From Arthrobacter sp. Leaf137 (GTDB lineage: Bacteria; Actinomycetota; Actinomycetes; Actinomycetales; Micrococcaceae), in contig NZ_LMOI01000002.1 in NCBI RefSeq assembly GCF_001423525.1, positions 1 through 64,000 of the forward strand: a DNA stretch of 64,000 nt, in the 5' to 3' direction. A program made the translations under genes and the position numbers. The notes beneath the pieces are model-generated. The model saw only the letters and a program-made list of their open reading frames with translations, searched no databases and was not told the origin of the DNA. Below, piece after piece: positions 1-64,000 of this stretch; position 1 is the first letter of the stretch, and each line of letters begins with the position of its first letter.

Positions 1-110
1 ACAGCAAATTCAACCAATTCAATACAATAAATTGGTATCAACAAACTTGGCACACTATTGAGTTCTCAAACAACAGACACACCCGGCACCACCCAAACAT
101 TCCGTTCAGG
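1..110 (-). promoter_or_regulatory. rRNA operon leader (16S gene expected just left of the window)
   Basis: Read on the minus strand, positions 74-46 give TGTTTGAGAACTCAATAGTG followed by TGCCAAG. This resembles the conserved actinobacterial rRNA leader/antitermination segment that lies shortly upstream of 16S rRNA. It runs toward position 1, so the rRNA operon should begin just outside the left edge on the minus strand. No rRNA gene sequence itself is inside the window. The identification rests on recall of the motif. Confidence 0.75.
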
Positions 111-132
111 ATCGCTCCGGAGCAACTTTCCA

Positions 133-161
133 AACTTACCCGGCTGCTTCGTTCTTGTCAA
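133..161 (-). promoter_or_regulatory. Strong sigma-70-type promoter, probably the downstream rRNA promoter
   Basis: On the minus strand TTGACA (161-156) is followed after exactly 17 bases by TAAGTT (138-133). It points left into the rRNA leader, which starts about 60 bases downstream. A perfect -35 with ideal spacing fits an rRNA promoter. Confidence 0.75.
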
Positions 162-241
162 ACCGGCGTTTCCCGACCTTCATCGCCGTAAGGCTTGGTG
201 GTCGGTTTTCCGTCTGACTCCGTGGAGCAGCGCGGAAATAA

Positions 242-271
242 ACTCTACCACCCCTTTACCGGGAAGGCCAA
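242..271 (-). promoter_or_regulatory. Second candidate upstream rRNA promoter
   Basis: On the minus strand TTGGCC (271-266), an 18-base spacer and TAGAGT (247-242) form a plausible second promoter about 110 bases upstream of the TTGACA promoter. Tandem promoters are usual for rRNA operons. The -35 is weaker than that of the downstream promoter. Confidence 0.45.
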
Positions 272-313
272 CCCGGCTTCCGTGGGGTCCCCTTCACGCA
301 GCCTGCAGACGAC

Positions 314-344
314 AAAAGGCCCGGAATCACAGGGATTCCGGGCC
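314..344 (-). terminator. Rho-independent terminator of the glgE-treS-mak/glgB operon
   Basis: Perfect 11-bp arms GGCCCGGAATC (318-328) and GATTCCGGGCC (334-344) are followed on the minus strand by TTTT (317-314). It lies 45 bases past the stop of mak-glgB and separates it from the rRNA promoters. Confidence 0.9.
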
Positions 345-388
345 CCCTGCCCTGCGCCGAACAGTAGTGGGCTGTTCAACCATGACTC

Positions 389-3300
389 TTACTTAGCGGC
401 AGGCGCTTCCGGAGTAAAGAAGGATGCACCCAACGGAGGAAGGGTAACGGTCAGCGTTGCCGGCTGCCCGTCCTGTCCTTCATCCGTAGCCTTCAGGTCT
501 CCGGTATTCAGTACGCCAGAGCCTCCGTACTTGGTGTGGTCCGTATTGAGCACTTCGGCCCAGGCACCTGCTTGGGGAACGCCCAGGGTGTAGCCGGCGT
601 GGGGCGCTCCGGAGAAGTTGATGGCACACACTACCGGGTTGCCGTCCGCATCACGGCGGATGAAGGAGAGGACGTTCCTGTCAGCGTCGCCGCCGTTGAT
701 CCACTGGAACCCGGCCGGTTCGTTGTCGCGGGCGTACAGGGATGGAGTGGACGTGTAGAGCTCGTTCAGGTCCTTGGTCAGCAGTTGGATCCCCTTGTGG
801 GCGGGGATCTCCGCGAGCCACCAGTCCAGCCCGTGCTGCTCTGACCACTCCGCTTCCTGGCCAAACTCGGTCCCCATGAAGATGAGCTGCTTTCCGGGGT
901 GTGCCCACTGGTACGCGAGGAAAGCGCGGAGGTTCGCCAGCTGCTGCCAACGGTCCCCCGGCATCTTGCGAAGCATCGAGCCCTTGCCGTGCACGACTTC
1001 GTCGTGGCTGATGGGCAGGAGGAAGTTTTCCGTGAAGGCATAAACCAGCGAGAAGGTCAGGCCGCCGTGGTGCCATTTGCGGTTGACCGGGTCCTCGGAC
1101 GCGTACTTCAGGGAATCGTGCATCCAGCCCATGTTCCATTTCAGGCCGAATCCCAGTCCGCCGTGGCTGGTGGGAGCGGTCACGCCGGGGAACGCCGTGG
1201 ACTCCTCGGCAATCATGACAGCACCGGGGTGGCTCTTATAGACGGTGGCGTTGACTTCCTGGAGGAAGGAGATCGCTTCGAGGTTCTCCCGGCCGCCGAA
1301 CCGGTTGGGCCGCCACTGCCCCTCTTCGCGGGAGTAGTCCAGATACAGCATGGACGCTACGGCATCCACCCGCAGCCCGTCGATGTGGAACTCGTCCAGC
1401 CAGTACAGTGCGTTCGCCACCAGGAAGTTGCGCACCTCGGTACGGCCGAAGTCGAAGATCAGCGTTCCCCAGTCGGGGTGTTCGCCCAGGGTGGGGTCGG
1501 CGTGCTCGTACAGGGGCTGGCCGTCGAACTGTGCCAGCGCCCAGGAATCCTTGGGGAAGTGGGCAGGGACCCAGTCCAGCAGGACACCGATGCCCGCCTG
1601 GTGCAGGGTGTCCACCAGGTAGCGGAACTCGTCGGGGTGGCCGAACCGGGACGTCGGGGCAAAGTAGGAGGTGACCTGGTAGCCCCAGGAACCACCGAAC
1701 GGGTGCTCGGCAACCGGCATGAACTCCACGTGCGTGAAGCCCAGCCACTTGACGTAGTCCACGAGTTCCTTGGCCAGCTCGCGGTAGCCAAGCCCCAGGC
1801 GCCAGGAGCCGAGGTGGACCTCGTAGACGCTCATGGCAGAGTTGTGCGGATCGCGCTCGGCGCGGGCCTGCATCCACTCGTCGTCCTTGAAGGCGTAGGA
1901 CGGCTCCACCACGCGGGATGCCGTGAGCGGCGGGACCTCGGTTCCGAAAGCCATCGGGTCCGCTTTTTCCACCCAGTAGCCAGCCTTGGTGCGGATCTCG
2001 AACTTGTAGCACGCCCCTGCTACAACCCCGGGGATGAAGAGTTCCCAAACACCGGAGGAGCCCAGTGAGCGGAGCGAATGTTCGCGGCCGTCCCAGCCGT
2101 TGAAGTCGCCCTTTACGCGGACGGCCTGGGCGTTGGGGGCCCACACGGCGAAGGAAACACCGTCCACATCCCCCAGCGAAGACTTGTAGTGCTGGACGTG
2201 TGCGCCCAGGACCTGCCAGAGCTTTTCGTGGCGGCCTTCCCCGATGAGGTGGAGGTCGACCTCGCCGACTGTCGGCAGGTACCGGTAGGGCTCGTCCACC
2301 GTGACGGGGTCAGCCCCGGGGTACGTGACGGACAGGCGATAATCCGGGACGTGCCCGTGCTCGCTCGGCTCAAGTACAGCCACCCAGGCCCCATGGGCCT
2401 CGTGCTGCATCGGCACTTCACCTGCAGCGGTGATGACGCTGACGGCTTCCGCCAGGTGCTTGACCGTGCGGACGGTGACGTGACCGTAGTCATCCAGGTG
2501 CGCCCCCAGTACGGAGTGCGGCGCGTGGTGTTCACCGTTGGCAATCTTGCCCAGGGTGCCGTCGTCCACCGGGAGCGGAGCCCCCGGCCGTCCTGTTCGT
2601 GCTGTGCCTGTCATTTCGTTACCTTCCGATGCTGCGCCGGCGGTGTCGCCGGCGCCGTTACCGCCCAGGAGCCGTCTGGAGGCGCTTACTGGAATCGCCA
2701 GCCAATCGGGCCTGTTACGCATTTCATAAACAACTTCGTACAGCGCCTTGTCCAGCCACAATGCCACAAACAGCGGCGAGGTCCGGTCCACCGTGCCGGG
2801 GGTGACGTGCGCGTAGCCTGCGAGGAACGCATCGGCGCAGTCGTCAACCCAGGACGCGGGCACTTGGGCGCCTTCCTGCTCGCGCTGGGCGGCTCCGGCC
2901 GCGTAGTCGAAGGAGCGCAGCATGCCGGCGACGTCCCGCAGGGGCACATCGGGGCCGTTCCGCTCATCGATGGGGCGCAGCGGTTCGCCCTCAAAATCGA
3001 GGATGGCCCAGCGGGGCTCCGATTCAGTGGCGGCCAGCGGTTCCGTTCGGCCTGCTGCAGGGGGCACCTGCAGGATCTGGCCGAGGTGCAGGTCACCATG
3101 GATCCGCTGCAGCGGACCCGCGCTGGCGCCGTCGAGCCCGTCAAGAAGGGCTCCGAGGGCTTCGTCATAGGGGCCGACGGCGGGACCGGCCTCGGCCCAG
3201 GCCGCGCGGATACGCCGGGCTACTCCTGCCGCGACGTCCTGGCCGGACCCGGCAGCTTCTGAACGGCCGAGCGTTTCGGCGAGCCGGCGGTGGACGGTGG

Positions 3301-4111
3301 CCGTGGCCGCGCCGAGTGCCCGCGCCTCGGCGGTGAAGTCCCTACCAGCCCGTGCTGCATCAACGGCGAGCCGCCAGGCATCCAGTCCCCCGGCAAGGAA
3401 TTCGTGCGCCACAGCAAGCTCACCCTGCACCGGGCGGGTGCCCCTCGCCGTCCCGCCTGCTTTGGTGCCGTTTTCCAGCCATTCTCCCCGCACCCAGCCC
3501 AGCGTGGCGGGGACCTCCGAGGTGCCGGCGGCGGTGAGGGCCGCGCCCACTTCGACTTCGGGGTTGGTTCCGGCGGACAGTGTCCGGAAGAACTTCACGA
3601 TGGCCGCGGACTCGCCGTCGTCAACAATCACCGAGGTGTTGGACTGTTCGCCGGAAAGTACCTTGACCACTCCGTGGGCGGTGGGGAGCCGGTAGTTTCC
3701 GGATGCCTTGAAGCCCGCGGCCACGCCGGTGCGTGCCGTGGCTTCGTGCCGGATGAGTTCCAGCCAGCCGCCGATGAAGTCGGGGTCGTGGAGGGCGTCG
3801 TAAACCCAGGTCCTGGACGGGTCCGTCCCGGCCGCCTGTCCCACCAACGCCCGTTCCATGCCGGCCGCCGGTGCCGCCCGGAAGCTCAACGGAACCTGCA
3901 CCACCAAGGTGCGGCCGCCGCCGTCGGACGGGCCGGTGGTGATGTTCAGCAGAAATACCGCAAGCCCCGCGTGCCCCGACGGGTCCTCGATTCCCAGGCT
4001 GCCTGCCTGGGACATCTCGAAGTCGGGGCTATTGACGGGGAACCATCGCTGCTTCGGAAGCCATTCCTTGAGGAGCGCGGTCAGGGCGGGAGTAAGTATT
4101 GGCTGGTTCAT
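389..4111 (-). CDS. glgB: Maltokinase / 1,4-alpha-glucan branching enzyme fusion
   Basis: A 1240-residue protein carrying two consecutive GlgE-pathway enzymes. Residues 1 to about 480 are a maltokinase (Mak/Pep2) with the aminoglycoside-kinase-like loop RIHGDLHLGQ (337-346) and the metal-binding LDFEGEP (371-377); it makes maltose-1-phosphate from maltose and ATP. An Ala/Gly linker (about 480-520) leads to a complete GH13 branching enzyme with a CBM48 region, nucleophile Asp916 in GLRVDAV, the acid Glu near 969 in IAEEST, and a later SHDEV motif. It ends the operon glgE-treS-mak/glgB, one base after treS, and is closed by the terminator at 314-344. Mak and GlgB are separate proteins in many actinobacteria; both halves look intact here. 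Confidence 0.95.
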   Translation of the reverse strand: MNQPILTPALTALLKEWLPKQRWFPVNSPDFEMSQAGSLGIEDPSGHAGLAVFLLNITTGPSDGGGRTLVVQVPLSFRAAPAAGMERALVGQAAGTDPSRTWVYDALHDPDFIGGWLELIRHEATARTGVAAGFKASGNYRLPTAHGVVKVLSGEQSNTSVIVDDGESAAIVKFFRTLSAGTNPEVEVGAALTAAGTSEVPATLGWVRGEWLENGTKAGGTARGTRPVQGELAVAHEFLAGGLDAWRLAVDAARAGRDFTAEARALGAATATVHRRLAETLGRSEAAGSGQDVAAGVARRIRAAWAEAGPAVGPYDEALGALLDGLDGASAGPLQRIHGDLHLGQILQVPPAAGRTEPLAATESEPRWAILDFEGEPLRPIDERNGPDVPLRDVAGMLRSFDYAAGAAQREQEGAQVPASWVDDCADAFLAGYAHVTPGTVDRTSPLFVALWLDKALYEVVYEMRNRPDWLAIPVSASRRLLGGNGAGDTAGAASEGNEMTGTARTGRPGAPLPVDDGTLGKIANGEHHAPHSVLGAHLDDYGHVTVRTVKHLAEAVSVITAAGEVPMQHEAHGAWVAVLEPSEHGHVPDYRLSVTYPGADPVTVDEPYRYLPTVGEVDLHLIGEGRHEKLWQVLGAHVQHYKSSLGDVDGVSFAVWAPNAQAVRVKGDFNGWDGREHSLRSLGSSGVWELFIPGVVAGACYKFEIRTKAGYWVEKADPMAFGTEVPPLTASRVVEPSYAFKDDEWMQARAERDPHNSAMSVYEVHLGSWRLGLGYRELAKELVDYVKWLGFTHVEFMPVAEHPFGGSWGYQVTSYFAPTSRFGHPDEFRYLVDTLHQAGIGVLLDWVPAHFPKDSWALAQFDGQPLYEHADPTLGEHPDWGTLIFDFGRTEVRNFLVANALYWLDEFHIDGLRVDAVASMLYLDYSREEGQWRPNRFGGRENLEAISFLQEVNATVYKSHPGAVMIAEESTAFPGVTAPTSHGGLGFGLKWNMGWMHDSLKYASEDPVNRKWHHGGLTFSLVYAFTENFLLPISHDEVVHGKGSMLRKMPGDRWQQLANLRAFLAYQWAHPGKQLIFMGTEFGQEAEWSEQHGLDWWLAEIPAHKGIQLLTKDLNELYTSTPSLYARDNEPAGFQWINGGDADRNVLSFIRRDADGNPVVCAINFSGAPHAGYTLGVPQAGAWAEVLNTDHTKYGGSGVLNTGDLKATDEGQDGQPATLTVTLPPLGASFFTPEAPAAK

Positions 4112-4112
4112 A

Positions 4113-5909
4113 TCAATTCTCTATCGACAGGATGGGCAGTGCCTGCGTGTAGGGCGACGACGGATTGGACGTCGCCGACCGGAGCCGGAGCCAGAAGAAA
4201 TCGTGGCTTCCGAGGGTCAGCGTCAACGTCCCGTCGTCGTTGATCCCCGGGAAGACCTGGCCGCCGAAGACATCACGCAGTCCCCGGCCGGCGTATTCGG
4301 GCACACGCAGCGTGGCGGCCACGGGATGCTGCGAGAGATTAAAGGCGCAGAGGACCGTTTCGCCGTTCAATCCTGCGGAATTACCCTCCGGCAGTTCCCG
4401 GAGGTACGCCAGGACGGCGTCGTGGTCGGCTTCGACGTGCTTGAAGGCGCCGAGGCCGAAAGCCGGGTGGTTCCTGCGGACACTGAGGATCTGGCGGGTC
4501 CAGCGAAGCAGCGATCCGGAGTGCGCGGCCTCGGCCTCCACGTTGGCCATGCTGTAGTTGTAGACCAGCGACTGGATGGGCGGCAGGTAGAGCTTTCCCG
4601 GGTCCGCGTGCGAAAATCCCGCGTTGCGGTCGGGGTTCCACTGCATCGGTGTGCGGACGGCGTCACGGTCCTCAAGCCAGATGTTGTCGCCCATGCCGAT
4701 CTCGTCCCCGTAATACAGGAACGGGCTGCCCGGCAGTGAAAGCAGGAGGGCGTTGATCAGCTCAATCTCAGCCCGCGAGTTGTCGAGCAAGGGGGCCAGC
4801 CGCCGGCGGATACCGATGTTGGCGCGCATACGCGGGTCCGGTGCGTACCAGCCGAGCATTGCAGCGCGTTCGTCAGCAGTGACCATTTCGAGCGTCAGTT
4901 CATCGTGGTTGCGCAGGAAGGTGCCCCACTGGGCTCCGTCAGGGATATCCGGAGTGTCGCGCATGGTCTCGATGATGGGCGCGGCCTTCTGGTCCCGGAG
5001 CGCGTAGTAGAGCCGGGGCATGATGGGGAAGTGGAACGCCATGTGGCACTCCGGCTCCGCCTCCGTCCCGAAATACTCCACTACCTCGTTGGGCGGCTGG
5101 TTGGCCTCCGCGATGATGACGCGGCCGGGGTAGCTTTCGTCCACCATGGCGCGCAGTTTCCGGAGGAAGTCATGGGTAGCCGGAAGGTTTTCGCAGTTGG
5201 TCCCTTCCTCTTCGAAAAGGTACGGGATGGCGTCCGCGCGGAACCCGTCAATGCCCTGGTCCAACCAGAACCGCACTACGTCGAAGAGCGCCTCGATGAC
5301 CTTGGGATTTTCGAAGTTCAGGTCCGGCTGGTGGCTGAAGAACCGGTGCCAAAAGAACTGCCGGCGGATGGGATCGAAGGTCCAGTTTGATTCCTCGGTG
5401 TCAACGAAGATGATGCGGGCGTCCTGGTACTTTTCGTCGGTGTCGCTCCACACGTAGAAATCGCCGTACGGACCGTCAGGATCCTTGCGGGATTCCTGGA
5501 ACCACGGGTGCTGGTCCGAGGTGTGGTTCAGCGGCAGGTCGATGATCACCCGCACTCCCCTGGCATGAGCCTCTGCCACCAGCCGCTTGAAGTCGCTGAT
5601 GGTCCCGAACTCGTCCAGTACGGAGTTGTAGTCCGAGATGTCGTAGCCACCGTCCCGCAGGGGTGACTGGAAGAACGGCGGCAGCCACAGGCAATCCACG
5701 CCCAGCCACTGAAGATAGTCCAGCCTGTCGATGAGGCCGGAGAAGTCTCCGGATCCGTCACCGTTGGCATCCGCAAAGGCCCGTACCAGCACCTCATAGA
5801 AAACGGCTTTCCGGTACCACAGCGGATCATGCTGGAGGCCCGGAGCATTCAGCTCAAACGTGCTTTTGGGCGTGAAGTGCTGGCCGGAACTTTGCGGATT
5901 GAAATTCAC
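4113..5909 (-). CDS. treS: Trehalose synthase (maltose alpha-D-glucosyltransferase)
   Basis: Interconverts trehalose and maltose in the cytoplasm, supplying maltose to the Mak domain encoded next. At 598 residues it has normal TreS length. The GH13 core shows nucleophile Asp226 (GFRADAI), acid Glu268 (VIIAEAN) and the transition-state Asp336 in NHDE. Its start overlaps the glgE stop by four bases (ATGA), so the two are translationally coupled, and mak-glgB follows one base after its stop. It lacks a C-terminal maltokinase extension, consistent with Mak being fused to GlgB instead. Confidence 0.96.
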
Positions 5910-7987
5910 TGATGCATTCTCCTGACGCTCAGGATGTGTGCCGGCTCTACGTGCGGGTCAAGGCGGACGTAGTTGAACTCCCCCCATTCCCAGCTTTCGC
6001 CGGAGATGAGGTCGTCAACGTAGAAGCCGCCGCCCGCGGTGATGTCCTGCGGGTCCAGTTCCAGGGCAGCCAGGTCCAGGGCTACGCTGCATTCCTTGGT
6101 GACGTGCGGATCCACGTTGACCACCACAATGAGCGTGTCCTTCGAACCGTCCGCCAGCGTCTTGTGCTTGGAGTAGACCACCGTGGAGTCGTCGGTGCTC
6201 TGGTGGACCGTGAGGTTCTGCAGGTCCTGGAGCGCCGGATGGTCGCGGCGAAGGTGGTTCAGCTGTGTGATGAACGGTGCCAGGGTCCGGCCGGACTCTG
6301 CGGCAGCGTCCCAGTCGCGGGCCTTGTATTCGAACTTCTCGTTGTCGATGTACTCCTCCGCGCCGGGGCGGGCCACATGTTCGTACAGTTCGTAACCGGC
6401 GTACACGCCCCACAGCGGACTGGCCGTCGAAGCGAGGACAGCCTTGATCTTGAAGGCGGCCGGGCCACCGTACTGGAGGTACTCGGTGAGGATGTCCGGG
6501 GTGTTGACGAAGAAATTGGGCCGGAAGTACGCCGGGGAATCGTGGCTGACCTCGTGGAAGTACTCCTCGATCTCCTTCTTGGTGTTGCGCCACGTGAAGT
6601 ACGTGTACGACTGCTGGAAGCCTGCCCTGCCCAGCGCGTGCATCATCGCGGGGCGGGTAAAGGCCTCAGCCAGGAAAACCACGCCGGGAACCGTTTTGTT
6701 AACTTCGGCAATGAGCCATTCCCAGAACCACACGGGTTTGGTGTGTGGGTTATCCACGCGGAAAATCTTTACCCCGTGGCTGACCCACAACAACACAATC
6801 CGCAGAATTTCGTTCGAAAGCCCCTCGGGGTCGTTGTCGAAATTAAGCGGGTAAATATCCTGGTACTTCTTGGGCGGGTTTTCGGCATAGGCAATGCTGC
6901 CGTCAACACGGGTGGTGAACCATTCGGGGTGCGCGGCTACCCAGGGGTGGTCCGGCGCCGCCTGCAGCGCCAGGTCCAGCGCCACTTCCAGGCCCAGCTC
7001 GTTGGCACGGGCCACGAAGGCGTCAAAGTCCTCGAAGGAGCCGAGGTCCGGATGGATGGCGTCGTGTCCGCCCTCGGCGGCGCCGATGGCCCATGGGGAG
7101 CCGGGATCGTGCGGGCCGGCCACAAGGGTGTTGTTGGGGCCCTTCCGGTGCTGCACGCCGATCGGGTGGATGGGCGGCATGTAGATGACGTCGAAACCCA
7201 TGCCCGCGACGGCGTCCAGCCGGCGGGCGGCGGTACGGAAGTTGCCGGACGTCCAGGCGCCGGTGTTGTGGTCCTTGACGGCGCCCTCGGACCGCGGGAA
7301 GAACTCGTACCAGGAGCCGCGGCCTGCGCGGTCACGCTCCACCAGGAGGGGGTACTTCTCGGAAACGGTGACCAGTTCCCGGATGGGCTGGTGCGCCACA
7401 ACCCCGGCCACATCGTGGCCGAACCCGGCGCCGAGGCGTTCCTCGGTGCTGAGGGACTGGTCAGCCAGCCTGCCGGCGGCGTCGCGCAGGACGCCCTTAT
7501 CCCATTCGCTGCGGAAGTCCTCGCCGGACGCTTCCCGCAGCAGGGCGGCACCTTCAGCGAGCATGAGCTCGACGTCGATGCCGGCAGCGATCTTCACTTC
7601 AGCGTTGTGGTGCCAGGTACCGTAGCGGTCATGCCACGCCTCAATAACGAATGACCAGTTGCCCGGTTCCGACGGCGTGAGGATGCCTTCCCATCGGTCG
7701 GTTCCCATGCCCCGTTCCCCGCGTGGAGCCGTCAGCCGAACGCGCTGGCGCTCGGCACCGGACGGATCCAGCAGCACGGCGCTGACGCCAAGCTGGTCAT
7801 GGCCTTCACGGAACGAGGTGGCACCCACGACGATTCCTTCACCGGGCAGCGCCTTGGCGGGAAACTTCCCGCCCTCGACGACTGGCTGAACGGCAGTGAT
7901 CGGAAAACGTCCGAACCGGAGTCCGTCGGTGATCTGTCCCTTGGGCATTTTCTTTGATGCGGCACTGGTTACTGAGTTAGTCGTCAC
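5906..7987 (-). CDS. glgE: Alpha-1,4-glucan:maltose-1-phosphate maltosyltransferase
   Basis: Extends alpha-1,4-glucans with maltose from maltose-1-phosphate, the product of the Mak domain two genes downstream. The 693 residues show the N-terminal Ig-like GlgE domain (about 25-135), a GH13_3 core with nucleophile Asp412 in [10 protein letters not shown], acid Glu441 in FLAEAF, and the later NTPDIL motif. The GTG start at 7987 is preceded by TAACGT with a 7-base gap and has no convincing Shine-Dalgarno, which points to a leaderless transcript. It is the first gene of the operon, divergent from glgP. Confidence 0.96.
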
Positions 7988-8105
7988 AAGCTCGACGTTA
8001 GCGAGAAATGCCGAAGATTGCTAAGCCTGCGCACTGTATTTTGTTGCGCCGCGCTTCACGTGCTCCGCCTCCCCTGTCATTTACGCAAAAGAAACCTAAA
8101 GCTGG

Positions 8106-8134
8106 TTACAGCCGCGGGGGTTGTCCGTTAGTGT
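8106..8134 (+). promoter_or_regulatory. Leaderless promoter of glgP
   Basis: TTACAG (8106-8111), a 17-base spacer and TAGTGT (8129-8134) are followed by seven bases and GTG at 8142. Transcription would begin at or next to the start codon. This decides the glgP start in favour of 8142 over in-frame TTG 8121 and GTG 8133. Confidence 0.6.
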
Positions 8135-8141
8135 GACGCAG

Positions 8142-10760
8142 GTGAAGGCAATCCGCAGGTTTACGGTCCGTACAGTCCTCCCCGAACCCATCCGGCCCCT
8201 GGCCCGGCTGGCCAGCAACTTGCGTTGGTCCTGGCACCGCCCCACCCGGGAACTTTTCGCGGGCCTCAACCCCGCACTGTGGCAGGAAAGCGGCCAGGAC
8301 CCGGTGGGCTTCCTGGGCATGGTCAGCCGCGAGGAGTTCCAGCAACTGGCCACCAACCAGGCAGTGGTGGAGAAGGTGCGGGCAGCCGAGGCGGACCTCA
8401 ACCGCTACCTTGACGAGCCCCGCTGGTACCAGGGCCTCGGACCGGACGCTCCTGCCTCTATCGCCTATTTTTCGCCCGAGTTCGGCATCACCGAAGTCCT
8501 GCCCCAGTACTCCGGCGGCCTCGGCATCCTTGCCGGCGACCACCTGAAGGCGGCCTCGGACCTGGGCGTTCCGCTGATCGGCGTTGGCCTGCTGTACCAG
8601 GCCGGCTACTTCAAGCAGTCCCTCTCCCGGGACGCCTGGCAGCAGGAAACCTACCCTGTGCTGGACCCTGACGGGCTGCCCCTGACACTGCTCCGCGAGC
8701 CCTCCCCGGACGGCAACGGCAAGCCAGTGCAGGTCTCCCTGCCCCTCCCCAACGGCCGGCGCCTGCTCGCTCACATCTGGCGGGCCGACGTCGGGCGCGT
8801 CCCCCTCCTGCTCCTTGACTCCAACGTCCCGGGTAACGACGACGCCGCCCGCAGCATCACAGACCGGCTCTACGGCGGCGGCGGTGACCACCGGCTCCAG
8901 CAGGAACTGCTGCTGGGCATGGGCGGCGTGAAAGCGCTGCGGGCGTTCCAAAAGCTGACCGGCACGGCGGCTCCGGAAGTGTTCCACACCAACGAAGGCC
9001 ACGCGGGCTTCCTGGGCATCGAACGTATCCAGGAACTCATGTCCGGTGAGCAGGCACTGACGTTCGATGAAGCCCTCACCGCGGGGCGAGCCTCCACCGT
9101 CTTCACCACGCACACCCCCGTGCCCGCAGGCATCGACAGGTTCGAGATCGCCCAGATCAGCCACTTCTTCCAGGCCGGGCTGGCGCCCGACGTGCCGGTG
9201 GACCGCATCCTCGAACTGGGCCGCGAGAACTACGCGGACGGCAACCCGTCCGTCTTCAACATGGCAGTGATGGGCCTGCGCCTGGCACAACGGGCCAATG
9301 GTGTGGCCAAGCTCCACGGCGAGGTCTCCCGCGGCATGTTCTCGGCACTGTGGCCCGGATTCGACCACTCCGAGGTGCCCATCACCTCGGTGACCAACGG
9401 CGTGCACGTGCCCACCTGGGTGGACAGCCGGATCTCCCAGCTGGCCCGGGACCAGTTCGGCAGCGAAGCGGAGGCCAACGGCCGCTGGGACCTGGCGTAC
9501 AACGTCAGCGACGCCGACGTCTGGGCGCTTCGGCGTGAGCTGCGTTCGGCGCTGGTGGACGACGTCCGCCGCCGCCTGCGCGCCGCGTGGAAGAAGCGTG
9601 GCGCCGCCGATGCCGAGCTGGGGTGGACCGAACACGTCCTGGACCCGGACGTACTCACCATCGGCTTTGCCCGCCGCGTTCCTACGTACAAGCGCCTGAC
9701 CCTGATGCTGCGCGAACCGGAGCGGCTGAAGGCACTGCTGCTGCACAAGGAGCACCCCATCCAGCTGGTCATTGCCGGCAAGTCCCACCCGGCCGATGAC
9801 GCCGGCAAGAAGATGATCCAGGACCTGGTCCGGTTCACGGACGATCCCGAGGTCCGCCACCGGATCGCATTCCTGCCGAACTATGACATCGCCATGGCGC
9901 GGACCCTGTTCCCTGGCTGCGACGTCTGGCTGAACAACCCGCTCCGGCCATTGGAGGCCTGCGGCACGTCAGGCATGAAGGCCGCCCTGAACGGCTCGCT
10001 TAACCTGTCCGTCCTGGATGGCTGGTGGGACGAGATGTACGACGGCGAAAACGGCTGGGCCATTCCGACGGCCAACAACGGCGCATCCCCCGAAGAGCGC
10101 GACGATATCGAGGCCGCCGCACTTTACGAGCTGCTCGAAAGCCAGGTGGCGCCGAGGTTCTATGGCAGCACGGTGTCCGCGGCCGCGGGGGCTGCGGGAC
10201 CGTCGACGTCGGCGGCAGAGCGGGTGCCCACGCACTGGGTATCCATGATCAAGCACACCCTGTCCCACCTGGGGCCGGCGGTTTCGGCAGAGCGCATGCT
10301 CCGCGACTACGTCAACATCCTGTACCGCCCCGCAGCCGAGGCCGGCCGCAGCGCCAGTGCCACCGGCTACGCCCAGGCCCGGTCGCTGGCATCGTGGACC
10401 GCGAGGGTGCGCTCGGCCTGGCCGCAGGTGCACGTGGAGCATGTGGACTCGGTGGGCGTCTCCGAGGATCCGCAGATCGGCGACACCCTCCAGGTCAACG
10501 CGTATGTGGCCCTCAGCGGCCTCACCCCCGAGGACGTGTACGTGGAGGTGGCTTACGGCAGGGCTGAGGAAAGCGACACCCTGACGGACATCACCATCAT
10601 GGAACTGCAGGTGAAGGAGGACCTGGGCAACGGCCGCCACCTCTTCAGCGGTTCGCTGGTGATCGACAGGTCAGGGCCGTTCGGCTACACCGTCCGTGTC
10701 CTGCCGCAGCACGAGGGACTCGCGTCCAAGGCCGAGCTGGGGCTGATCGTGAATGCGTAA
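8142..10760 (+). CDS. glgP: Glycogen/alpha-glucan phosphorylase (GT35)
   Basis: Releases glucose-1-phosphate from the non-reducing ends of glycogen-like glucan using pyridoxal phosphate. The family PLP signature LEACGTSGMKAALN is present with the Schiff-base lysine at Lys613 of the 872-residue product. It belongs to the shorter 'alpha-glucan phosphorylase' branch with the N-terminal DUF3417-type region (FTVRTVLPEP... LRWSWH). GTG 8142 is preferred because a -10 hexamer ends seven bases before it. It is divergent from the glgE operon, so synthesis and breakdown of the same polymer share one 150-bp control region. Confidence 0.95.
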   Translation: MKAIRRFTVRTVLPEPIRPLARLASNLRWSWHRPTRELFAGLNPALWQESGQDPVGFLGMVSREEFQQLATNQAVVEKVRAAEADLNRYLDEPRWYQGLGPDAPASIAYFSPEFGITEVLPQYSGGLGILAGDHLKAASDLGVPLIGVGLLYQAGYFKQSLSRDAWQQETYPVLDPDGLPLTLLREPSPDGNGKPVQVSLPLPNGRRLLAHIWRADVGRVPLLLLDSNVPGNDDAARSITDRLYGGGGDHRLQQELLLGMGGVKALRAFQKLTGTAAPEVFHTNEGHAGFLGIERIQELMSGEQALTFDEALTAGRASTVFTTHTPVPAGIDRFEIAQISHFFQAGLAPDVPVDRILELGRENYADGNPSVFNMAVMGLRLAQRANGVAKLHGEVSRGMFSALWPGFDHSEVPITSVTNGVHVPTWVDSRISQLARDQFGSEAEANGRWDLAYNVSDADVWALRRELRSALVDDVRRRLRAAWKKRGAADAELGWTEHVLDPDVLTIGFARRVPTYKRLTLMLREPERLKALLLHKEHPIQLVIAGKSHPADDAGKKMIQDLVRFTDDPEVRHRIAFLPNYDIAMARTLFPGCDVWLNNPLRPLEACGTSGMKAALNGSLNLSVLDGWWDEMYDGENGWAIPTANNGASPEERDDIEAAALYELLESQVAPRFYGSTVSAAAGAAGPSTSAAERVPTHWVSMIKHTLSHLGPAVSAERMLRDYVNILYRPAAEAGRSASATGYAQARSLASWTARVRSAWPQVHVEHVDSVGVSEDPQIGDTLQVNAYVALSGLTPEDVYVEVAYGRAEESDTLTDITIMELQVKEDLGNGRHLFSGSLVIDRSGPFGYTVRVLPQHEGLASKAELGLIVNA

Positions 10761-10767
10761 CCCCGTC

Positions 10768-10814
10768 TCCTGACAGGAGGGCCTCCTGCTGGGTACGTGT
10801 CCTGACAGACAGGA
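10768..10814 (+). promoter_or_regulatory. Candidate operator with direct repeat and palindrome before the pyruvate oxidase-like gene
   Basis: TCCTGACAG occurs at 10768-10776 and again at 10800-10808, 32 bases apart or about three helical turns. The first copy runs into the 15-bp palindrome CAGGAGGGCCTCCTG (10774-10788); the second forms TCCTG-ACAGA-CAGGA (10800-10814), overlapping a possible -10 GATACT. The layout suggests a binding site for a dimeric regulator. The regulator is unknown. Confidence 0.4.
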
Positions 10815-10840
10815 TACTAAACCCAGCGCAGGAGGAACCC

Positions 10841-12628
10841 ATGACCGAGCGGACCGTCTCTGACGTGATAGTGGACCGGCTGGCAGTTTGGGGAGTGGAC
10901 CGCGTCTTCGGTTACAGCGGAGACGGAATCAACGGCTTCATGGGTGCTTTGCGGAGAGCCTCGGGCCGGGTGTCGTTCATCCAGGCCCGGCACGAGGAAA
11001 ACGCGGCGTTCATGGCGGTGGGCCATGCCAAGTACACCGGTGGCGTGGGTGTTGTCACGTCTACCCAGGGCCCCGGTGCCGTCCACCTGCTTAACGGCTT
11101 GTACGACGCCAAACTGGACAGCGTGCCGGTGGTTGCCATCGTGGGCCAGCAGAGCCGGACTGTGCTGGGCTCCGCCTACATGCAGGAAATCGACCTGGTG
11201 TCCCTGTTCAAGGACGTCGCGTCACAGTTCGTGCAGCTGGTCAGCGCCCCGGAACAGCTGCCCATGGTCCTTGACAGGGCCTTCCGGACCGCAATGGCTA
11301 CCTCGTCTCCCTGCGTGGTCATCGTCCCCCACGACCTCCAGTCGGCTCCTGCCCCTGAGCTGGAGCAGGAGCACGGAATCGTGGTGACTGCGCCGTCCTG
11401 GGCGTCGGCGGCCAAGGTACCGAGGGACGGGGACCTTGACGCTGCAGCTGCCCTGCTCAATTCCGCCGAACGGGTGGCGTTATTGGTGGGCCAAGGTGCC
11501 AGGCACGCCTCTACCGAGGTGGTTGCCATCGCCGAAAAGCTGGGGGCGGGCATTGCCACCAGCCTGCTGGGCAAACCCTTTGTGGATGAGACACTCCCGT
11601 TCGCCGTAGGCACCATGGGGCACCTTGGAACCACGGCCAGCGCCCATCTGCTGGGCAACTGCGACGCGCTGCTCATCGTGGGTTCCAATGACCCATGGAC
11701 AGAGTTCTACCCGCCGCCAGGGGCGGCCCGGGTAGTGCAGATCGACATTGACGAGAAAAAGATCGGCAACCGGTACCCGGTAGAGGTGGGGCTCGCCGGG
11801 GACGCCGCGTCAGCGCTTGCGGCGCTGGACAAGAGGCTGGAGCACCGCCCGCACGGTGAATGGCGCTCGGCCGTGGAGCAGGAAGTCAGCCGCTGGCGCA
11901 TCCTGGCAGCCGACCGCGCCGCCGTCCCTGCAGCACCTGTGAATCCCGAACGCGTGGTCCGCGAGCTCAACGGCCGGCTGCCGTCAGACGCCCAGCTGAG
12001 TGTCGACGTCGGAAGCTGCGTCTACTGGTACGCCCGCCAGCTGACCCTTCCGCCCGGCGTCCCGGTGCACCTGTCCGGCACGCTTGCCAGCATGGGCTGC
12101 GCCATCCCGTACGGTATCGCCGCCAAGCTCGCCCACCCTGACCGGCCGCTGGTGGCCCTGGCCGGGGACGGTGCCATGCAAATGGCCGGCGTGGCGGAAC
12201 TGGCCACCGTGGCCCACCGCTGGCAGCAGTGGCCCGACCCAAGGTTTGTGGTCTGCGTCTTCAACAACCGCGAATTGGCCGAGGTGACGTGGGAACAGCG
12301 GGAGTCTGAGGCCGAACCGCGTTTTACCGACAGCCAGGAGCTGCCCGAGTTCCCATTTGCAGGCTATGCCGAACTACTGGGGCTCACAGGCATTCGCGTC
12401 GAGGACCCGGAGCTTCTCGGGGATGCCTGGGAGCAGGCCTTCGCCGCGGACCGCCCCGTAGTCATCGAAGTGCTGACCGATCCCGAAATTCCGCTGCTTC
12501 CGCCGTTCCCGGCCGGGCGGGAGAAGGCTGCCAACATGCGCAAGGGGCTGGCGGCCGAGGACGGGAGCGGCCATGCCGAAGCGCTGCTGGACACCTACAC
12601 TGCGCAGGAGGAACGACCAGGCGGCTGA
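10841..12628 (+). CDS. ThDP-dependent pyruvate oxidase/dehydrogenase-like enzyme
   Basis: A 595-residue thiamine diphosphate enzyme of the acetolactate synthase/pyruvate oxidase superfamily, close in pattern to PoxB (pyruvate:quinone oxidoreductase). The conserved cofactor-activating glutamate sits in RHEENAAF near residue 50, and the ThDP/Mg motif begins at GDGAMQM and closes with FNN. The start has a clear Shine-Dalgarno GGAGG a few bases before ATG 10841. Substrate is not settled from sequence: pyruvate is likely, but related families act on other 2-oxo acids. It is monocistronic, convergent with the barstar gene only seven bases away and without an evident terminator. Confidence 0.8.
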   Translation: MTERTVSDVIVDRLAVWGVDRVFGYSGDGINGFMGALRRASGRVSFIQARHEENAAFMAVGHAKYTGGVGVVTSTQGPGAVHLLNGLYDAKLDSVPVVAIVGQQSRTVLGSAYMQEIDLVSLFKDVASQFVQLVSAPEQLPMVLDRAFRTAMATSSPCVVIVPHDLQSAPAPELEQEHGIVVTAPSWASAAKVPRDGDLDAAAALLNSAERVALLVGQGARHASTEVVAIAEKLGAGIATSLLGKPFVDETLPFAVGTMGHLGTTASAHLLGNCDALLIVGSNDPWTEFYPPPGAARVVQIDIDEKKIGNRYPVEVGLAGDAASALAALDKRLEHRPHGEWRSAVEQEVSRWRILAADRAAVPAAPVNPERVVRELNGRLPSDAQLSVDVGSCVYWYARQLTLPPGVPVHLSGTLASMGCAIPYGIAAKLAHPDRPLVALAGDGAMQMAGVAELATVAHRWQQWPDPRFVVCVFNNRELAEVTWEQRESEAEPRFTDSQELPEFPFAGYAELLGLTGIRVEDPELLGDAWEQAFAADRPVVIEVLTDPEIPLLPPFPAGREKAANMRKGLAAEDGSGHAEALLDTYTAQEERPGG

Positions 12629-12635
12629 TGCGCCG

Positions 12636-12992
12636 TCAGAGCAGGACGGCCGTCACCGCCAGGTCCTTTCCGGCGTACCGCTCGGCGTCCTGGAGGATTT
12701 CGCAGAGGATGCCGAACGACCTGTCGGAGCGGAACGGTGCCGCCACCTGCCAGAGGACAGTGACAGGCGGGTTGCCGTTGTCCGAAATGCTGTCCGCAAA
12801 GTCATGCAGCGAATCGTTCAGCGCATCGAGGTTGACCCCGTAGTGCTCCGGGAAACTCAGGACCTCACCGAAGGTTTCCAGGACCTCCCGCTTGCTGTCC
12901 GCCGGGGGGATAACCAAGCTGCGGCGGCCGGCGTCCGCCACCTGGTCCTGCAGTTCCTCGAGGGTCCAGGTGTCGCCGGAGTAGATCTTCAT
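12636..12992 (-). CDS. Barstar-like ribonuclease inhibitor
   Basis: A 118-residue cytoplasmic protein of the barstar family. The RNase-binding helix is visible as YGVNLDALNDSLHDF (about 51-65), matching the barstar LDAL-x-D pattern. It presumably protects the cell from the RNase encoded immediately upstream. ATG 12992 is chosen because homology begins at MKIYSGDT; the reading frame extends further upstream, but those residues overlap the RNase gene and look non-coding. The gene starts seven bases after the RNase stop, so the pair is co-transcribed, probably also with glgX. Confidence 0.9.
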   Translation of the reverse strand: MKIYSGDTWTLEELQDQVADAGRRSLVIPPADSKREVLETFGEVLSFPEHYGVNLDALNDSLHDFADSISDNGNPPVTVLWQVAAPFRSDRSFGILCEILQDAERYAGKDLAVTAVLL

Positions 12993-12999
12993 GGTGCTG

Positions 13000-13494
13000 C
13001 TAACTGCCTTCCGTAATGAACGAGAATGATTCGTAGTGGTCGCCGGTGTAGTACTTTTCGCCGTCCGCACCGGCAACGATCCTGCGTGCGCCGCGGTCTG
13101 ACTCCCCCGGAGTGGGCACCGTGTATTCGCGGTAGTAACCGCGGTCGCGGCGGGGCAGGATCCCTTCAAAGTTGCCGAAGGCCTGGTCATCCTGGCTGTA
13201 GCGGTAAGGGCCGCCTGCGCGGATCAGTGCCAGGACCCGGCGCCCTTCGGCCGGTAGCTGGGATTCCCTGATGGCCGGCAGGCCGGAGGGGTTCTTCTGT
13301 GCGGGCGCCGGCGCCGCCTGGGCCGGGCGCGACGGCGCCGGGGACGCGGACGCGGATGCCGCCGCCGCGCCGGTGGTGGGTGCCGTCGTCGTGCCCTCCG
13401 TCAACTGGCCCAGGACGCCCTGGCCGCCGAAGGCAAGCACTGCCACCACCACGAGGGCGGCAAGCAGCAGGGGCAGGATCTTGCGGTTGCGCAT
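13000..13494 (-). CDS. Secreted guanyl-specific ribonuclease (RNase Sa/barnase family)
   Basis: A 164-residue exported RNase. Residues 5-22 form a hydrophobic signal or anchor segment, 30-68 a low-complexity Ala/Ser/Pro/Thr linker, and 70-160 the catalytic domain. The pattern follows RNase Sa: GPYRYSQDD, then general base Glu123 in YYREYTVPTPG, Arg138 in GARRIV and general acid His153 in YYTGDHYESF. No cysteines are present, so the disulfide of RNase Sa is missing. A cognate barstar follows after seven bases and glgX precedes by 17 bases. Likely role is extracellular RNA degradation; antagonism toward other cells is possible but unsupported. Confidence 0.9.
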   Translation of the reverse strand: MRNRKILPLLLAALVVVAVLAFGGQGVLGQLTEGTTTAPTTGAAAASASASPAPSRPAQAAPAPAQKNPSGLPAIRESQLPAEGRRVLALIRAGGPYRYSQDDQAFGNFEGILPRRDRGYYREYTVPTPGESDRGARRIVAGADGEKYYTGDHYESFSFITEGS

Positions 13495-13511
13495 GGTCGG
13501 TTCGTCCCGGG

Positions 13512-15623
13512 CTAGGCGTTGCGGTAAATACTGATGGAGTTGGCCTCCACCAGGTCCTTTTCACCCGAAGCCACCAGGCCGCCCTGCCGCAGCTCGTGAA
13601 GCGGGGAGGTAGTGAGCCGCAGTTCGAACATGCGGGGGCCAGTGCCTTCGGCAGCCAGCGGCGGAAGCGTGATGGTGACATCCGAGCCGGTTCCGTTCAC
13701 CACCACCAGGCCAGCCAGCTCACCGTCGTCGGAGCCGAGAAGGAGCTGCATCACGCGGTGCTGCGGATCGTTCCAGCGTTCCATGGACATCGGTTGGCCG
13801 TTGTGGTCGTACCAGTACAGGTAAGACTGCTCGTCCCGGACCGGGAAGTGGTGCGGCTGCGCGGCCAGGAACTCCTTGCGGAGCCGGATGTACCGCTTGG
13901 TGCTGCGGAGCATCTCATGCGATTCCGGGGTACGCGTCCAGTCCACCCAGGTCAGGGCGTTGTCCTGGCAGTAGGCGTTGTTGTTCCCTTGTTGGGTGCG
14001 TGCCAGTTCATCCCCGGCGGTAATCATGGGAACGCCGAGGGAGATCATCAGCGACGCCATCATGTTGCGCCGCGACTGGGCGCGCCTGGCCAGGATCTCG
14101 CCGTCCTCGGTGGGGCCTTCCACGCCATGGTTGTAGCTTCGGTTGTCGCCGTGCCCGTCGCGGTTCTGTTCGCCGTTGGCTTCGTTGTGTTTCCTGTCGT
14201 AGGACACAAGGTCGTTCAGCGTGAAGCCGTCGTGGGCCGTCACGTAATTCACTGACGCTAGGCGGGAGCGGCCGGAGCCTTCGAACAGCGCAGCGGAACC
14301 GGACAGCGCGTCGGCCAGTTTTGCCACCGAGCCGCCCTGTCCGCCGCATTCCAGTGCTGCCCGGTCGGCGAGCCAGAAGGACCGCACGGAATCGCGGAAG
14401 TGGTCGTTCCAGTCAACCCAGCCCATGGGGAAGCGGCCCGTCTGCCATCCGCCGTAGCCAACATCCCACGGTTCGGCGATGAGCTTGGTGTCGGACAGGA
14501 CAGGGTCAGCAGCGACGGCCACGAGGAACGGGTGCCGGGGGTCGAACTCGTTATCGCCGTTGCGGCACAGGGTCACGGCCAGGTCGAAGCGGAAACCATC
14601 GATGTGGAATTCGTCCACCCAGTACCGCAGCGAGTCGAGGACCAGCTGGATAACCCGGGGCTCGGCGAAATTGAGGCTGTTTCCGCACCCGGTGGTGTCC
14701 AGGTACTTCCCGTGGCCGTCCGTCCGGTAGTAGCGGTTCTCCCCCAGGCCACGGAAGCTGATGGTCTGCCCGTCCGCGCCGCCCTCCGCGGTGTGGTTGT
14801 AGACCACATCCAGGATGACTTCCAGTCCTGCCTCGTGGAAGGCCTTGACCATGGCCTTGAACTCGTTCTGGACTGCCTGCGGACCGGCATCCTGGGCCGC
14901 GCCCGTGGCGTAGCCGGGATGCAGGGCGAAGAAGGCCGCCGTGTTGTAGCCCCAGTAATTCGTCAGGCCCAGATCCTGCAGGTGCGGTTCGTCCAGGTGG
15001 AAATGGACCGGCAGCAGCTGCACAGACGTGATGCCCAGTCCTTTGAGGTGCTCAAGGACTGCCGGGTGCGCCATCCCCGCGTAGGTCCCGCGGAGTTCTT
15101 CGGGGACATCGGGGTGGAGCATGGTCTGTCCGCGGACGTGTGCCTCGTAGATGATGGTGTTCCGCCACGGCAGCCTCAGGCGGCTGTCCGTTCCCCAGTC
15201 AAAGTCGCCGGCCGTGCGTGCGCTGGTGAGGAGGCCGTCGCGCAGATCCACGGCCCGGCCATACGGATCGAGCAGCGGGCGGCTGCCGTCCTCGTCCAGG
15301 CCGTTGGCCGGTACCGCCACAGGCAGCGACTGCTCGCCGGAGGCAGGGCGGAAGCCGTAGCGGGAGCCCGGAGGCAGGTCCTCGACGATGCCGTGGTGGA
15401 CGCCGTGGGTAACGTTCGGCAGCGGCTGGACGCGCCATTCACCACCCGGGGGCTGGTACACGATTTCCAGGCTGGGCACACCGGGGGCATAGCAGGCAAC
15501 GTTGGCCCGGCCCCTGTCACCCTGGCCGGAGCCGTCTGAATCCGCGCGCGGGACGCTGACACCGAGAGGAACAGCCGTAGAGGCGTCCATGGTGGAGGCG
15601 GTGTCGAAGAGCGGCATGACCAT
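13512..15623 (-). CDS. glgX: Glycogen debranching enzyme (isoamylase type)
   Basis: Hydrolyses alpha-1,6 branches left by phosphorylase. The 703-residue product has an N-terminal CBM48 region and a GH13_11 core: nucleophile Asp347 in GFRFDLAV, acid Glu near 384 in IAEPWDVG, and TAHDGFTLNDLVSY followed by HNEANGE, which is typical of GlgX/TreX. ATG 15623 is preceded by TACTAT with a 7-base gap, suggesting a leaderless promoter; the codon two positions on (ATG 15617) is an alternative. It heads the set glgX-RNase-barstar and is physically close to the glgE/glgP block. Confidence 0.95.
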   Translation of the reverse strand: MVMPLFDTASTMDASTAVPLGVSVPRADSDGSGQGDRGRANVACYAPGVPSLEIVYQPPGGEWRVQPLPNVTHGVHHGIVEDLPPGSRYGFRPASGEQSLPVAVPANGLDEDGSRPLLDPYGRAVDLRDGLLTSARTAGDFDWGTDSRLRLPWRNTIIYEAHVRGQTMLHPDVPEELRGTYAGMAHPAVLEHLKGLGITSVQLLPVHFHLDEPHLQDLGLTNYWGYNTAAFFALHPGYATGAAQDAGPQAVQNEFKAMVKAFHEAGLEVILDVVYNHTAEGGADGQTISFRGLGENRYYRTDGHGKYLDTTGCGNSLNFAEPRVIQLVLDSLRYWVDEFHIDGFRFDLAVTLCRNGDNEFDPRHPFLVAVAADPVLSDTKLIAEPWDVGYGGWQTGRFPMGWVDWNDHFRDSVRSFWLADRAALECGGQGGSVAKLADALSGSAALFEGSGRSRLASVNYVTAHDGFTLNDLVSYDRKHNEANGEQNRDGHGDNRSYNHGVEGPTEDGEILARRAQSRRNMMASLMISLGVPMITAGDELARTQQGNNNAYCQDNALTWVDWTRTPESHEMLRSTKRYIRLRKEFLAAQPHHFPVRDEQSYLYWYDHNGQPMSMERWNDPQHRVMQLLLGSDDGELAGLVVVNGTGSDVTITLPPLAAEGTGPRMFELRLTTSPLHELRQGGLVASGEKDLVEANSISIYRNA

Positions 15624-15697
15624 TAGCTAAATAGTAGCCGCCGGCGGCTACTGGCCTGCGCCAGCGTCACACATGACGCCCGGGCCGGGGCCACGAC

Positions 15698-15720
15698 GTC
15701 GTCCCGCCGGACGGGACGAC
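15698..15720 (-). terminator. GC-rich hairpin downstream of rlmB
   Basis: Arms GTCGTCCCG (15698-15706) and CGGGACGAC (15712-15720) form a 9-bp stem 25 bases past the rlmB stop. There is no T-run on the minus strand, so intrinsic termination is uncertain; it may only stabilise the 3' end. Confidence 0.4.
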
Positions 15721-15745
15721 CCCGTCCGGCGAAACCCCGGACTGA

Positions 15746-16735
15746 TTACTTGGCTGCGCGCTGGCGGGAAACCTCGTACAGCGTGATGCCCACGGCCATG
15801 GACGCGTTGAGCGATTCCATGGCGGAGTCGATGGGAATGGAGACGATCTGGTCGCAGTTTTCGCGGACCAGCCGGCTCAGGCCCTTGCCTTCGGAACCCA
15901 CCACGATGCACACCGGTTCGGTGGCGAGGCTCAGGTCCGGCAGCGACACGTCGCCGTCGCCGTCCAGGCCCAGGACGAAGATGCCCATGTTCTTGAACTG
16001 CTTGAGGGCGCTGTTGAGGTTTGATGCCCGGGCCACCGGCACACGGACCGCCGCGCCGGCGCTCGTCTTCCACGCCGAGGCGGTAACGCCGACGGAGCGG
16101 CGCTCCGGAACAATCACGCCGTGGCCGCTAAACGCGGAGACGGAGCGGATAATGGCGCCGAGGTTGCGGGGATCGGTGATGCCGTCCAAAGCAACGAACA
16201 GGGGGGCGTTGCTGACGTGCCCCTTCTTCCACTTCTCCACGGTTTCTTCGGCGAGCTCATAGGCGTCGGCGTAATCGTAGGGCGGGATCTGCAGGACGAG
16301 GCCCTGGTGGACGGCGTCGTCGGTCATCCGGTCCAACTCGGGCTTGCCGGTTTCCAGCAACGGGATGCCGCGCTCGGCCGCCAGCTTGAGGGACTCCTTG
16401 ACCCGGTCATCCATTTCAATCCGGATGGCAACGTGCAGCGCCTTCGCGGGGATGCCGGCGCGGAGTGCTTCCACTACCGAGTTGCGCCCGGTAACGACCT
16501 CCTCAGTGGCGCGGCCCTTGGGGCCGGACTTGCCGGCTCCGGCGCTGCGGGCACCGGGGTTGCGCTTGGCGGCCGAGCGCTCCGCGAGCTGCTTGGACTT
16601 ATGCGCCTTGTGGTACGGACGGTCCTCCGCCTTGGGCGTTGGGCCCTTGCCTTCCAGGGCCTTGCGGCCATGGCCACCGGTCCCGATGGTTGGGCCCTTC
16701 TTCGCTTTAACCGATCGGCGACCATTGTTGGCCAT
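15746..16735 (-). CDS. rlmB: 23S rRNA (guanosine-2'-O-)-methyltransferase, SpoU family
   Basis: Methylates a guanosine ribose in 23S rRNA (position 2251 in E. coli numbering). The 329-residue protein has a basic N-terminal extension of about 80 residues rich in Lys, Arg and Gly, then an RNA-binding L30e-like domain beginning near VTGRNSVVEALR, and a SpoU knot domain. The three knot motifs are visible: DPRNLGAIIRS, VVGSEGKGLS and SLNASMAVGITLYE. A GGTGG Shine-Dalgarno precedes ATG 16735. It follows cysS on the same strand by 90 bases, the usual actinobacterial order. Confidence 0.93.
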   Translation of the reverse strand: MANNGRRSVKAKKGPTIGTGGHGRKALEGKGPTPKAEDRPYHKAHKSKQLAERSAAKRNPGARSAGAGKSGPKGRATEEVVTGRNSVVEALRAGIPAKALHVAIRIEMDDRVKESLKLAAERGIPLLETGKPELDRMTDDAVHQGLVLQIPPYDYADAYELAEETVEKWKKGHVSNAPLFVALDGITDPRNLGAIIRSVSAFSGHGVIVPERRSVGVTASAWKTSAGAAVRVPVARASNLNSALKQFKNMGIFVLGLDGDGDVSLPDLSLATEPVCIVVGSEGKGLSRLVRENCDQIVSIPIDSAMESLNASMAVGITLYEVSRQRAAK

Positions 16736-16825
16736 GATGTTCCACCCTTGATTGTGTTGACTGAGTCCGGCTACCAGTCTACTGACCGAAGAAAAATCGG
16801 GTTCCCGGGCTTTGGGTCCCGGCGC

Positions 16826-18292
16826 TCAATCCCGTTTCAGGCTCCACGTGGCACCGTCCGGGCCGTCCTCCACCACCACGCCGGCCTCGTTGAGTGTGTC
16901 GCGGATGGCATCGGATGCTGCCCAGTCCTTCCCGGCGCGGGCTGTGGCGCGGGCGGCAAGCTGCGCCTCCACCAGGACAGCCAGTGCTTCGGCTTCGCGG
17001 GTGCTGGCTTTTTCCGAGCCGGCGACGGCGTTGAGCCCCAGCACGTCGGTCATGATGACGACGGCGTACATCGCCTTCCGGGCGGAGTCGTCATCCCCGT
17101 CGGCGAGGGCAGTGTTTCCTGCCCGCACCGTCTCATGCAGTGCGGCCAGGGCGCGCGGGACGTTCAGGTCGTCGTCCATGGCGGCATAAAAGGCCTCAAC
17201 GCTGCCCGTTGAGGGGCCGTAGTCTCCTGCCACGAAGCCGAAATCTGTACCGAAGCGCGCCACGGCCTTTGCCAGGAACCCATCGATTCGTTCGACGGCG
17301 GCAGCGGCCTCCTGCAGGGATGTGGGGCGGTAGTCCAGGATCGACCGGTAGTGGGCCTGGCCGAGGTAGTACCGCACCACCCGGGGCGAGGCGAGTTTCA
17401 GCATTTCGGTGGGGCTGATGGTGTTGCCGATGGACTTGGACATTTTTTCACCCTCATAGGTGACCATGCCGTTGTGCATCCAGAAGTTGGCGAACCCGTG
17501 CCCGGCGGCCTGTGACTGCGCCATCTCGTTTTCGTGGTGCGGGAACCGCAGGTCCAGGCCGCCGCCGTGGATGTCGAATTCCGTGCCAAGGTACTTGGTC
17601 ACCATCGCCGAGCATTCCAGGTGCCAGCCGGGGCGGCCGGCCCCCCATGGGGACGCCCAGCTGGCGGTGGCAGGTTCGCCCTCTTTGGAACCCTTCCACA
17701 GCGCGAAGTCGCGGGGGTCCCGCTTACCCCGGGGGTCGGCGTCGGCTGCCGCCTGCATGTCATCAATGTTCTGCCGCGTCAGGGCACCGTACTTGCTCCA
17801 CGAGCGCACGTCGAAGTACACATCGCCGGAATCATCCAGCGCCGGATAGGCGTGTCCGCGGTCGATCAATTGCTGGATCAGGGCGTGCATTTCCGGGATG
17901 TGGCCGGTGGCCCTGGGTTCGTAGGTGGGGCGGGAGACACCCAGCGCGTCGTAAGCCTTGAGGAATTCCTGTTCGTAGCGGTAGGCCAACGCCCACCATT
18001 CCTCGCCCGGAACCTCGCCCGGTTCCGGCTGGAAACCGGAGGCGAAGGACGCCTCTGACTTGGCGAGGATCTTGTCGTCAATGTCCGTGACGTTGCGGAC
18101 CACCGTGACCCGCAGCCCGCGGTGGGTCAGCCAGCGGGTCAACTGGTCGAACGCGATGGCGGAACGGATGTGGCCGACGTGGGGCATGCCCTGCACGGTC
18201 GCCCCGCAGTAGTAGAGGCTGGCCCTTCCGGCTACGAGGGGGACGAAGTTCCGGACTTCGGCGGAGGCAGTGTCATAGAAGCGCAGGGTCAC
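16826..18292 (-). CDS. cysS: Cysteine--tRNA ligase
   Basis: Charges tRNA-Cys. The 488-residue class I synthetase shows the zinc-ligand region YYCGATVQ, the HIGH motif as HVGHIRS, the WHLECSAM segment and the KMSKS loop EGEKMSKS. Its length and C-terminal anticodon-binding region fit CysS rather than the shorter MshC of mycothiol synthesis. The GTG start is preceded by TAATCT with six bases between, so the gene can be transcribed leaderless from its own promoter between ispF and cysS; a GGAG lies only two bases from the GTG, too close for normal ribosome binding. Confidence 0.94.
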
Positions 18293-18297
18293 CGCTC

Positions 18298-18322
18298 CAG
18301 ATTAGCCGATGCAGATTAGCCG
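18298..18322. repeat. 11-bp direct repeat between ispF and cysS
   Basis: CAGATTAGCCG occurs at 18298-18308 and 18312-18322, a 14-base period. On the minus strand the copy nearest cysS carries the proposed cysS -10 TAATCT, and the other carries the ispF stop codon. It may be a small duplication that created the cysS promoter. Confidence 0.7.
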
Positions 18323-18831
18323 GCTAGTTCGGTAAGGCGCGGGTACACCAAGGCGGTGGCCACAGCGGAGATCCCTTCGCCGCGGCCCGTGAATCCGAGG
18401 CCGTCGCTGGTGGTGGCAGTGACGCTGACCGGGGCGCCGGCGGCGTCGGACAGGACCTGCTGCGATTCCTCCCGGCGGGGTCCGAATTTGGGGCGGTTCG
18501 CCACGAACTGCACCGCGATGTTGCCGATTTCAAAGCCGGCCGCCCGGACAATCCGCGCAGCCTCAGCCAGCAGGGTTACTCCTGACGCGCCGGCGAACTC
18601 AGGCCGGTCAGTGCCGAAGTGGGTGCCGAGGTCACCGATGCCGGCGGCAGAGAACAGCGCATCGGCAGCAGCGTGGGCTACCGGGTCGCCGTCAGAGTGT
18701 CCGGCAAGGCCACGCTCGCCCGGCCAGAAGAGCCCGCCCACCCAGAGTTGGCGTGCTTCCCCCTCCGCGGCGAAAGCGTGGACGTCCAGGCCAATTCCCG
18801 TACGGGGAATGATCATGCCCTCCGCGCTCAT
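18316..18831 (-). CDS. ispF: 2-C-methyl-D-erythritol 2,4-cyclodiphosphate synthase
   Basis: Fifth step of the non-mevalonate isoprenoid pathway, acting after IspD and IspE. The protein is 171 residues from ATG 18831 and shows the metal-binding GIGLDVHAF, the loop [23 protein letters not shown], and the C-terminal [17 protein letters not shown] 18831 overlaps the ispD stop as ATGA and is preferred; GTG 18843 and ATG 18816 are alternatives. It forms a coupled pair with ispD. Confidence 0.95.
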
Positions 18832-19610
18832 CCCTCCACCCACCGGGCTCCGAGGGGACCTTCCAGGAGCCCTTCGGCGAAGATCAGGTCCAGGGGCGTG
18901 GTGATCTTCAGGGACTGGGTGGAACCGCGCACCACGTAGACGTCGGTACCGGCCATCTCGACGAGCATCGCATCATCAGTGACGGCGGCTGCCTCCGCCG
19001 GTTCCAGCGCCTGCGCTGCCTCGTGGGCGCGGCGCAGGGTCTCCGCACGGAAGCCCTGCGGCGTCTGCACGGCGCGGAGGTTCTCGCGTGCGGGGGTCCC
19101 GGCCACCATTTCGGGCGCGACGGCGTTGTCCCCGGCGGGAGTGGGCGTCACGGTCTTGACGGTGTCCACCACGGGAACGGCAGGGATCACAGCTTCGGCC
19201 CCGGCCGCGAGTGCGTCTACCACCCGGTGGAAGACCCCTTCCGGGGTTAGCGCCCTGGCGGCATCGTGCACCAGGACAGCGTCGATTCCGTCCATCAGGG
19301 CACCAATGCCCTGCCGGACCGAGTCCGCGCGGGTGGGACCGCCGTCGACGACGGTCAGGAGCGGGCCGCCGTCGGCCAGTTCTTCCCGGAAGCTGTCGCA
19401 AAGGGAGCGCAGGCCGTCGTCGCCTTCGGGCAGGACCACGCAGACCTGGGTGGACACCCCGGATGCGACGATGCCCCGGAGGGCATGCATCAGGATGGTT
19501 TCGCCACCCAGGGGCACGGCTGCTTTGGGCATGCCGTAGCCCAGCCGCTGCCCCGAACCTGCAGCCACCAGGATCACCGCGGTGACCGGGCGGGATGGTG
19601 TTTCGCTCAT
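18828..19610 (-). CDS. ispD: 2-C-methyl-D-erythritol 4-phosphate cytidylyltransferase
   Basis: Transfers CMP to methylerythritol phosphate. The 260-residue protein begins [10 protein letters not shown] and has the nucleotidyltransferase loop [17 protein letters not shown], the VHDAARAL metal-binding motif and [10 protein letters not shown] 19610 fits both the homology start and a TAGGCT hexamer exactly seven bases upstream, so a leaderless transcript is likely; the frame continues upstream but that part overlaps no conserved domain. It is coupled to ispF by a four-base overlap. Confidence 0.95.
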
Positions 19611-19686
19611 GCGGACTAGCCTACGTCCCGCGTGCCCGATGCGTCCCGACGCAGTCGCCGGAGGCACGCCGGGGGTGTTTTCGGGC

Positions 19687-19724
19687 AAAAAGAAACCCCG
19701 GCCGCACTTCCGTGCTGCCGGGGC
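19687..19724 (-). terminator. Rho-independent terminator after carD
   Basis: Arms CCCCGGCCGCAC (19696-19707) and GTGCTGCCGGGG (19712-19723) form a strong stem with one mismatched position; on the minus strand it is followed by TTTCTTTTTG. It starts 8 bases past the carD stop and separates carD from ispD. Confidence 0.92.
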
Positions 19725-19731
19725 TCAATTC

Positions 19732-20214
19732 TTAGGAAGCCAGGACCTCGTCGAGAACGCTTGCAGCCTTCTCCTCGTCGGTCTTTTCAGCCAGCGCCAG
19801 TTCTGAGATCAGAATCTGCCGGGCCTTGGCCAGCATTCGCTTTTCGCCTGCGGAAAGGCCCCGGTCGTGATCCCGGCGCCAAAGATCGCGAACGACCTCT
19901 GCCACCTTGATGACGTCACCGGAAGCAAGCTTCTCCAGATTTGCCTTGTACCTGCGCGACCAGTTGGTGGGCTCTTCGGTGAACTCGGCGCGGAGCACAT
20001 CAAATACGTGCTCCAGGCCTTCCTTGCCCACTACGTCCCGGACCCCAACAAGGTCAACGTTTTCTGCTGGAACTTCAATGGTCAGATCACCCTGAGCCAC
20101 CTTGAGCTTGAGATACATTTTCTCTTCGCCCTTGATGGTGCGCATCTTGATTTCTTCAATCTTCGCAGCACCGTGGTGAGGGTAAACTACTGTCTCGCCG
20201 ACCTCAAATACCAT
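19732..20214 (-). CDS. carD: CarD-family RNA polymerase-binding transcription factor
   Basis: Stabilises RNA polymerase open complexes, particularly at rRNA promoters. The 160-residue length is typical. It has the N-terminal RNAP-interacting domain (about 1-60, starting [15 protein letters not shown]) and a helical DNA-binding domain with the conserved Trp in TNWSRRYK (about 98-105). An AAAGGGG Shine-Dalgarno precedes ATG 20214. Placement just ahead of ispD-ispF is common in actinobacteria. Confidence 0.95.
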
Positions 20215-20416
20215 GTGGACATTTCCCCTTTCCCGCAGACCAGTTTATCACGATTCAGGCATATGACCGGCCGCGGAAAGGGTCCTCAACCGCAGAAATA
20301 CGCGGAAAATCGGCCCAATCGACCCCCTCCACCCCCTTGACGAACGCGGATAATAGTGCATCGCGCATGCGCTGCCAAGGATGATATGACGCTCCCGAAT
20401 CCGCGTTTGAGCCCCT

Positions 20417-20444
20417 TTGCGGATAGGCTATGGGCTGAATAATG
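20417..20444 (+). promoter_or_regulatory. Candidate promoter of the lipoprotein gene
   Basis: TTGCGG (20417-20422), a 16-base spacer and ATAATG (20439-20444) lie 28 bases before the GTG start, with GAGGAG in between as Shine-Dalgarno. The match is moderate. Confidence 0.35.
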
Positions 20445-20471
20445 TTTCAAGACTCTCGAGGAGTACGTGAC

Positions 20472-21029
20472 GTGCGTTTCACTGCGATGAACCGGGCCCG
20501 GCGGGGCAAGATGGCACTGACGGCCGCCGTTGTAGGCGTGGGCCTGCTGACCGCGGGCTGCGGCTACATCACGCCCCAGCAGACAAACCATCAGTACTCC
20601 GCTTCGGACGGCATCCGTGCCGACCTCGGCCCGCTGAAGCTCCGGAACATCCTCATCGTCTCCGCGGGTGAGGACCAGCCCGGCCGCGTCATCGGCGCTG
20701 TCTACAACTCCTCGTCCAAGGACGTGAAGCTGACCATGAAGGGCGCAGAGGGATCGCAGACCGAAGTTGCCGTCAAGGCGAACTCGTACACCCTGCTCAA
20801 CGACACCACTGACGAAGCCATCCTCAGCACCACCGGCGGCAAGGCCGGTTCACTGGTTGATGTCCAGGTCAGCGAAGACGGCACCAACGTGAACAGCACC
20901 GTGCGCGTGCCCGTCCTGGACACTACCCTGCCCGAGTACAAGGAATATCTGCCGGCCGGCAGCACGCCTTCGCCGAGCACCTCGGCCACGCCTTCTCCGT
21001 CCGCTTCGGAGAGCGCCGCAGGCCACTAG
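20472..21029 (+). CDS. Putative secreted lipoprotein, function unknown
   Basis: A 185-residue protein with a basic N-terminus, a hydrophobic stretch and the lipobox LLTAGC, so the cysteine should be lipidated and the protein tethered outside the membrane. The body (about 35-160) looks like a small beta-rich domain (RNILIVSAG, VIGAVYNSS, VKLTMKG) resembling copper-chaperone or DUF461-type folds, but no metal-ligand pattern is evident. The tail is Ser/Thr/Pro-rich. GTG 20472 is preferred because GAGGAG lies eight to nine bases upstream, against an upstream in-frame ATG at 20442 without one. It is divergent from carD. Confidence 0.7.
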   Translation: MRFTAMNRARRGKMALTAAVVGVGLLTAGCGYITPQQTNHQYSASDGIRADLGPLKLRNILIVSAGEDQPGRVIGAVYNSSSKDVKLTMKGAEGSQTEVAVKANSYTLLNDTTDEAILSTTGGKAGSLVDVQVSEDGTNVNSTVRVPVLDTTLPEYKEYLPAGSTPSPSTSATPSPSASESAAGH

Positions 21030-21059
21030 CACCCGGCTGAAGCACTTCAGCAGAACAAC

Positions 21060-21093
21060 AAAAAGGGAGGGGCCGTCCGGTCCCTCCCTTTTT
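21060..21093. terminator. Bidirectional terminator between the lipoprotein gene and regX3
   Basis: AAAAAGGGAGGG (21060-21071) pairs with CCCTCCCTTTTT (21082-21093). A-run and T-run flank the stem, so it can stop transcription from both convergent genes. Confidence 0.93.
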
Positions 21094-21166
21094 GCTGCCC
21101 TGGTGCCAGGGGCTACCCGCCTGTCCCGGAGCCGCTTATAACCGGCGGGACAGGATTCGCAAAGGC

Positions 21167-21847
21167 CTACGGCTCGAACTTGTAGCCCAGGCCGCGCACG
21201 GTCACCAGGAACCGGGGCGCCGAGGGGTCGGGTTCGATCTTCCCGCGCAGCCGCTTGACGTGGACGTCCAGGGTCTTGGTGTCCCCCACGTAGTCGGAAC
21301 CCCAGACCCGGTCGATCAGCTGGCCACGGGTCAGCACCCGGCCCGAGTTGCGCAGCAGCATCTCCAGGAGCTCGAACTCCTTCAGCGGCAGCAGCACCTG
21401 CTCGCCGTCCACGCTCACCACGTGGCGTTCAATGTCCATCCTGACCGGTCCGGCCTGGACGGTGGAGGAAATCAGTTCCTCGGGCTCGCCCTGGCGGCGC
21501 AGCACCGCCCGGACGCGGGCCACCAGTTCGCGCGAGGAATACGGCTTGGTGACGTAGTCATCCGCGCCGAGCTCCAGGCCCACCACCTTGTCGATCTCGG
21601 AGTCCTTGGCCGTCAGCATGATCACCGGGACGGTTGATCGCTGCCGGAGTTGCCTGCAGACCTCGGTGCCGGACAGCCCGGGAAGCTGCAGGTCCAGCAG
21701 CACGAGGTCGGCGCCGTTGCGGTCAAACTCGGTGATGGCATCGAGGCCGTTGTCCACGACCTCCACCTCAAACCCTTCCTTGCCCAGCAAATAGGACAAA
21801 GGATCGCTGAACGACTCCTCGTCCTCCACAATCAGAATCCTGCTCAA
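21167..21847 (-). CDS. regX3: OmpR/PhoB-type response regulator of phosphate control
   Basis: A 226-residue DNA-binding response regulator. The receiver domain begins MSRILIVEDEESF and has the acceptor Asp in LVLLDLQLPGLSG (about 53) and the Lys of VTKPYS; a winged-helix output domain follows from about 130 to the end (VWGSDYVGDTKTLDVHVKRLR). Its ATG overlaps the senX3 stop by four bases, so it is produced with its kinase. The pairing with senX3 and divergent phoU identifies it as the RegX3/PhoP-type phosphate-starvation regulator; that assignment is by context. Confidence 0.9.
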   Translation of the reverse strand: MSRILIVEDEESFSDPLSYLLGKEGFEVEVVDNGLDAITEFDRNGADLVLLDLQLPGLSGTEVCRQLRQRSTVPVIMLTAKDSEIDKVVGLELGADDYVTKPYSSRELVARVRAVLRRQGEPEELISSTVQAGPVRMDIERHVVSVDGEQVLLPLKEFELLEMLLRNSGRVLTRGQLIDRVWGSDYVGDTKTLDVHVKRLRGKIEPDPSAPRFLVTVRGLGYKFEP

Positions 21848-23112
21848 GCGCTAGCTCCTCGTTCTTTAGCGCCGGCGGCGCGGGGTATTGGGGTGACAGC
21901 GGGCTGTTCGGCGGCTTGTCCGGCCGGCCCCGTTGCCGGGACAGTTGCGGACGGAAGGTCGGTGTCGCCGTCGGGCCCTGCCTCGGGCCCTTCCATCTCG
22001 GGAAGCCGGAGCGTGAAGGTGGAACCCTGGCCCGGCTGGGACCACAGCGTCACCTCGCCACCGTGGTTGGACGCGACGTGCTTGACGATGCTCAGGCCGA
22101 GGCCGGTGCCGCCGGTGTGGCGGGACCGGGCGGAGTCCACGCGGTAGAACCGTTCGAAGACCCGTTCCTGGTCCTCGGCGCTGAGGCCCTCGCCCTGGTC
22201 CGTCACCGAAATGGAAACCAGTCCTTCCTTGGAACGGACGCCAATGCCCACACGGGTGTTTGGCGGTGAGTACCGGATGGCGTTGTCGATCAGGTTGCGC
22301 AGCGCGGTGACCAGGAGGTCCTGGTCACCGAAGACCTTCTCCTCGGTGCGGCCACCCACCACGATGGTGATGTTCTTGCTTTCGGCCGGCAGCTGGGACC
22401 GGTCCACGGCCTCGGCGATCACGGCATTGACGTCAACGGGACCGCCCTGCTGCACCACGCTGGCGCCCTGCAGGCGGGAGAGTTCGATGATGTCCTGCAC
22501 CAGTGCGGCCAGGCGGCCGGACTCCTTATGCATGCGCTTTGCGAAGCGGCGGACTGCCAGCTCGTCGTCGGCTGAGGATTCCAGTGCCTCGGCGAGCAGG
22601 GAGATGGCGCCCACAGGCGTCTTCAGTTCGTGGGAAACGTTGGCCACGAAGTCGTTGCGAATTTCCTCGGTCCTGGTGATCTCCGTGCGGTCATCGGCCA
22701 GCAGGAGGATATATTCCTCACCCAGCATGGCTGCCCGGACCTGGACGATGATGGTTCCCTGCCCCAGCGGCCCCCGCGGCAGCTCAAGCTTCTTTTCGAG
22801 GATCACGCCGTCGCGCCGTACACCCGCCGTCATGTCCAGCAGTTCTTTGTGGACCACCGTGTGGCCGCGGACCAGGCCGTAGGCGTACGCGGCAGGACTT
22901 GCCCGGACCACGCCGTCCACCGCGTCCACCACCACAAAAGCGCGTCCGACGACGGCCAGCACCTCGGCGGCACCGTCCGGCAGTCCCGGCTCGTCCCCGT
23001 CCATGTCCAGCAGCTGGCGCTGCTTTTCGCTGACCCGGTAGGCGAGCACACCGAACGTGCCCAGCGCCAGGCCGACGAGGCCCGCGATCAGGCCGATGAA
23101 CATTGGATCCAC
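21844..23112 (-). CDS. senX3: Phosphate sensor histidine kinase
   Basis: A 422-residue membrane kinase with one N-terminal transmembrane segment (about 4-25), a PAS-like region (about 45-150), the H-box NVSHELKTPVGAIS (phospho-acceptor His near 155) and an ATPase domain with the G-boxes DQGEGLS and TGGTGLGLSIVKH. The C-terminal 45 residues are Ala/Pro-rich. GTG 23112 is preceded by TAAGGT with a six-base gap and is chosen as a leaderless start; ATG 23103 is the alternative. It faces phoU across a 197-bp region with a phosphate box. Confidence 0.9.
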   Translation of the reverse strand: MDPMFIGLIAGLVGLALGTFGVLAYRVSEKQRQLLDMDGDEPGLPDGAAEVLAVVGRAFVVVDAVDGVVRASPAAYAYGLVRGHTVVHKELLDMTAGVRRDGVILEKKLELPRGPLGQGTIIVQVRAAMLGEEYILLLADDRTEITRTEEIRNDFVANVSHELKTPVGAISLLAEALESSADDELAVRRFAKRMHKESGRLAALVQDIIELSRLQGASVVQQGGPVDVNAVIAEAVDRSQLPAESKNITIVVGGRTEEKVFGDQDLLVTALRNLIDNAIRYSPPNTRVGIGVRSKEGLVSISVTDQGEGLSAEDQERVFERFYRVDSARSRHTGGTGLGLSIVKHVASNHGGEVTLWSQPGQGSTFTLRLPEMEGPEAGPDGDTDLPSATVPATGPAGQAAEQPAVTPIPRAAGAKERGASA

Positions 23113-23172
23113 AGGTCCACCTTATGCTCTTGCCGGTGGCCCAACGGCGCGTCCGGACCCCCTGCGCCCACG

Positions 23173-23216
23173 GTTCAACTAACGTTCACCTGCAAGGGAT
23201 CAACCGTTCACCGGAT
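23173..23216. promoter_or_regulatory. Phosphate (PHO) box of 11-bp repeats between senX3 and phoU
   Basis: GTTCA recurs at 23173, 23184 and 23206, exactly 11 or 22 bases apart, giving four 11-bp units of which the third is degenerate. The second and fourth units read GTTCACC, like Streptomyces PhoP and mycobacterial RegX3 sites. The fourth unit sits where a -35 would be for a phoU -10 at TATCCA (23227-23232), the usual arrangement for an activator of this class. Confidence 0.8.
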
Positions 23217-23309
23217 GCTGGCAGAGTATCCAGTTGGACTGCCGAATGGCGACAAGATTCCTGCTGCCCTCGTGCGGGCGTGCGGGAGTTCCAAGGAAAG
23301 GACGCCGAC

Positions 23310-23972
23310 GTGCGTAAGGTTTTTCAGGAAGAACTCACCCAGGTCGGTGACCAGCTGGTGGAGATCTCCCGGCTGGTCAGCGAAGCGATAGCCAAGGCCA
23401 CCACATCATTCGAGGTGGCGGACGTCGACCTCGCCCAGGACGTCATTGCCGCCGATGCGCGGATCGACTTCCTGCAGAACAGCCTCGACGAGCGGGCCAT
23501 CGACATCCTCGCCCTCCAGGGCCCGGTGGCCAGCGACCTGCGGATGATCGTGGGATCACTGCGGATGAGCGCCTCCCTCGAGCGGATGGGTGACCTCGCC
23601 CGGCACATTGCGCAGCTGGCGCGCCTCCGTTTCCCGTCCACCGTGATCCCGGCTTCGATGACCGGGACGTTCAAGCAGATGGCGGAACTGGACCAGGTCA
23701 TCGCCGACAAGCTGGCCGTCCTCCTGGAGACCCGTGACCTGGAAGTGGCCCGGGACATCATGAAGGCCAACACCGCCATCAACGACCTGCACCTCAGCGT
23801 GTTCAAGGCCATCGCCGCACCCGAGTGGGCCGAGTCCCCCGCCACTACCGTGGATGTGGCACTGGCCAGCCGCTACTTCGAGCGTTTCGCCGACCACGGT
23901 GTCTCCGTCGCCCAGAAGGTCAGCTACCTGGTGACCGGCGCCTGGCAGCCGAACGCCACCGAACACAGCTGA
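23310..23972 (+). CDS. phoU: Phosphate signalling protein PhoU
   Basis: A 220-residue all-helical protein that modulates the phosphate sensor kinase and transporter. It shows the two PhoU repeats, with MSASLERMGDLARHIAQ in the first and SRYFERFADHGVSVAQK in the second, each carrying the E-R-x-G/A-D metal-cluster motif. GTG 23310 is chosen: homology starts at VRKVFQEELTQV, GGAAAGGA lies upstream, and the product then has the normal family length. It is divergent from senX3 and carries the PHO box upstream, so phosphate limitation should induce it. Confidence 0.94.
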   Translation: MRKVFQEELTQVGDQLVEISRLVSEAIAKATTSFEVADVDLAQDVIAADARIDFLQNSLDERAIDILALQGPVASDLRMIVGSLRMSASLERMGDLARHIAQLARLRFPSTVIPASMTGTFKQMAELDQVIADKLAVLLETRDLEVARDIMKANTAINDLHLSVFKAIAAPEWAESPATTVDVALASRYFERFADHGVSVAQKVSYLVTGAWQPNATEHS

Positions 23973-23994
23973 GCCCCCGGCTCCCCCACGTACA

Positions 23995-24048
23995 TACGAC
24001 GGCGGGCTGGTCACCCTGGTCACCTGAGGTGACCAGCCCGCCGTCGTA
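23995..24048. terminator. 21-bp perfect inverted repeat between convergent phoU and gpmA
   Basis: The 21-bp arms at 23995-24015 and 24028-24048 are perfectly complementary (TACGACGGCGGGCTGG... on the left) around a 12-base loop. The element lies 22 bases past the phoU stop and 12 bases past the gpmA stop, so it can act on both. There is no long T-run. Confidence 0.85.
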
Positions 24049-24060
24049 CGTTCTGCTGCC

Positions 24061-24807
24061 TTACTTCTTGCCCTGGTTGGCTACGGCCAGGATGGCCTGC
24101 TCGGCGGCCTCGGGGTCGAGGTAGGTGCCACCCGGCTTGACCGGCTGGAAGTCGTCATCCAGGTCGTAGACCAGCGGGATGCCGGTGGGGATGTTGAGGC
24201 CGGCGATGGCTTCGTCGCTGATGCCGTCAAGGTGCTTGACCAGCGCGCGCAGGGAGTTGCCGTGGGCCGTGACCAGGACGGTCTTGCCCGCCTTCAGGTC
24301 AGCCTTGATGTCAGATTCCCAGTACGGCAGGATGCGGACCAGGACGTCCTTCAGGCACTCGGTGCGCGGCAGGGCATCACCAAGGTCCGCATAGCGCGGA
24401 TCATGTGCCTGGCTGAATTCGCTGTCGTCATCCAGGGGCGGCGGCGGGGTGTCGTAGGAGCGGCGCCATTCCATGAACTGCTCTTCACCGTATTCGGCCA
24501 GCGTCTGGGCTTTGTCCTTGCCCTGCAGCGCACCGTAGTGGCGTTCGTTCAGGCGCCAGTCGCGCTTGACCGGGATCCAACCGCGGTCGGCCTTGTCCAG
24601 GGCGATGTTGGCGGTGTTGATGGCCCGCTTCAGCAGGGACGTGTACAGAACGTCGGGGAGGATGTTGTTCTCCACCAGCAGCTCGCCACCGCGTGCTGCT
24701 TCCCCGCGGCCCTGGTCGTTCAGGTCAACGTCCACCCAGCCGGTGAACAGGTTCTTGGCGTTCCATTCGCTGTGGCCGTGGCGCAGCAGAATCAGCTTGT
24801 AAGTCAT
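24061..24807 (-). CDS. gpmA: 2,3-bisphosphoglycerate-dependent phosphoglycerate mutase
   Basis: Interconverts 3- and 2-phosphoglycerate in glycolysis. The 248-residue protein has the phosphohistidine motif [12 protein letters not shown], the [10 protein letters not shown] loop and the second catalytic His in [15 protein letters not shown] 24807 is preferred over ATG 24816 because TAGGAT stands exactly seven bases before it, giving a leaderless start and the standard family length. Confidence 0.95.
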
Positions 24808-24903
24808 GATTTTCATCCTAGCTGAGCAGTGTTGCCACCCGCCCAGCGTTACAGGGCCAGGGATGGTCATCGTCACACGGCAGCCCGTACCCCGGCTGGC
24901 GGC

Positions 24904-24923
24904 ATCCCCGCGGCCGCGGGGAT
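24904..24923. promoter_or_regulatory. Perfect 20-bp palindrome at the methyltransferase promoter
   Basis: The 20 bases ATCCCCGCGG/CCGCGGGGAT are a perfect palindrome with no spacer. Its last base is the first base of the proposed -10 TACAGT (24923-24928), so a bound protein would block the promoter of the downstream gene. It contains a SacII-type core. Confidence 0.5.
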
Positions 24924-24934
24924 ACAGTGGGGCG

Positions 24935-25780
24935 GTGGTGCAAAAGGCTGAACGGGTGAGTGGCCCCGAGATCACCGGCAGGAGATTGTCCGGCCGGCAC
25001 GGCCGGCCGGTAGGCAACGTCACCCGCGGCACCACCAATCCCAACCGGATGCGCCGGGTGGACCGCTGGTTGGCCGGTCCCCAGGCCTGGCGGCTCCTCC
25101 GGGCCACAGAACCGCTGGTGGTGGACCTGGGCTACGGCGCGACGCCGGCCACCGCCGTTGAACTCTTTGAGCGGCTCGCCGCAATCCGTCCGGATGTCCG
25201 GTTCTGCGGGATCGAGATCGAGCCGGAACGGGTGCGTGCTGCCCTCCCCCTGCAGCGGCCCGGCCTCAGCTTCCACGTGGGCGGTTTTGAGCTCCCCGTC
25301 CCCGGACGCCCCGTCCTGGTCCGGGCCTTCAATGTGCTCCGGCAGTATGAGGAGGCCGACGTCGCCGGGATCTGGCGCCTGGTGCAGGGCAGGCTGGCCC
25401 CTGACGGGCTTTTCATTGACGGCACCTGCGACGAGATCGGACGCCGTGCGACGTGGGTGGCCCTGGACGCGGAGCGCCCGCTGTCGCTGAGCATGTCGGT
25501 CCGGTTCGGCAGCTTTGAACTGCCCTCCGACGTTGCCGAACGCCTTCCCAAAGCCCTCATCCATCGCAACGTTCCCGGCGAACCGGTCCATGCGCTGATG
25601 CAGGCCATGGACAAGGCGTGGCTGGAGTGCGCCCCGCTGGCGTCCTTTGGAAACCGGCAGCGCTGGCAGGGTATGTGCAGGGCGTTACGCGACGCCGGCT
25701 GGCCGGTTCAGGACGGGCCCGCCCGGTGGCGGCTGGGCGAACTGACGGTGGACTGGGAAGCAGTGGCACCTCTGCCGTAA
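24935..25780 (+). CDS. Class I SAM-dependent methyltransferase-like protein
   Basis: A 281-residue protein with a Rossmann-type SAM-binding core: motif [18 protein letters not shown] (about 66-82), the acidic loop [11 protein letters not shown], and later [16 protein letters not shown] in the position of motif IV. The substrate is unknown. GTG 24935 is chosen because TACAGT ends six bases upstream; GTG 24938 is the next codon, and an upstream ATG at 24806 would overlap gpmA. It is divergent from gpmA and probably single-gene. A perfect palindrome overlaps its promoter. Confidence 0.75.
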
Positions 25781-25849
25781 GCGTGATTCACGAATCGGCA
25801 GACGGCGGGTACCAGGTGTCCCCGTTGAACAGCTTGGGTGCGCCGGGGT

Positions 25850-26200
25850 TTACCAGGGGCCGTAGGGCCCCATGTTGCGGCTGCCGCCCCGGCCTGCGTC
25901 CTTGACCGCAGGGCGGACGTCGGCCAGGTAGACCGATGCGGCAACCACGGCGGCGAGGCCGAACAGTCCGAGCGTGCCGAAGATGCCGCCGCTGGCGAAG
26001 AGGGAGATGACACCTATCAGCGCGGCGCCGCCGGTCAGGGCGAGCCAGAAGGCCTTGGTCCGCTTGCCGGTCGCCTCAAAGGCGTTGGCCTTGTGGCGCG
26101 CGCAGTCTGCCAGGGCCCACAACTCCAGCCCCAGGGCAACCAGGGCAAGGATAAAGAACACTGCCTGTTCCACAGGCCGAATAATCAGTTCACCGTCCAC
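25850..26200 (-). CDS. DUF2516-family membrane protein
   Basis: A 116-residue protein with two or three transmembrane segments (about 12-33, 50-70 and 72-90) and an Arg/Gly-rich C-terminus. It follows the actinobacterial DUF2516 pattern, including the ELWALADCARHKANAFEATG segment between the first two helices. The family has no known function. GTG 26200 is preceded by TAGGCT with a six-base gap, a clear leaderless start. It faces the methyltransferase gene tail to tail across 69 bases and lies downstream of metB on the same strand. Confidence 0.8.
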   Translation of the reverse strand: MDGELIIRPVEQAVFFILALVALGLELWALADCARHKANAFEATGKRTKAFWLALTGGAALIGVISLFASGGIFGTLGLFGLAAVVAASVYLADVRPAVKDAGRGGSRNMGPYGPW

Positions 26201-26209
26201 AAGCCCAGC

Positions 26210-27400
26210 CTAGCCGTCCAGCGTGTCCAGCGCCTGCTCCAGGTCGGTCCAGAGGTCTTCCACGTTCTCAATGCCGACACTGAGGCGGATCAGGTTCCCG
26301 GGGACGCTGGCCGGCTCCGCGGTGTGCCGCCGCCTGCGTTCGATCAGCGATTCCACGCCGCCCAGCGATGTGGCGGGCAGCCACAGGCTGACTGCCTCAA
26401 CGACCTTGTCGGCCGCCGCTGCGCCGTCGAGTCCGCCGTCGGGCGCCACCTGGATGCAGATGATGGAGCCAAAGCCCTTCATCTGTGCCGTGGCCCGTTC
26501 GTGCCCGGGATCGTCCGGGAGGCCCGGGAAGCGGACCGATTCAACCCTGGGGTGGGCGCTCAGCCGCTCCGCCAGGACCCTGGCAGACTCCTGGGACTTT
26601 TCCACCCGCAATGCCAGGGTACGCAGGCCGCGCAGCGCAAGCCACGCCTCGAAGGGCCCGGCGATCGCGCCGTGGATGGTCCGGTGGTGCAGGAGTGCGG
26701 AGCGGATGTCCGGGTTGGAGGTCACCAGGGCGCCCAGGACGACGTCGGAGTGGCCCGCCAAGTATTTGGTCACCGAGTGGAGTACGACGTCGGAGCCCAG
26801 GGCGAGCGGCTGCTGCACCAGCGGCGTCGAGAAAGTATTGTCCGTCACCACGATGGCGCCCGAAGCGTGCGCGGCTTGTGTCAGCACAGGAATGTCTGCG
26901 ATTCCCAGCATGGGATTGGTGGGGCTCTCAAGCCACAGCATGGCGGCGGCCTTGGCATCCGGGCCGCCCGGGGCAAGGGCCGCTTCAACGGCTCCGGTAT
27001 CCGCGATGTCCACGGTCCGCAGCTCGATGAACCCCTTCTGGGCCAGTTCCGCGGCCATGACAAGGGTTCCGGAGTAGCTGTGGTTGGGCATCACCAACAC
27101 TCCGCCGGAGGGGATCAGCGACAACGCTGAGCTGACGGCAGCAAGCCCGGACGCATAGAGCAGACCGGGCAGGTCCGCTCCCTCAAGCTGGCCGAGGGCC
27201 TCCTCGAACGGGTCCCAGGTGGGGTTTGAGTACCGGCCGTAACCACGGTCTCCGGGGCCGAGCGGGCCTGTTCCGTAATACGTCGAGGACAGGACCAGGG
27301 GCGGATTCACCGGCTGGTCCCGTTCCCGCGGCGGACGGCCCGCGGCCACCACCATGGTTTCGGCGGACAGGCCCGCGGCCTGCTGTTCGGAAAGACTCAT
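26210..27400 (-). CDS. Cystathionine gamma-synthase-like transsulfuration enzyme (PLP)
   Basis: A 396-residue PLP enzyme of the Cys/Met metabolism family. It shows the GRYSNPTWDPFEEALGQLEG entry region, the cofactor-stacking loop around YASGLAAVSSAL, WLESPTNPML, and the Schiff-base lysine in HSVTKYLAGHSDVV. Cystathionine gamma-synthase and gamma-lyase cannot be separated with confidence from sequence alone. ATG 27400 is chosen because MSLSEQQ matches the family N-terminus and TACGCT lies six bases upstream; the frame continues to 28309 but only antisense to tmk. It is divergent from tmk. Confidence 0.88.
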   Translation of the reverse strand: MSLSEQQAAGLSAETMVVAAGRPPRERDQPVNPPLVLSSTYYGTGPLGPGDRGYGRYSNPTWDPFEEALGQLEGADLPGLLYASGLAAVSSALSLIPSGGVLVMPNHSYSGTLVMAAELAQKGFIELRTVDIADTGAVEAALAPGGPDAKAAAMLWLESPTNPMLGIADIPVLTQAAHASGAIVVTDNTFSTPLVQQPLALGSDVVLHSVTKYLAGHSDVVLGALVTSNPDIRSALLHHRTIHGAIAGPFEAWLALRGLRTLALRVEKSQESARVLAERLSAHPRVESVRFPGLPDDPGHERATAQMKGFGSIICIQVAPDGGLDGAAAADKVVEAVSLWLPATSLGGVESLIERRRRHTAEPASVPGNLIRLSVGIENVEDLWTDLEQALDTLDG

Positions 27401-27483
27401 GGGGACAGCGTACTGTTCGACCGCGGACCGCCGGAAAGCCCGCGCGCAGCGTGGGACGCCGTGAAACTGTCCACAAAGCCCAG

Positions 27484-27508
27484 GGCCGGGACCGTGTTTG
27501 TCCCGGCC
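27484..27508. promoter_or_regulatory. 9-bp inverted repeat in the tmk promoter
   Basis: GGCCGGGAC (27484-27492) and GTCCCGGCC (27500-27508) flank a seven-base centre. If tmk is leaderless from 27527, the element spans about -43 to -19 and covers the -35 region, which would suit an operator. Confidence 0.35.
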
Positions 27509-27526
27509 GATCGGTAGGCTTGAACA

Positions 27527-28225
27527 GTGAACAAACAGAGTGCCGGACTTTTCATCGCGTTCGAAGGCGGCGACGGCGCCGGCAAGTCCACCCAGGCGGC
27601 AAGGCTCGCCGAAGCACTCGAAAGCCGCGGCCTTACGGTCCTCCGGACCCGTGAACCGGGCGGCACTCCCATCGGCGAGAAGCTCCGGTCCCTGGTCCTG
27701 GATCACGGCCATGGCCATATAGACGCCCACACGGAAGCGCTGATCTTCGCCGCATCCCGGGCGGCCCACGCCGGCCAGGTGATCCGCCCGGCGCTGGAGC
27801 GGGGCGACATTGTGCTGACCGACCGGTACATCGACTCCTCCGTCGCGTACCAGGGAGCCGGCAGGGACCTCGGCATGGACGCGGTCCGCTCGCTGAACGA
27901 ATGGGCCACTTCCGGTCTCCAGCCCCACCTCACCGTCCTGCTCGATGTGGAACCGGAAATCGGAAGAAGCCGGCGCACAGCGGGAGACGCCACTGAGGAC
28001 CGCCTGGAATCCGAAGCTGACGAATTCCATGCCCGCATCCGGGACGCGTTCCTTGACCTGGCCGCGGCCCGGCCGGCGTCCTACCTGGTGCTGCCTGCCC
28101 GGCTTCCGGTGAACGACCTTGCCGCGATGATCCTCGATCGCGTGGCCGGCCTGCTGGAAGCACCAGGGAACGAACCGGCAGGTGCCGCACCCGCTGCCGG
28201 CGCGCACGGCGAGGGCACCCCATGA
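27527..28225 (+). CDS. tmk: Thymidylate kinase
   Basis: Phosphorylates dTMP to dTDP. The 232-residue protein has the P-loop FEGGDGAGKSTQAARL, the DR-motif LTDRYIDSSVAYQGAGR, and a lid region with GRSRR. About 20 C-terminal residues are an Ala/Gly-rich extension. GTG 27527 is preceded by TAGGCT with a six-base gap, so translation is probably leaderless. It is coupled to holB by a four-base overlap, a frequent bacterial pairing. Confidence 0.95.
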   Translation: MNKQSAGLFIAFEGGDGAGKSTQAARLAEALESRGLTVLRTREPGGTPIGEKLRSLVLDHGHGHIDAHTEALIFAASRAAHAGQVIRPALERGDIVLTDRYIDSSVAYQGAGRDLGMDAVRSLNEWATSGLQPHLTVLLDVEPEIGRSRRTAGDATEDRLESEADEFHARIRDAFLDLAAARPASYLVLPARLPVNDLAAMILDRVAGLLEAPGNEPAGAAPAAGAHGEGTP

Positions 28226-29385
28226 CCGTGTGGGATGACCTCCAGGGCCAGCCCGCCGTCGTCGACCAATTGCGCCAGGCTTCCAGCGGCGAAGGCCTGA
28301 CGCACGCATGGCTGTTCACCGGTCCGCCAGGGTCTGGGCGCTCCAACGCCGCCAAAGCCTTCGCAGCCGCCCTGAACTGCGACCAGGAAGACGTGAACCT
28401 GCGCGGCTGCGGCCATTGCCACGCCTGCCTGACCATTCTGGGTGAAACGCATTCGGACGTGACGTTTGTCCGGACGGAAAAGGTCACCATCACCATCGAC
28501 GAAGCCCGCGACCTGGTGGCCACCGCCGGCAACAGGCCATCCGCCGGACGCTGGCGCATCATCGTGGTCGAGGATGCGGACCGGATGGCCGAGCGAACCA
28601 CCAACGTCCTGCTTAAGGCCATCGAGGAACCGACGCCGCGGACTGTATGGATGCTGTGTGCCCCCTCGCCCGCCGATGTGCTGGTCACCATCCGGTCGCG
28701 CTGCCGCAGCGTGGCGCTGCGGCTGCCGCCCGCGGCCGACGTCGCGGAACTCCTGGTGAAGCGCGACGGCGTCGATCCCGCAGTCGCTGAACGGGCCGCC
28801 CGGGCAGCCCAAAGCCATGTGGGGATCGCCCGCCGGCTGGCGCGGGACCCTGCTGCGCGCGAACGCCGGCTCGAAACTGTCCGGTTTCCGCTGGGCCTGC
28901 GGGGAGTCACCGCAGCTGTCATGATGGCGGACAAGCTCGTGAAAATTGCCACTGCCGAGGCGAACAGCTCCAACGAAGAACGCGACGCCGCCGAGAAAGC
29001 CGCCTTGCTCGCCACCCTCGGCGCACCTGAATCCGGCACCCTTCCACCTGCCATGCGGGCGCAGGTCAAACAGCTGGAGGACGACCAGAAGCGGCGGGCC
29101 AAGCGTTCCATTACCGATTCCCTGGACCGTACCCTCACTGACCTGATGTCCTTCTACCGGGACGTCCTGATCATCCAGATGGGGAATGCTGTTGAGCTGG
29201 TAAACGTTGAGTTGAGGGGTGAACTGGAGGAATTTGCCTCCCGTTCCACCCCGGAAGTCACGCTCGCCCGGATGGACGCCATCAACAAAGCCCGCGAACG
29301 CATCACCACCACGAACGTTGCCCCGCTGCTGGCCATTGAGTCCATGGCAGCCAGCCTGATCCAGCCTTCCAAGGAGACCCGATGA
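28222..29385 (+). CDS. holB: DNA polymerase III delta-prime subunit
   Basis: Clamp-loader subunit of the replicative polymerase. The 387-residue protein has a P-loop-like LFTGPPGSGRSNAAKAF, the zinc-binding cysteines in CRGC-type spacing (LRGCGHCHACLTI), the Walker B region IIVVEDADRM and the sensor loop RSRCRSVAL. GPPGSGRS has Arg in place of the P-loop lysine, as expected for the ATP-inactive delta-prime. It overlaps tmk and the next gene by four bases each, forming a tightly coupled operon. Confidence 0.93.
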   Translation: MTVWDDLQGQPAVVDQLRQASSGEGLTHAWLFTGPPGSGRSNAAKAFAAALNCDQEDVNLRGCGHCHACLTILGETHSDVTFVRTEKVTITIDEARDLVATAGNRPSAGRWRIIVVEDADRMAERTTNVLLKAIEEPTPRTVWMLCAPSPADVLVTIRSRCRSVALRLPPAADVAELLVKRDGVDPAVAERAARAAQSHVGIARRLARDPAARERRLETVRFPLGLRGVTAAVMMADKLVKIATAEANSSNEERDAAEKAALLATLGAPESGTLPPAMRAQVKQLEDDQKRRAKRSITDSLDRTLTDLMSFYRDVLIIQMGNAVELVNVELRGELEEFASRSTPEVTLARMDAINKARERITTTNVAPLLAIESMAASLIQPSKETR

Positions 29386-30947
29386 CTGCCCGCCCCCTGC
29401 CCGTACACCGCAAACCCCTGGTGTTCGCGGCCCGTGCCGCCGGAGCCATGGCCCTTGCCCTGGTGCTGGCGTCCTGCAGCCTCATCAACGGGGGCGACCG
29501 CCAACAGGAAACCGCCACAGCCAAGGCAGATCCCTCCATCGTGGCGTCTGCGCCCGCGGGGCTTGAGAAGTTCTACTCGCAGGAAATCGTGTGGGAGCCA
29601 TGCGAAGGCCAGTTCCAATGCGCCAAGGTCACAGTGCCCATGGACTATGCGGCTCCCGACGGCGAAACCATCCAGATTGCCGCGCTGCGGGCTTCAAGTA
29701 CCGGCAATAAGACCGGAAGCCTGCTGGTCAACCCGGGCGGGCCCGGCGCGTCCGGCTATGACTTCGTGAAGGACGCGGCAGCCACCCACTTCTCACAGCC
29801 AGTCCGTGACGCCTACGACCTCGTCGGCTTCGATCCCCGCGGCGTTAAGCGGTCCGCGCCGGTGACCTGCATGACGGACGCGGAACGTGATGCGGCAAGG
29901 GCCAAGATCTACGACCTGGAGACCGACGCCGGCCTCGCGGCGGCCCGGGCGGACAACAAGGCCATCGCCGAACAATGCGCTGAGCAGACCGGCCCCTCAA
30001 TGGCCCACATCGATACCCAGAGCGCAGCCAGGGACCTGGACGTCCTCAGGGCCGTGGTCAACGACACGAAGCTGAACTACCTGGGCTACTCCTACGGCAC
30101 GTTCCTCGGCTCGACCTACGCAGAGCTGTTCCCGAAGAACGTGGGCCGCATGGTGCTCGACGGCGCGCTGGATCCCTCAATCAGCAATGAGGAACTGACC
30201 AGCGGCCAGGCCGTGGCCTTCGAAAAGGCGATCCGCACCTACGTGGCCAGCTGCCAGCAGCAGAAGGAGTGCCCCCTCACCGGCGGAGTGGACGGCGGCG
30301 TCCAGCAGATCCGCGACCTGATCAGCGCAGTGGAGCAGCAGCCCCGCACCGCCAAGGACGGCCGGCTGGTCAACGCCAACATGTTTGTCAGCGGCCTCAT
30401 CACACCGCTGTATAACGACCAGAGCTGGCCCGCCCTCACCCAGGCCCTGGACGCGGCGATGACGGGAGACGTGAGCCTGATGCTTCGCCTGTCCGACCTC
30501 GGCGCCGACCGTTCCACCAACGGAAGCTACACCTCGAATTCGACGTTCGCCTTCAACGCCATCAACTGCCTGGACTACCCCATGGACTCCGATCCTGCGT
30601 CCATGCGGGCAGAGCAGCAGCGGCTGATGCAGCAGTCCCCCACCCTGGGCTACTTCTTCGCCTACGGCGGCATCAACTGCGCCGACTGGCCCTACAAGAA
30701 CGTTCGTACGCCTGCACCCGTCCAGTACACGGGTGAGTCGCCGATCGTGGTCATCGGCACCACCGGTGATCCGGCCACCCCTGTGGAATTGGCATCGTCG
30801 CTGCGGAAACAGCTCGGCAACTCCTCGCTCCTGACGTGGAAAGGCGAGGGCCACACGGCCTACGGCCGGGCCAACAGCTGCCTCGAGGACAGGGTGGACA
30901 GCTACCTGGTCAGCGGACAGGTTCCGGCCGACAACACGGTGTGCTGA
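29382..30947 (+). CDS. Lipoprotein alpha/beta hydrolase, tripeptidyl aminopeptidase type
   Basis: A 521-residue exported hydrolase. The signal ends in a lipobox-like LASCS, so it is likely anchored outside the membrane. The alpha/beta-hydrolase fold has the nucleophile Ser237 in LGYSYGTFLG, an Asp in GTTGDPATP and a His in GEGHTAYG; the C-terminal part fits the TAP-like domain that follows such folds. Expected activity is removal of N-terminal peptides or esters; the exact substrate is unknown. Its ATG overlaps the holB stop (ATGA), an unusual link between a replication gene and a secreted enzyme. Confidence 0.88.
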   Translation: MTARPLPVHRKPLVFAARAAGAMALALVLASCSLINGGDRQQETATAKADPSIVASAPAGLEKFYSQEIVWEPCEGQFQCAKVTVPMDYAAPDGETIQIAALRASSTGNKTGSLLVNPGGPGASGYDFVKDAAATHFSQPVRDAYDLVGFDPRGVKRSAPVTCMTDAERDAARAKIYDLETDAGLAAARADNKAIAEQCAEQTGPSMAHIDTQSAARDLDVLRAVVNDTKLNYLGYSYGTFLGSTYAELFPKNVGRMVLDGALDPSISNEELTSGQAVAFEKAIRTYVASCQQQKECPLTGGVDGGVQQIRDLISAVEQQPRTAKDGRLVNANMFVSGLITPLYNDQSWPALTQALDAAMTGDVSLMLRLSDLGADRSTNGSYTSNSTFAFNAINCLDYPMDSDPASMRAEQQRLMQQSPTLGYFFAYGGINCADWPYKNVRTPAPVQYTGESPIVVIGTTGDPATPVELASSLRKQLGNSSLLTWKGEGHTAYGRANSCLEDRVDSYLVSGQVPADNTVC

Positions 30948-30976
30948 AGGCCTCACCCACGGCAGCGCCCGCCATT

Positions 30977-31006
30977 TTGACCCGGGCGCGGAGACTCCAT
31001 TACAGT
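30977..31006 (+). promoter_or_regulatory. Candidate promoter of tRNA-Thr
   Basis: TTGACC (30977-30982), an 18-base spacer and TACAGT (31001-31006) end 47 bases before the tRNA. Both hexamers are close to consensus. Confidence 0.6.
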
Positions 31007-31053
31007 TGACTCTTGCATGAAGCGCCCGGATTCTTCCGGTCATTTTGTGCGGT

Positions 31054-31126
31054 GCTTCCTTAGCTCAGTCGGTAGAGCGTTTCACTCGTAATGAAAAGGT
31101 CATCAGTTCGATTCTGATAGGAAGCT
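31054..31126 (+). tRNA. tRNA-Thr (anticodon CGT)
   Basis: A complete 73-base cloverleaf. Acceptor GCTTCCT pairs with AGGAAGC (31119-31125), the anticodon stem is TTTCA/TGAAA with loop CTCGTAA (anticodon CGT at 31087-31089), and the T-arm ATCAG-TTCGATT-CTGAT is perfect. CCA is not encoded. It reads ACG codons. Confidence 0.97.
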
Positions 31127-31132
31127 CGGGAT

Positions 31133-31175
31133 AAACCCCCTATTGCCCCTCGTTACAGGGCTTTGGGGGGTTTTT
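31133..31175 (+). terminator. Terminator after tRNA-Thr
   Basis: AAACCCCC (31133-31140) pairs with GGGGGGTTT (31165-31173), with further pairing inside, and ends in TTTTT. It begins seven bases after the tRNA. Confidence 0.85.
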
Positions 31176-31210
31176 CGCTGGTTAAGCAGGTTTTTCGCTG
31201 GTTAAGCATG
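31171..31210. repeat. 20-bp tandem duplication next to the tRNA-Thr terminator
   Basis: Two adjacent 20-base units starting TTTTTCGCTGGTTAAGCA occupy 31171-31190 and 31191-31210 and differ at one position. The first unit begins in the T-run of the terminator. They do not copy the tRNA 3' end, and no integrase is nearby. Confidence 0.85.
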
Positions 31211-31447
31211 AACGGGAAACCCTGGCCGAGTACGGTGCAGAATCCTCCTGCTGTCCCTTTCCCTGCCCGTGAGCAGAAACGCGATCGACAGCCCGGAGGT
31301 CCACGGCTTCTTTGACTGACTCCTGCCGGTGCGCCACCCAGCGTTAGGGCAGGTATCCCCATGGCTGCGCAGCCCGGGAAGAGTACAGAATAGAGCAGGC
31401 GTCTGTCCTGGACGCCCGACCACCGTGAAAAATGACTGGGGAACTTC

Positions 31448-31897
31448 ATGAAACTCGCGATGCACAAAACAGCTACAGCCGGAGCCGTCTTCGCTTTGAG
31501 CGCCAGCGCAGTACTGGCGGGCGCACCCGCCGCCAACGCGTCAGGAACAGGAACCGCGTGCCCGACATCACGGGTGTGCTTCTACTTCAACTCCGACTTC
31601 CAGGGCGCACGCGCCGACTACGCCAACAGCGACGCCACCATGGGCAACGAACTGTTCACAGACGGCCCGGCTGGCCGGAACGGATGGGGCGTCCAGGTCA
31701 ACAACAACGCAGCATCCCTGATTAACAACACCTACGCGTACATCACGATCTACGACAACCCCGGCTGCGAAGGCTACGCCTGGTACATCCAACCGGGCGA
31801 GCGCCTCAACCTGGGCGCGATGAAAAACAGGGTCAGCTCAATCCACGTGGCTTATAACGGCGGGGCATGCCTCGACCGGGACCAGTCCTGGGCCTAG
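31448..31897 (+). CDS. Secreted peptidase inhibitor I36-like protein
   Basis: A 149-residue exported protein: signal peptide about 1-31 with an Ala-x-Ala type end near NASG, then a 118-residue cysteine-containing domain. The core CPTSRVCFYFNSDFQGARA and the later ITIYDNPGCEGY / YIQPGERLNLG pattern match the peptidase inhibitor family I36 (Streptomyces SMI-like), which is beta/gamma-crystallin-like. Target protease is unknown. ATG 31448 is used; ATG 31460 is also possible. It stands alone, closed by the terminator at 32007-32040. Confidence 0.75.
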   Translation: MKLAMHKTATAGAVFALSASAVLAGAPAANASGTGTACPTSRVCFYFNSDFQGARADYANSDATMGNELFTDGPAGRNGWGVQVNNNAASLINNTYAYITIYDNPGCEGYAWYIQPGERLNLGAMKNRVSSIHVAYNGGACLDRDQSWA

Positions 31898-32006
31898 CCC
31901 TCCACACTGCCCGCCGGGATATCTCCCCGACCGCCTGGCGCCATATCGAAAAAATGGCACGGCGGTTGGCCTGTTCACAAGTAGGTAGCCATAGCAACGA
32001 GTGAAT

Positions 32007-32040
32007 GGCCGGCACCCCACTGTTGTGGGTGCCGGCCTTT
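32007..32040 (+). terminator. Rho-independent terminator after the I36-like gene
   Basis: Perfect arms GGCCGGCACCC (32007-32017) and GGGTGCCGGCC (32027-32037) are followed by TTT. It lies about 110 bases past the stop and 29 bases from the converging membrane operon. Confidence 0.8.
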
Positions 32041-32068
32041 GACTGACTGAGTGAAACCCTACGGACAT

Positions 32069-32644
32069 CTATTGGCGAACGGCCACCATCTTGGTCCCGC
32101 AGACCAGCTGCAGCCCGCCGGCGGTTTCCAGCCGACAGTCCTGGGCTTTGACCCGCGGCCACCCGGAGATTTCCGGGGCGTCGCGAACGCGCTTGTAGTG
32201 GAACCCGTCGTGCTGCCCATAGATGGCGACGCTGTCACCGTCGAAACCGTCTTGGGTTACGAGGACTGACTGCCCGTCGACTGCGGTGATTTTCACGGTG
32301 TCCCCGACCCCGAAAGCGCCCAGGGCCGCGAAGACAAACACCCAGCCGAGGTACGGCACCGCGGCCGCGGCGGCTACCCCGGTGCTCCACCCGACGATCC
32401 GCCGCGGCACCTTCCGGGGAATTCGGCGTATCAGCGCTGGGAGCAGGAGCATCAGCGCCGCAGGCCCTGACAGGAAGGCCACAATCAAAAACCAGGAGGC
32501 AATGGAATCTGCAGGGATGCCCATGTAGAGGAGCAGGCCCTCTCGTGTGGCGGCCCGGTACGCTTCGCTGAGGACGTGGTGTACCCAGGTGCAGAGGGCC
32601 GCTGCGGCCAGGAGAACGCTCCCCCATATTTCACGGAGCTTCAT
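32069..32644 (-). CDS. Membrane protein of unknown function (third gene of the trio)
   Basis: A 191-residue protein not recognised as a named family. Hydrophobic segments lie at about 8-25, 50-71 and 84-112, and the last 75 residues form a soluble domain with two cysteines (KAQDC and QLVCG). The basic stretch RRIPRKVPRR between the second and third helices suggests a cytoplasmic loop, placing the C-terminal domain outside if there are three helices. Its start overlaps the preceding gene by four bases, so it is coupled to the 118-residue membrane protein and the micro-ORF. Confidence 0.7.
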   Translation of the reverse strand: MKLREIWGSVLLAAAALCTWVHHVLSEAYRAATREGLLLYMGIPADSIASWFLIVAFLSGPAALMLLLPALIRRIPRKVPRRIVGWSTGVAAAAAVPYLGWVFVFAALGAFGVGDTVKITAVDGQSVLVTQDGFDGDSVAIYGQHDGFHYKRVRDAPEISGWPRVKAQDCRLETAGGLQLVCGTKMVAVRQ

Positions 32645-32997
32645 GGGACATTAGCCGGATCGGGACGCTGGCATGCCGTCTTTGCCCGGGCAACCTCTAT
32701 CGTCTGTGTCACCGCAACGCGAATAACCTCCAGCAGCGCGAGAGCCAGCAGCACCATTGTGGTCTCCAGTGCGAGTAAGAACTCAACGAGTCCCCCAAGG
32801 GAATTGTTCTTCCATTCCGGTGGGACGGATTTGTCCACCTGGAAGCCAATGAGGAAGAACACCACGGCCGTCGCCGAGAGTCCTCCGAAGAGAAGGCGAC
32901 CGCTGTAACGAAAGGCACGGTGTCCCGTGGCGCCAAGGATCACGTGGACCAGCCAGAGGATACCGGCCACGAGCGGCATAGCGATGAAGGCGCTCAC
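32641..32997 (-). CDS. Small three-helix membrane protein (second gene of the trio)
   Basis: A 118-residue protein with three predicted transmembrane segments (about 3-24, 33-52 and 68-92) and a charged C-terminal tail. No family was recognised. The GTG start overlaps the stop of the upstream micro-ORF as GTGA and its own stop overlaps the next ATG by four bases. The double overlap supports all three frames as genes expressed in a fixed ratio. Confidence 0.7.
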   Translation of the reverse strand: MSAFIAMPLVAGILWLVHVILGATGHRAFRYSGRLLFGGLSATAVVFFLIGFQVDKSVPPEWKNNSLGGLVEFLLALETTMVLLALALLEVIRVAVTQTIEVARAKTACQRPDPANVP

Positions 32998-33101
32998 TTG
33001 GCGGCCAATTTGTTGCTGCGGAAGGTTCCGGCGATATACGGTTTGCGGCCGTATCCGATGGAGCCGTAGCGGAAAAGATGGACGGCGTCCCCCGAGGTCA
33101 T
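32994..33101 (-). CDS. 35-residue micro-protein heading the membrane-protein operon
   Basis: ATG 33101 opens a 36-codon frame starting MTSGDAVHLFRYGS and ending NKLAAK. It is basic, rich in Gly, Tyr and Arg, with no hydrophobic segment and no cysteine. Two things support it as real: TAGGCT lies exactly six bases before the ATG, the leaderless signature seen at other genes here, and its TGA overlaps the next GTG as GTGA. An in-frame TAG four codons upstream rules out an N-terminal extension. It could act as a peptide or only as a coupling leader. No family was recognised. Confidence 0.6.
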   Translation of the reverse strand: MTSGDAVHLFRYGSIGYGRKPYIAGTFRSNKLAAK

Positions 33102-33107
33102 GATCTC

Positions 33108-33113
33108 AGCCTA
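33108..33113 (-). promoter_or_regulatory. -10 element of the micro-ORF/membrane operon
   Basis: TAGGCT on the minus strand (33113-33108) is separated by GAGATC from ATG 33101. The same hexamer and spacing precede the DUF2516, tmk and 36313 genes. No good -35 is visible. Confidence 0.55.
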
Positions 33114-33486
33114 TCTGTGGCAGGTGGGTCTGCTACAGACAGGCTTGCATATAGGGCCCGGCCCTACCGGGTCAGATGTCTCTTCAATGGCCTACCCCCC
33201 GGCATGGTCCTCCGGCCGGGTCGGAGCCCCGAGGGGTCAGCACACGTAGCGGGGTTCGCCAGAACACGTACCGGTTACTCAGGCGCCGCGGCTGCTGAGG
33301 CCATAGCGTAGTGACCGGAGCCGGCGGCGATGGTGCTTGATGGAGACCAGCACCTCCCCCAGCCGTCGCCGGCCCGCACCAACTTTCGTAACCGTCTGCA
33401 CCCACCGCGGGGCCCATTGTTTTCGCTGACGAGCGGGGTCCCGCGCCTCCATGCAGCCTCGCAACCAGGCGCGCGGCCCGCCGGAA
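33114..33486. other. 373-bp region without a recognisable gene
   Basis: Short frames occur on both strands, but none has a family-like sequence, Shine-Dalgarno or leaderless signal. It lies between the end of ndh and the promoter of the membrane operon, both on the minus strand. No clear terminator for ndh was found in it. Confidence 0.5.
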
Positions 33487-34728
33487 CTAGTCCGGCCGGC
33501 CCACCACAACCTGGGACGGACTGTGCGTCACGTACCCCACCGCCCAGGAGAAGAGTGCGCGGACTTTCTGTTGGACGCCGGGCAGCAGGGCAAGGTGGAC
33601 GCCCAGCCAGGAGAGGAACGCCAGCGGACCCTGCAGCTGGATGCGCTGGGGGCCCAACTCTGCCACCGCGGCGCCCCGGCCCACCATGGCCATGTACCCC
33701 TTGTCGAGGTAGCGGAAGGGCTGCCGCGTACCGCCGGTGAGGTCAGCATGAATGTTTTTTGCGGCCCATTTCCCTGATTGCTGGGCCACGGACCCCAGTT
33801 GCGGGAGCCTGGCCCCCGCGGCGTCGGTGATGTTGGCAGAGTCTCCCAGGACGTAGACGCCCTCCACTCCCGGAGCGGTCAGGTCCGGGAGGACGTCGAT
33901 ACGCCCACCCTTTCCCTGCGTGAGCCCCGACTCGGCGATGATCTTGCCTGCCTGCAGGCCGCCGGCCCAGACGACGACGGGGGCAGGCAGCACAGTACCG
34001 TCCGCCAGCGTCACGCCGTTGGGGCGGACCTCCGTGACGCTCTGGCCCATGTGCAGCTGGACGCCCAGCTTCACCAGCCGGTCCCGGGTGTAGGCCTGCG
34101 ATTTCGCCGAGAAAGCCATGAGTACGTTGGGCACCATGTCCACAAGGTGGACGTGGCAGCGGGCGGCAAGCTCGGAGGAGAAGTACTTCGGCACGATGTA
34201 TTTGACGTTCTCGGCGAGGGCGCCGGCCGTCTCCACCCCGGTGGGGCCGCCTCCGACAACTACGACGTCGACGCTCCCGCCGGCTCCCCGGTCCGCCTCG
34301 TCGAGGACTTCCGTCAGGGCTGCGCTGAGCCGCGTGGCGTCGGCAACGGAGTAGAGCGGGTAGGCGTGTTTGTCGGCGCCAGGGGTATTAAAGAAGTTCG
34401 GGACAGCGCCCGTGGCGAGGACGAGGATCTGCGCCTGGAACCGCCCGCCGTCGGCAGTGGTGACGGTGCGGGCCGCAGCGTCCACCGCGGTGACTTCTGC
34501 CGTGAGGACCCGGACCCCCTTGATGTTTCGGAAGACCGCACGGAGCGGGCGGGCCACTGCGGAGACGCCGATTTGCGAGGATGCCACCTGGTACAGGAGG
34601 GGCTGGAACTGGTGATAGTTGTTGGTATCAATCAGCAGCACCCGGGTGCCCTTGCGGCCGAGTTCCTGGGCGGCGGCCTTCCCCGCGAAACCGCCGCCAA
34701 CCACGATGACCTGATATGTATCGTCCAT
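33487..34728 (-). CDS. ndh: Type II NADH:quinone oxidoreductase (NDH-2)
   Basis: A single-subunit respiratory NADH dehydrogenase that does not pump protons. The 413-residue protein has the FAD-binding VIVVGGGFAGKAAAQ at the N-terminus, the NADH-binding VVVVGGGPTGVETAGAL, the FAD motif GVYVLGDSANI, and the quinone-site AQQSGK region. A hydrophobic/amphipathic stretch near the C-terminus (GPLAFLSWLGVHLALLPG) fits monotopic membrane attachment. ATG 34728 is chosen because TATGTT stands six bases upstream. It is divergent from the coiled-coil gene at 34854. Confidence 0.92.
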   Translation of the reverse strand: MDDTYQVIVVGGGFAGKAAAQELGRKGTRVLLIDTNNYHQFQPLLYQVASSQIGVSAVARPLRAVFRNIKGVRVLTAEVTAVDAAARTVTTADGGRFQAQILVLATGAVPNFFNTPGADKHAYPLYSVADATRLSAALTEVLDEADRGAGGSVDVVVVGGGPTGVETAGALAENVKYIVPKYFSSELAARCHVHLVDMVPNVLMAFSAKSQAYTRDRLVKLGVQLHMGQSVTEVRPNGVTLADGTVLPAPVVVWAGGLQAGKIIAESGLTQGKGGRIDVLPDLTAPGVEGVYVLGDSANITDAAGARLPQLGSVAQQSGKWAAKNIHADLTGGTRQPFRYLDKGYMAMVGRGAAVAELGPQRIQLQGPLAFLSWLGVHLALLPGVQQKVRALFSWAVGYVTHSPSQVVVGRPD

Positions 34729-34853
34729 TCGAGCAACATACCGTGCACGGGGCCGGAGCAACAGGGCTCACCGGCCCCGCCAGCTGCCCGGTCCCGGCAG
34801 CGCCCGCCCGGCGCTCCATGCCCGTCCCAGCCCTCCCGCCTATGATGGCGGAC

Positions 34854-35864
34854 ATGGATGAAGAGGCCCTGGCCGGGATCGCGAACGGGCTGTACGCCTG
34901 TCCCCTGGACGACTTCGTGGCGGCCCGTACTGCCGCGGCCAAGGCGGCTGCCGGCCAGGATAAGGGCCTCGGGGCGGCAGTCCGTGGACTTGCCAAACCG
35001 TCGGTGGGCGCCTGGGCTGTAAACATGCTCGTCCTGCACCGGCCGGATGTCCTCGACGAACTCGCGGATCTGGGCTCACGCATGCGTGCGGCGCAGGCGT
35101 CCCTTGATGCCCCCGCCCTTCGCGACCTGGGGCGTGAGCGGCGCACCTTGCTGGCGTCCGCCGTCGACGCCGCCCGCGCGGTTGTCCGCGGTCAAGGCCG
35201 GCAACTCAGCGACACGATTGCCGGGGACGTCGAGGAGACACTGCGTGCCCTGACCGCCGACGAAGGGGCCGAGGCCGCCGTCCGCAGCGGCAGGCTCGTG
35301 AAGACCCTGTCCGCCGACGGGGTCAGCGCCGCAGACCTGGACGGTGTGGTGGCCGTACCCGGCGCCCTTCCCGCAACACCGGCCGTTGCTCCCCCGGTCC
35401 TTGCATCGGTGCCCACGCCCGGGAAGCCGGATTCCAAAAAGCCACAGCCAGGGAAGAAGCAGCGTACGACGCCGGAGGCCGGGTCCCACCCCCGGCCCAC
35501 CAGGCCGCGCCTTGAGGCCGTCCGGCAGACGCCACGGCCGGCGTCGCCGCCTCTGTTGGAAAGGGCCCGGGCGGCACTCGCCGCGGCCGAAGAAGAAGCA
35601 TCGGAAGCTGCCGGGCATGCCGTGGACCTTCAGGCGGAGGCGGAGCAGACCGCCGGGGACATTGCCTCGCTGCAGGAGGAAACCGCAGACCTGCGGGCCC
35701 GCCTGAAAACGGCAGAGGCTGAGCTGGACTACTCGAAGAAGCGTCTCGCTGCCATCTCCGCGGAGGCCAAACAGGCAACGCGGGCGTCGGATAAGGCGGC
35801 CAGGGCAGCCGTCCTGGCCCAGGAACGGGTCCTTCGGCTGGACCGCAGCGAGGCAGGGACCTGA
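34854..35864 (+). CDS. Ala-rich coiled-coil protein, function unknown
   Basis: A 336-residue protein. The N-terminal 150 residues are helical with the pattern YACPLDDFVAARTAAAKAA and LAKPSVGAWAVNML, seen in actinobacterial hypothetical proteins. A Pro/Lys-rich disordered linker (about 165-230) leads to a C-terminal coiled coil (about 230-325) rich in Ala and Glu. No signal peptide or membrane segment. ATG 34854 is chosen because TATGAT ends seven bases upstream; ATG 34842 and 34845 overlap that hexamer. Base composition matches the neighbours. Confidence 0.65.
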   Translation: MDEEALAGIANGLYACPLDDFVAARTAAAKAAAGQDKGLGAAVRGLAKPSVGAWAVNMLVLHRPDVLDELADLGSRMRAAQASLDAPALRDLGRERRTLLASAVDAARAVVRGQGRQLSDTIAGDVEETLRALTADEGAEAAVRSGRLVKTLSADGVSAADLDGVVAVPGALPATPAVAPPVLASVPTPGKPDSKKPQPGKKQRTTPEAGSHPRPTRPRLEAVRQTPRPASPPLLERARAALAAAEEEASEAAGHAVDLQAEAEQTAGDIASLQEETADLRARLKTAEAELDYSKKRLAAISAEAKQATRASDKAARAAVLAQERVLRLDRSEAGT

Positions 35865-35947
35865 CCGACGGGACTCCCCCCTCCCGGCTGGCACCCAGCC
35901 AGTTCCATAAGTAGCTACGAACAAGCAGTCCCGTAGGGCCTGTCCCC

Positions 35948-36313
35948 TCAGGCGGCTACAGCGGCGAGGGACCGGCGGATACCCACGATCCTGATGGCTA
36001 CGCCCACCAGGACCAGGCCAATGCCAAGCCCCATCAGCATCCAGATGGGTACGGCGGCGGAGTCGATGCTCCGGTAGCACTCGGCCGCCAGGCCCGTGGT
36101 AAGCAATTGAGCATCGGACAGTTCAGCTGCCCCGCTGTGCGGGATCATCGGGCTGCCGCACAGCGGCGCCACGGATTTGAGTCCCAGCACCACACTGAGA
36201 ATCTGCAGGGCGAACCCGACGGCCACCGTTAACATCCAGCCGCGCCGCCGTGCCAGTTCACGATTAATGTGCCTGGTGGCGTTGTCCCGGTCGGGAGAAT
36301 CTCTAACCTCCAT
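35948..36313 (-). CDS. Small membrane protein, function unknown
   Basis: A 121-residue protein with a charged N-terminus (about 1-25), two transmembrane segments (about 27-48 and 88-110) and an extracytoplasmic loop of about 40 residues with two cysteines. No family was recognised. Its ATG is preceded by TAGGCT with a six-base gap, supporting a real leaderless gene. It is divergent from the 60-residue gene at 36450. Confidence 0.6.
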   Translation of the reverse strand: MEVRDSPDRDNATRHINRELARRRGWMLTVAVGFALQILSVVLGLKSVAPLCGSPMIPHSGAAELSDAQLLTTGLAAECYRSIDSAAVPIWMLMGLGIGLVLVGVAIRIVGIRRSLAAVAA

Positions 36314-36449
36314 GGTGAAAGCCTAGCTGGAGTTCCGGGGCCGGGCAGCGGGGGCGACAACGCACCGTGATGCATGCTGGGGTCACGTCACACGGCAACA
36401 CGCGGGGCTGATTCCGTGGAATGTCAGACCCCGGTTGCACACTGGATTT

Positions 36450-36632
36450 ATGGAAAACACCGTTCAGGAATTTCACGTCACGTACTTCGACGCCGACTGC
36501 GGCCGTGCACGCTCGGAGTCCTTCGACACCATGGTGGAGGCGCAGCGTTTCGCCGACCGGCAGTGCTCCGGCGAGGACGGCTGGGCAGTGATCGATGCGG
36601 TCAGCGTCGAACCTGTCCGCATTGCCGCCTGA
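36450..36632 (+). CDS. 60-residue small acidic protein, function unknown
   Basis: Begins MENTVQEFHVTYFDADCGRA. A compact alpha/beta pattern is likely (beta strand FHVTYFD, helix MVEAQRFADRQC). It has two cysteines and no signal. ATG 36450 is used; the longer frame would need TTG 36435. It ends about 50 bases before a strong terminator. The conserved-looking composition and terminator support it as a gene. Confidence 0.5.
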   Translation: MENTVQEFHVTYFDADCGRARSESFDTMVEAQRFADRQCSGEDGWAVIDAVSVEPVRIAA

Positions 36633-36682
36633 CCCCACAGATTGAGGCCGGGCCGGCTATTCAACAGGCCCGTGCAAAAGAA

Positions 36683-36721
36683 GAACCCGCACCGCCTGGG
36701 CCAGCCAGGTGGTGCGGGTTC
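36683..36721. terminator. Bidirectional hairpin between the small gene and the aldo/keto reductase
   Basis: GAACCCGCACC (36683-36693) pairs with GGTGCGGGTTC (36711-36721), extended inward by CCTGG/CCAGG. It lies 51 bases after the small gene and 62 after the converging reductase. T-runs are short. Confidence 0.75.
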
Positions 36722-36782
36722 GACGTCCCGGTTGAGCGGGACCGCCGGCTAAGGCGGGGCACTCACTGCGGGTCAGGTTGAC

Positions 36783-37628
36783 TTACGCGAAGTCGGAGAC
36801 TGCCGGGTCGGGGCCGATCCTGCCTTCGCCGCTGGCGGTCCGGTCGAGGGCGTTGATGGCCTCGACGTCCCCGGCGTCCAGCGTGACGTCGAGTGCCGCG
36901 TAGTTCTCCCGGATCCGGGATTCGGTGACCGACTTCGGGATCACCACGTTGCCGATGGCAAGGTGCCAGGCGATGACAACCTGTGCCGGCGTGGCCTGGT
37001 GCTTGGCGGCGATGGCGGCGACGGCTGGGTCTTCCAGGAGCTCGCCGCCCTGGCCCAGCGGTGACCAGGCCTGGGTGAGGATGCCCTTGGAAGCACCGAA
37101 TTCGCGCAGCTCACGCTGGCTGAAGTACGGGTGGAGCTCGATCTGGTGGATGGCCGGGACCACACCGGTTTCGTCGATGAGCCGCTGCAGCCCGTCGACG
37201 GTGAAGTTGGAGACGCCGATGGACTTGACCCGGCCGCGCTTCTGGAGCTCGATCAGCGCCTTCCAGGTATCGACGTACTTGTCCTGGTTGGGCTGCATCC
37301 AGTGGATCAGGTACAGGTCGAGGGTTTCCATGCCGAGGCGGTCCATGGATTCCTCGAAGGCAGCCAGCGTCGACTCATAGCCCTGATCGGCATTCCACAG
37401 CTTGGTGGTGATGAAGATCTGCTCGGGGGTGAGGCCGGAGCTGGCGATGGCGCGCCCCACGCCCGCTTCGTTGCCATAGATCTTGGCTGTATCGATGTGG
37501 CGGAAGCCAGCTTCGAATGCCTGCCGCACCACCTTCTCAGCCACGCCGTCTTCGACCTGCCACACGCCATAGCCGAGCTGGGGGATCGTGTTTCCGTCGT
37601 TGAAAGTGAGTGTAGGTGAAAGAGTCAT
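36783..37628 (-). CDS. Aldo/keto reductase, 2,5-diketo-D-gluconate reductase type
   Basis: A 281-residue NADPH-dependent reductase of the AKR superfamily. The catalytic tetrad is visible: Asp and Tyr in HIDTAKIYGNE, Lys in TTKLWN and His in LIHWMQP. The NADPH-binding VIPKSVTESRIREN is near the C-terminus. The physiological carbonyl substrate is unknown. ATG 37628 has AGGATGAAG upstream as Shine-Dalgarno and fits the family start MTLSPTLTFNDG. Single gene. Confidence 0.9.
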   Translation of the reverse strand: MTLSPTLTFNDGNTIPQLGYGVWQVEDGVAEKVVRQAFEAGFRHIDTAKIYGNEAGVGRAIASSGLTPEQIFITTKLWNADQGYESTLAAFEESMDRLGMETLDLYLIHWMQPNQDKYVDTWKALIELQKRGRVKSIGVSNFTVDGLQRLIDETGVVPAIHQIELHPYFSQRELREFGASKGILTQAWSPLGQGGELLEDPAVAAIAAKHQATPAQVVIAWHLAIGNVVIPKSVTESRIRENYAALDVTLDAGDVEAINALDRTASGEGRIGPDPAVSDFA

Positions 37629-37733
37629 GACTTCATCCTGCCAAACGACGGGCGTTGAGAAGACCAAACCCGCGGTCTGTCAGCCAGGCGCGTAACGCGG
37701 AAAGTCACCCGAAGTAGCGGGAATAAATTGCGG

Positions 37734-38183
37734 CTAGGAGGTTTCCCCCGCAAGGTGCCGCTCGGCGTCGGCAACCTGCTCGAAGACGGCTTCCGCGCGC
37801 CGGCGCACGGAAGCCGCGCCCACCGGAACGGGCCCGACGGCGAGCCGCAGCATGGCGGCAGCTTCGGCGGTTGTGGCCAGCGAATTCCCGGCCTTGGACA
37901 GGGCGCGGTGCACGCCGGACAGGGCGACGGGAATGTCCAGGCCGTCACTGGGTGAGCGGCGCTGGGCTTCGACGCAGACAGCCCGGACACGGTCCAGCAG
38001 GGCGGCGAGTTCGTTGGCGATCTCTACCAGCTCGCCGTACAACTGGTCGTCCTCCACACCCTCGAGCACCTGGTGGAAGCGGTCCAGTCCCCGGTGGAAG
38101 CGGTCGTGCGCGCGGCGCCACAACCCCTTGCCAAGTTCCGCATCGTCCTTGCGCCCCTGCCTGGCGGCGCTGAAAAAACCCAA
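37734..38183 (-). CDS. Helical protein partnered with bpa, function unknown
   Basis: About 149 residues, predicted almost wholly helical, starting near GFFSAARQGRKDDAELG and containing WRRAHDRFHRGLDRFHQVLEG. No signal, membrane segment or recognised family. The start is uncertain: TTG 38183, seven bases after the bpa stop, is the first start codon not overlapping bpa; an ATG near 38225 would overlap it by about 35 bases. Tight spacing makes co-transcription with bpa very likely, so a proteasome-related role is a reasonable guess but no more. Confidence 0.6.
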   Translation of the reverse strand: MGFFSAARQGRKDDAELGKGLWRRAHDRFHRGLDRFHQVLEGVEDDQLYGELVEIANELAALLDRVRAVCVEAQRRSPSDGLDIPVALSGVHRALSKAGNSLATTAEAAAMLRLAVGPVPVGAASVRRRAEAVFEQVADAERHLAGETS

Positions 38184-38190
38184 CCGGAGC

Positions 38191-38838
38191 CTACAAGTAC
38201 TGTCCGGGACCGTGGTCCGGATCATCGCGCTTGCCGGCATTGGCCGGCGCCCCCGGCCGGGCAGCCCCCGCGGGGGCGCGCTCCGGTTCACCGTTTTCCC
38301 CGATCACCACACCCGGGGCGATGACTGTCCCCGGGGGTAGCTGGCGGAGCTGCATCTGGGCGGCCGCGTGCTCCCGGGCAGCATGCTGGGCCGCAATGGC
38401 GGTCTGGATGCCGTGGAACAATCCTTCGAGCCAGCCCACGAGCTGTGCGTGCGCGATCCGGAGCTCGGCGTCGGAAGGGGTGCCTTCATCTGAGAACGGG
38501 AGGCTGATGCGGTGCAGTTCCGCCACGAGCTCGGGCGAAAGGCCGTCCTCCAGCTCCTGGATGGAGCGGGCGTGGATTTCAGCCAGGCGTTCCCGGGCGG
38601 CCTGGTCCAGCGGGGCGGACTTCACTTCCTCCAGGAGCTGCCGGATCATGGTGCCGATCCGCATCACCTTTGCCGGTTCGTCCACCAGGTCCTGCACGCT
38701 GCTGCCCTTGGGCTTGCGGCCGTCGCGAGCGCCGGCCGGGGCCTCGGCCTGCGCAGGGGCGGCGGGCTCGCTGTCGTCAAGGGTGGTGCCTTCGACGGGG
38801 ACGTCCTCAGCTGACGTGGTGTCTTTCGGATCGCTCAT
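38191..38838 (-). CDS. bpa: Bacterial proteasome activator Bpa (DUF2587 family)
   Basis: An ATP-independent ring-shaped activator that opens the 20S proteasome and feeds it unfolded proteins. The 215-residue protein has an acidic disordered N-terminus (about 1-45), the helical core (about 48-150, including VMRIGTMIRQLLEEVKSAPL) and a C-terminal disordered tail ending exactly in GQYL, the motif that docks into the proteasome alpha ring. The intact tail implies that the organism has a 20S proteasome, not seen in this window. A near-perfect inverted repeat covers its start codon. Confidence 0.93.
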   Translation of the reverse strand: MSDPKDTTSAEDVPVEGTTLDDSEPAAPAQAEAPAGARDGRKPKGSSVQDLVDEPAKVMRIGTMIRQLLEEVKSAPLDQAARERLAEIHARSIQELEDGLSPELVAELHRISLPFSDEGTPSDAELRIAHAQLVGWLEGLFHGIQTAIAAQHAAREHAAAQMQLRQLPPGTVIAPGVVIGENGEPERAPAGAARPGAPANAGKRDDPDHGPGQYL

Positions 38839-38868
38839 GCGTTCATACTCTCATGAGCGATCCGAAGG
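38823..38868. repeat. 17-bp inverted repeat over the bpa start codon
   Basis: Positions 38823-38839 and 38852-38868 are reverse complements at 16 of 17 bases around a 12-base centre. The left arm is the first codons of bpa (M-S-D-P-K); the right arm is the same sequence inverted, so the plus strand also begins ATGAGCGATCCGAAGG at 38853, opening a 20-codon frame. It may be an operator, a hairpin hiding the start codon, or a fold-back duplication. Confidence 0.8.
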
Positions 38869-38916
38869 CACTTCACTCCGTGAACCCGCCTGACGCGGCG
38901 TCCGCTGACGGCTAAA

Positions 38917-39120
38917 TCAACAGCATCGCCCCTGCGGGTTGGCGTCCTGCCGGTCCGTCCTGTCGCGCCAGAACTCCCGCTCCGTGAGCGGCGGGCCGCT
39001 GTGGCCCGAAGCCCGGTGGTGTTCCAGGTACTTGGCGTACGCATCCGCGCCCAACACCCCGCTGAGGTACCGTGCGAAACCACGGAACCCGCTGGAGAGT
39101 ACTGCCAGTCCTGCGCTCAT
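38917..39120 (-). CDS. YbdD/YjiX-family small protein
   Basis: A 67-residue protein starting MSAGLAVLSSGFRGFARYL, with the family pattern YAKYLEHHRASGHSGPPLTEREFWRDR. E. coli YbdD and YjiX are encoded directly downstream of cstA and btsT and are linked to pyruvate uptake. Here the ATG overlaps the cstA stop by one base (TGATG). The longer frame from 39171 lies inside cstA and is not needed. Confidence 0.88.
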   Translation of the reverse strand: MSAGLAVLSSGFRGFARYLSGVLGADAYAKYLEHHRASGHSGPPLTEREFWRDRTDRQDANPQGRCC

Positions 39121-41417
39121 CAGTGGTGGCCTGCCCGTTCGAACCGCAGGTTGGCCGGGACCTTCTCCCATTCGGCCATCAGTTCGCGCTCGGCAGCCGT
39201 GGGGATGAGGCCCGCAGGTGCAAATACGCGGGACGGCAAGGCCGGGTCCTCGTTATCCTTCTCCGTGCCCGTCCCCCGGTTCCGGAAGGCCTTCACGGTG
39301 GCGAGGACCGCCATCGCGATCACAATGATGCTCAGCACCACGAAGATCACGGACAGCCAGCCCTGGATGGCGGTGTTGCGGACCACGGCTTCCATGGCGG
39401 CAACGGTCTTGGCGGTGCCGAACTCCGTCTTGCCGTCCGCCAGGGCCTTGCTGAATGCGGCGTTGTTGGCGAAGTACCCCACCGCGGGCGTGGGCGAGAA
39501 GATCTTCTGGTAGCTGGCCGTGATGGTGACCACCGCCGCGAAAGCCAGCGGCAGGGCGACGATCCACAGGTACTTGAAGGTGCCGCGCTTGGCCACGATG
39601 GCCAGGCAGACGGAGAGGGCGATGGCGGCCAGCAGCTGGTTGGCGATGCCGAACAGCGGGAACAGGGTGTTGATGCCGCCCAGCGGATCGGTGACGCCCA
39701 TCAGCAGGACCGCACCCCACGCACCCACCATGATGGCCGTGCAGAGCCAGGCACCGGGGCGCCAGGAGGCTTCCTTGAACTTGGGGACGAAGTTGCCGAT
39801 CGAGTCCTGCAGCATGAAGCGGGCCACCCGGGTGCCGGCGTCCACGGCGGTAAGGATGAACAGGGCTTCAAACATGATGGCGAAGTGGTACCAGAAGGAC
39901 ATCATGGCCGTACCGCCGATGAACTGCTGCATGATGTGGGCCAGGCCGACGGCCAGGGTGGGGGCGCCGCCGGTGCGGGAAACGACGCTCTGTTCGCCCA
40001 CATTCCGTGCCGTTTCAGCGAGCAGCTCGGGGGTGATGTTGACGCCGGCCAGGCCCAGGCTGTTGACCCAGGTGGCGGCCGTTTCGACGCTTCCGCCGGT
40101 GAGCGCGGCAGGAGCGTTCATGGCGAAGTAGAGGCCGCGGTCGATCGAGATGGCCGCCACCAGCGCCATGATGGCGACGAAGGATTCCATGAGCATGCCG
40201 CCGTAACCGATGAACCGGGTCTGCCGTTCCTTCTCAATCAGCTTGGGAGTGGTGCCGGACGAAATCAGGGCATGGAATCCGGACAGCGCACCGCAGGCGA
40301 TGGTCACGAACAGGAACGGGAAAAGCGCGCCCGGGAACACGGGGCCGTTCTCCCGGCTGGCGAACTCGCTGAAGGCCGGGACGTTGATCTCCGGCCGGAC
40401 CACGATGATGGCCAGTGCGAGCATGACGATCACGCCGATCTTCATGAACGTGGACAGGTAGTCACGGGGTGCCAGCAGCAGCCAGACCGGGAGGATTGCG
40501 GCGATGAAGCCGTAGACGATGAGGCCCCAGGCGATGGTCACCTTGTCCAGGGTGAAGATATCTGCACCCCACGGGGTTTCCGCGACGATGCCGCCGCCGA
40601 TGATCGCCGCCATGAGCAGCACGAACCCGATGATCGATACTTCCATGACCTTGCCCGGCCGAAGGTAGCGCAGGTAGACGCCCATGAAGAGCGCGATGGG
40701 GATGGTCATGCCGACGGAGAAGACGCCCCACGGGCTTTCGCCCAGGGCATTGACGACGACGAGCGCCAGGATGGCGACAATGATCACCATGATCAGCAGG
40801 GTGGCAACCAGGGCGGCGGTGCCGCCGATGACGCCGAGTTCCTCGCGGGCCATCTGGCCCAGTGAACGCCCGCCGCGGCGCATGGAGAAGAACATGACCA
40901 GGTAGTCCTGCACGGCACCGGCCAGGACCACGCCGACGATGATCCAGATGGTGCCGGGGAGGTAGCCCATCTGGGCCGCGATGACCGGGCCGACGAGGGG
41001 GCCGGCGCCGGCGATGGCCGCGAAGTGGTGGCCGAATAGGACGTTCCGGTCCGTCCGGACGTAGTCCTTGCCGTCGGCCTTGTATTCGGCGGGGGTTGCC
41101 CGCCGGTCATCGGGCTTGGTGATGAACCGTTCAATGACCTTGGAGTAGAACCGGTAACCGATCAGGTAGGTGCACACCGAGGCGAAGACGAACCAGATGG
41201 CGTTGACGGTTTCGCCCCGGACGATGGCGAGCATGAACCATGCCACGCCGCCCAGCAGGGAGATCGCTGCCCAGAGCGCGATCTTTCCCGGGGTCCATTT
41301 GCTGTCTTCGGATTCGCGGACGGCCTCGTCCACTGCTGTGGGTGGGAGCGCCGGGTCGGTATCCACCGCGCCCTCCCGCCCCGATGAACCGGACCTGTTC
41401 TCTGGCGCTGTGGCCAT
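39120..41417 (-). CDS. cstA: Carbon starvation protein A, pyruvate/peptide transporter
   Basis: A 765-residue inner-membrane transporter of the CstA family with many (about 16-18) transmembrane helices. The diagnostic GHHFAAIAGAGPLVGPVIAAQ lies near residue 128, and an N-terminal hydrophilic extension of about 40 residues precedes the first helix. Family members import pyruvate, and peptides have also been proposed. Its Shine-Dalgarno GGAGGAG precedes ATG 41417, and ybdD follows with a one-base overlap. Together with the pyruvate oxidase-like gene at 10.8 kb it points to growth on overflow pyruvate. Confidence 0.93.
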   Translation of the reverse strand: MATAPENRSGSSGREGAVDTDPALPPTAVDEAVRESEDSKWTPGKIALWAAISLLGGVAWFMLAIVRGETVNAIWFVFASVCTYLIGYRFYSKVIERFITKPDDRRATPAEYKADGKDYVRTDRNVLFGHHFAAIAGAGPLVGPVIAAQMGYLPGTIWIIVGVVLAGAVQDYLVMFFSMRRGGRSLGQMAREELGVIGGTAALVATLLIMVIIVAILALVVVNALGESPWGVFSVGMTIPIALFMGVYLRYLRPGKVMEVSIIGFVLLMAAIIGGGIVAETPWGADIFTLDKVTIAWGLIVYGFIAAILPVWLLLAPRDYLSTFMKIGVIVMLALAIIVVRPEINVPAFSEFASRENGPVFPGALFPFLFVTIACGALSGFHALISSGTTPKLIEKERQTRFIGYGGMLMESFVAIMALVAAISIDRGLYFAMNAPAALTGGSVETAATWVNSLGLAGVNITPELLAETARNVGEQSVVSRTGGAPTLAVGLAHIMQQFIGGTAMMSFWYHFAIMFEALFILTAVDAGTRVARFMLQDSIGNFVPKFKEASWRPGAWLCTAIMVGAWGAVLLMGVTDPLGGINTLFPLFGIANQLLAAIALSVCLAIVAKRGTFKYLWIVALPLAFAAVVTITASYQKIFSPTPAVGYFANNAAFSKALADGKTEFGTAKTVAAMEAVVRNTAIQGWLSVIFVVLSIIVIAMAVLATVKAFRNRGTGTEKDNEDPALPSRVFAPAGLIPTAAERELMAEWEKVPANLRFERAGHH

Positions 41418-41661
41418 GTCTCCTCCTTGAGATTCGTGCGGATCTGCTCTGAGGCACCCTACCGAACCCGGGGGTGCGGGCGGCGACGGTTCTGCCGGGT
41501 GCCCGGGGTTATGCGGCAGACGGCAGGCAATCGGCGACGAACGACGGCGGACGGGCGGCCTGTGAATTCCACGTTAGGCTTCCTTGGCCCCGGCCAAAAG
41601 AGGCGCGCCATGGGAATCGGTCGCAGCCACGCCTTGCGGAGGGCACCCCCCGGGAACCGGA

Positions 41662-44537
41662 TCAGCCGCCGAGCGCCCTTCGCGTCATCGGCAGCACAGA
41701 CCTGGTGAAGGCCCAGGCCAGGGCAGATCCGGTCAGCGGGACGGCCACCACCATGGCCGCAAGGGGAAGCCACGGTACCTCCAGCGAGGCCCGCATCTCC
41801 GTGGAAGCGACAATGAGGACGGCGGGAACCGTACCGGCCACCGCCCCCAGCACAGCGCCCAGGCCTGAGGTAAAGAGCGCCTGGGACGCCGCCAGGGCCT
41901 TCCTCAGCCGCGGGGCCGCCCCCACTCCTGCCAGCGTGGCGTGGTCCGTCCGGGCATCGGCAAGGGCAAGGCCGGTGGTGATTCCGGCTGCGCTGAACGT
42001 GATCAGGGCACTGATGGCCACGATCACCCAGCCCATCCACGCCTGGTCTTTGGGGATTCCCGGTTCCGCCCAGAACCCCAGGCCCGACTGGCCGACGACG
42101 CCCGCCACCGCACCGGTCACCGCGTCAACTTCGGCCGCCGAAGGAGACCGGCTGAGCTGGATGGCCAGCCCGGCGGCTTCCGGGGCAAGGCCCAGGCGCC
42201 CGGCCGTGGCCGGCGAGACGATGCCGTAATACGGCACGGCCACCGCCGGTTCGAGGATGACGGCCTCCAGGACGGTACTGGTGACAGCTTCATGGACGAT
42301 GGACCCGTCCGACGGCGATGGCTGCTGGGTGCGCACGTCCAGGCCCTGCAGCTCGGTTTTTCCGTCGCGGACAAAGGCCGGGTTGGTCACCACCATGGCC
42401 CCGGCGTCCAGCGCGGCGATGGTGTCCGCCCCGGCGTCGCGCCCGAACATGGCGCGGATATCTTCGGCGCCGCCCACCAGGATGGACCGGTCCGATGCCT
42501 GCTCCGATGCCATGGAGCCGCGGCACCGCCAGTCGTCCGGATCCACGACGCGACGTTGGGGCGTCACCGGACACTCCTGGCCGCTTGGCCTGGCCAGAGC
42601 GTAGAGGAGGCAGTTGGACGTTTCTGTCGATACGGGCCCGGCGGGACCTGCGCCTTCCCCGAAGCCACAGTTTTCCACCGGAGCAGGGGTGGTGACTGTC
42701 CTGGTCCAGGAGACGCTGTCCAGGGCGCCTGAAACGGCAGCCGAAAGCCGCTGCGGGTCGACGGTCACGGCCGGCGCGGCAGTGCCGTCGGCCAGCGGTG
42801 GCTGCGCAAGGCTGAGCGGCAGGTACGCCTGGTTCTCCAGTGCGCTCCAGGAATGCGACAGGCGCTGCCCTGCCAGCTGGCTGGATGACAACACCAGGGC
42901 CGCGCTTGCCAGGGTGGCGGCGGCAAGTACGGCCGCAACCGCCGGGACGGTCCGGCTCCGGTTCCTGGCGGAGTCCCGGGCCGCCATGCGCAGCGCCAGC
43001 GGCATGGCCCGGGTGCGTGATGTCAGGGCGGCGGTCAGCCATCCGGTCAGGAGCACCAGGGCCACCACCGCCAGCACCGCTCCCCCGGCCAGCATCGCGG
43101 AAACTGCGGCGGCCTGCTGTGCCCGCTGGTCGGGATCCTTGGCCGAGCTGCCCAGGGCCCAGCCTGCGGCAAGCAGCCCGGTGGCCACCAGCAGTACGGC
43201 CGCCCCCACGATCGTGCTCCGCCGTCCGCCGGCTGCCGGCGCCCGTCCGGATTTGAGAGCACCCCGGAGTGCCTGCCGGGCAACGAGGTTGGCCGGCGCC
43301 AAGGCAGCAAGGATGCAGGCCGCCAGGCCCATCAGCATGGCTATGGAGGTGAGCAGCGGGTCCGGGTGGACGCCCGCCAGGCGGGCGGAACCGATGAAAC
43401 GGACCCACCAGACCACGCCGGCCGCAACTGCTATGCCGGCGGCGGCACCGGCCGTGACGGCCAGGCCGCCGAGCCACAGGCCGCTCGCGGTGACGACTGA
43501 ACGGATGGTGGGTGCTTCGGCTCCGGACGCCGCAAGAAGGGCGAGTTCGCGCACCTGGTGCTTGGCCCCGACGGCGAACGCGGCTCCAGCCAGGAGTCCG
43601 ACTTCCAGCAGGGCAAGGGCACCCACCACAGCGAATGTTGCGTAGGTGGCCACAGTCTGCGAGGGGACTCCGGCCGGCATGGCCCCTGGTAAGGTCAGTT
43701 CGCCCGGCGGCGGCGGATCCAGCACCACGCTGCGTGAGAGCACTCCCACGCCCTTGCTGTTGGCCTCCCTGACCTGCTGCCAGGTCACCGGTTCCGGGCC
43801 TGTCACGTAGTAGGAAACAGCCTGCGCGGAAGCGGGCCCCGGGGCAAAGCCTGCGGGGACCTGCCCGGACTGCAGGTACAGCGTGCTGTTGTTATCCGAA
43901 GCGTCCGAGTCGCGGATGGTGCCCACCGGGACGAAGGTCCCCGCCGACGTCGTAAACTGCTCGCCAAGTTCCACGTCGAACCGCTCGAGCAGCCCGCGTG
44001 AGGCCAGAACCTCTTCACCGTTTGCCGGTGCCCGGCCATCCAGGAGGGCGAATTTTCCCTCGAAAGCCTCGTGGAGCGCGTCCACCTGCACGCCGTTCAG
44101 CGGGACCATCGCCTCCCCCACGGAGGTGGTCAGCTGCAGTTGCCGCAGCGGCAATACCCCGTAGCCGGACGGGAGCAGGTCCTTCGGGTCTGTGGGAACG
44201 AAATCACCATCCAGCTCTCCGGTGCTCGAGACCACGTAGGCGTCATTCATCGGATCCTGGATGGAGTCCCCATTGGGCGTCGGCAAAGCGACGAAGCGTG
44301 CCTGGGTGTTGCCCAGTTCGTACCGCACAATTTCCTGCGGTGTCCGCAGCGAGCTTTGGTACAGGGTGCCCGCCGCTGTCATCCCGGCCACCGGCAGCAT
44401 GATCAGCAGGACGATCAGGAAGGACCGGCCCCTGTGCCGGGCAATATCCCGCCGGGCCATCCGTACCGCGATGCGGAAGCTGCTGCGGCGCGCTCCACGA
44501 GCCGCTGCCAGCTCCAGTGGCGGGCGCCGGCGGGACA

Positions 44538-44538
<1 letters not shown>
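41662..44538 (-). CDS. FtsX-type ABC transporter permease
   Basis: A 958-residue permease. The N-terminus carries a basic segment then a transmembrane helix (about 37-60), a large extracellular domain (about 60-300), an FtsX core near 300-440, further helices at about 450-545, a second extracellular domain (about 550-830) and a final FtsX core near 840-940. It is thus a duplicated MacB/FtsX-like architecture in one chain. Such proteins work mechanically on substrates outside the membrane or export antibiotics and lipids; the substrate is unknown. Its ATG overlaps the ATPase stop by one base. Confidence 0.85.
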
Positions 44539-45271
<733 letters not shown>

Positions 45272-45275
<4 letters not shown>

Positions 45276-45880
45276 CGGCGGTTGTCCGCGTTGAGCGGGG
45301 CAGCGTCTTCCGTGACCCCGTTGGACGTTTTGCGGGCGGCACCCTGGCCGGCCGATTGTGCCTGCTGGACCATCCTGGCTTCGCAGAGATCCAGCCAGCG
45401 GACCTCGGCCTCGGTCTGGAAGATCAGGGAATCGAGAACCAGCAGCCAGGCGGTGTCTGCGGTGCGCTGGTTTGCGGCGGTGTCGCGTCGGGCCTTGGTG
45501 TAGTCCTGCAGTGCCCGGATGGACGCCACCCGCTGGGCCTGGATGATGGCCTGGACATCCACGCCGGGAAGGGTAACGGCGAGCGCCAGCTTGATGGCGA
45601 GTTCATTCCTGGGCGGGTTGTTCCGCTCCACCGGCGCTGCAAACCAGCCCTGCACCTCCGCGGCGCCCTCGGCGGTGATGCTGTACACCACGTGGCCGCC
45701 GCCGTCGTCGCCTTCCCTGGCCACGAGGCCGTCGCGCTCCAGCCGGTCCAGGGTGGTGTAGACCTGCCCGATGTTCAGGGGCCAGGTGGCTCCCGTGCGG
45801 TTTTCGAACTCGACCCGCAGCTGGTAGCCGTAGCGCGGCTGGTCCTGCAGCAGGGCGAGGAGGCTGTGGCGTATGGACAT
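45272..45880 (-). CDS. PadR-family transcriptional regulator
   Basis: A 202-residue repressor. The winged helix begins MSIRHSLLALLQDQPRYGYQ and has YTTLDRLERDGLV as recognition region; the long C-terminal helical part (PadR C-terminal domain) mediates dimerisation. A GGGGGAG Shine-Dalgarno precedes ATG 45880. It is the first gene of the exporter operon and probably represses it through the inverted repeat at 45908-45942. The ligand is unknown. Confidence 0.92.
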
Positions 45881-45907
45881 GGTGCTCCCCCGGGCTTAGT
45901 CACTAAC

Positions 45908-45942
45908 CGGTATGCACAGGCCCCCAAGACCTGTGCATACCG
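45908..45942. promoter_or_regulatory. PadR operator candidate: 13-bp perfect inverted repeat
   Basis: CGGTATGCACAGG (45908-45920) and CCTGTGCATACCG (45930-45942) are perfect reverse complements around a nine-base centre, 28 to 62 bases before the padR ATG. PadR sites are typically dyads of this type (ATGC/GCAT halves). Possible -10 sequences overlap the distal half. Confidence 0.8.
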
Positions 45943-46002
45943 CGTATAGCCGAGCCTAGCCCGGGGATGCCCAACAAGCAATACTCAGTATCTATCTGGC
46001 GG

Positions 46003-46986
46003 TCACATCACCAGCAGGACCTTGCCCACATGGTCGCCGCTGTCGAAGTATTCATGGGCCGCGCTCACCTGGTCCAGCGGGAACGTCTTGGCCACCAAGG
46101 GCTGGATTCTGCCGTCCGCCACCATCGGCCAGACGTGGTCCCTGACCTCGTTCAGGATGGCACCCTTTTCGGCTACCGGCCTGGGGCGAAGCGCGGTAGC
46201 CACCACCGCGGCCCGCTTCCGGAGCAGTTCACCAAGGTCCAGTTCCCCCTTGGTGCCGCCCTGCAGGCCAATGACCACCAGGCGACCGTATTCGGCGAGC
46301 GCTTCGACGTTTTGCTTCAGGTACTTGGCGCCCACCACATCGAGGATCACGTCTGCACCCTTGCCGCCGTTCTGCCGGCGCAGGCTTTCCGGGAAGTCCT
46401 CTTCCGCGTAGTTGATGGCGATGTCCGCACCCAGGAAGGCCTTGGCGGTGCTGACCTTCTCATCGGTGCCGGCCGTGGTGGCTACCTTCGCGCCGTAGGC
46501 TTTGGCCAGCTGGATGGCCATGGTGCCGATTCCGCCGGTGGCGCCATGGATGAGGACTGTTTCCCCGGCCTGCAGCTGGGCCGTCATGATGAGGTTCGAA
46601 TAGACCGTGGCAGCCACTTCCGGCAGGGATGCCGCCGTGACCAGGTCGACGCCGTCGGGCAGCCGCAGGACCTGTTCCGCGGGAACGGCAACCTGCTGTG
46701 CGTAGCCGCCGCCGGCGAGCAGCGCCACCACCTTGTCGCCCAAGGAGAACGGCTTGGACACACCCGTGCCAAACCCCGCGATGCGGCCGGAAACTTCCAG
46801 TCCCGGGATCTCCGATGCGCCGGGCGGCGGGGGGTAGAACCCGCGGCGCTGCTGCACGTCCGCACGGTTCAGGCCGGCGGCCACGACGTCGATCAGCACC
46901 TCGCCGGAACCGGGCACCGGAGCCTCGACCTCGCGTACCTCGAGTACTTCCGGTCCCCCCGGTTCCGAAATGTAGACGGCTTTCAT
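46003..46986 (-). CDS. NAD(P)H:quinone oxidoreductase, zinc-less MDR family
   Basis: A 327-residue quinone reductase of the QOR/TIGR02824 (PIG3-like) type. It lacks the zinc-site cysteines of alcohol dehydrogenases and shows GLNRADVQQRRGFYPPP, the nucleotide-binding VLIHGATGGIGTMAIQLAK, and VILDVVGAKYL. GGGAG lies seven bases before ATG 46986. Single gene, with no terminator evident before padR's operator. Confidence 0.9.
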   Translation of the reverse strand: MKAVYISEPGGPEVLEVREVEAPVPGSGEVLIDVVAAGLNRADVQQRRGFYPPPPGASEIPGLEVSGRIAGFGTGVSKPFSLGDKVVALLAGGGYAQQVAVPAEQVLRLPDGVDLVTAASLPEVAATVYSNLIMTAQLQAGETVLIHGATGGIGTMAIQLAKAYGAKVATTAGTDEKVSTAKAFLGADIAINYAEEDFPESLRRQNGGKGADVILDVVGAKYLKQNVEALAEYGRLVVIGLQGGTKGELDLGELLRKRAAVVATALRPRPVAEKGAILNEVRDHVWPMVADGRIQPLVAKTFPLDQVSAAHEYFDSGDHVGKVLLVM

Positions 46987-47094
46987 GGACCACTCCCTGT
47001 TCCTGACTCAATACCCGTCCAACCAGTGTGCACCGGGTATGCACTGCGGGCCTGTTTTGTTGCAGGCAAGTGCCTATGAAACACTACTCGTTGA

Positions 47095-47182
47095 GGAAGG
47101 TTGTCCGAGCGGCCGAAGGAGCTGGTCTTGAAAACCAGTGTGCGGTAACCCCGTACCAAGAGTTCGAATCTCTTACCTTCCG
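47095..47182 (+). tRNA. tRNA-Ser (anticodon TGA)
   Basis: An 88-base class II tRNA with a long variable arm. Acceptor GGAAGGT pairs with ACCTTCC (47175-47181), the anticodon stem is CTGGT/ACCAG with loop CTTGAAA (anticodon TGA, 47129-47131) and the T-arm is AAGAG-TTCGAAT-CTCTT. CCA is not encoded. Confidence 0.97.
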
Positions 47183-47188
47183 CGATCA

Positions 47189-47235
47189 GGACCCCCGCCC
47201 GCCGGCAAAACCGGCAGGCGGGGGTCCTTCGTTTT
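47189..47235 (+). terminator. Terminator after tRNA-Ser(TGA)
   Basis: GGACCCCCGCC (47189-47199) pairs with GGCGGGGGTCC (47217-47227), extended by GCCGG/CCGGC inside, and is followed by TTCGTTTT. Confidence 0.9.
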
Positions 47236-47401
47236 AAGTCAGGACTTCGTTCCCGTGACCAGGCCGGGATGCGTTGGCGGCCCCCTGCGCGTTGGCCTCT
47301 TGATCGCTGTCTGTGCCTGCACATAGGGTCAGGGTGACCGACTTCCCCCACTTCCGCGCACCTTTCCTCCAGCCTTCCGCACACCGCAACAGGAGACCGT
47401 T

Positions 47402-48190
47402 ATGCCGAGCCCAATGTCCACCCCCGGCGCCCCTTGCTGGATCGACCTCGTGACTTCCGATGTTGCCGCCGCCCGCGCGTTCTACGGAGAGCTCTTCGGA
47501 TGGGAGTTCGAAACAGGCGACCAGGAGAAGTACGGCGGTTACGCCACTGCCAGGAAGAACGGCAAGACAGTTGCCGGCATCATGCAGAAGGACGCCGGCA
47601 TGGCGGCCATGCCCGACGTCTGGTCCACCTACCTGCGGACCGAGGACGCCGCGGCCACCGCCGAAGCCGTCAGCAGCCACGGCGGGCAGGTCTACATGCC
47701 TCCCATGGATGTTCCGGAGCAGGGGTTCATGGCGATCTTCGGGGATGCGTCCGGTGCCTCCATCGGCGTCTGGCAGCCCCGGGAGATGAAGGGCTACGAG
47801 CTGGTGGCCGAGCCCGGTTCCGCCGCCTGGCATGAATTGCACGCCAAGGACTACGACGCCGCCGTGCAGTTCTACCAGGAAGTCTTCGGCTGGGACACCG
47901 AAGTTATGAGTGACTCGCCGGAATTCCGCTACACCACACTGGGATCGGGCATGTCCGCGCAGGCCGGGATCCTGGACGCCTCCGGATACCTGCCGGCCGA
48001 AGTGCCCTCGCACTGGCAGGTCTACTTTGCCGTGGCGGACACGGACGCCAGCATCGCCCAGGCCACCGCCATGGGCGCCACCGTCCTGGACGGTCCGGAG
48101 GACAGCAGCTTCGGCCGCGTGGCCATGCTCGCCGACCCCACCGGTGCCACCTTCAAAATCATCGCCAGCCAGGCACCGCAGGGCGGCTAG
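47402..48190 (+). CDS. VOC-family protein with two glyoxalase-like domains
   Basis: A 262-residue protein with two vicinal oxygen chelate modules, residues about 10-125 (PCWIDLVTSDVAAARAFYGELFGW) and 140-258 (AWHELHAKDYDAAVQFYQEVFGW). This tandem arrangement resembles the hydroxylase CFP32/27-kDa antigen-like family. The metal ligands expected of active glyoxalases are only partly evident, so enzymatic or binding role is open. AGGAG precedes ATG 47402. Closed by the hairpins at 48243-48317. Confidence 0.85.
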   Translation: MPSPMSTPGAPCWIDLVTSDVAAARAFYGELFGWEFETGDQEKYGGYATARKNGKTVAGIMQKDAGMAAMPDVWSTYLRTEDAAATAEAVSSHGGQVYMPPMDVPEQGFMAIFGDASGASIGVWQPREMKGYELVAEPGSAAWHELHAKDYDAAVQFYQEVFGWDTEVMSDSPEFRYTTLGSGMSAQAGILDASGYLPAEVPSHWQVYFAVADTDASIAQATAMGATVLDGPEDSSFGRVAMLADPTGATFKIIASQAPQGG

Positions 48191-48242
48191 GACCCCGGTT
48201 CCGGCGGTGCCGGACGGGAACAACACCCATCACATCAGACCG

Positions 48243-48276
48243 ATACCGGCCGGGGCTTCTTGCTACCGGCCGGTAT
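48243..48276 (+). terminator. Terminator hairpin after the VOC gene
   Basis: ATACCGGCCGG (48243-48253) and CCGGCCGGTAT (48266-48276) are perfect arms followed by TGTTTG. It lies about 53 bases after the stop. Confidence 0.75.
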
Positions 48277-48286
48277 TGTTTGTGAT

Positions 48287-48317
48287 GGCCGGCACATCCA
48301 GGTATCAGGTGCCGGCC
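48287..48317. repeat. Second hairpin, GGCCGGCAC/GTGCCGGCC
   Basis: Nine-base perfect arms (48287-48295 and 48309-48317) directly follow the VOC terminator. It may be a back-up terminator or part of the control region of the nuclease gene. From 48318 to 48555 no further gene was seen, only the upstream region of that gene. Confidence 0.5.
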
Positions 48318-48555
48318 ACCGCAATGGCATCACCCGCACGGGGCCAACGTCGCTCCGGGATGGTGGACGGGCCGCTCCGCTGGGGAACGATCCGCCGAAT
48401 GCACGCACTGGCCACTTTGCGTTCATTCAGTGCTGTTGGGATATGCCGGACAACCACTTGACCAGGAGCAGGGTCCGGCCCCAGTCCGATCGGTACAACC
48501 CGGACATACTCCAATGGGTCCCCCACCGGGGACAATCTCATGAAAGTAAGAGCGG

Positions 48556-51500
48556 ATGCATCAAACACCTTGGAAATTAGCGCTGGGCACAGCGTTGTCG
48601 GCGGGGCTCATCGCAGCCCCGTTGACGGCGCTGCCTGCGGTAGCGGACAGCACGGCCGCGGAGGTCTCAGCCGCGGCAGGCACATCGCCCGTTGTCATCA
48701 ACGAGGCCTACCTGAGCGGCGGCAGCAGCGGCGCCGCCTACAAGAACAAGTTCGTGGAGCTCTACAACAGCTCGGACACTCCCGTGTCACTGGACGGCTG
48801 GTCGGTCCAGTACCGCGCCGCCGGCGGGACGGGAGCGCCATCCGGCGTTTCGGCGCTGTCCGGTTCCATTCCGGCCAAGGGGTATTACCTGGTCCAGGGC
48901 GGGAGTAACGGTACGAACGGCGCTGACCTCCCTGCGCCCGACCTGGTAGCCGGCGGACTGAACCCCAGCGGCACTTCCGGGACCATCGTGCTCGCCAAGC
49001 AGCCCTCCGCCGTCGTACTTCCCACCGGTTCCGTGGTGGAATCCGCCGGCGTGGCCGACCTCCTGGGCTACGGGACGTCCAACACGTTCGAGACCCGGGC
49101 CGCAGCGGCGCCCACGGGCAACACGGACGTGCGGAGCCTCAACCGGGCCGGCGGGACGGACAGCAACAGCAACGCCGCCGATTTCAGCCTGAGCGCGGCC
49201 ATCACCCCGGTCTCCTCCGGCGGAACCGCGCCAGACCCTGATCCGACGCCCACCCCCTCGCCCGATCCCGTGGCTAAAACCATCTCCGAGATCCAGGGCA
49301 CCGGCACCGCCAGCCCGCTGGCCGGCACCACGGTGACCACCCGGGGCAAGGTCACCGCAGCATTCCCCAGCGGCGGCCTTAACGGCTACTACATCCAGAC
49401 CCCTGGCACCGGCGGCGACCTGGCGGGTACCAACCACGCGGCCTCCGACGGTATCTTCGTCTACTCGCCCGCCACCGTGGGATCGGTCAGGACGGGCGAC
49501 TACGTCCAGGTGACCGGTGCCGTGGCCGAGTACTACGGCATGACCCAGGTCAACGTCACGGCAGCAGCCGGGCTCACCCAGCTCACGGAGCCGGCGCCCG
49601 AGGTCAAGCCCACCATCTTCACCCTGCCCTCCACGGAGGCCTTCCGCGAGTCGCTGGAAGGCATGCTCCTGGCTCCGGACGGGCCCCTGACGGTGACGGA
49701 CAACTACAGCCTGAACCAATACGGCGAGATCGGGCTGGCCGGGGGTACCACTCCGCTGGTACAGCCCACCGCCGTCGCACCCTATGGCTCAGCCGAATAC
49801 AACGCCGCTGTTGCTGACAATGCCGCCCGCGGCATCAAGCTCGACGACGGCGCCAGCACCAATTTCCTCAAGGACGCCGCCACCAAGGCCGAGGTGCTGC
49901 CCTACCTCACCGCCACGGACCCGGTCCGCGTCGGATCCCCCGCCAGGTTCACCACCAACGTGGTGCTCGGGTACGCCAACGATTCCTGGAAGCTGCAGCC
50001 GCTGACCCACCTGACCGAAGCCAACAAGGCAACGGTCCAGCCGGCCAGCTTCGGAGCCACCCGCACCGAAGCACCCGCTGCCGTGGGAGGCAACGTCAAG
50101 ATCGCCTCGTTCAACGTGCTGAACTACTTCCCCACCACCGGGGACACCCTCTCCGGCTGCACCTATTACGGGGACCGCGCCGGAAACCCGATCACCGTCC
50201 GCGGCGGCTGCGACGCCCGCGGTGCCGCCAACGCGGAGAACTTCCAGCGGCAGCAGGACAAGATCGTCTCCGCCATTACGAAGACCGGCGCCGATGTTGT
50301 CACCCTCATGGAGATCGAAAACTCCGCGCAGTTCGGCAAGGACCGGGATGACGCCCTCGCCAAGCTGGTCGAGTCACTGAACATCCCCACGCCCGGCATC
50401 TGGGACTACGTCCGCTCACCCGCGAACGCACCCCCGCTGGCCGACGAGGACATGATCCGCACCGCATTCATCTACAAGAAGGCCGTTGCAGAACCCGTGG
50501 GTGAGTCCGTCATCCACAACGACACCACCGCCTTCGCCAGCGCCCGCAAGCCGCTGGCCCAGGTATTCAAGCCCGTGGGCGGCGGCGCGGGCACCGAATT
50601 CATCGCCATCGCCAACCACTTCAAGTCCAAGGGCTCCGCCGCAACACCGGACGACACCGACAAGGGCCAGGGCGCCTCAAACCTCGCCCGCACCGCGCAG
50701 GCCAAGTCCCTGCTGGACTTCGCCACCTCGCTGCAGCAGTCGAAGGGCACCGACAAGGTCTTCCTGATCGGTGACTTCAACTCCTACGGCAAGGAAGACC
50801 CCATCAACGTCCTGACGGCCGCCGGCTATGTCAACCAGGACGACAAGGCAAAGAACGCCGACGGTTCCGCCAAGCACTCGTACCTCTTCGGCGGCCTGGT
50901 GGGGTCCCTGGACCACATCCTGGCTTCCCCTGCGGCCAACGGCGTGGTGACCGGCGCCGACATCTGGAACATCAACTCCGTTGAATCAGTAGCCCTGGAA
51001 TACAGCCGCTACAACAACAACGTCACCAACTACTACGCACCGGACCAGTTCCGCGCCAGCGACCACGACCCCGTGGTGGTGGGCCTGGACCTGAAGTCCG
51101 CACCCGCCAGCGTCGACCTGAACTTCCTGGGCATCAACGATTTCCACGGCCGGATCGACACCAATACCGTCCAGTTCGCCGGAACCATCGAGAAGCTGCG
51201 TGCGGCTGCTGCCCCCGGAGCAACAGCATTCCTCTCCGCGGGGGACAACATCGGCGCGTCCCTGTTTGCCTCCGCCGTGGCCAAGGACCAGCCCACCATT
51301 GATGTGCTGAACGCCCTTGAGCTGAAGGCCTCGGCAGTGGGCAACCACGAGTTCGACGGCGGCTGGGCAGACCTGCGCGACCGCGTCATCGCGGACGGCA
51401 GCAACGCCAAGTTCCCATACCTCGGCGCGAACGTGTACCGGAAGGGCACCACGGAGCCGGTCCTGCCGGAGTACACAGTGCTGGACATGAACGGCATCAA

Positions 51501-53100
51501 GGTGGCCGTCATCGGCACAGTCACCCAGGAAGTTCCCTCCTTGGTGACACCCGCCGGCATCGCCGACCTCGACTTCGGTGACCCGGTGGAGGCCATCAAC
51601 CGGGCCGCGGCGAAGATCAAGGCAGGCAACCTCGCAGACGTCATCATCGTGGAAAACCACGACGGCGCCGGGTCCGGGGTTGTGGAAGGGTCCACGCTGG
51701 AGCAGGAAGTGGCAGCCGGCGGCCCGTTCGCGAAGCTGGTCACCGAAACCTCCGCGGACGTTGACGCCATCTTCACCGGCCACACGCACAAGGAATATGC
51801 CTGGGACGGCCCCGTCCCCGGTGTGCAGGGCAAGACCCGCCCCATCGTGCAGACCGGCAACTACGGCGAGAACGTGGGCCAGATCCAGTTGACGGTGGAT
51901 ACCGCCACCAAGGAGGTCACCGGCTACAAGGCCGGCAACGTCAAGCGGACCACGGACCCGGCGGCGGACCTGATCGCGGCCTACCCGCGCGTGGCAGCGG
52001 TGGACGGCATCGTGCAGAAGGCCCTGGCAGCCGCAGCCGAGGTGGGCAACCAGCCCGTCGGCTCGGTCACCAAGGACATCACCACCGCCTTCAGCACCGA
52101 TGCCACCGGCACCGCAAAGCGCGACGACCGCGGCAGCGAGTCCACCCTGGGCAACCTGGTGGCCGACTCGCTGCTCGACTCGCTGAAGCCGGCCGAACTG
52201 GGCGGCGCCGAAATCGGCGTCGTCAACCCCGGCGGCCTCCGCAACGAGCTGTATTACGCTCCGGACGGAACCATCACCTACGCCGAAGCGAACGCCGTGC
52301 TGCCGTTCGTGAACAACCTCTGGACCACGTCCCTGACCGGAGCGCAGTTCAAGGCCCTGCTGGAGCAGCAGTGGCAGACCAACGCGGACGGCACGGTTCC
52401 CAGCCGCGCCTACCTGCAGCTGGGCCTGTCCAAGAACGTGAACTACACCTACGACGCCGCGCGCGCCGTCGGTGACAGGGTCACGGCGGTTCGGGTCAAC
52501 GGTGAGGTGCTGGATCCTGCCAAGTCCTACCGGGTGGGCACGTTCAGCTTCCTGGCCACCGGCGGCGACAACTTCCGGGTCTTCACCCAGGGAGCGAATA
52601 CACGGGACTCCGGCCTCGTGGACCGGGACGCGTGGATCGGCTACCTGCAGAAGAGCAGCCCGGTGGCCCCGGACTTTGCCCGGCGTTCCGTGGCAGTCAC
52701 CAACACCACCGCGGCCACGGTCAAGCCCGGCGAACCGGTCAACCTGGCGGTCTCCAAGCTGGACCTGACCTCGCTGGGCAGCCCGGTGAACACGGCGCTT
52801 ACCGCCGTTTTCACCGATTCGGCCGGCAAGGCCACGCAGTTGGGAACCGTGCCGGTCTCTGCAGGGTCCGCCACCGTCAGCCTTGCCGTTCCGGCAGGTG
52901 CTGCCGCCGGCGCGGCAACGCTGGTGCTCACCGCGGCGGAGTCCGGAACGAAGGTGACCGTAGCGGTTCAGGTGGCAGCCACCACGCCGCTGCCGCCCGC
53001 GTGCACGGCACCCACCAAGCCGGCAAAGTGGTACGACGCCCTGGGCTGGATCCGCTACGGCATTGCCTGGCTCCAGTACCAGCAGTGCCTGCGCGGCTGA
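48556..53100 (+). CDS. Secreted ExeM/NucH-type nuclease fused to a 5'-nucleotidase
   Basis: A 1514-residue exported multidomain enzyme. In order: signal peptide (about 1-31), lamin-tail domain (about 43-185), Pro/Asp linker, OB-fold ExeM/NucH region (about 238-345), endonuclease/exonuclease/phosphatase domain (about 510-850, starting VKIASFNVLNYF and ending SDHDPVVVGLD), calcineurin-like metallophosphatase (from about 854: INDFHGRID, GNHEFDGG near 926, GHTHKEY near 1073), UshA-type C-terminal domain (to about 1330), an Ig-like module and a short tail with two cysteines. It should degrade extracellular DNA to nucleotides and remove their phosphate in one polypeptide. No sortase or lipid anchor is seen. 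Confidence 0.92.
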   Translation: MHQTPWKLALGTALSAGLIAAPLTALPAVADSTAAEVSAAAGTSPVVINEAYLSGGSSGAAYKNKFVELYNSSDTPVSLDGWSVQYRAAGGTGAPSGVSALSGSIPAKGYYLVQGGSNGTNGADLPAPDLVAGGLNPSGTSGTIVLAKQPSAVVLPTGSVVESAGVADLLGYGTSNTFETRAAAAPTGNTDVRSLNRAGGTDSNSNAADFSLSAAITPVSSGGTAPDPDPTPTPSPDPVAKTISEIQGTGTASPLAGTTVTTRGKVTAAFPSGGLNGYYIQTPGTGGDLAGTNHAASDGIFVYSPATVGSVRTGDYVQVTGAVAEYYGMTQVNVTAAAGLTQLTEPAPEVKPTIFTLPSTEAFRESLEGMLLAPDGPLTVTDNYSLNQYGEIGLAGGTTPLVQPTAVAPYGSAEYNAAVADNAARGIKLDDGASTNFLKDAATKAEVLPYLTATDPVRVGSPARFTTNVVLGYANDSWKLQPLTHLTEANKATVQPASFGATRTEAPAAVGGNVKIASFNVLNYFPTTGDTLSGCTYYGDRAGNPITVRGGCDARGAANAENFQRQQDKIVSAITKTGADVVTLMEIENSAQFGKDRDDALAKLVESLNIPTPGIWDYVRSPANAPPLADEDMIRTAFIYKKAVAEPVGESVIHNDTTAFASARKPLAQVFKPVGGGAGTEFIAIANHFKSKGSAATPDDTDKGQGASNLARTAQAKSLLDFATSLQQSKGTDKVFLIGDFNSYGKEDPINVLTAAGYVNQDDKAKNADGSAKHSYLFGGLVGSLDHILASPAANGVVTGADIWNINSVESVALEYSRYNNNVTNYYAPDQFRASDHDPVVVGLDLKSAPASVDLNFLGINDFHGRIDTNTVQFAGTIEKLRAAAAPGATAFLSAGDNIGASLFASAVAKDQPTIDVLNALELKASAVGNHEFDGGWADLRDRVIADGSNAKFPYLGANVYRKGTTEPVLPEYTVLDMNGIKVAVIGTVTQEVPSLVTPAGIADLDFGDPVEAINRAAAKIKAGNLADVIIVENHDGAGSGVVEGSTLEQEVAAGGPFAKLVTETSADVDAIFTGHTHKEYAWDGPVPGVQGKTRPIVQTGNYGENVGQIQLTVDTATKEVTGYKAGNVKRTTDPAADLIAAYPRVAAVDGIVQKALAAAAEVGNQPVGSVTKDITTAFSTDATGTAKRDDRGSESTLGNLVADSLLDSLKPAELGGAEIGVVNPGGLRNELYYAPDGTITYAEANAVLPFVNNLWTTSLTGAQFKALLEQQWQTNADGTVPSRAYLQLGLSKNVNYTYDAARAVGDRVTAVRVNGEVLDPAKSYRVGTFSFLATGGDNFRVFTQGANTRDSGLVDRDAWIGYLQKSSPVAPDFARRSVAVTNTTAATVKPGEPVNLAVSKLDLTSLGSPVNTALTAVFTDSAGKATQLGTVPVSAGSATVSLAVPAGAAAGAATLVLTAAESGTKVTVAVQVAATTPLPPACTAPTKPAKWYDALGWIRYGIAWLQYQQCLRG

Positions 53101-53127
53101 CACTGCGCCGGTAAGTCATAGAACGCA

Positions 53128-53171
53128 AAAGGGTGTCCCTCCCGGCCATGCGGCCGGGAGGGACACCCTTT
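53128..53171 (+). terminator. Strong terminator after the nuclease/nucleotidase
   Basis: A perfect 20-bp stem (53128-53147 with 53152-53171) begins AAAGGGTGTCCC and ends GGGACACCCTTT, with a four-base ATGC loop. It lies 27 bases after the stop. Confidence 0.93.
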
Positions 53172-53311
53172 CAGTGCGCGTAGGTTTTGGGCAGATTACG
53201 GGACTTCCTTGCCGCCCGGCCCGTGGTACATGCCAGAAAGCTCAGGGCACGACGACGGTTTCCGAGTAGGTGCAATCCGGGCCGAATATTTCCCGGACGG
53301 AAGACGCGCTG

Positions 53312-55267
53312 TTACGCGGCGCCCAGGATGGCCTGTGCGATTTCGTCGGCGTCCCGGAGGGTGCGCTGGCCGCTGCGGTAGGCCGGGGTGCCCGGCTGGT
53401 GCGCCTCGTCGGCGATGGCGGTTCCCCACTGGGCGGAGGAAAGCTGCAGGCCCAGCACGTACATCCCCTCGGTGACCGACCCGTTGGCGGCGAGGGGCCG
53501 GTAGGGGTGCGGTTCCACGTCCAGGCCGGTGGACTGCACCGGTGCCCCCTCGGCAGTCATCATGTGCCTGGACCGGACCAGCCCGTCGTTGAGCAGTTGC
53601 TGCAGGAGCGGAGAGTCGTTGGCCGAGACCCGGTTGCCGGGCGCGAGGGCCTCAACCATGGTCCGGGCGGCGGCAGGCGGGCCTTCAACCCAGGGTGAGG
53701 CAGCGGTGAAGGTCCCGGCTTTGCGGTCCACGCCGAATTTCGGATCCGGGCCCACAAAGCTGACGACGCCGGCCCGCGCCAGCGCGGCCAGCTGCTCCGA
53801 GCGCAGCGCGGGCGGACCGCTGGCCAGCCCCTCCACGAACGACTCAAACCAGCCCCGCAGTCCGGCGACCCAGGATTCGTCGGTGATGCCGCCGTCGGCC
53901 ACCGCCGTTTTGAGGACGGCGCGGCCGTGGTGCAGGGCACCGATGGCCATCTTCACGGGATCGTCCTCGCCGAGCGCGGAGCGGCGGGCGTCGTCGAGGA
54001 GGAATTCGACGACGGCGGCATCCTGCTCGGCGCGCGACGCGAAAGTGCGTCCCGCCAGGGGCGCGGCGAGCCCTGGAAGGTTCAGCCGGTGCCGCGGCCC
54101 CACGTGGTTGGCCAGCACGCTGTCCACGGCGTCTTCCCAGTTGGCGGCGCTGTGCGCGTGCGGGTGCAGGGCTTCCTCAAGGGCGGCCAGGAACGCTGCA
54201 CCGTCCGGGACCGCGCCGGGCTGCGCGCGCACCAGCGTTGAGTAGTAGGCCCAGAGGGTGTCGCGGTGCAGCAGGGGCCAGAGGTCGTGGTCGAACCCCG
54301 GACGGATACCGGCAGCCTCGAACCGGTCCAGCGCCGCTTCCGTGAGGTAGCGGAGGGTGACCGAGGAGGCGTAATAGCCTTCCAGCGCCGCTTTGGCCCG
54401 GTAGGGGGTTCCCCGGCGGGAGGCGGCGATGATGAACGGTTCCTGTCCGGAGGGCTCATACTCCAGCCGCCCGGCCGGGCCGCCGGCAGTGAATTTGCCG
54501 CCGCGGCCCTCGGTCAGCTGGACCATCGTGTCGAAAAAGTTCAACCCCATGCCGCGCACCAGGACCGGTTCGCCGGCGGGAATCGCGGCCCAGTCAACGT
54601 CCGCCGGAACGGCCGGCGGCAGGTACCGCAGTCCCAGCTGCCCCGCGGAGGCCTGCAATTCGCGCTGTTCGGGATTGAGCCTGGACGGGATGTGCCCGAG
54701 GGCCAGCACCACGGAATCCGCGCGGATCGCCGCCCCGGTGGCCAGGCCGACGGCGAACGTTCCGTCTCCCACAGGGTGAACCGACAGGGCGGACGTTTCG
54801 TGGAATTCGATGGTGACGCCGTCGGGTGCCTCCGCGAGCAGGTTCTCCAGCGTGGAGCGCAGGTACCGGCCGTAGAGCGCACGGCTGGGGAAGTCGTTGG
54901 ACCCGAGCACTGCGAGTTCGGCGCGTTCATCCGTGGTGAGGGACGGGAGCGGATCCTGCTGTTGCCGTTCACGCCAGCGGTCGAAGGTGGTCCCGGCGAC
55001 GGCGGCGGGCAGCGCCGGGTCCTCCGGAATCAGCGTGGGGTAGAAGGACTGCGTGTTCATCAGGAACAGCCGTGACTGCCCCGGCTGCCAGACGTGCCCC
55101 GGCCCCGCGGGGTAGGGGTCGATGACGTCGATGTGGAGCCGGACGGCAGCCCCGCCTTCCTGGTGCTCGGCCCGGTGGCTGGAGTGGGCGAGCAGGCGTT
55201 CCAGGACGCTGGTGCCCCTGGGGCCGGCACCGATGATGGCGGTCCGGGTCCTCTGCGTATTTTCCAC
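53312..55267 (-). CDS. FAD/NAD(P)-binding oxidoreductase-like protein
   Basis: A 651-residue protein beginning with a dinucleotide-binding loop IIGAGPRGTSVLERLL and a DxxxYPAGPGHVW region, matching the FAD-NAD(P)-binding (NAD_binding_9) family of hypothetical oxidoreductases. Further flavoprotein signs are the VVLALGHIPS motif and the VLVRGMGLNFFDT loop. No partner or substrate is suggested by neighbours. GTG 55267 is preceded by TACTCT with a seven-base gap, and that gap also contains GGAAGG, so leaderless and ribosome-site starts are both possible. Divergent from the S9 peptidase gene. Confidence 0.78.
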   Translation of the reverse strand: MENTQRTRTAIIGAGPRGTSVLERLLAHSSHRAEHQEGGAAVRLHIDVIDPYPAGPGHVWQPGQSRLFLMNTQSFYPTLIPEDPALPAAVAGTTFDRWRERQQQDPLPSLTTDERAELAVLGSNDFPSRALYGRYLRSTLENLLAEAPDGVTIEFHETSALSVHPVGDGTFAVGLATGAAIRADSVVLALGHIPSRLNPEQRELQASAGQLGLRYLPPAVPADVDWAAIPAGEPVLVRGMGLNFFDTMVQLTEGRGGKFTAGGPAGRLEYEPSGQEPFIIAASRRGTPYRAKAALEGYYASSVTLRYLTEAALDRFEAAGIRPGFDHDLWPLLHRDTLWAYYSTLVRAQPGAVPDGAAFLAALEEALHPHAHSAANWEDAVDSVLANHVGPRHRLNLPGLAAPLAGRTFASRAEQDAAVVEFLLDDARRSALGEDDPVKMAIGALHHGRAVLKTAVADGGITDESWVAGLRGWFESFVEGLASGPPALRSEQLAALARAGVVSFVGPDPKFGVDRKAGTFTAASPWVEGPPAAARTMVEALAPGNRVSANDSPLLQQLLNDGLVRSRHMMTAEGAPVQSTGLDVEPHPYRPLAANGSVTEGMYVLGLQLSSAQWGTAIADEAHQPGTPAYRSGQRTLRDADEIAQAILGAA

Positions 55268-55353
55268 GCCTTCCAGAGTACGGGCTTGTGTTGAAGAGGG
55301 AGGCTGGCCGCTTGACTTGCCACCCTTGAGCGGATGTTGTTTGGATGGGGCGC

Positions 55354-57660
55354 ATGACCACCACTGCAGCTGATCCAGAGTCCGGCCCCGGCAACACCAC
55401 CACGGACGGCACGCCTGCGGGCACCGGGCCCGGCGGCGGCGGCCCCGCGCCGGAGCCCACCGACGAAAACGTGTGGCTCGAGGAGATCTACGGCGAAGAG
55501 CAGCTCGCCTGGGTCAAGGAGCAGAACTCACGCACGGAGGACCTCCTGGAGGACGCTGACTACGCAGAGCTCGAGGGCAGCATCCTGGAGGTGCTGGACT
55601 CCACTGACCGGATCGCCATGGTGGGCAAGCGGGGTGACTGGTACTACAACTTCTGGAAGGACCGGGACAACCCCAAGGGCCTGTGGCGCCGCACCACGTG
55701 GGAAAGCTACTGCACGGATTCCCCCGAATGGGACGTCTTGCTGGACGTGGACGCCCTGGCCGCCGCCGAGGGCGAGGAATGGGTGTTCCACGGCGCCACG
55801 TTCCTCCGGCCCGCCGCGGGTGGGCCTTACCGGCACGCGCTGCTGGCGCTCTCCCCCGACGGCGGCGATGCGAACCGGTACCGGGAGTTCGACGTCGAGT
55901 CCCGCACCTTTGTTGACCCGGCTGTGGGCGGGTTTGACCTGCCGACGGCGAAGGGCAACGTGTCCTGGCTGGACGCGGACACACTCCTGGTCTCCTCCAC
56001 GGCGGACGGGCTGCCCAGGACGGCCTCCTCCTACGCCCGGACCGGCGTCACCCTGAAACGCGGCGAAACCCTGGCCGGCGCACCCCGGCTGTTCGAGGTA
56101 CCCGAACAGCACATGATGGCCGTGGTGGCGTACGACTCCACCCCCGGCTTCGAGCGCACCTTCGCAGTGGACTACATCGACTTCTTCAACCGGACCAACC
56201 TTGTGCTGCGCGACGGTTCATGGGTGGCCATCGACGTTCCCACGGACGTCAACGTCAGTGCGCACCGCGAGTGGCTGCTGTTCCGCCCGCAGCGGGACTG
56301 GGCCCTGGATGGCACCACCTATCCGGCCGGCGCCCTGCTGGCCGCCAATTTCGAGGCCTACCTGGCCGGCGGCCGGGACCTCGTGGTGCTGTTCACGCCG
56401 GACGCCCACACGTCCCTGCAGTCGTGGAGCTGGACGCGGAACTTCCTGCTCCTCAACCTCCTGAGGGACGTGTCCTCGGAAATCCGGGTGCTGGACCCGT
56501 CCCGCCCGGCGGACGCTGCCGACGGGTCCTTCGGAGACGGCTCCGCCTGGGCCTCCACACTCCTGGACGCCTGCCCGCCCCTGCATGATGTCAACGCCTA
56601 TGCCGTGGACGATGAGGATGAAGCAGCGGCCGACGGCGGTGCGGGCGACGACTTCTGGCTCATCGCCACCGGATTCACCACGCCCAGCACGCTGATGCGC
56701 GGCACACTGGAACGCGGCGCACCCGAATCCAGCCACGACGACGCCGGGGCGCCCGGCGTGGTGAGCCGGCACACGGAAGTGAAATCCTCGCCGTCGTTCT
56801 TCTCCGATGCCGAATACGAGGTCCAGCAGCACTTCGCGGTTTCCGATGACGGCACGCGGGTTCCCTACTTCCAGGTCTCCTCCCACAACCTGCCCCTCGA
56901 CGGCCAGAACCCCACCCAGCTCTCCGGCTACGGCGGCTTCGAGGTGTCCCGGACGCCCGCCTACAGCGGAACGGTGGGGCGTGCCTGGCTGGAACGGCGG
57001 ACCACCGGGCTGCCGGCCGACGGCGGGGAGGCACCGCATGCGCGCGGCGGCGTCTACGTGGTGGCGAACATCCGCGGCGGCGGCGAATACGGGCCGGCCT
57101 GGCACCGCGCTGCCCTGCAGGAAAACCGGCACAAGGCCTACGAGGACTTCGCCGCCGTGGCACGGGACCTGATCTCCCGAGGCGTCACCTCCCGCGAGCG
57201 CCTGGGCTGCGTGGGCGGCTCGAACGGCGGGCTGCTGGTGGGCAACATGCTGACCCGCTACCCCGACCTGTTCCGGGCCGTCTCCTGTGGCGTGCCGCTG
57301 CTGGACATGCGCCGGTACACCAAGCTGTCCGCCGGGCACTCCTGGATCGCCGAATACGGGGACCCGGACGTCGCGGAGCAGTGGGACTACATCCGGACCT
57401 TCTCCCCTTACCACCTGCTCAAGGACGGCATCGAATACCCGGAAACGTTCATCTGGACAGCCACCTCGGACGACCGCGTGGGCCCGGTGCAGGCACGGAA
57501 GATGGCTGCCCGCATGCTCGCCATGGGCATACCCAACGTCTGGTTCCACGAAGCACTGGAGGGCGGCCACGCGGGAGCATCGGACAACCGGCAGGCGGCA
57601 GCGTTGCAGGCCCGCAGCCAGCACTTCCTGTGGAAGGCGCTGGCGGGCGGAACATCGTGA
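55354..57660 (+). CDS. Prolyl oligopeptidase-family serine peptidase (S9)
   Basis: A 768-residue cytoplasmic peptidase with a beta-propeller N-terminal region and a C-terminal alpha/beta-hydrolase domain. The triad is Ser623 in VGGSNGGLL, Asp706 in TSDDRVGP and His739 in GGHAG; NIRGGGEYGPAWH precedes it, as in S9A enzymes. A Thr/Gly/Pro-rich N-terminus of about 35 residues is not a signal peptide. ATG 55354 is used; a start at 55345 adds three residues. The stop overlaps the GNAT gene by four bases. Confidence 0.92.
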   Translation: MTTTAADPESGPGNTTTDGTPAGTGPGGGGPAPEPTDENVWLEEIYGEEQLAWVKEQNSRTEDLLEDADYAELEGSILEVLDSTDRIAMVGKRGDWYYNFWKDRDNPKGLWRRTTWESYCTDSPEWDVLLDVDALAAAEGEEWVFHGATFLRPAAGGPYRHALLALSPDGGDANRYREFDVESRTFVDPAVGGFDLPTAKGNVSWLDADTLLVSSTADGLPRTASSYARTGVTLKRGETLAGAPRLFEVPEQHMMAVVAYDSTPGFERTFAVDYIDFFNRTNLVLRDGSWVAIDVPTDVNVSAHREWLLFRPQRDWALDGTTYPAGALLAANFEAYLAGGRDLVVLFTPDAHTSLQSWSWTRNFLLLNLLRDVSSEIRVLDPSRPADAADGSFGDGSAWASTLLDACPPLHDVNAYAVDDEDEAAADGGAGDDFWLIATGFTTPSTLMRGTLERGAPESSHDDAGAPGVVSRHTEVKSSPSFFSDAEYEVQQHFAVSDDGTRVPYFQVSSHNLPLDGQNPTQLSGYGGFEVSRTPAYSGTVGRAWLERRTTGLPADGGEAPHARGGVYVVANIRGGGEYGPAWHRAALQENRHKAYEDFAAVARDLISRGVTSRERLGCVGGSNGGLLVGNMLTRYPDLFRAVSCGVPLLDMRRYTKLSAGHSWIAEYGDPDVAEQWDYIRTFSPYHLLKDGIEYPETFIWTATSDDRVGPVQARKMAARMLAMGIPNVWFHEALEGGHAGASDNRQAAALQARSQHFLWKALAGGTS

Positions 57661-58259
57661 CAGCGGCATCCGCGCCGGGTGTATCTGGTTCGGGGGTGTC
57701 CGGGTCTGGGGTGCCTGGGCCTGCGGTGCCTCGGCCTGCGTTCTCGGTCCGCAGGGCTGTTGCCACGGATGTGGAGCGGCTCGCGGACGTGCACATTCAA
57801 TGCTGGCAGGAAACCTACCGCGGGATACTGTCCGACGCCTTTCTGGCGGCTGCCGACCGGGAGGGCCGCCTGGCGTTGTGGCGGCACCTGCTGGACCGCC
57901 CGGACCCCGCCGAAGCGTGGGTGGCGTGCGACGGCGACACGGTAGTGGGCTTTGCCGGTATCCGTTCAGTCCCCGCACCGGAGTCCCCGGAAGGTGACCC
58001 GCTGCCGGAGTCCGGCCCGCTGGAACTGTGGGGGCTGTACCTGTTGGCATCCCATCAGGGCCTGGGCGTGGGAGGGCAGCTGCTGGGCACTGCCCTTGGC
58101 ACCCAGGCTGCGAGTCTCTGGGTGGCCGCGGGCAACAGCCGGGCCATCGGCTTCTACCGTCGGTTTGGCTTCGAACCGGACGGGGCGGAGGACACCCTGG
58201 CGGACTGGGAGGACCTGCCCGAGATCAGGATGGTGCGCCCGGTCCAGCCCGCTGCCTAG
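57657..58259 (+). CDS. GNAT-family N-acetyltransferase
   Basis: A 200-residue acetyl-CoA-dependent acetyltransferase. After a Gly/Ser/Val/Pro-rich N-terminus (about 5-28, imperfect GSGV repeats) the GNAT fold starts FSVRRAVATDVERLADVH; the acetyl-CoA loop is SHQGLGVGGQLL and the C-terminal YRRFGFEPDG motif is clear. GTG 57657 overlaps the peptidase stop as GTGA, so the two are coupled. Substrate unknown. Confidence 0.88.
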   Translation: MTAASAPGVSGSGVSGSGVPGPAVPRPAFSVRRAVATDVERLADVHIQCWQETYRGILSDAFLAAADREGRLALWRHLLDRPDPAEAWVACDGDTVVGFAGIRSVPAPESPEGDPLPESGPLELWGLYLLASHQGLGVGGQLLGTALGTQAASLWVAAGNSRAIGFYRRFGFEPDGAEDTLADWEDLPEIRMVRPVQPAA

Positions 58260-58280
58260 GCTGGCCGGCCCCGGCCAGCC
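58259..58280 (+). terminator. GC hairpin at the end of the peptidase-GNAT operon
   Basis: GGCTGGCCGG (58259-58268) and CCGGCCAGCC (58271-58280) form a 10-bp stem with a two-base loop, beginning at the last base of the stop codon and followed by TT. The T-run is too short for a confident intrinsic terminator. Confidence 0.5.
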
Positions 58281-58306
58281 TTCCGCATCGCGGGGCCGCA
58301 GCCGTT

Positions 58307-58336
58307 TTGCACTGCATGGCCGGATCTGCGTATCCT
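58307..58336 (+). promoter_or_regulatory. Candidate promoter of tRNA-Ser(GCT)
   Basis: TTGCAC (58307-58312), an 18-base spacer and TATCCT (58331-58336) end 22 bases before the tRNA. Confidence 0.55.
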
Positions 58337-58358
58337 TGGTGGGCTAGGAATAGCAATT

Positions 58359-58446
58359 GGAGACGTGCCAGAGCGGCCGAATGGGCTTCACTGCTAATGA
58401 AGTGTGGGGCACAACTCCACCGGGGGTTCAAATCCCCCCGTCTCCG
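58359..58446 (+). tRNA. tRNA-Ser (anticodon GCT)
   Basis: An 88-base class II tRNA. Acceptor GGAGACG pairs with CGTCTCC (58439-58445), the anticodon stem is CTTCA/TGAAG with loop CTGCTAA (anticodon GCT, 58393-58395), and the T-arm is GGGGG-TTCAAAT-CCCCC. CCA is not encoded. It reads AGC and AGT. Confidence 0.97.
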
Positions 58447-58451
58447 CGTTC

Positions 58452-58479
58452 GGCCCCGGTCCCTGGACCGGGGCCTTTT
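58452..58479 (+). terminator. Terminator after tRNA-Ser(GCT)
   Basis: GGCCCCGGTCC (58452-58462) pairs with GGACCGGGGCC (58465-58475), followed by TTTT. Confidence 0.92.
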
Positions 58480-58562
58480 GCGTACCCGGGGAGGGTTGCT
58501 GGCGCCGTCCGGGGATCGGACGCACTCTGCTGGCACAGGCTGCCTGGTGGCAGGATAAGCGG

Positions 58563-60044
58563 ATGGCAGTAAGAGATCGGGCCCGCGCGCAGGGGGATGC
58601 CGCGCAGGTATGGAGCCCACGGTTGGCCCTCCTGGTGGCAGCAACCTTCTTCATGGAGTTCCTCGACGGGACCATCCTCACCACTGCCATCCCTAACATC
58701 TCAGCCGACTTCAGTGTTCCAGCGGCAGACGTGAATATCACCATGACGGCGTACCTGCTCACCGTCGCCGTCGGCATTCCCATCAGCGGGTGGCTGGCCG
58801 AACGCTTCGGGGCGCGAAGGATCTTCTGCCTCGCCGTTGCCATCTTCACCGTTGCTTCACTGGCCTGTGCCCTCAGCCAGGACCTCACCACCCTGACGCT
58901 GAGCCGTATCGCCCAGGGAGCCGGGGGCGCCATGATGGTTCCCGTGGGAACACTGGTAGTGCTGCGAGGCACGCCGAAATCGGAGCTTTTGCGGGCCACG
59001 GCGTTCCTCGTCTGGCCCGGCCTGCTGGCGCCGGTCCTCGCACCCCTGGTGGGCGGTGCACTCACCACCTACCTGTCCTGGCACTGGATCTTCCTGATCA
59101 ACCTCCCACTGGGTCTGGCTGCCTTCCTTGCGGCCCTGCGCCTTGTCCCGTCCTCCGCTGGAGACAAGGGGCGGCGGCTGGACTGGCCCGGGCTGTTCCT
59201 CACCACGCTGGGCGTCGGTGCCCTGGTGGTTGGCCTCGAGCTGGCCAGCTCCCACCCTGACGGCCCTTGGGCGGGCACCAGCGCGGCGGCAGGTGCAGCC
59301 TCCCTGCTCGCGGCCGTGTTCTGGATGCGCCGGGCCAGCAACCCCCTGTTCAACCTGGATGTGTTCCGGGCCCGCACCTTCCGTGCGATGGCCACCGGCG
59401 GATTCGTTTACCGGCTGACCATCAGCTCGGTTCCCTTCCTGCTGCCCCTGATGTTCCAGGCCGGCTTCGGCTGGACCCCCATCCACGCGGGCATCATGGT
59501 GGCCGCTGTCTTCATTGGCAATATCGGCATCAAACCGGCCACCACTCCCCTGATCCGCCGGTTCGGATTCAAGGCCATGCTGGTGTTCGCATCCCTCGCC
59601 TCAGCAGGCACTTTTGCACTGTGCGCCCTGCTGACCCCGGAGACTCCACAGGTGCTGACGTTTGCCCTGCTGGTATGCAGCGGGGCGTTCCGCTCCATCG
59701 GCTTCTCGTCCTACGCGTCGGTGCAGTACGCCGATATCATCCCCGCGCAGTTGACGTCGGCCAACACCGTTTCGGCGACCCTGGTGCAGCTCGCTACGGG
59801 TTCCGGGATCGCAGTGGCTGCCCTGCTGATCCGCATCTTCGACGGGCTTGGCTCGTTTCCCCAGGACGACGCCGGTCCGTACCGCGGAGCTTTCCTGGCC
59901 ATGGCAGTCCTGATGCTGGCCAGCACCGTGGACAGTGTCCTGCTCCCGCGGCACGCGGGAGCAGCGGTCAGCCGGCCTGCGCCAGAACCAGCGGAAGCAC
60001 AGCCCCGGCCCCGGCCTGCCGAAGGGCACGCCCCGCGACAGTAA
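58563..60044 (+). CDS. MFS transporter, DHA2-type (EmrB/QacA-like) drug exporter
   Basis: A 493-residue membrane protein with about 14 predicted helices. The family motif near helix 1 is FMEFLDGTILTTAIPNIS, and the loop after helix 2 reads GWLAERFGARR (motif A). The antiporter motif region WPGLLAPVLAPLVGG follows. Substrate unknown; dyes or drugs are typical. ATG 58563 is chosen because the protein then begins at MAVRDRARAQG before helix 1; the frame extends upstream through the tRNA gene. Its last 25 codons overlap the 3' end of the recQ-like gene on the other strand. Confidence 0.88.
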   Translation: MAVRDRARAQGDAAQVWSPRLALLVAATFFMEFLDGTILTTAIPNISADFSVPAADVNITMTAYLLTVAVGIPISGWLAERFGARRIFCLAVAIFTVASLACALSQDLTTLTLSRIAQGAGGAMMVPVGTLVVLRGTPKSELLRATAFLVWPGLLAPVLAPLVGGALTTYLSWHWIFLINLPLGLAAFLAALRLVPSSAGDKGRRLDWPGLFLTTLGVGALVVGLELASSHPDGPWAGTSAAAGAASLLAAVFWMRRASNPLFNLDVFRARTFRAMATGGFVYRLTISSVPFLLPLMFQAGFGWTPIHAGIMVAAVFIGNIGIKPATTPLIRRFGFKAMLVFASLASAGTFALCALLTPETPQVLTFALLVCSGAFRSIGFSSYASVQYADIIPAQLTSANTVSATLVQLATGSGIAVAALLIRIFDGLGSFPQDDAGPYRGAFLAMAVLMLASTVDSVLLPRHAGAAVSRPAPEPAEAQPRPRPAEGHAPRQ

Positions 60045-62205
60045 GGGTCCACCGGCTGTCCGCCAGGTCATCGATCAGCATCACACTCTGACCCTGGATG
60101 GAATTCAACGCAGCTTCGAGCTCGGGGCCAACAACCACCCGGTCCCAGACCCCGGCCAACCGGTATGCGCTGTTGCCGCCCCTGCTTCCTGTGGGGCCAC
60201 CGTGGGCCAACTGCAGGGCGCCGAGGTAAGGGATGCGGCCGATGTCGGAAATCCCCCGGGCCAGGGAATCCACCAGCTGCGGTTTGCTGCGCGACGGGAT
60301 GCTCACAATCGCTGCCGGCCGGCCACCACCACTCCAGCCCGCCGTCCTGGAGTCACCTGTTCCCCACTCCCGCAGGACCTGGACGCAGGCCTGCAGCATG
60401 GCAGGGTCCACCGGACGGTCTTCCGCGCCGGCGGCGAAGATCGTGCGCAGGGCACCGCCCCAGCCAAGGTCGGTCAGCCTGGCCAGGACGCGGCCCTCTG
60501 ACAGCGCCTCCGGAGGCTTGATTTTTCCCTTAACCGGAACGCCCAGCCGGTCCATCCCGCTGGGCCACTGCAGCCGCGCTTCAAGGACGCCGCCGGCCCT
60601 GCTGAGCGTCTGCCCGGCCGCGTTCGTGGCATCGGCTGCGACGTCGGCGGGGAACCACTGCCCGGCGCAGTTGTCGCAACGGCCACAGGCGTGGGCAGTC
60701 TCATCATCAAGGACGGACGTGATGTACTCCATCCGGCACCCTGCAGTGTCCTGGTAGATGATCATGGAGTCCTGCTCATCTACGCGGGCCTCGGCAATGC
60801 GCTGGTACCGCTCCGCGTCATAGACCCACGGCCGCCCGGTGGAGCGCCAGCCGCCGCCTACCCGCTCCACGGCCCCATCCACCGAAAGGACCTTGAGCAG
60901 CAACTCCAGCGGGGTCCGGCGCAGGTCCACCCGTGCTTCCAGCGCCACGGTGGACACGGCACTTCCCGCCTCGGCAAGGGCCGTCAGGACTGCGGCAGCT
61001 TTCTCCTCCGCCGGCATGGACGCGGTGGCGAAGTACTGCCAGATGTCCCGGTCCTCGGAGCCCGGCAACAGCAGGACATCGGCGTTGGCGGCTCCACGGC
61101 CTGCACGGCCCACCTGCTGGTAGTAGGCAACCGGCGACGACGGCGCCCCGAGGTGGACCACGAACCCAAGGTCCGGCTTGTCGAAGCCCATGCCCAGTGC
61201 GGACGTGGCAACCAGGGCCTTGACCTGGTTGTCCTTGAGCAGCTGCTCGGCGCGTTCCCGGTCTGCGGGGTCGGTGCGGCCGGTGTAGGAAAGCACTTCG
61301 TGGCCCGCCTCCGCCAGCAAGCGGGCGGTGTCCTCGGCGGCGGAAACGGTCAGGGTGTAGATGATGCCGCTGCCGGGCAGGTCCGAGAGGTGGGTCAGCA
61401 GCCACCCGAGGCGCTGGCGGGCGTCAGGGAGCGTCAGGACGCCGAGCCGCAGCGAATCGCGGCCCAGGGCACCGCGGATGGTCAGGACGCCGGCGCCGAG
61501 TTGCTCTTCGATGTCATGGACCACGCGGGAGTTGGCGGTGGCCGTGGTGGCCAGCACCGGCACCGAATCCGGCAACTGCTCAATGAGGTCTGCGATCCGG
61601 CGGTAATCGGGACGGAAGTCGTGGCCCCAGTCCGAGATGCAGTGTGCCTCGTCGATGACCAGCAGTCCGGTGCGCCGGATCAGTTCCGGCAGCTGGTTTT
61701 CCCGGAAGGAGGGGTTGGTCAAACGTTCCGGTGAGACCAGGAGAACGTCAACCTGGTCCGCCGCAAGCTGTTCGCGGACGGTGTCCCACTCCAGCTGGTT
61801 CGCCGAGTTAATGGCCACGGCCCGGACACCGGCCCTGGCGGCAGCCGCCACCTGGTCACGCATCAGGGCCAGCAACGGCGACACGATCAGGGTGGGGCCG
61901 GCGCCCCGGCGGCGCAGCAGGAGCGACGCCACGAAATAGACAGCCGACTTGCCCCACCCGGTGCGCTGGACCACCAAAGTCCGCCGGCCGCCGTCGACGA
62001 GCGCCTCAATGGCCTCGTACTGGCCGTCGTGGAAATCCGCCCCGGCGTTTCCCACCAGCTCGCGCAGCACCGCCAGCGCCTGGCTGTGGGTGGCGGTACC
62101 GGATCCGCCCGGAGGGGATGGCTGCGCCGAGGAAGCGTCAGCCCCAAAATCAGCGTCTGAATCAATATCGGTGTGGGAAAGGGTGGCGTTCCGGTTATCA
62201 ACCAT
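59968..62205 (-). CDS. RecQ-like ATP-dependent DNA helicase with a C-terminal PRTase-like region
   Basis: A 745-residue superfamily 2 helicase. Motif I is VVQRTGWGKSAVYF, motif II is the DEAH box VIDEAHCISDWGHDFRPDY, motif III LATTATAN and motif VI QQVGRAGRG. A four-cysteine zinc site (CRMEY... CGRCDNC) and a winged-helix region follow. The last 120 residues contain VMLIDDLADSRWTLTVAG, which resembles a phosphoribosyltransferase PRPP loop with the usual TGxT replaced. ATG 62205 is used; the frame extends to 63780 only as antisense of the mutase gene. The stop lies inside the MFS gene, a 77-base convergent overlap. Confidence 0.9.
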   Translation of the reverse strand: MVDNRNATLSHTDIDSDADFGADASSAQPSPPGGSGTATHSQALAVLRELVGNAGADFHDGQYEAIEALVDGGRRTLVVQRTGWGKSAVYFVASLLLRRRGAGPTLIVSPLLALMRDQVAAAARAGVRAVAINSANQLEWDTVREQLAADQVDVLLVSPERLTNPSFRENQLPELIRRTGLLVIDEAHCISDWGHDFRPDYRRIADLIEQLPDSVPVLATTATANSRVVHDIEEQLGAGVLTIRGALGRDSLRLGVLTLPDARQRLGWLLTHLSDLPGSGIIYTLTVSAAEDTARLLAEAGHEVLSYTGRTDPADRERAEQLLKDNQVKALVATSALGMGFDKPDLGFVVHLGAPSSPVAYYQQVGRAGRGAANADVLLLPGSEDRDIWQYFATASMPAEEKAAAVLTALAEAGSAVSTVALEARVDLRRTPLELLLKVLSVDGAVERVGGGWRSTGRPWVYDAERYQRIAEARVDEQDSMIIYQDTAGCRMEYITSVLDDETAHACGRCDNCAGQWFPADVAADATNAAGQTLSRAGGVLEARLQWPSGMDRLGVPVKGKIKPPEALSEGRVLARLTDLGWGGALRTIFAAGAEDRPVDPAMLQACVQVLREWGTGDSRTAGWSGGGRPAAIVSIPSRSKPQLVDSLARGISDIGRIPYLGALQLAHGGPTGSRGGNSAYRLAGVWDRVVVGPELEAALNSIQGQSVMLIDDLADSRWTLTVAGRALRQAGAGAVLPLVLAQAG

Positions 62206-62346
62206 TGATTCAGTATCCCAGCCGCCCCTGACAACTGGCCTCCGCCCAACTGTTATGTGGAAAGGCCCACAGATCCTTTGCGTCACAATCACCAGCCCCG
62301 TCTCCCCCTCCACAGGCACCGCACGGGTCCACGTAAGATAAAGCCC

Positions 62347-63765
62347 GTGACTAGCGAACAGACAACGACTTTTGACCTTTCGGCATCCTTCAAGGCCTAC
62401 GACGTCCGCGGCATTGTGGGCGAATCGATCACCGCCGAAATCGTCGAAGCCGTGGGGGCCGCATTCGTGGACGTCCTGCAGCTCGAAGGCCAGACCATCC
62501 TGGTGGGCGGCGACATGCGCCCCTCCTCGCCCGAGTTCAGCAAGGCCTTCGCCGCCGGTGCTGCCACCCGAGGCGCCAACGTGGAACTGCTGGACCTGAT
62601 CTCCACCGATGAGCTCTACTTCGCCTGCGGCCTCCTCAACCGGGCAGGGGCCACCTTCACCGCGAGCCACAACCCCGCCGGCTACAACGGCATCAAGATG
62701 TCCAAGGCTGGCGCAGTCCCCATTTCCTCCGAAACCGGCCTGAAGGACATCCAGGCCCTTGCCGAGCACTACCTCAGCACGGGGACCATCCCGGCTGCCG
62801 GCCAGCGCGGCCAGATTGGTGTGCGTGACGTCCTGAAGGAGTACTCCGAGTACCTCCGCAAGCTGGTGGACCTCTCGGGTTCCCGCCGCCTGAAGGTTGT
62901 CGTGGATGCCGGAAACGGCATGGCCGGGCTGACCACGCCCGCAGTTCTGGGTGACGCCCTGCTGCCCAAGCTGCCGTTCGACATCATTCCGCTGTACTTC
63001 GAACTGGACGGTTCCTTCCCGAACCACCCCGCCAACCCGCTGGAGCCGGAAAACCTCCGGGACCTGCAGGCCGCCGTCGTCGAGCACGGTGCTGACATTG
63101 GGCTGGCCTTCGACGGCGACGCCGACCGCTGCTTCGTGGTGGACGAAAAGGGCGAGCCCGTCTCGCCGTCGGCCGTTACCGGCATGGTGGCCCGGCGCGA
63201 AATTGCCCGTGCGAAGGCCCAGGGCGAAGCCACCCCCACGATCATCCACAATCTCCTCACGTCCCGGGCTGTGGCCGAGCTGGTGGAGCACGACGGCGGC
63301 CGGGCCGTCCGCACGCGCGTGGGCCACTCCTTCATCAAGGCAGTCATGGCCGAGGAAGGCGCGGTGTTCGGCGGCGAGCACTCGGCACACTTCTACTTCC
63401 GCGACTTCTGGAACGCGGACACCGGCATGCTGGCTGCCATGCACGTCCTGGCCGCGCTGGGTGAACAGGACGGCCCGCTGTCCGAGCTCGGCCGCGAGTA
63501 CGAGCCCTATGTCAGCTCCGGGGAGATCAACTCCGAGGTGGACGACAAGCCGGCCGCCGTCGAGCGCGTGCGCGCAGACTTCGCCGCCGAGGACATCACC
63601 ATCGACACCCTGGACGGCAGCACCTTCACGGCCAACGACGGCAGCTACTGGTTTAACCTGCGCCCGTCCAACACCGAACCTTTCCTGCGGCTCAACGCCG
63701 AAGCGACAGACCAGGCCACGATGGAACGGGTCCGGGACCGGGTCCTGGCCCTTGTGCGGGCCTAG
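62347..63765 (+). CDS. Phosphomannomutase/phosphoglucomutase
   Basis: A 472-residue alpha-D-phosphohexomutase that moves phosphate between C6 and C1 of mannose or glucose. The phosphoserine loop is TASHNPAGYNG, the metal loop FDGDADRCF and the phosphate-binding loop RPSNTEPFLR; GGEHSAHFYF gives sugar specificity. GTG 62347 is preceded by TAAGAT with a seven-base gap, so a leaderless start is likely; the frame reaches further upstream without homology. The product feeds GDP-mannose and glycogen metabolism. The next gene starts three bases after its stop. Confidence 0.93.
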   Translation: MTSEQTTTFDLSASFKAYDVRGIVGESITAEIVEAVGAAFVDVLQLEGQTILVGGDMRPSSPEFSKAFAAGAATRGANVELLDLISTDELYFACGLLNRAGATFTASHNPAGYNGIKMSKAGAVPISSETGLKDIQALAEHYLSTGTIPAAGQRGQIGVRDVLKEYSEYLRKLVDLSGSRRLKVVVDAGNGMAGLTTPAVLGDALLPKLPFDIIPLYFELDGSFPNHPANPLEPENLRDLQAAVVEHGADIGLAFDGDADRCFVVDEKGEPVSPSAVTGMVARREIARAKAQGEATPTIIHNLLTSRAVAELVEHDGGRAVRTRVGHSFIKAVMAEEGAVFGGEHSAHFYFRDFWNADTGMLAAMHVLAALGEQDGPLSELGREYEPYVSSGEINSEVDDKPAAVERVRADFAAEDITIDTLDGSTFTANDGSYWFNLRPSNTEPFLRLNAEATDQATMERVRDRVLALVRA

Positions 63766-63768
63766 ACC

Positions 63769-64000
63769 ATGGCTGACCATACCGGGCGCGCTGCGGCGGG
63801 GCAGGAAAGCTGGCGGGATTCTGTCCCCGAAGCCACGGCGACCGACCTTGAAAATCTCCTCGGAACCGGCGTCAGCGCCGCCCAGGAGCAGCTTCAGCGC
63901 GCCGGCGGCTTCCTCCCGTTCGCCCTCACGGTGCAGAACGACGGCGAGGTACGGCTGGTCGCGGTTTCACCGGCGGATGCCGGGGACGGAAGCGAAGCCG
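63769..64000 (+). CDS. Unidentified protein, cut by the window end
   Basis: The frame opens at ATG 63769, three bases after the mutase stop, and stays open to the edge (77 codons seen). It begins MADHTGRAAAGQESW and is acidic and Ala-rich with no signal or membrane segment. The tight spacing indicates translation coupled to the mutase. I do not recognise the family from this fragment. Confidence 0.7.
   Translation, partial: MADHTGRAAAGQESWRDSVPEATATDLENLLGTGVSAAQEQLQRAGGFLPFALTVQNDGEVRLVAVSPADAGDGSEA

Follow-up and report, generated by a model that had tools for sequence, protein, structure and literature searches.

A 35-codon reading frame in Arthrobacter sp. Leaf137 is probably an in-frame deletion scar of an exporter operon head, kept as a leader ORF

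What is a reading frame of only 35 codons doing directly ahead of two longer, overlapping genes? The frame lies at 32994-33101 on the minus strand of the window, the 64,000-nucleotide stretch of Arthrobacter sp. Leaf137 DNA that we analyzed; it starts with ATG and encodes 35 aa, MTSGDAVHLFRYGSIGYGRKPYIAGTFRSNKLAAK. A preliminary description had presented it as a micro-gene with its own leaderless promoter at the head of a three-gene membrane operon. As far as the layout goes, that description was accurate in every detail: the frame has 35 residues, TAGGCT stands six bases before the ATG, the stop overlaps the next start in GTGA, and the following pair of genes overlaps by four bases as well. 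The sizes given for the downstream products, 118 and 191 aa, were also borne out, and neither product belongs to a Pfam or NCBIfam family at curated cutoffs. The features of the locus, as we read them, are listed here.

33114-33153, minus strand: upstream promoter region, apparently descended from the natA promoter (40-base identity to natA upstreams)
33108-33113, minus strand: -10-type hexamer TAGGCT, exactly six bases (GAGATC) 5' of the scar ATG
32994-33101, minus strand: the reported micro-ORF, read as a natA'-'natB in-frame deletion scar and proposed leader ORF, 35 codons
33087-33101, minus strand: natA-derived head, five codons ATG ACC TCG GGG GAC (MTSGD), assigned by alignment with natA starts
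32994-33086, minus strand: natB-derived tail, the last 30 codons plus stop of an ABC-2 permease gene, assigned by natB residue and DNA matches
32994-32997, minus strand: GTGA stop/start overlap of the scar TGA with the GTG of ORF2
32641-32997, minus strand: ORF2, a 118-aa membrane protein without a family
32641-32644, minus strand: ATGA overlap of the ORF2 TGA with the ATG of ORF3
32069-32644, minus strand: ORF3, 191 aa

Origin of the reading frame

Residues 6 to 35 of the micro-ORF match residues 383 to 412 of natB. We searched the 35 residues against 198 genomes of the genus, its own included, and the matched frames were mostly long, with the hit at the C-terminal end. At an E value of 1e-3 or better, natB ends matched residues 6 to 35 in at least 40 of the 197 other genomes (a hand count); the best match had an E value of 9e-11, with 80 to 83% identity. 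In L111 to L139, the matched natB end reads like AVHLFRYGSIEYGRKLSIAGTFRRNELAAK, followed directly by the stop. The DNA agrees with this assignment. The last 93 nt of the scar are 76 to 84% identical to 13 natB ends from the loci of relatives, while the first 15 nt, the hexamer TAGGCT and the 40 bases upstream follow natA. An MTSGD start is also found in the natA genes of L142 (MTSGDSAQ) and L143 (MTSGDAAQ), and L143, from G221, has the MTSGD head and a natB stop in GTGA context together, with the next gene beginning 28 bases on. The scar thus matches a natA start first and a natB end second, in the correct frame.

In these loci natA carries PF00005 and DrrA1-3_C, and natB carries PF12698 (ABC-2 permease). 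We take natA and natB to be the appropriate labels for an ATPase with PF00005 and the DrrA1-3 C-terminal domain and for its partner permease. Measured against five intact natAB loci, the net loss at the scar is 2060 to 2065 nt, or about 2.06 kb; by eye, about three bases (CGC) are common to both sides of the join. With 15 differences from the natB consensus (9 synonymous, 6 nonsynonymous), the scar must be old rather than an artifact of assembly. From these matches, the micro-ORF is almost certainly natA codon 5 fused in frame to natB codon 383 by an internal deletion. We also considered a stub of natA alone, which is ruled out by the match of residues 6 to 35 to natB ends.

Both ends of the scar derive from a pair of the DrrA/NatA-NatB type of ABC-2 exporters, here often found near pspA. 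Unlike such exporters, the scar keeps neither an ATPase motif nor a membrane helix in its 35 residues. It matches no Pfam family, is not a functional exporter member and cannot transport.

Intact relatives and recurrent natA-type heads

The complete order natA-natB-x153-ORF3 is present in G147 (L140). G132 (L090) has a truncated natB and, behind it, x153, ORF3, a PH186-type gene, ORF4 and pspA. None of the loci fetched has a complete natA-natB-ORF2 order; in these loci, natB directly precedes ORF2 only in scars, namely, the window, G154 and, less surely, G042. The window's own genome has an intact natAB paralogue on contig C12. Decay of the natAB locus is frequent, by insertion in L157, a nonsense codon in L024 and frameshifts in L155. 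In L157 (G173), natA is split by a 442-aa opposite-strand frame, perhaps a mobile element, and natB is intact.

The accessory cluster of natA, natB, x153 or ORF2, ORF3, PH186, ORF4 and pspA varies among species of the genus (L140, L090 and L194), and no family has been named for its small membrane proteins. Of the 16 genomes searched, 8 have pspA at a distance of 0.1 to 6.5 kb from ORF3. No pspA stands beside ORF3 in the window's own genome, which has two pspA genes on other contigs, C23 and C24. Passages of PMC11237479, which concerns PspA partners, mention neither Arthrobacter nor a natAB association of this kind.

When at most two mismatches were allowed, TAGGCT-N6-ATGACNTTGGGGGACGC gave 47 sites in 38 of 206 genomes, and the reversed control gave none. 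Together with two heads from ORF3 loci, these make up 49 heads, which were classified by a script that counted a cluster gene when at least 0.7 of the reference gene was covered. Fourteen lead an intact natA, 8 are in-frame fusions to a cluster gene (x153 five times, then pspA, ORF4 and ORF3), 13 are stop/start coupled (12 overlaps at -4 and one at -1), and 14 are neither. One of the 21 fused or coupled heads is doubtful, the 72-aa TTG frame of G214 in the coupled class. By breakpoint, the 21 heads fall into about 11 distinct junctions, grouped by hand and after the fact, and all are in frame: the window, G138, G154, G042, G037, G173, G178, G021, G007, the x153 group and a group of 20-21-codon leaders. 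At a chance of one third for each, finding all of about 11 in frame has a probability of about 6 in a million, a post hoc test that assumes independence.

Other natA'-'natB fusions have breakpoints that differ from those of the window. G154 joins natA 1-22 to natB 378-412 and G138 joins natA 1-62 to natB 377-412; a third natA'-'natB fusion, in G042, is less secure. All three are GTGA-coupled. The 20-21-codon leaders precede ORF2 in G136, G196, G190, G122 and G215, and that of G122 starts with CTG. These leaders, of the MTLGDAxQPLHWxSDTxRGE type, are coupled before ORF2 in five species (L191, L186, L190, L178 and L101), and in L193 and L019 a leader of this type persists without a coupled ORF2. 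Another pair of loci can be compared directly. The head of G038 (L161) opens a 159-aa x153 whose end has an ATGA overlap with a 126-aa gene; in G055 (L192), a similar head leads 31 codons only, with an ATGA overlap with the same 126-aa gene. The comparison of an intact x153 with a 31-codon in-frame remnant points to a second deletion scar kept as a coupled leader.

In-frame retention of heads is not universal, since 14 of the 35 non-intact heads have no intact cluster gene fused or coupled to them. These are as follows.

Nonsense mutation: L024
Insertion: L157
x153 fusions that a later frameshift disrupted: L160, L174, L179
Broken natA-natB or natA-pspA fusions: L150, L155, L180
Uncoupled stubs: L156, L182, L189, L193, L019
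Hpt-domain protein, not cluster-like: L185

The Hpt-domain protein of L185 (G188) opens with a TAGGCT-N6-ATGACGTTGGGGGACGC head, and it is no obvious cluster member.

Promoter, coupling and the proposed role of the scar

We examined the spacing of -10-type hexamers in the long ORFs of the window and of the fetched loci, excluding 17 ORFs with natA-type heads. TAnnnT at spacings of 6 and 7 was found before 13 and 12 of 714 start candidates, compared with 0 and 3 of 615 internal ATG/GTG controls. Counted by ORF, with natA-type heads again excluded, 25 of 190 have TAnnnT at a spacing of 6-7. This placement before starts is not due to chance but is a property of the genus, and the enrichment makes a leaderless reading of the micro-ORF reasonable. 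Among natA genes the arrangement is common: 16 of the 24 distinct natA loci found by homology (25 entries, one of them a duplicate) have TAnnnT 6-7 bases before the start. TAGGCT-N6-ATGAnnnnGGGnGnCGC occurs in 16 of 150 genomes of the genus, its own included, and the reversed control pattern occurs in none.

The micro-ORF has no TTGACA-type -35, and a sigma-70 scan that requires such a -35 gives no promoter here. The 40 bases upstream are identical to natA upstreams at 31 positions for L024 (G056), 27 for L022 (G035) and 25 for L016 (G006). All three exceed 22, the best score of 20,000 random 40-mers from the window in the same comparison. The natA of L024 has its nonsense codon at position 92. 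Of the preliminary description, the geometry of a leaderless promoter and both four-base couplings hold up, and the transcript probably starts at the ATG.

The window has a perfect inverted repeat, TAGGGCC-G-GGCCCTA, at 33152-33166, 38 bases before TAGGCT. An operator role was considered for this palindrome, which by eye is absent upstream of five natA relatives. In a separate comparison of 16 natA genes, synonymous identity over codons 3-10 ranked 2nd of 305 eight-codon windows, and codons 2-9 ranked 48th. This is only suggestive of a possible DNA- or RNA-level constraint on the first codons of leaderless natA.

The downstream genes evolve as real genes. The dN/dS values are 0.27 to 0.36 for ORF2 (three pairs) and 0.21 to 0.23 for ORF3 (five pairs), which indicates purifying selection on both. 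The micro-ORF and ORF3 had no Pfam match, and ORF2 had only weak ones (GldL_N and DUF998), below cutoffs; NCBIfam had no match for ORF2 or ORF3. The AlphaFold2 model of ORF3 (mean pLDDT, 89.2) has three long helices, likely membrane-embedded, and a C-terminal seven-strand beta domain. No PDB entry matched this model at an E value of 0.001 or better, the best listed being 0.21. ORF3 had no match in 72,556 plasmid records, and a single-sequence scan of named genomes found no relative; a profile scan with ORF3 gave 11 loci. Because of their company with the exporter and pspA, a guess would be that ORF2 and ORF3 act in envelope stress.

We consider it probable that the micro-ORF is the deletion scar of a leaderless natA-natB head, kept as a minimal leader ORF for ORF2 and ORF3. 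An internal deletion almost certainly removed nearly all of this operon head, which encoded an ABC-2 type exporter, and spared two pieces: the promoter and ATG of natA, and the stop of natB, which overlaps the next gene. Since both functional ends survived, the deletion would have been tolerated, and with both kept, the scar could work as a minimal leader ORF. The GTGA overlap at its end probably goes back to the stop of natB; at 5 of the 29 natB loci listed, the window excluded (L111, L119, L121, L122 and L133, some of them truncated), that stop shares four bases, RTGA, with the start of the following long frame. On a transcript beginning at the scar ATG, that 5' ATG would be the main ribosome entry. 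A ribosome would start on the leaderless ATG, read 35 codons, end at the TGA, and reinitiate on the overlapping GTG of ORF2 (GTGA) and then on the ATG of ORF3 (ATGA). Anti-Shine-Dalgarno pairing reveals no Shine-Dalgarno site at the GTG of ORF2 or the ATG of ORF3: the energies are -1.5 and -1.7 kcal/mol at these starts and -4.6 kcal/mol at the scar ATG, with a random mean of -3.9 kcal/mol. ORF2 and ORF3 would thus depend on termination-reinitiation. The cell could probably do without the scar peptide as such; what counts is an open frame that overlaps the next start, though the peptide may still be important.

Counting against a leader are natB remnants that have neither a natA head nor an adjoining cluster gene (G201, G194 and G121; L205 to L207); such tails can persist as debris. 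The remnant of G201 (L205) begins at natB codon 383, like the tail in the window, in another context. The scar, too, could be pure debris, an old pseudogene fragment open by chance, with ORF2 and ORF3 expressed from elsewhere or not at all. The bare remnants, the 14 uncoupled or broken heads among the 35 and the frequent decay of natAB all fit such an origin. We nevertheless regard it as unlikely: purifying selection acts on ORF2 and ORF3, neither the natA promoter nor either overlap is broken, and at the roughly 11 hand-grouped junctions with an intact cluster gene behind the head, every head is in frame.

Does the peptide matter for its own sake? The preliminary description had it as a distinct soluble basic micro-protein. 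This does not fit with a peptide composed of five residues from an ABC ATPase start and 30 from an ABC-2 permease end. Nor did we find the 35 residues conserved as a gene of their own: the non-self matches inspected in the search of 198 genomes were natB ends, natB remnants that lack a natA head (L205 to L207) or different scars (G138 and G154). ORF3 has relatives in 34 of 150 genomes, and many loci keep this 191-aa gene without such a frame, which speaks against a conserved micro-protein. At 30 ORF3 loci examined, natA-type heads were present at 9, G147 among them, and absent from 21, so ORF3 does not generally need such a leader. Leaders at equivalent places encode different peptides, of 19 to 86 aa. 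In 12 further genomes (G214 being doubtful), leaders of 20 to 86 aa with differing sequences are coupled to ORF2, ORF3, x153 or a 126-aa gene. The RTGA linkage is conserved while the leader peptide varies between species.

A functional small protein, for example, a NatB tail kept as a binding partner of membrane proteins, therefore seems to us quite unlikely, even though the frame is intact and, relative to the natB consensus, 9 of the 15 changes in the tail are synonymous. The 6 nonsynonymous ones, over 30 codons, are slightly above the 0 to 5.5 of the 13 natB ends, which are themselves the source of the consensus. The pN/pS of the scar tail against natB ends, 0.25, is close to the 0.16 of natB against natB, so the peptide may still be under constraint. 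Still less probable is an attenuator or stress-sensing leader peptide that regulates ORF2 and ORF3 by its translation: the position and coupling are compatible, and passages of PMC4633059 propose attenuating leaderless small ORFs with a cysteine-rich peptide in mycobacteria, but the peptide here lacks a run of any one residue, comes from natB and was not shaped for sensing, and has no terminator in or before it in a scan whose single hit lies inside ORF2 (32916-32929; 0.6 expected by chance). Rfam, run over window positions 31000 to 35000, gave only a tRNA at 31054-31126 and a subthreshold match at the same place, with no RNA element at the leader.

Relation to known coupled ORFs

The proposed leader has close counterparts in mycobacteria. 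Passages of Shell et al. 2015 (PMC4633059) describe hundreds of predicted small proteins, many of them leaderless, some coupled and often without a conserved peptide; among them are leaderless small ORFs that share an RTGA overlap with the gene behind them, a linkage that is kept while the peptide is not conserved. Like these, the scar is a short ORF with its start codon at the presumed transcript start, an RTGA overlap and a varying peptide, and by analogy its leader mechanism would match the description given in passages of PMC4633059 and PMC12548453. In contrast to the mycobacterial ORFs, for which the passages of PMC4633059 give no origin, that of the scar can be read as the joined ends of two deleted genes; its presumed transcript start, for its part, is deduced from promoter geometry. 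Mycobacterial interspersed repetitive units (MIRUs) offer a second comparison. According to passages of a review (PMC12548453), they couple an inserted ORF to a gene at a spacing of -4. A short ORF at a start codon and coupling by a four-base overlap are common to both, but MIRUs are inserted repeats, whereas the scar ORF is the product of a deletion and has a promoter of its own.

A literature search, with subscription papers mostly outside it, found no published in-frame operon deletion that gave a leaderless coupled ORF. Leaderless coupled small ORFs are known from mycobacteria; what is new here is an origin traced to repeated in-frame gene loss. More broadly, leaderless first genes may be portable start modules: when the body of the gene is lost, selection would keep the promoter and a few codons in a usable frame, that is, any frame that ends on, or runs into, the next gene. 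On this account, TAGGCT-N6-ATGrCnTTGGGGGACGC would have served natA, x153, ORF2, ORF3, ORF4 and pspA in the genus. We see the arguments for and against this wider account as evenly balanced. If it is true, gene loss is a recurring source of coupled leaderless small ORFs and of unexplained N-terminal extensions across actinobacteria.

The locus shows a coupled small ORF in the making, with both parents identifiable, intact relatives at hand and differently sized scars in other species. It also cautions against reading every well-placed micro-ORF with a good promoter as the gene of a functional peptide. For annotation, this suggests a simple test: the two ends of a micro-ORF can be compared with the start and end of the genes lost from that place. 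Beyond the operon, the tRNA at 31054-31126 is adjoined by a plus-strand gene at 31448-31897 whose 149-aa product starts with a signal-like stretch and contains a peptidase inhibitor I36 domain.
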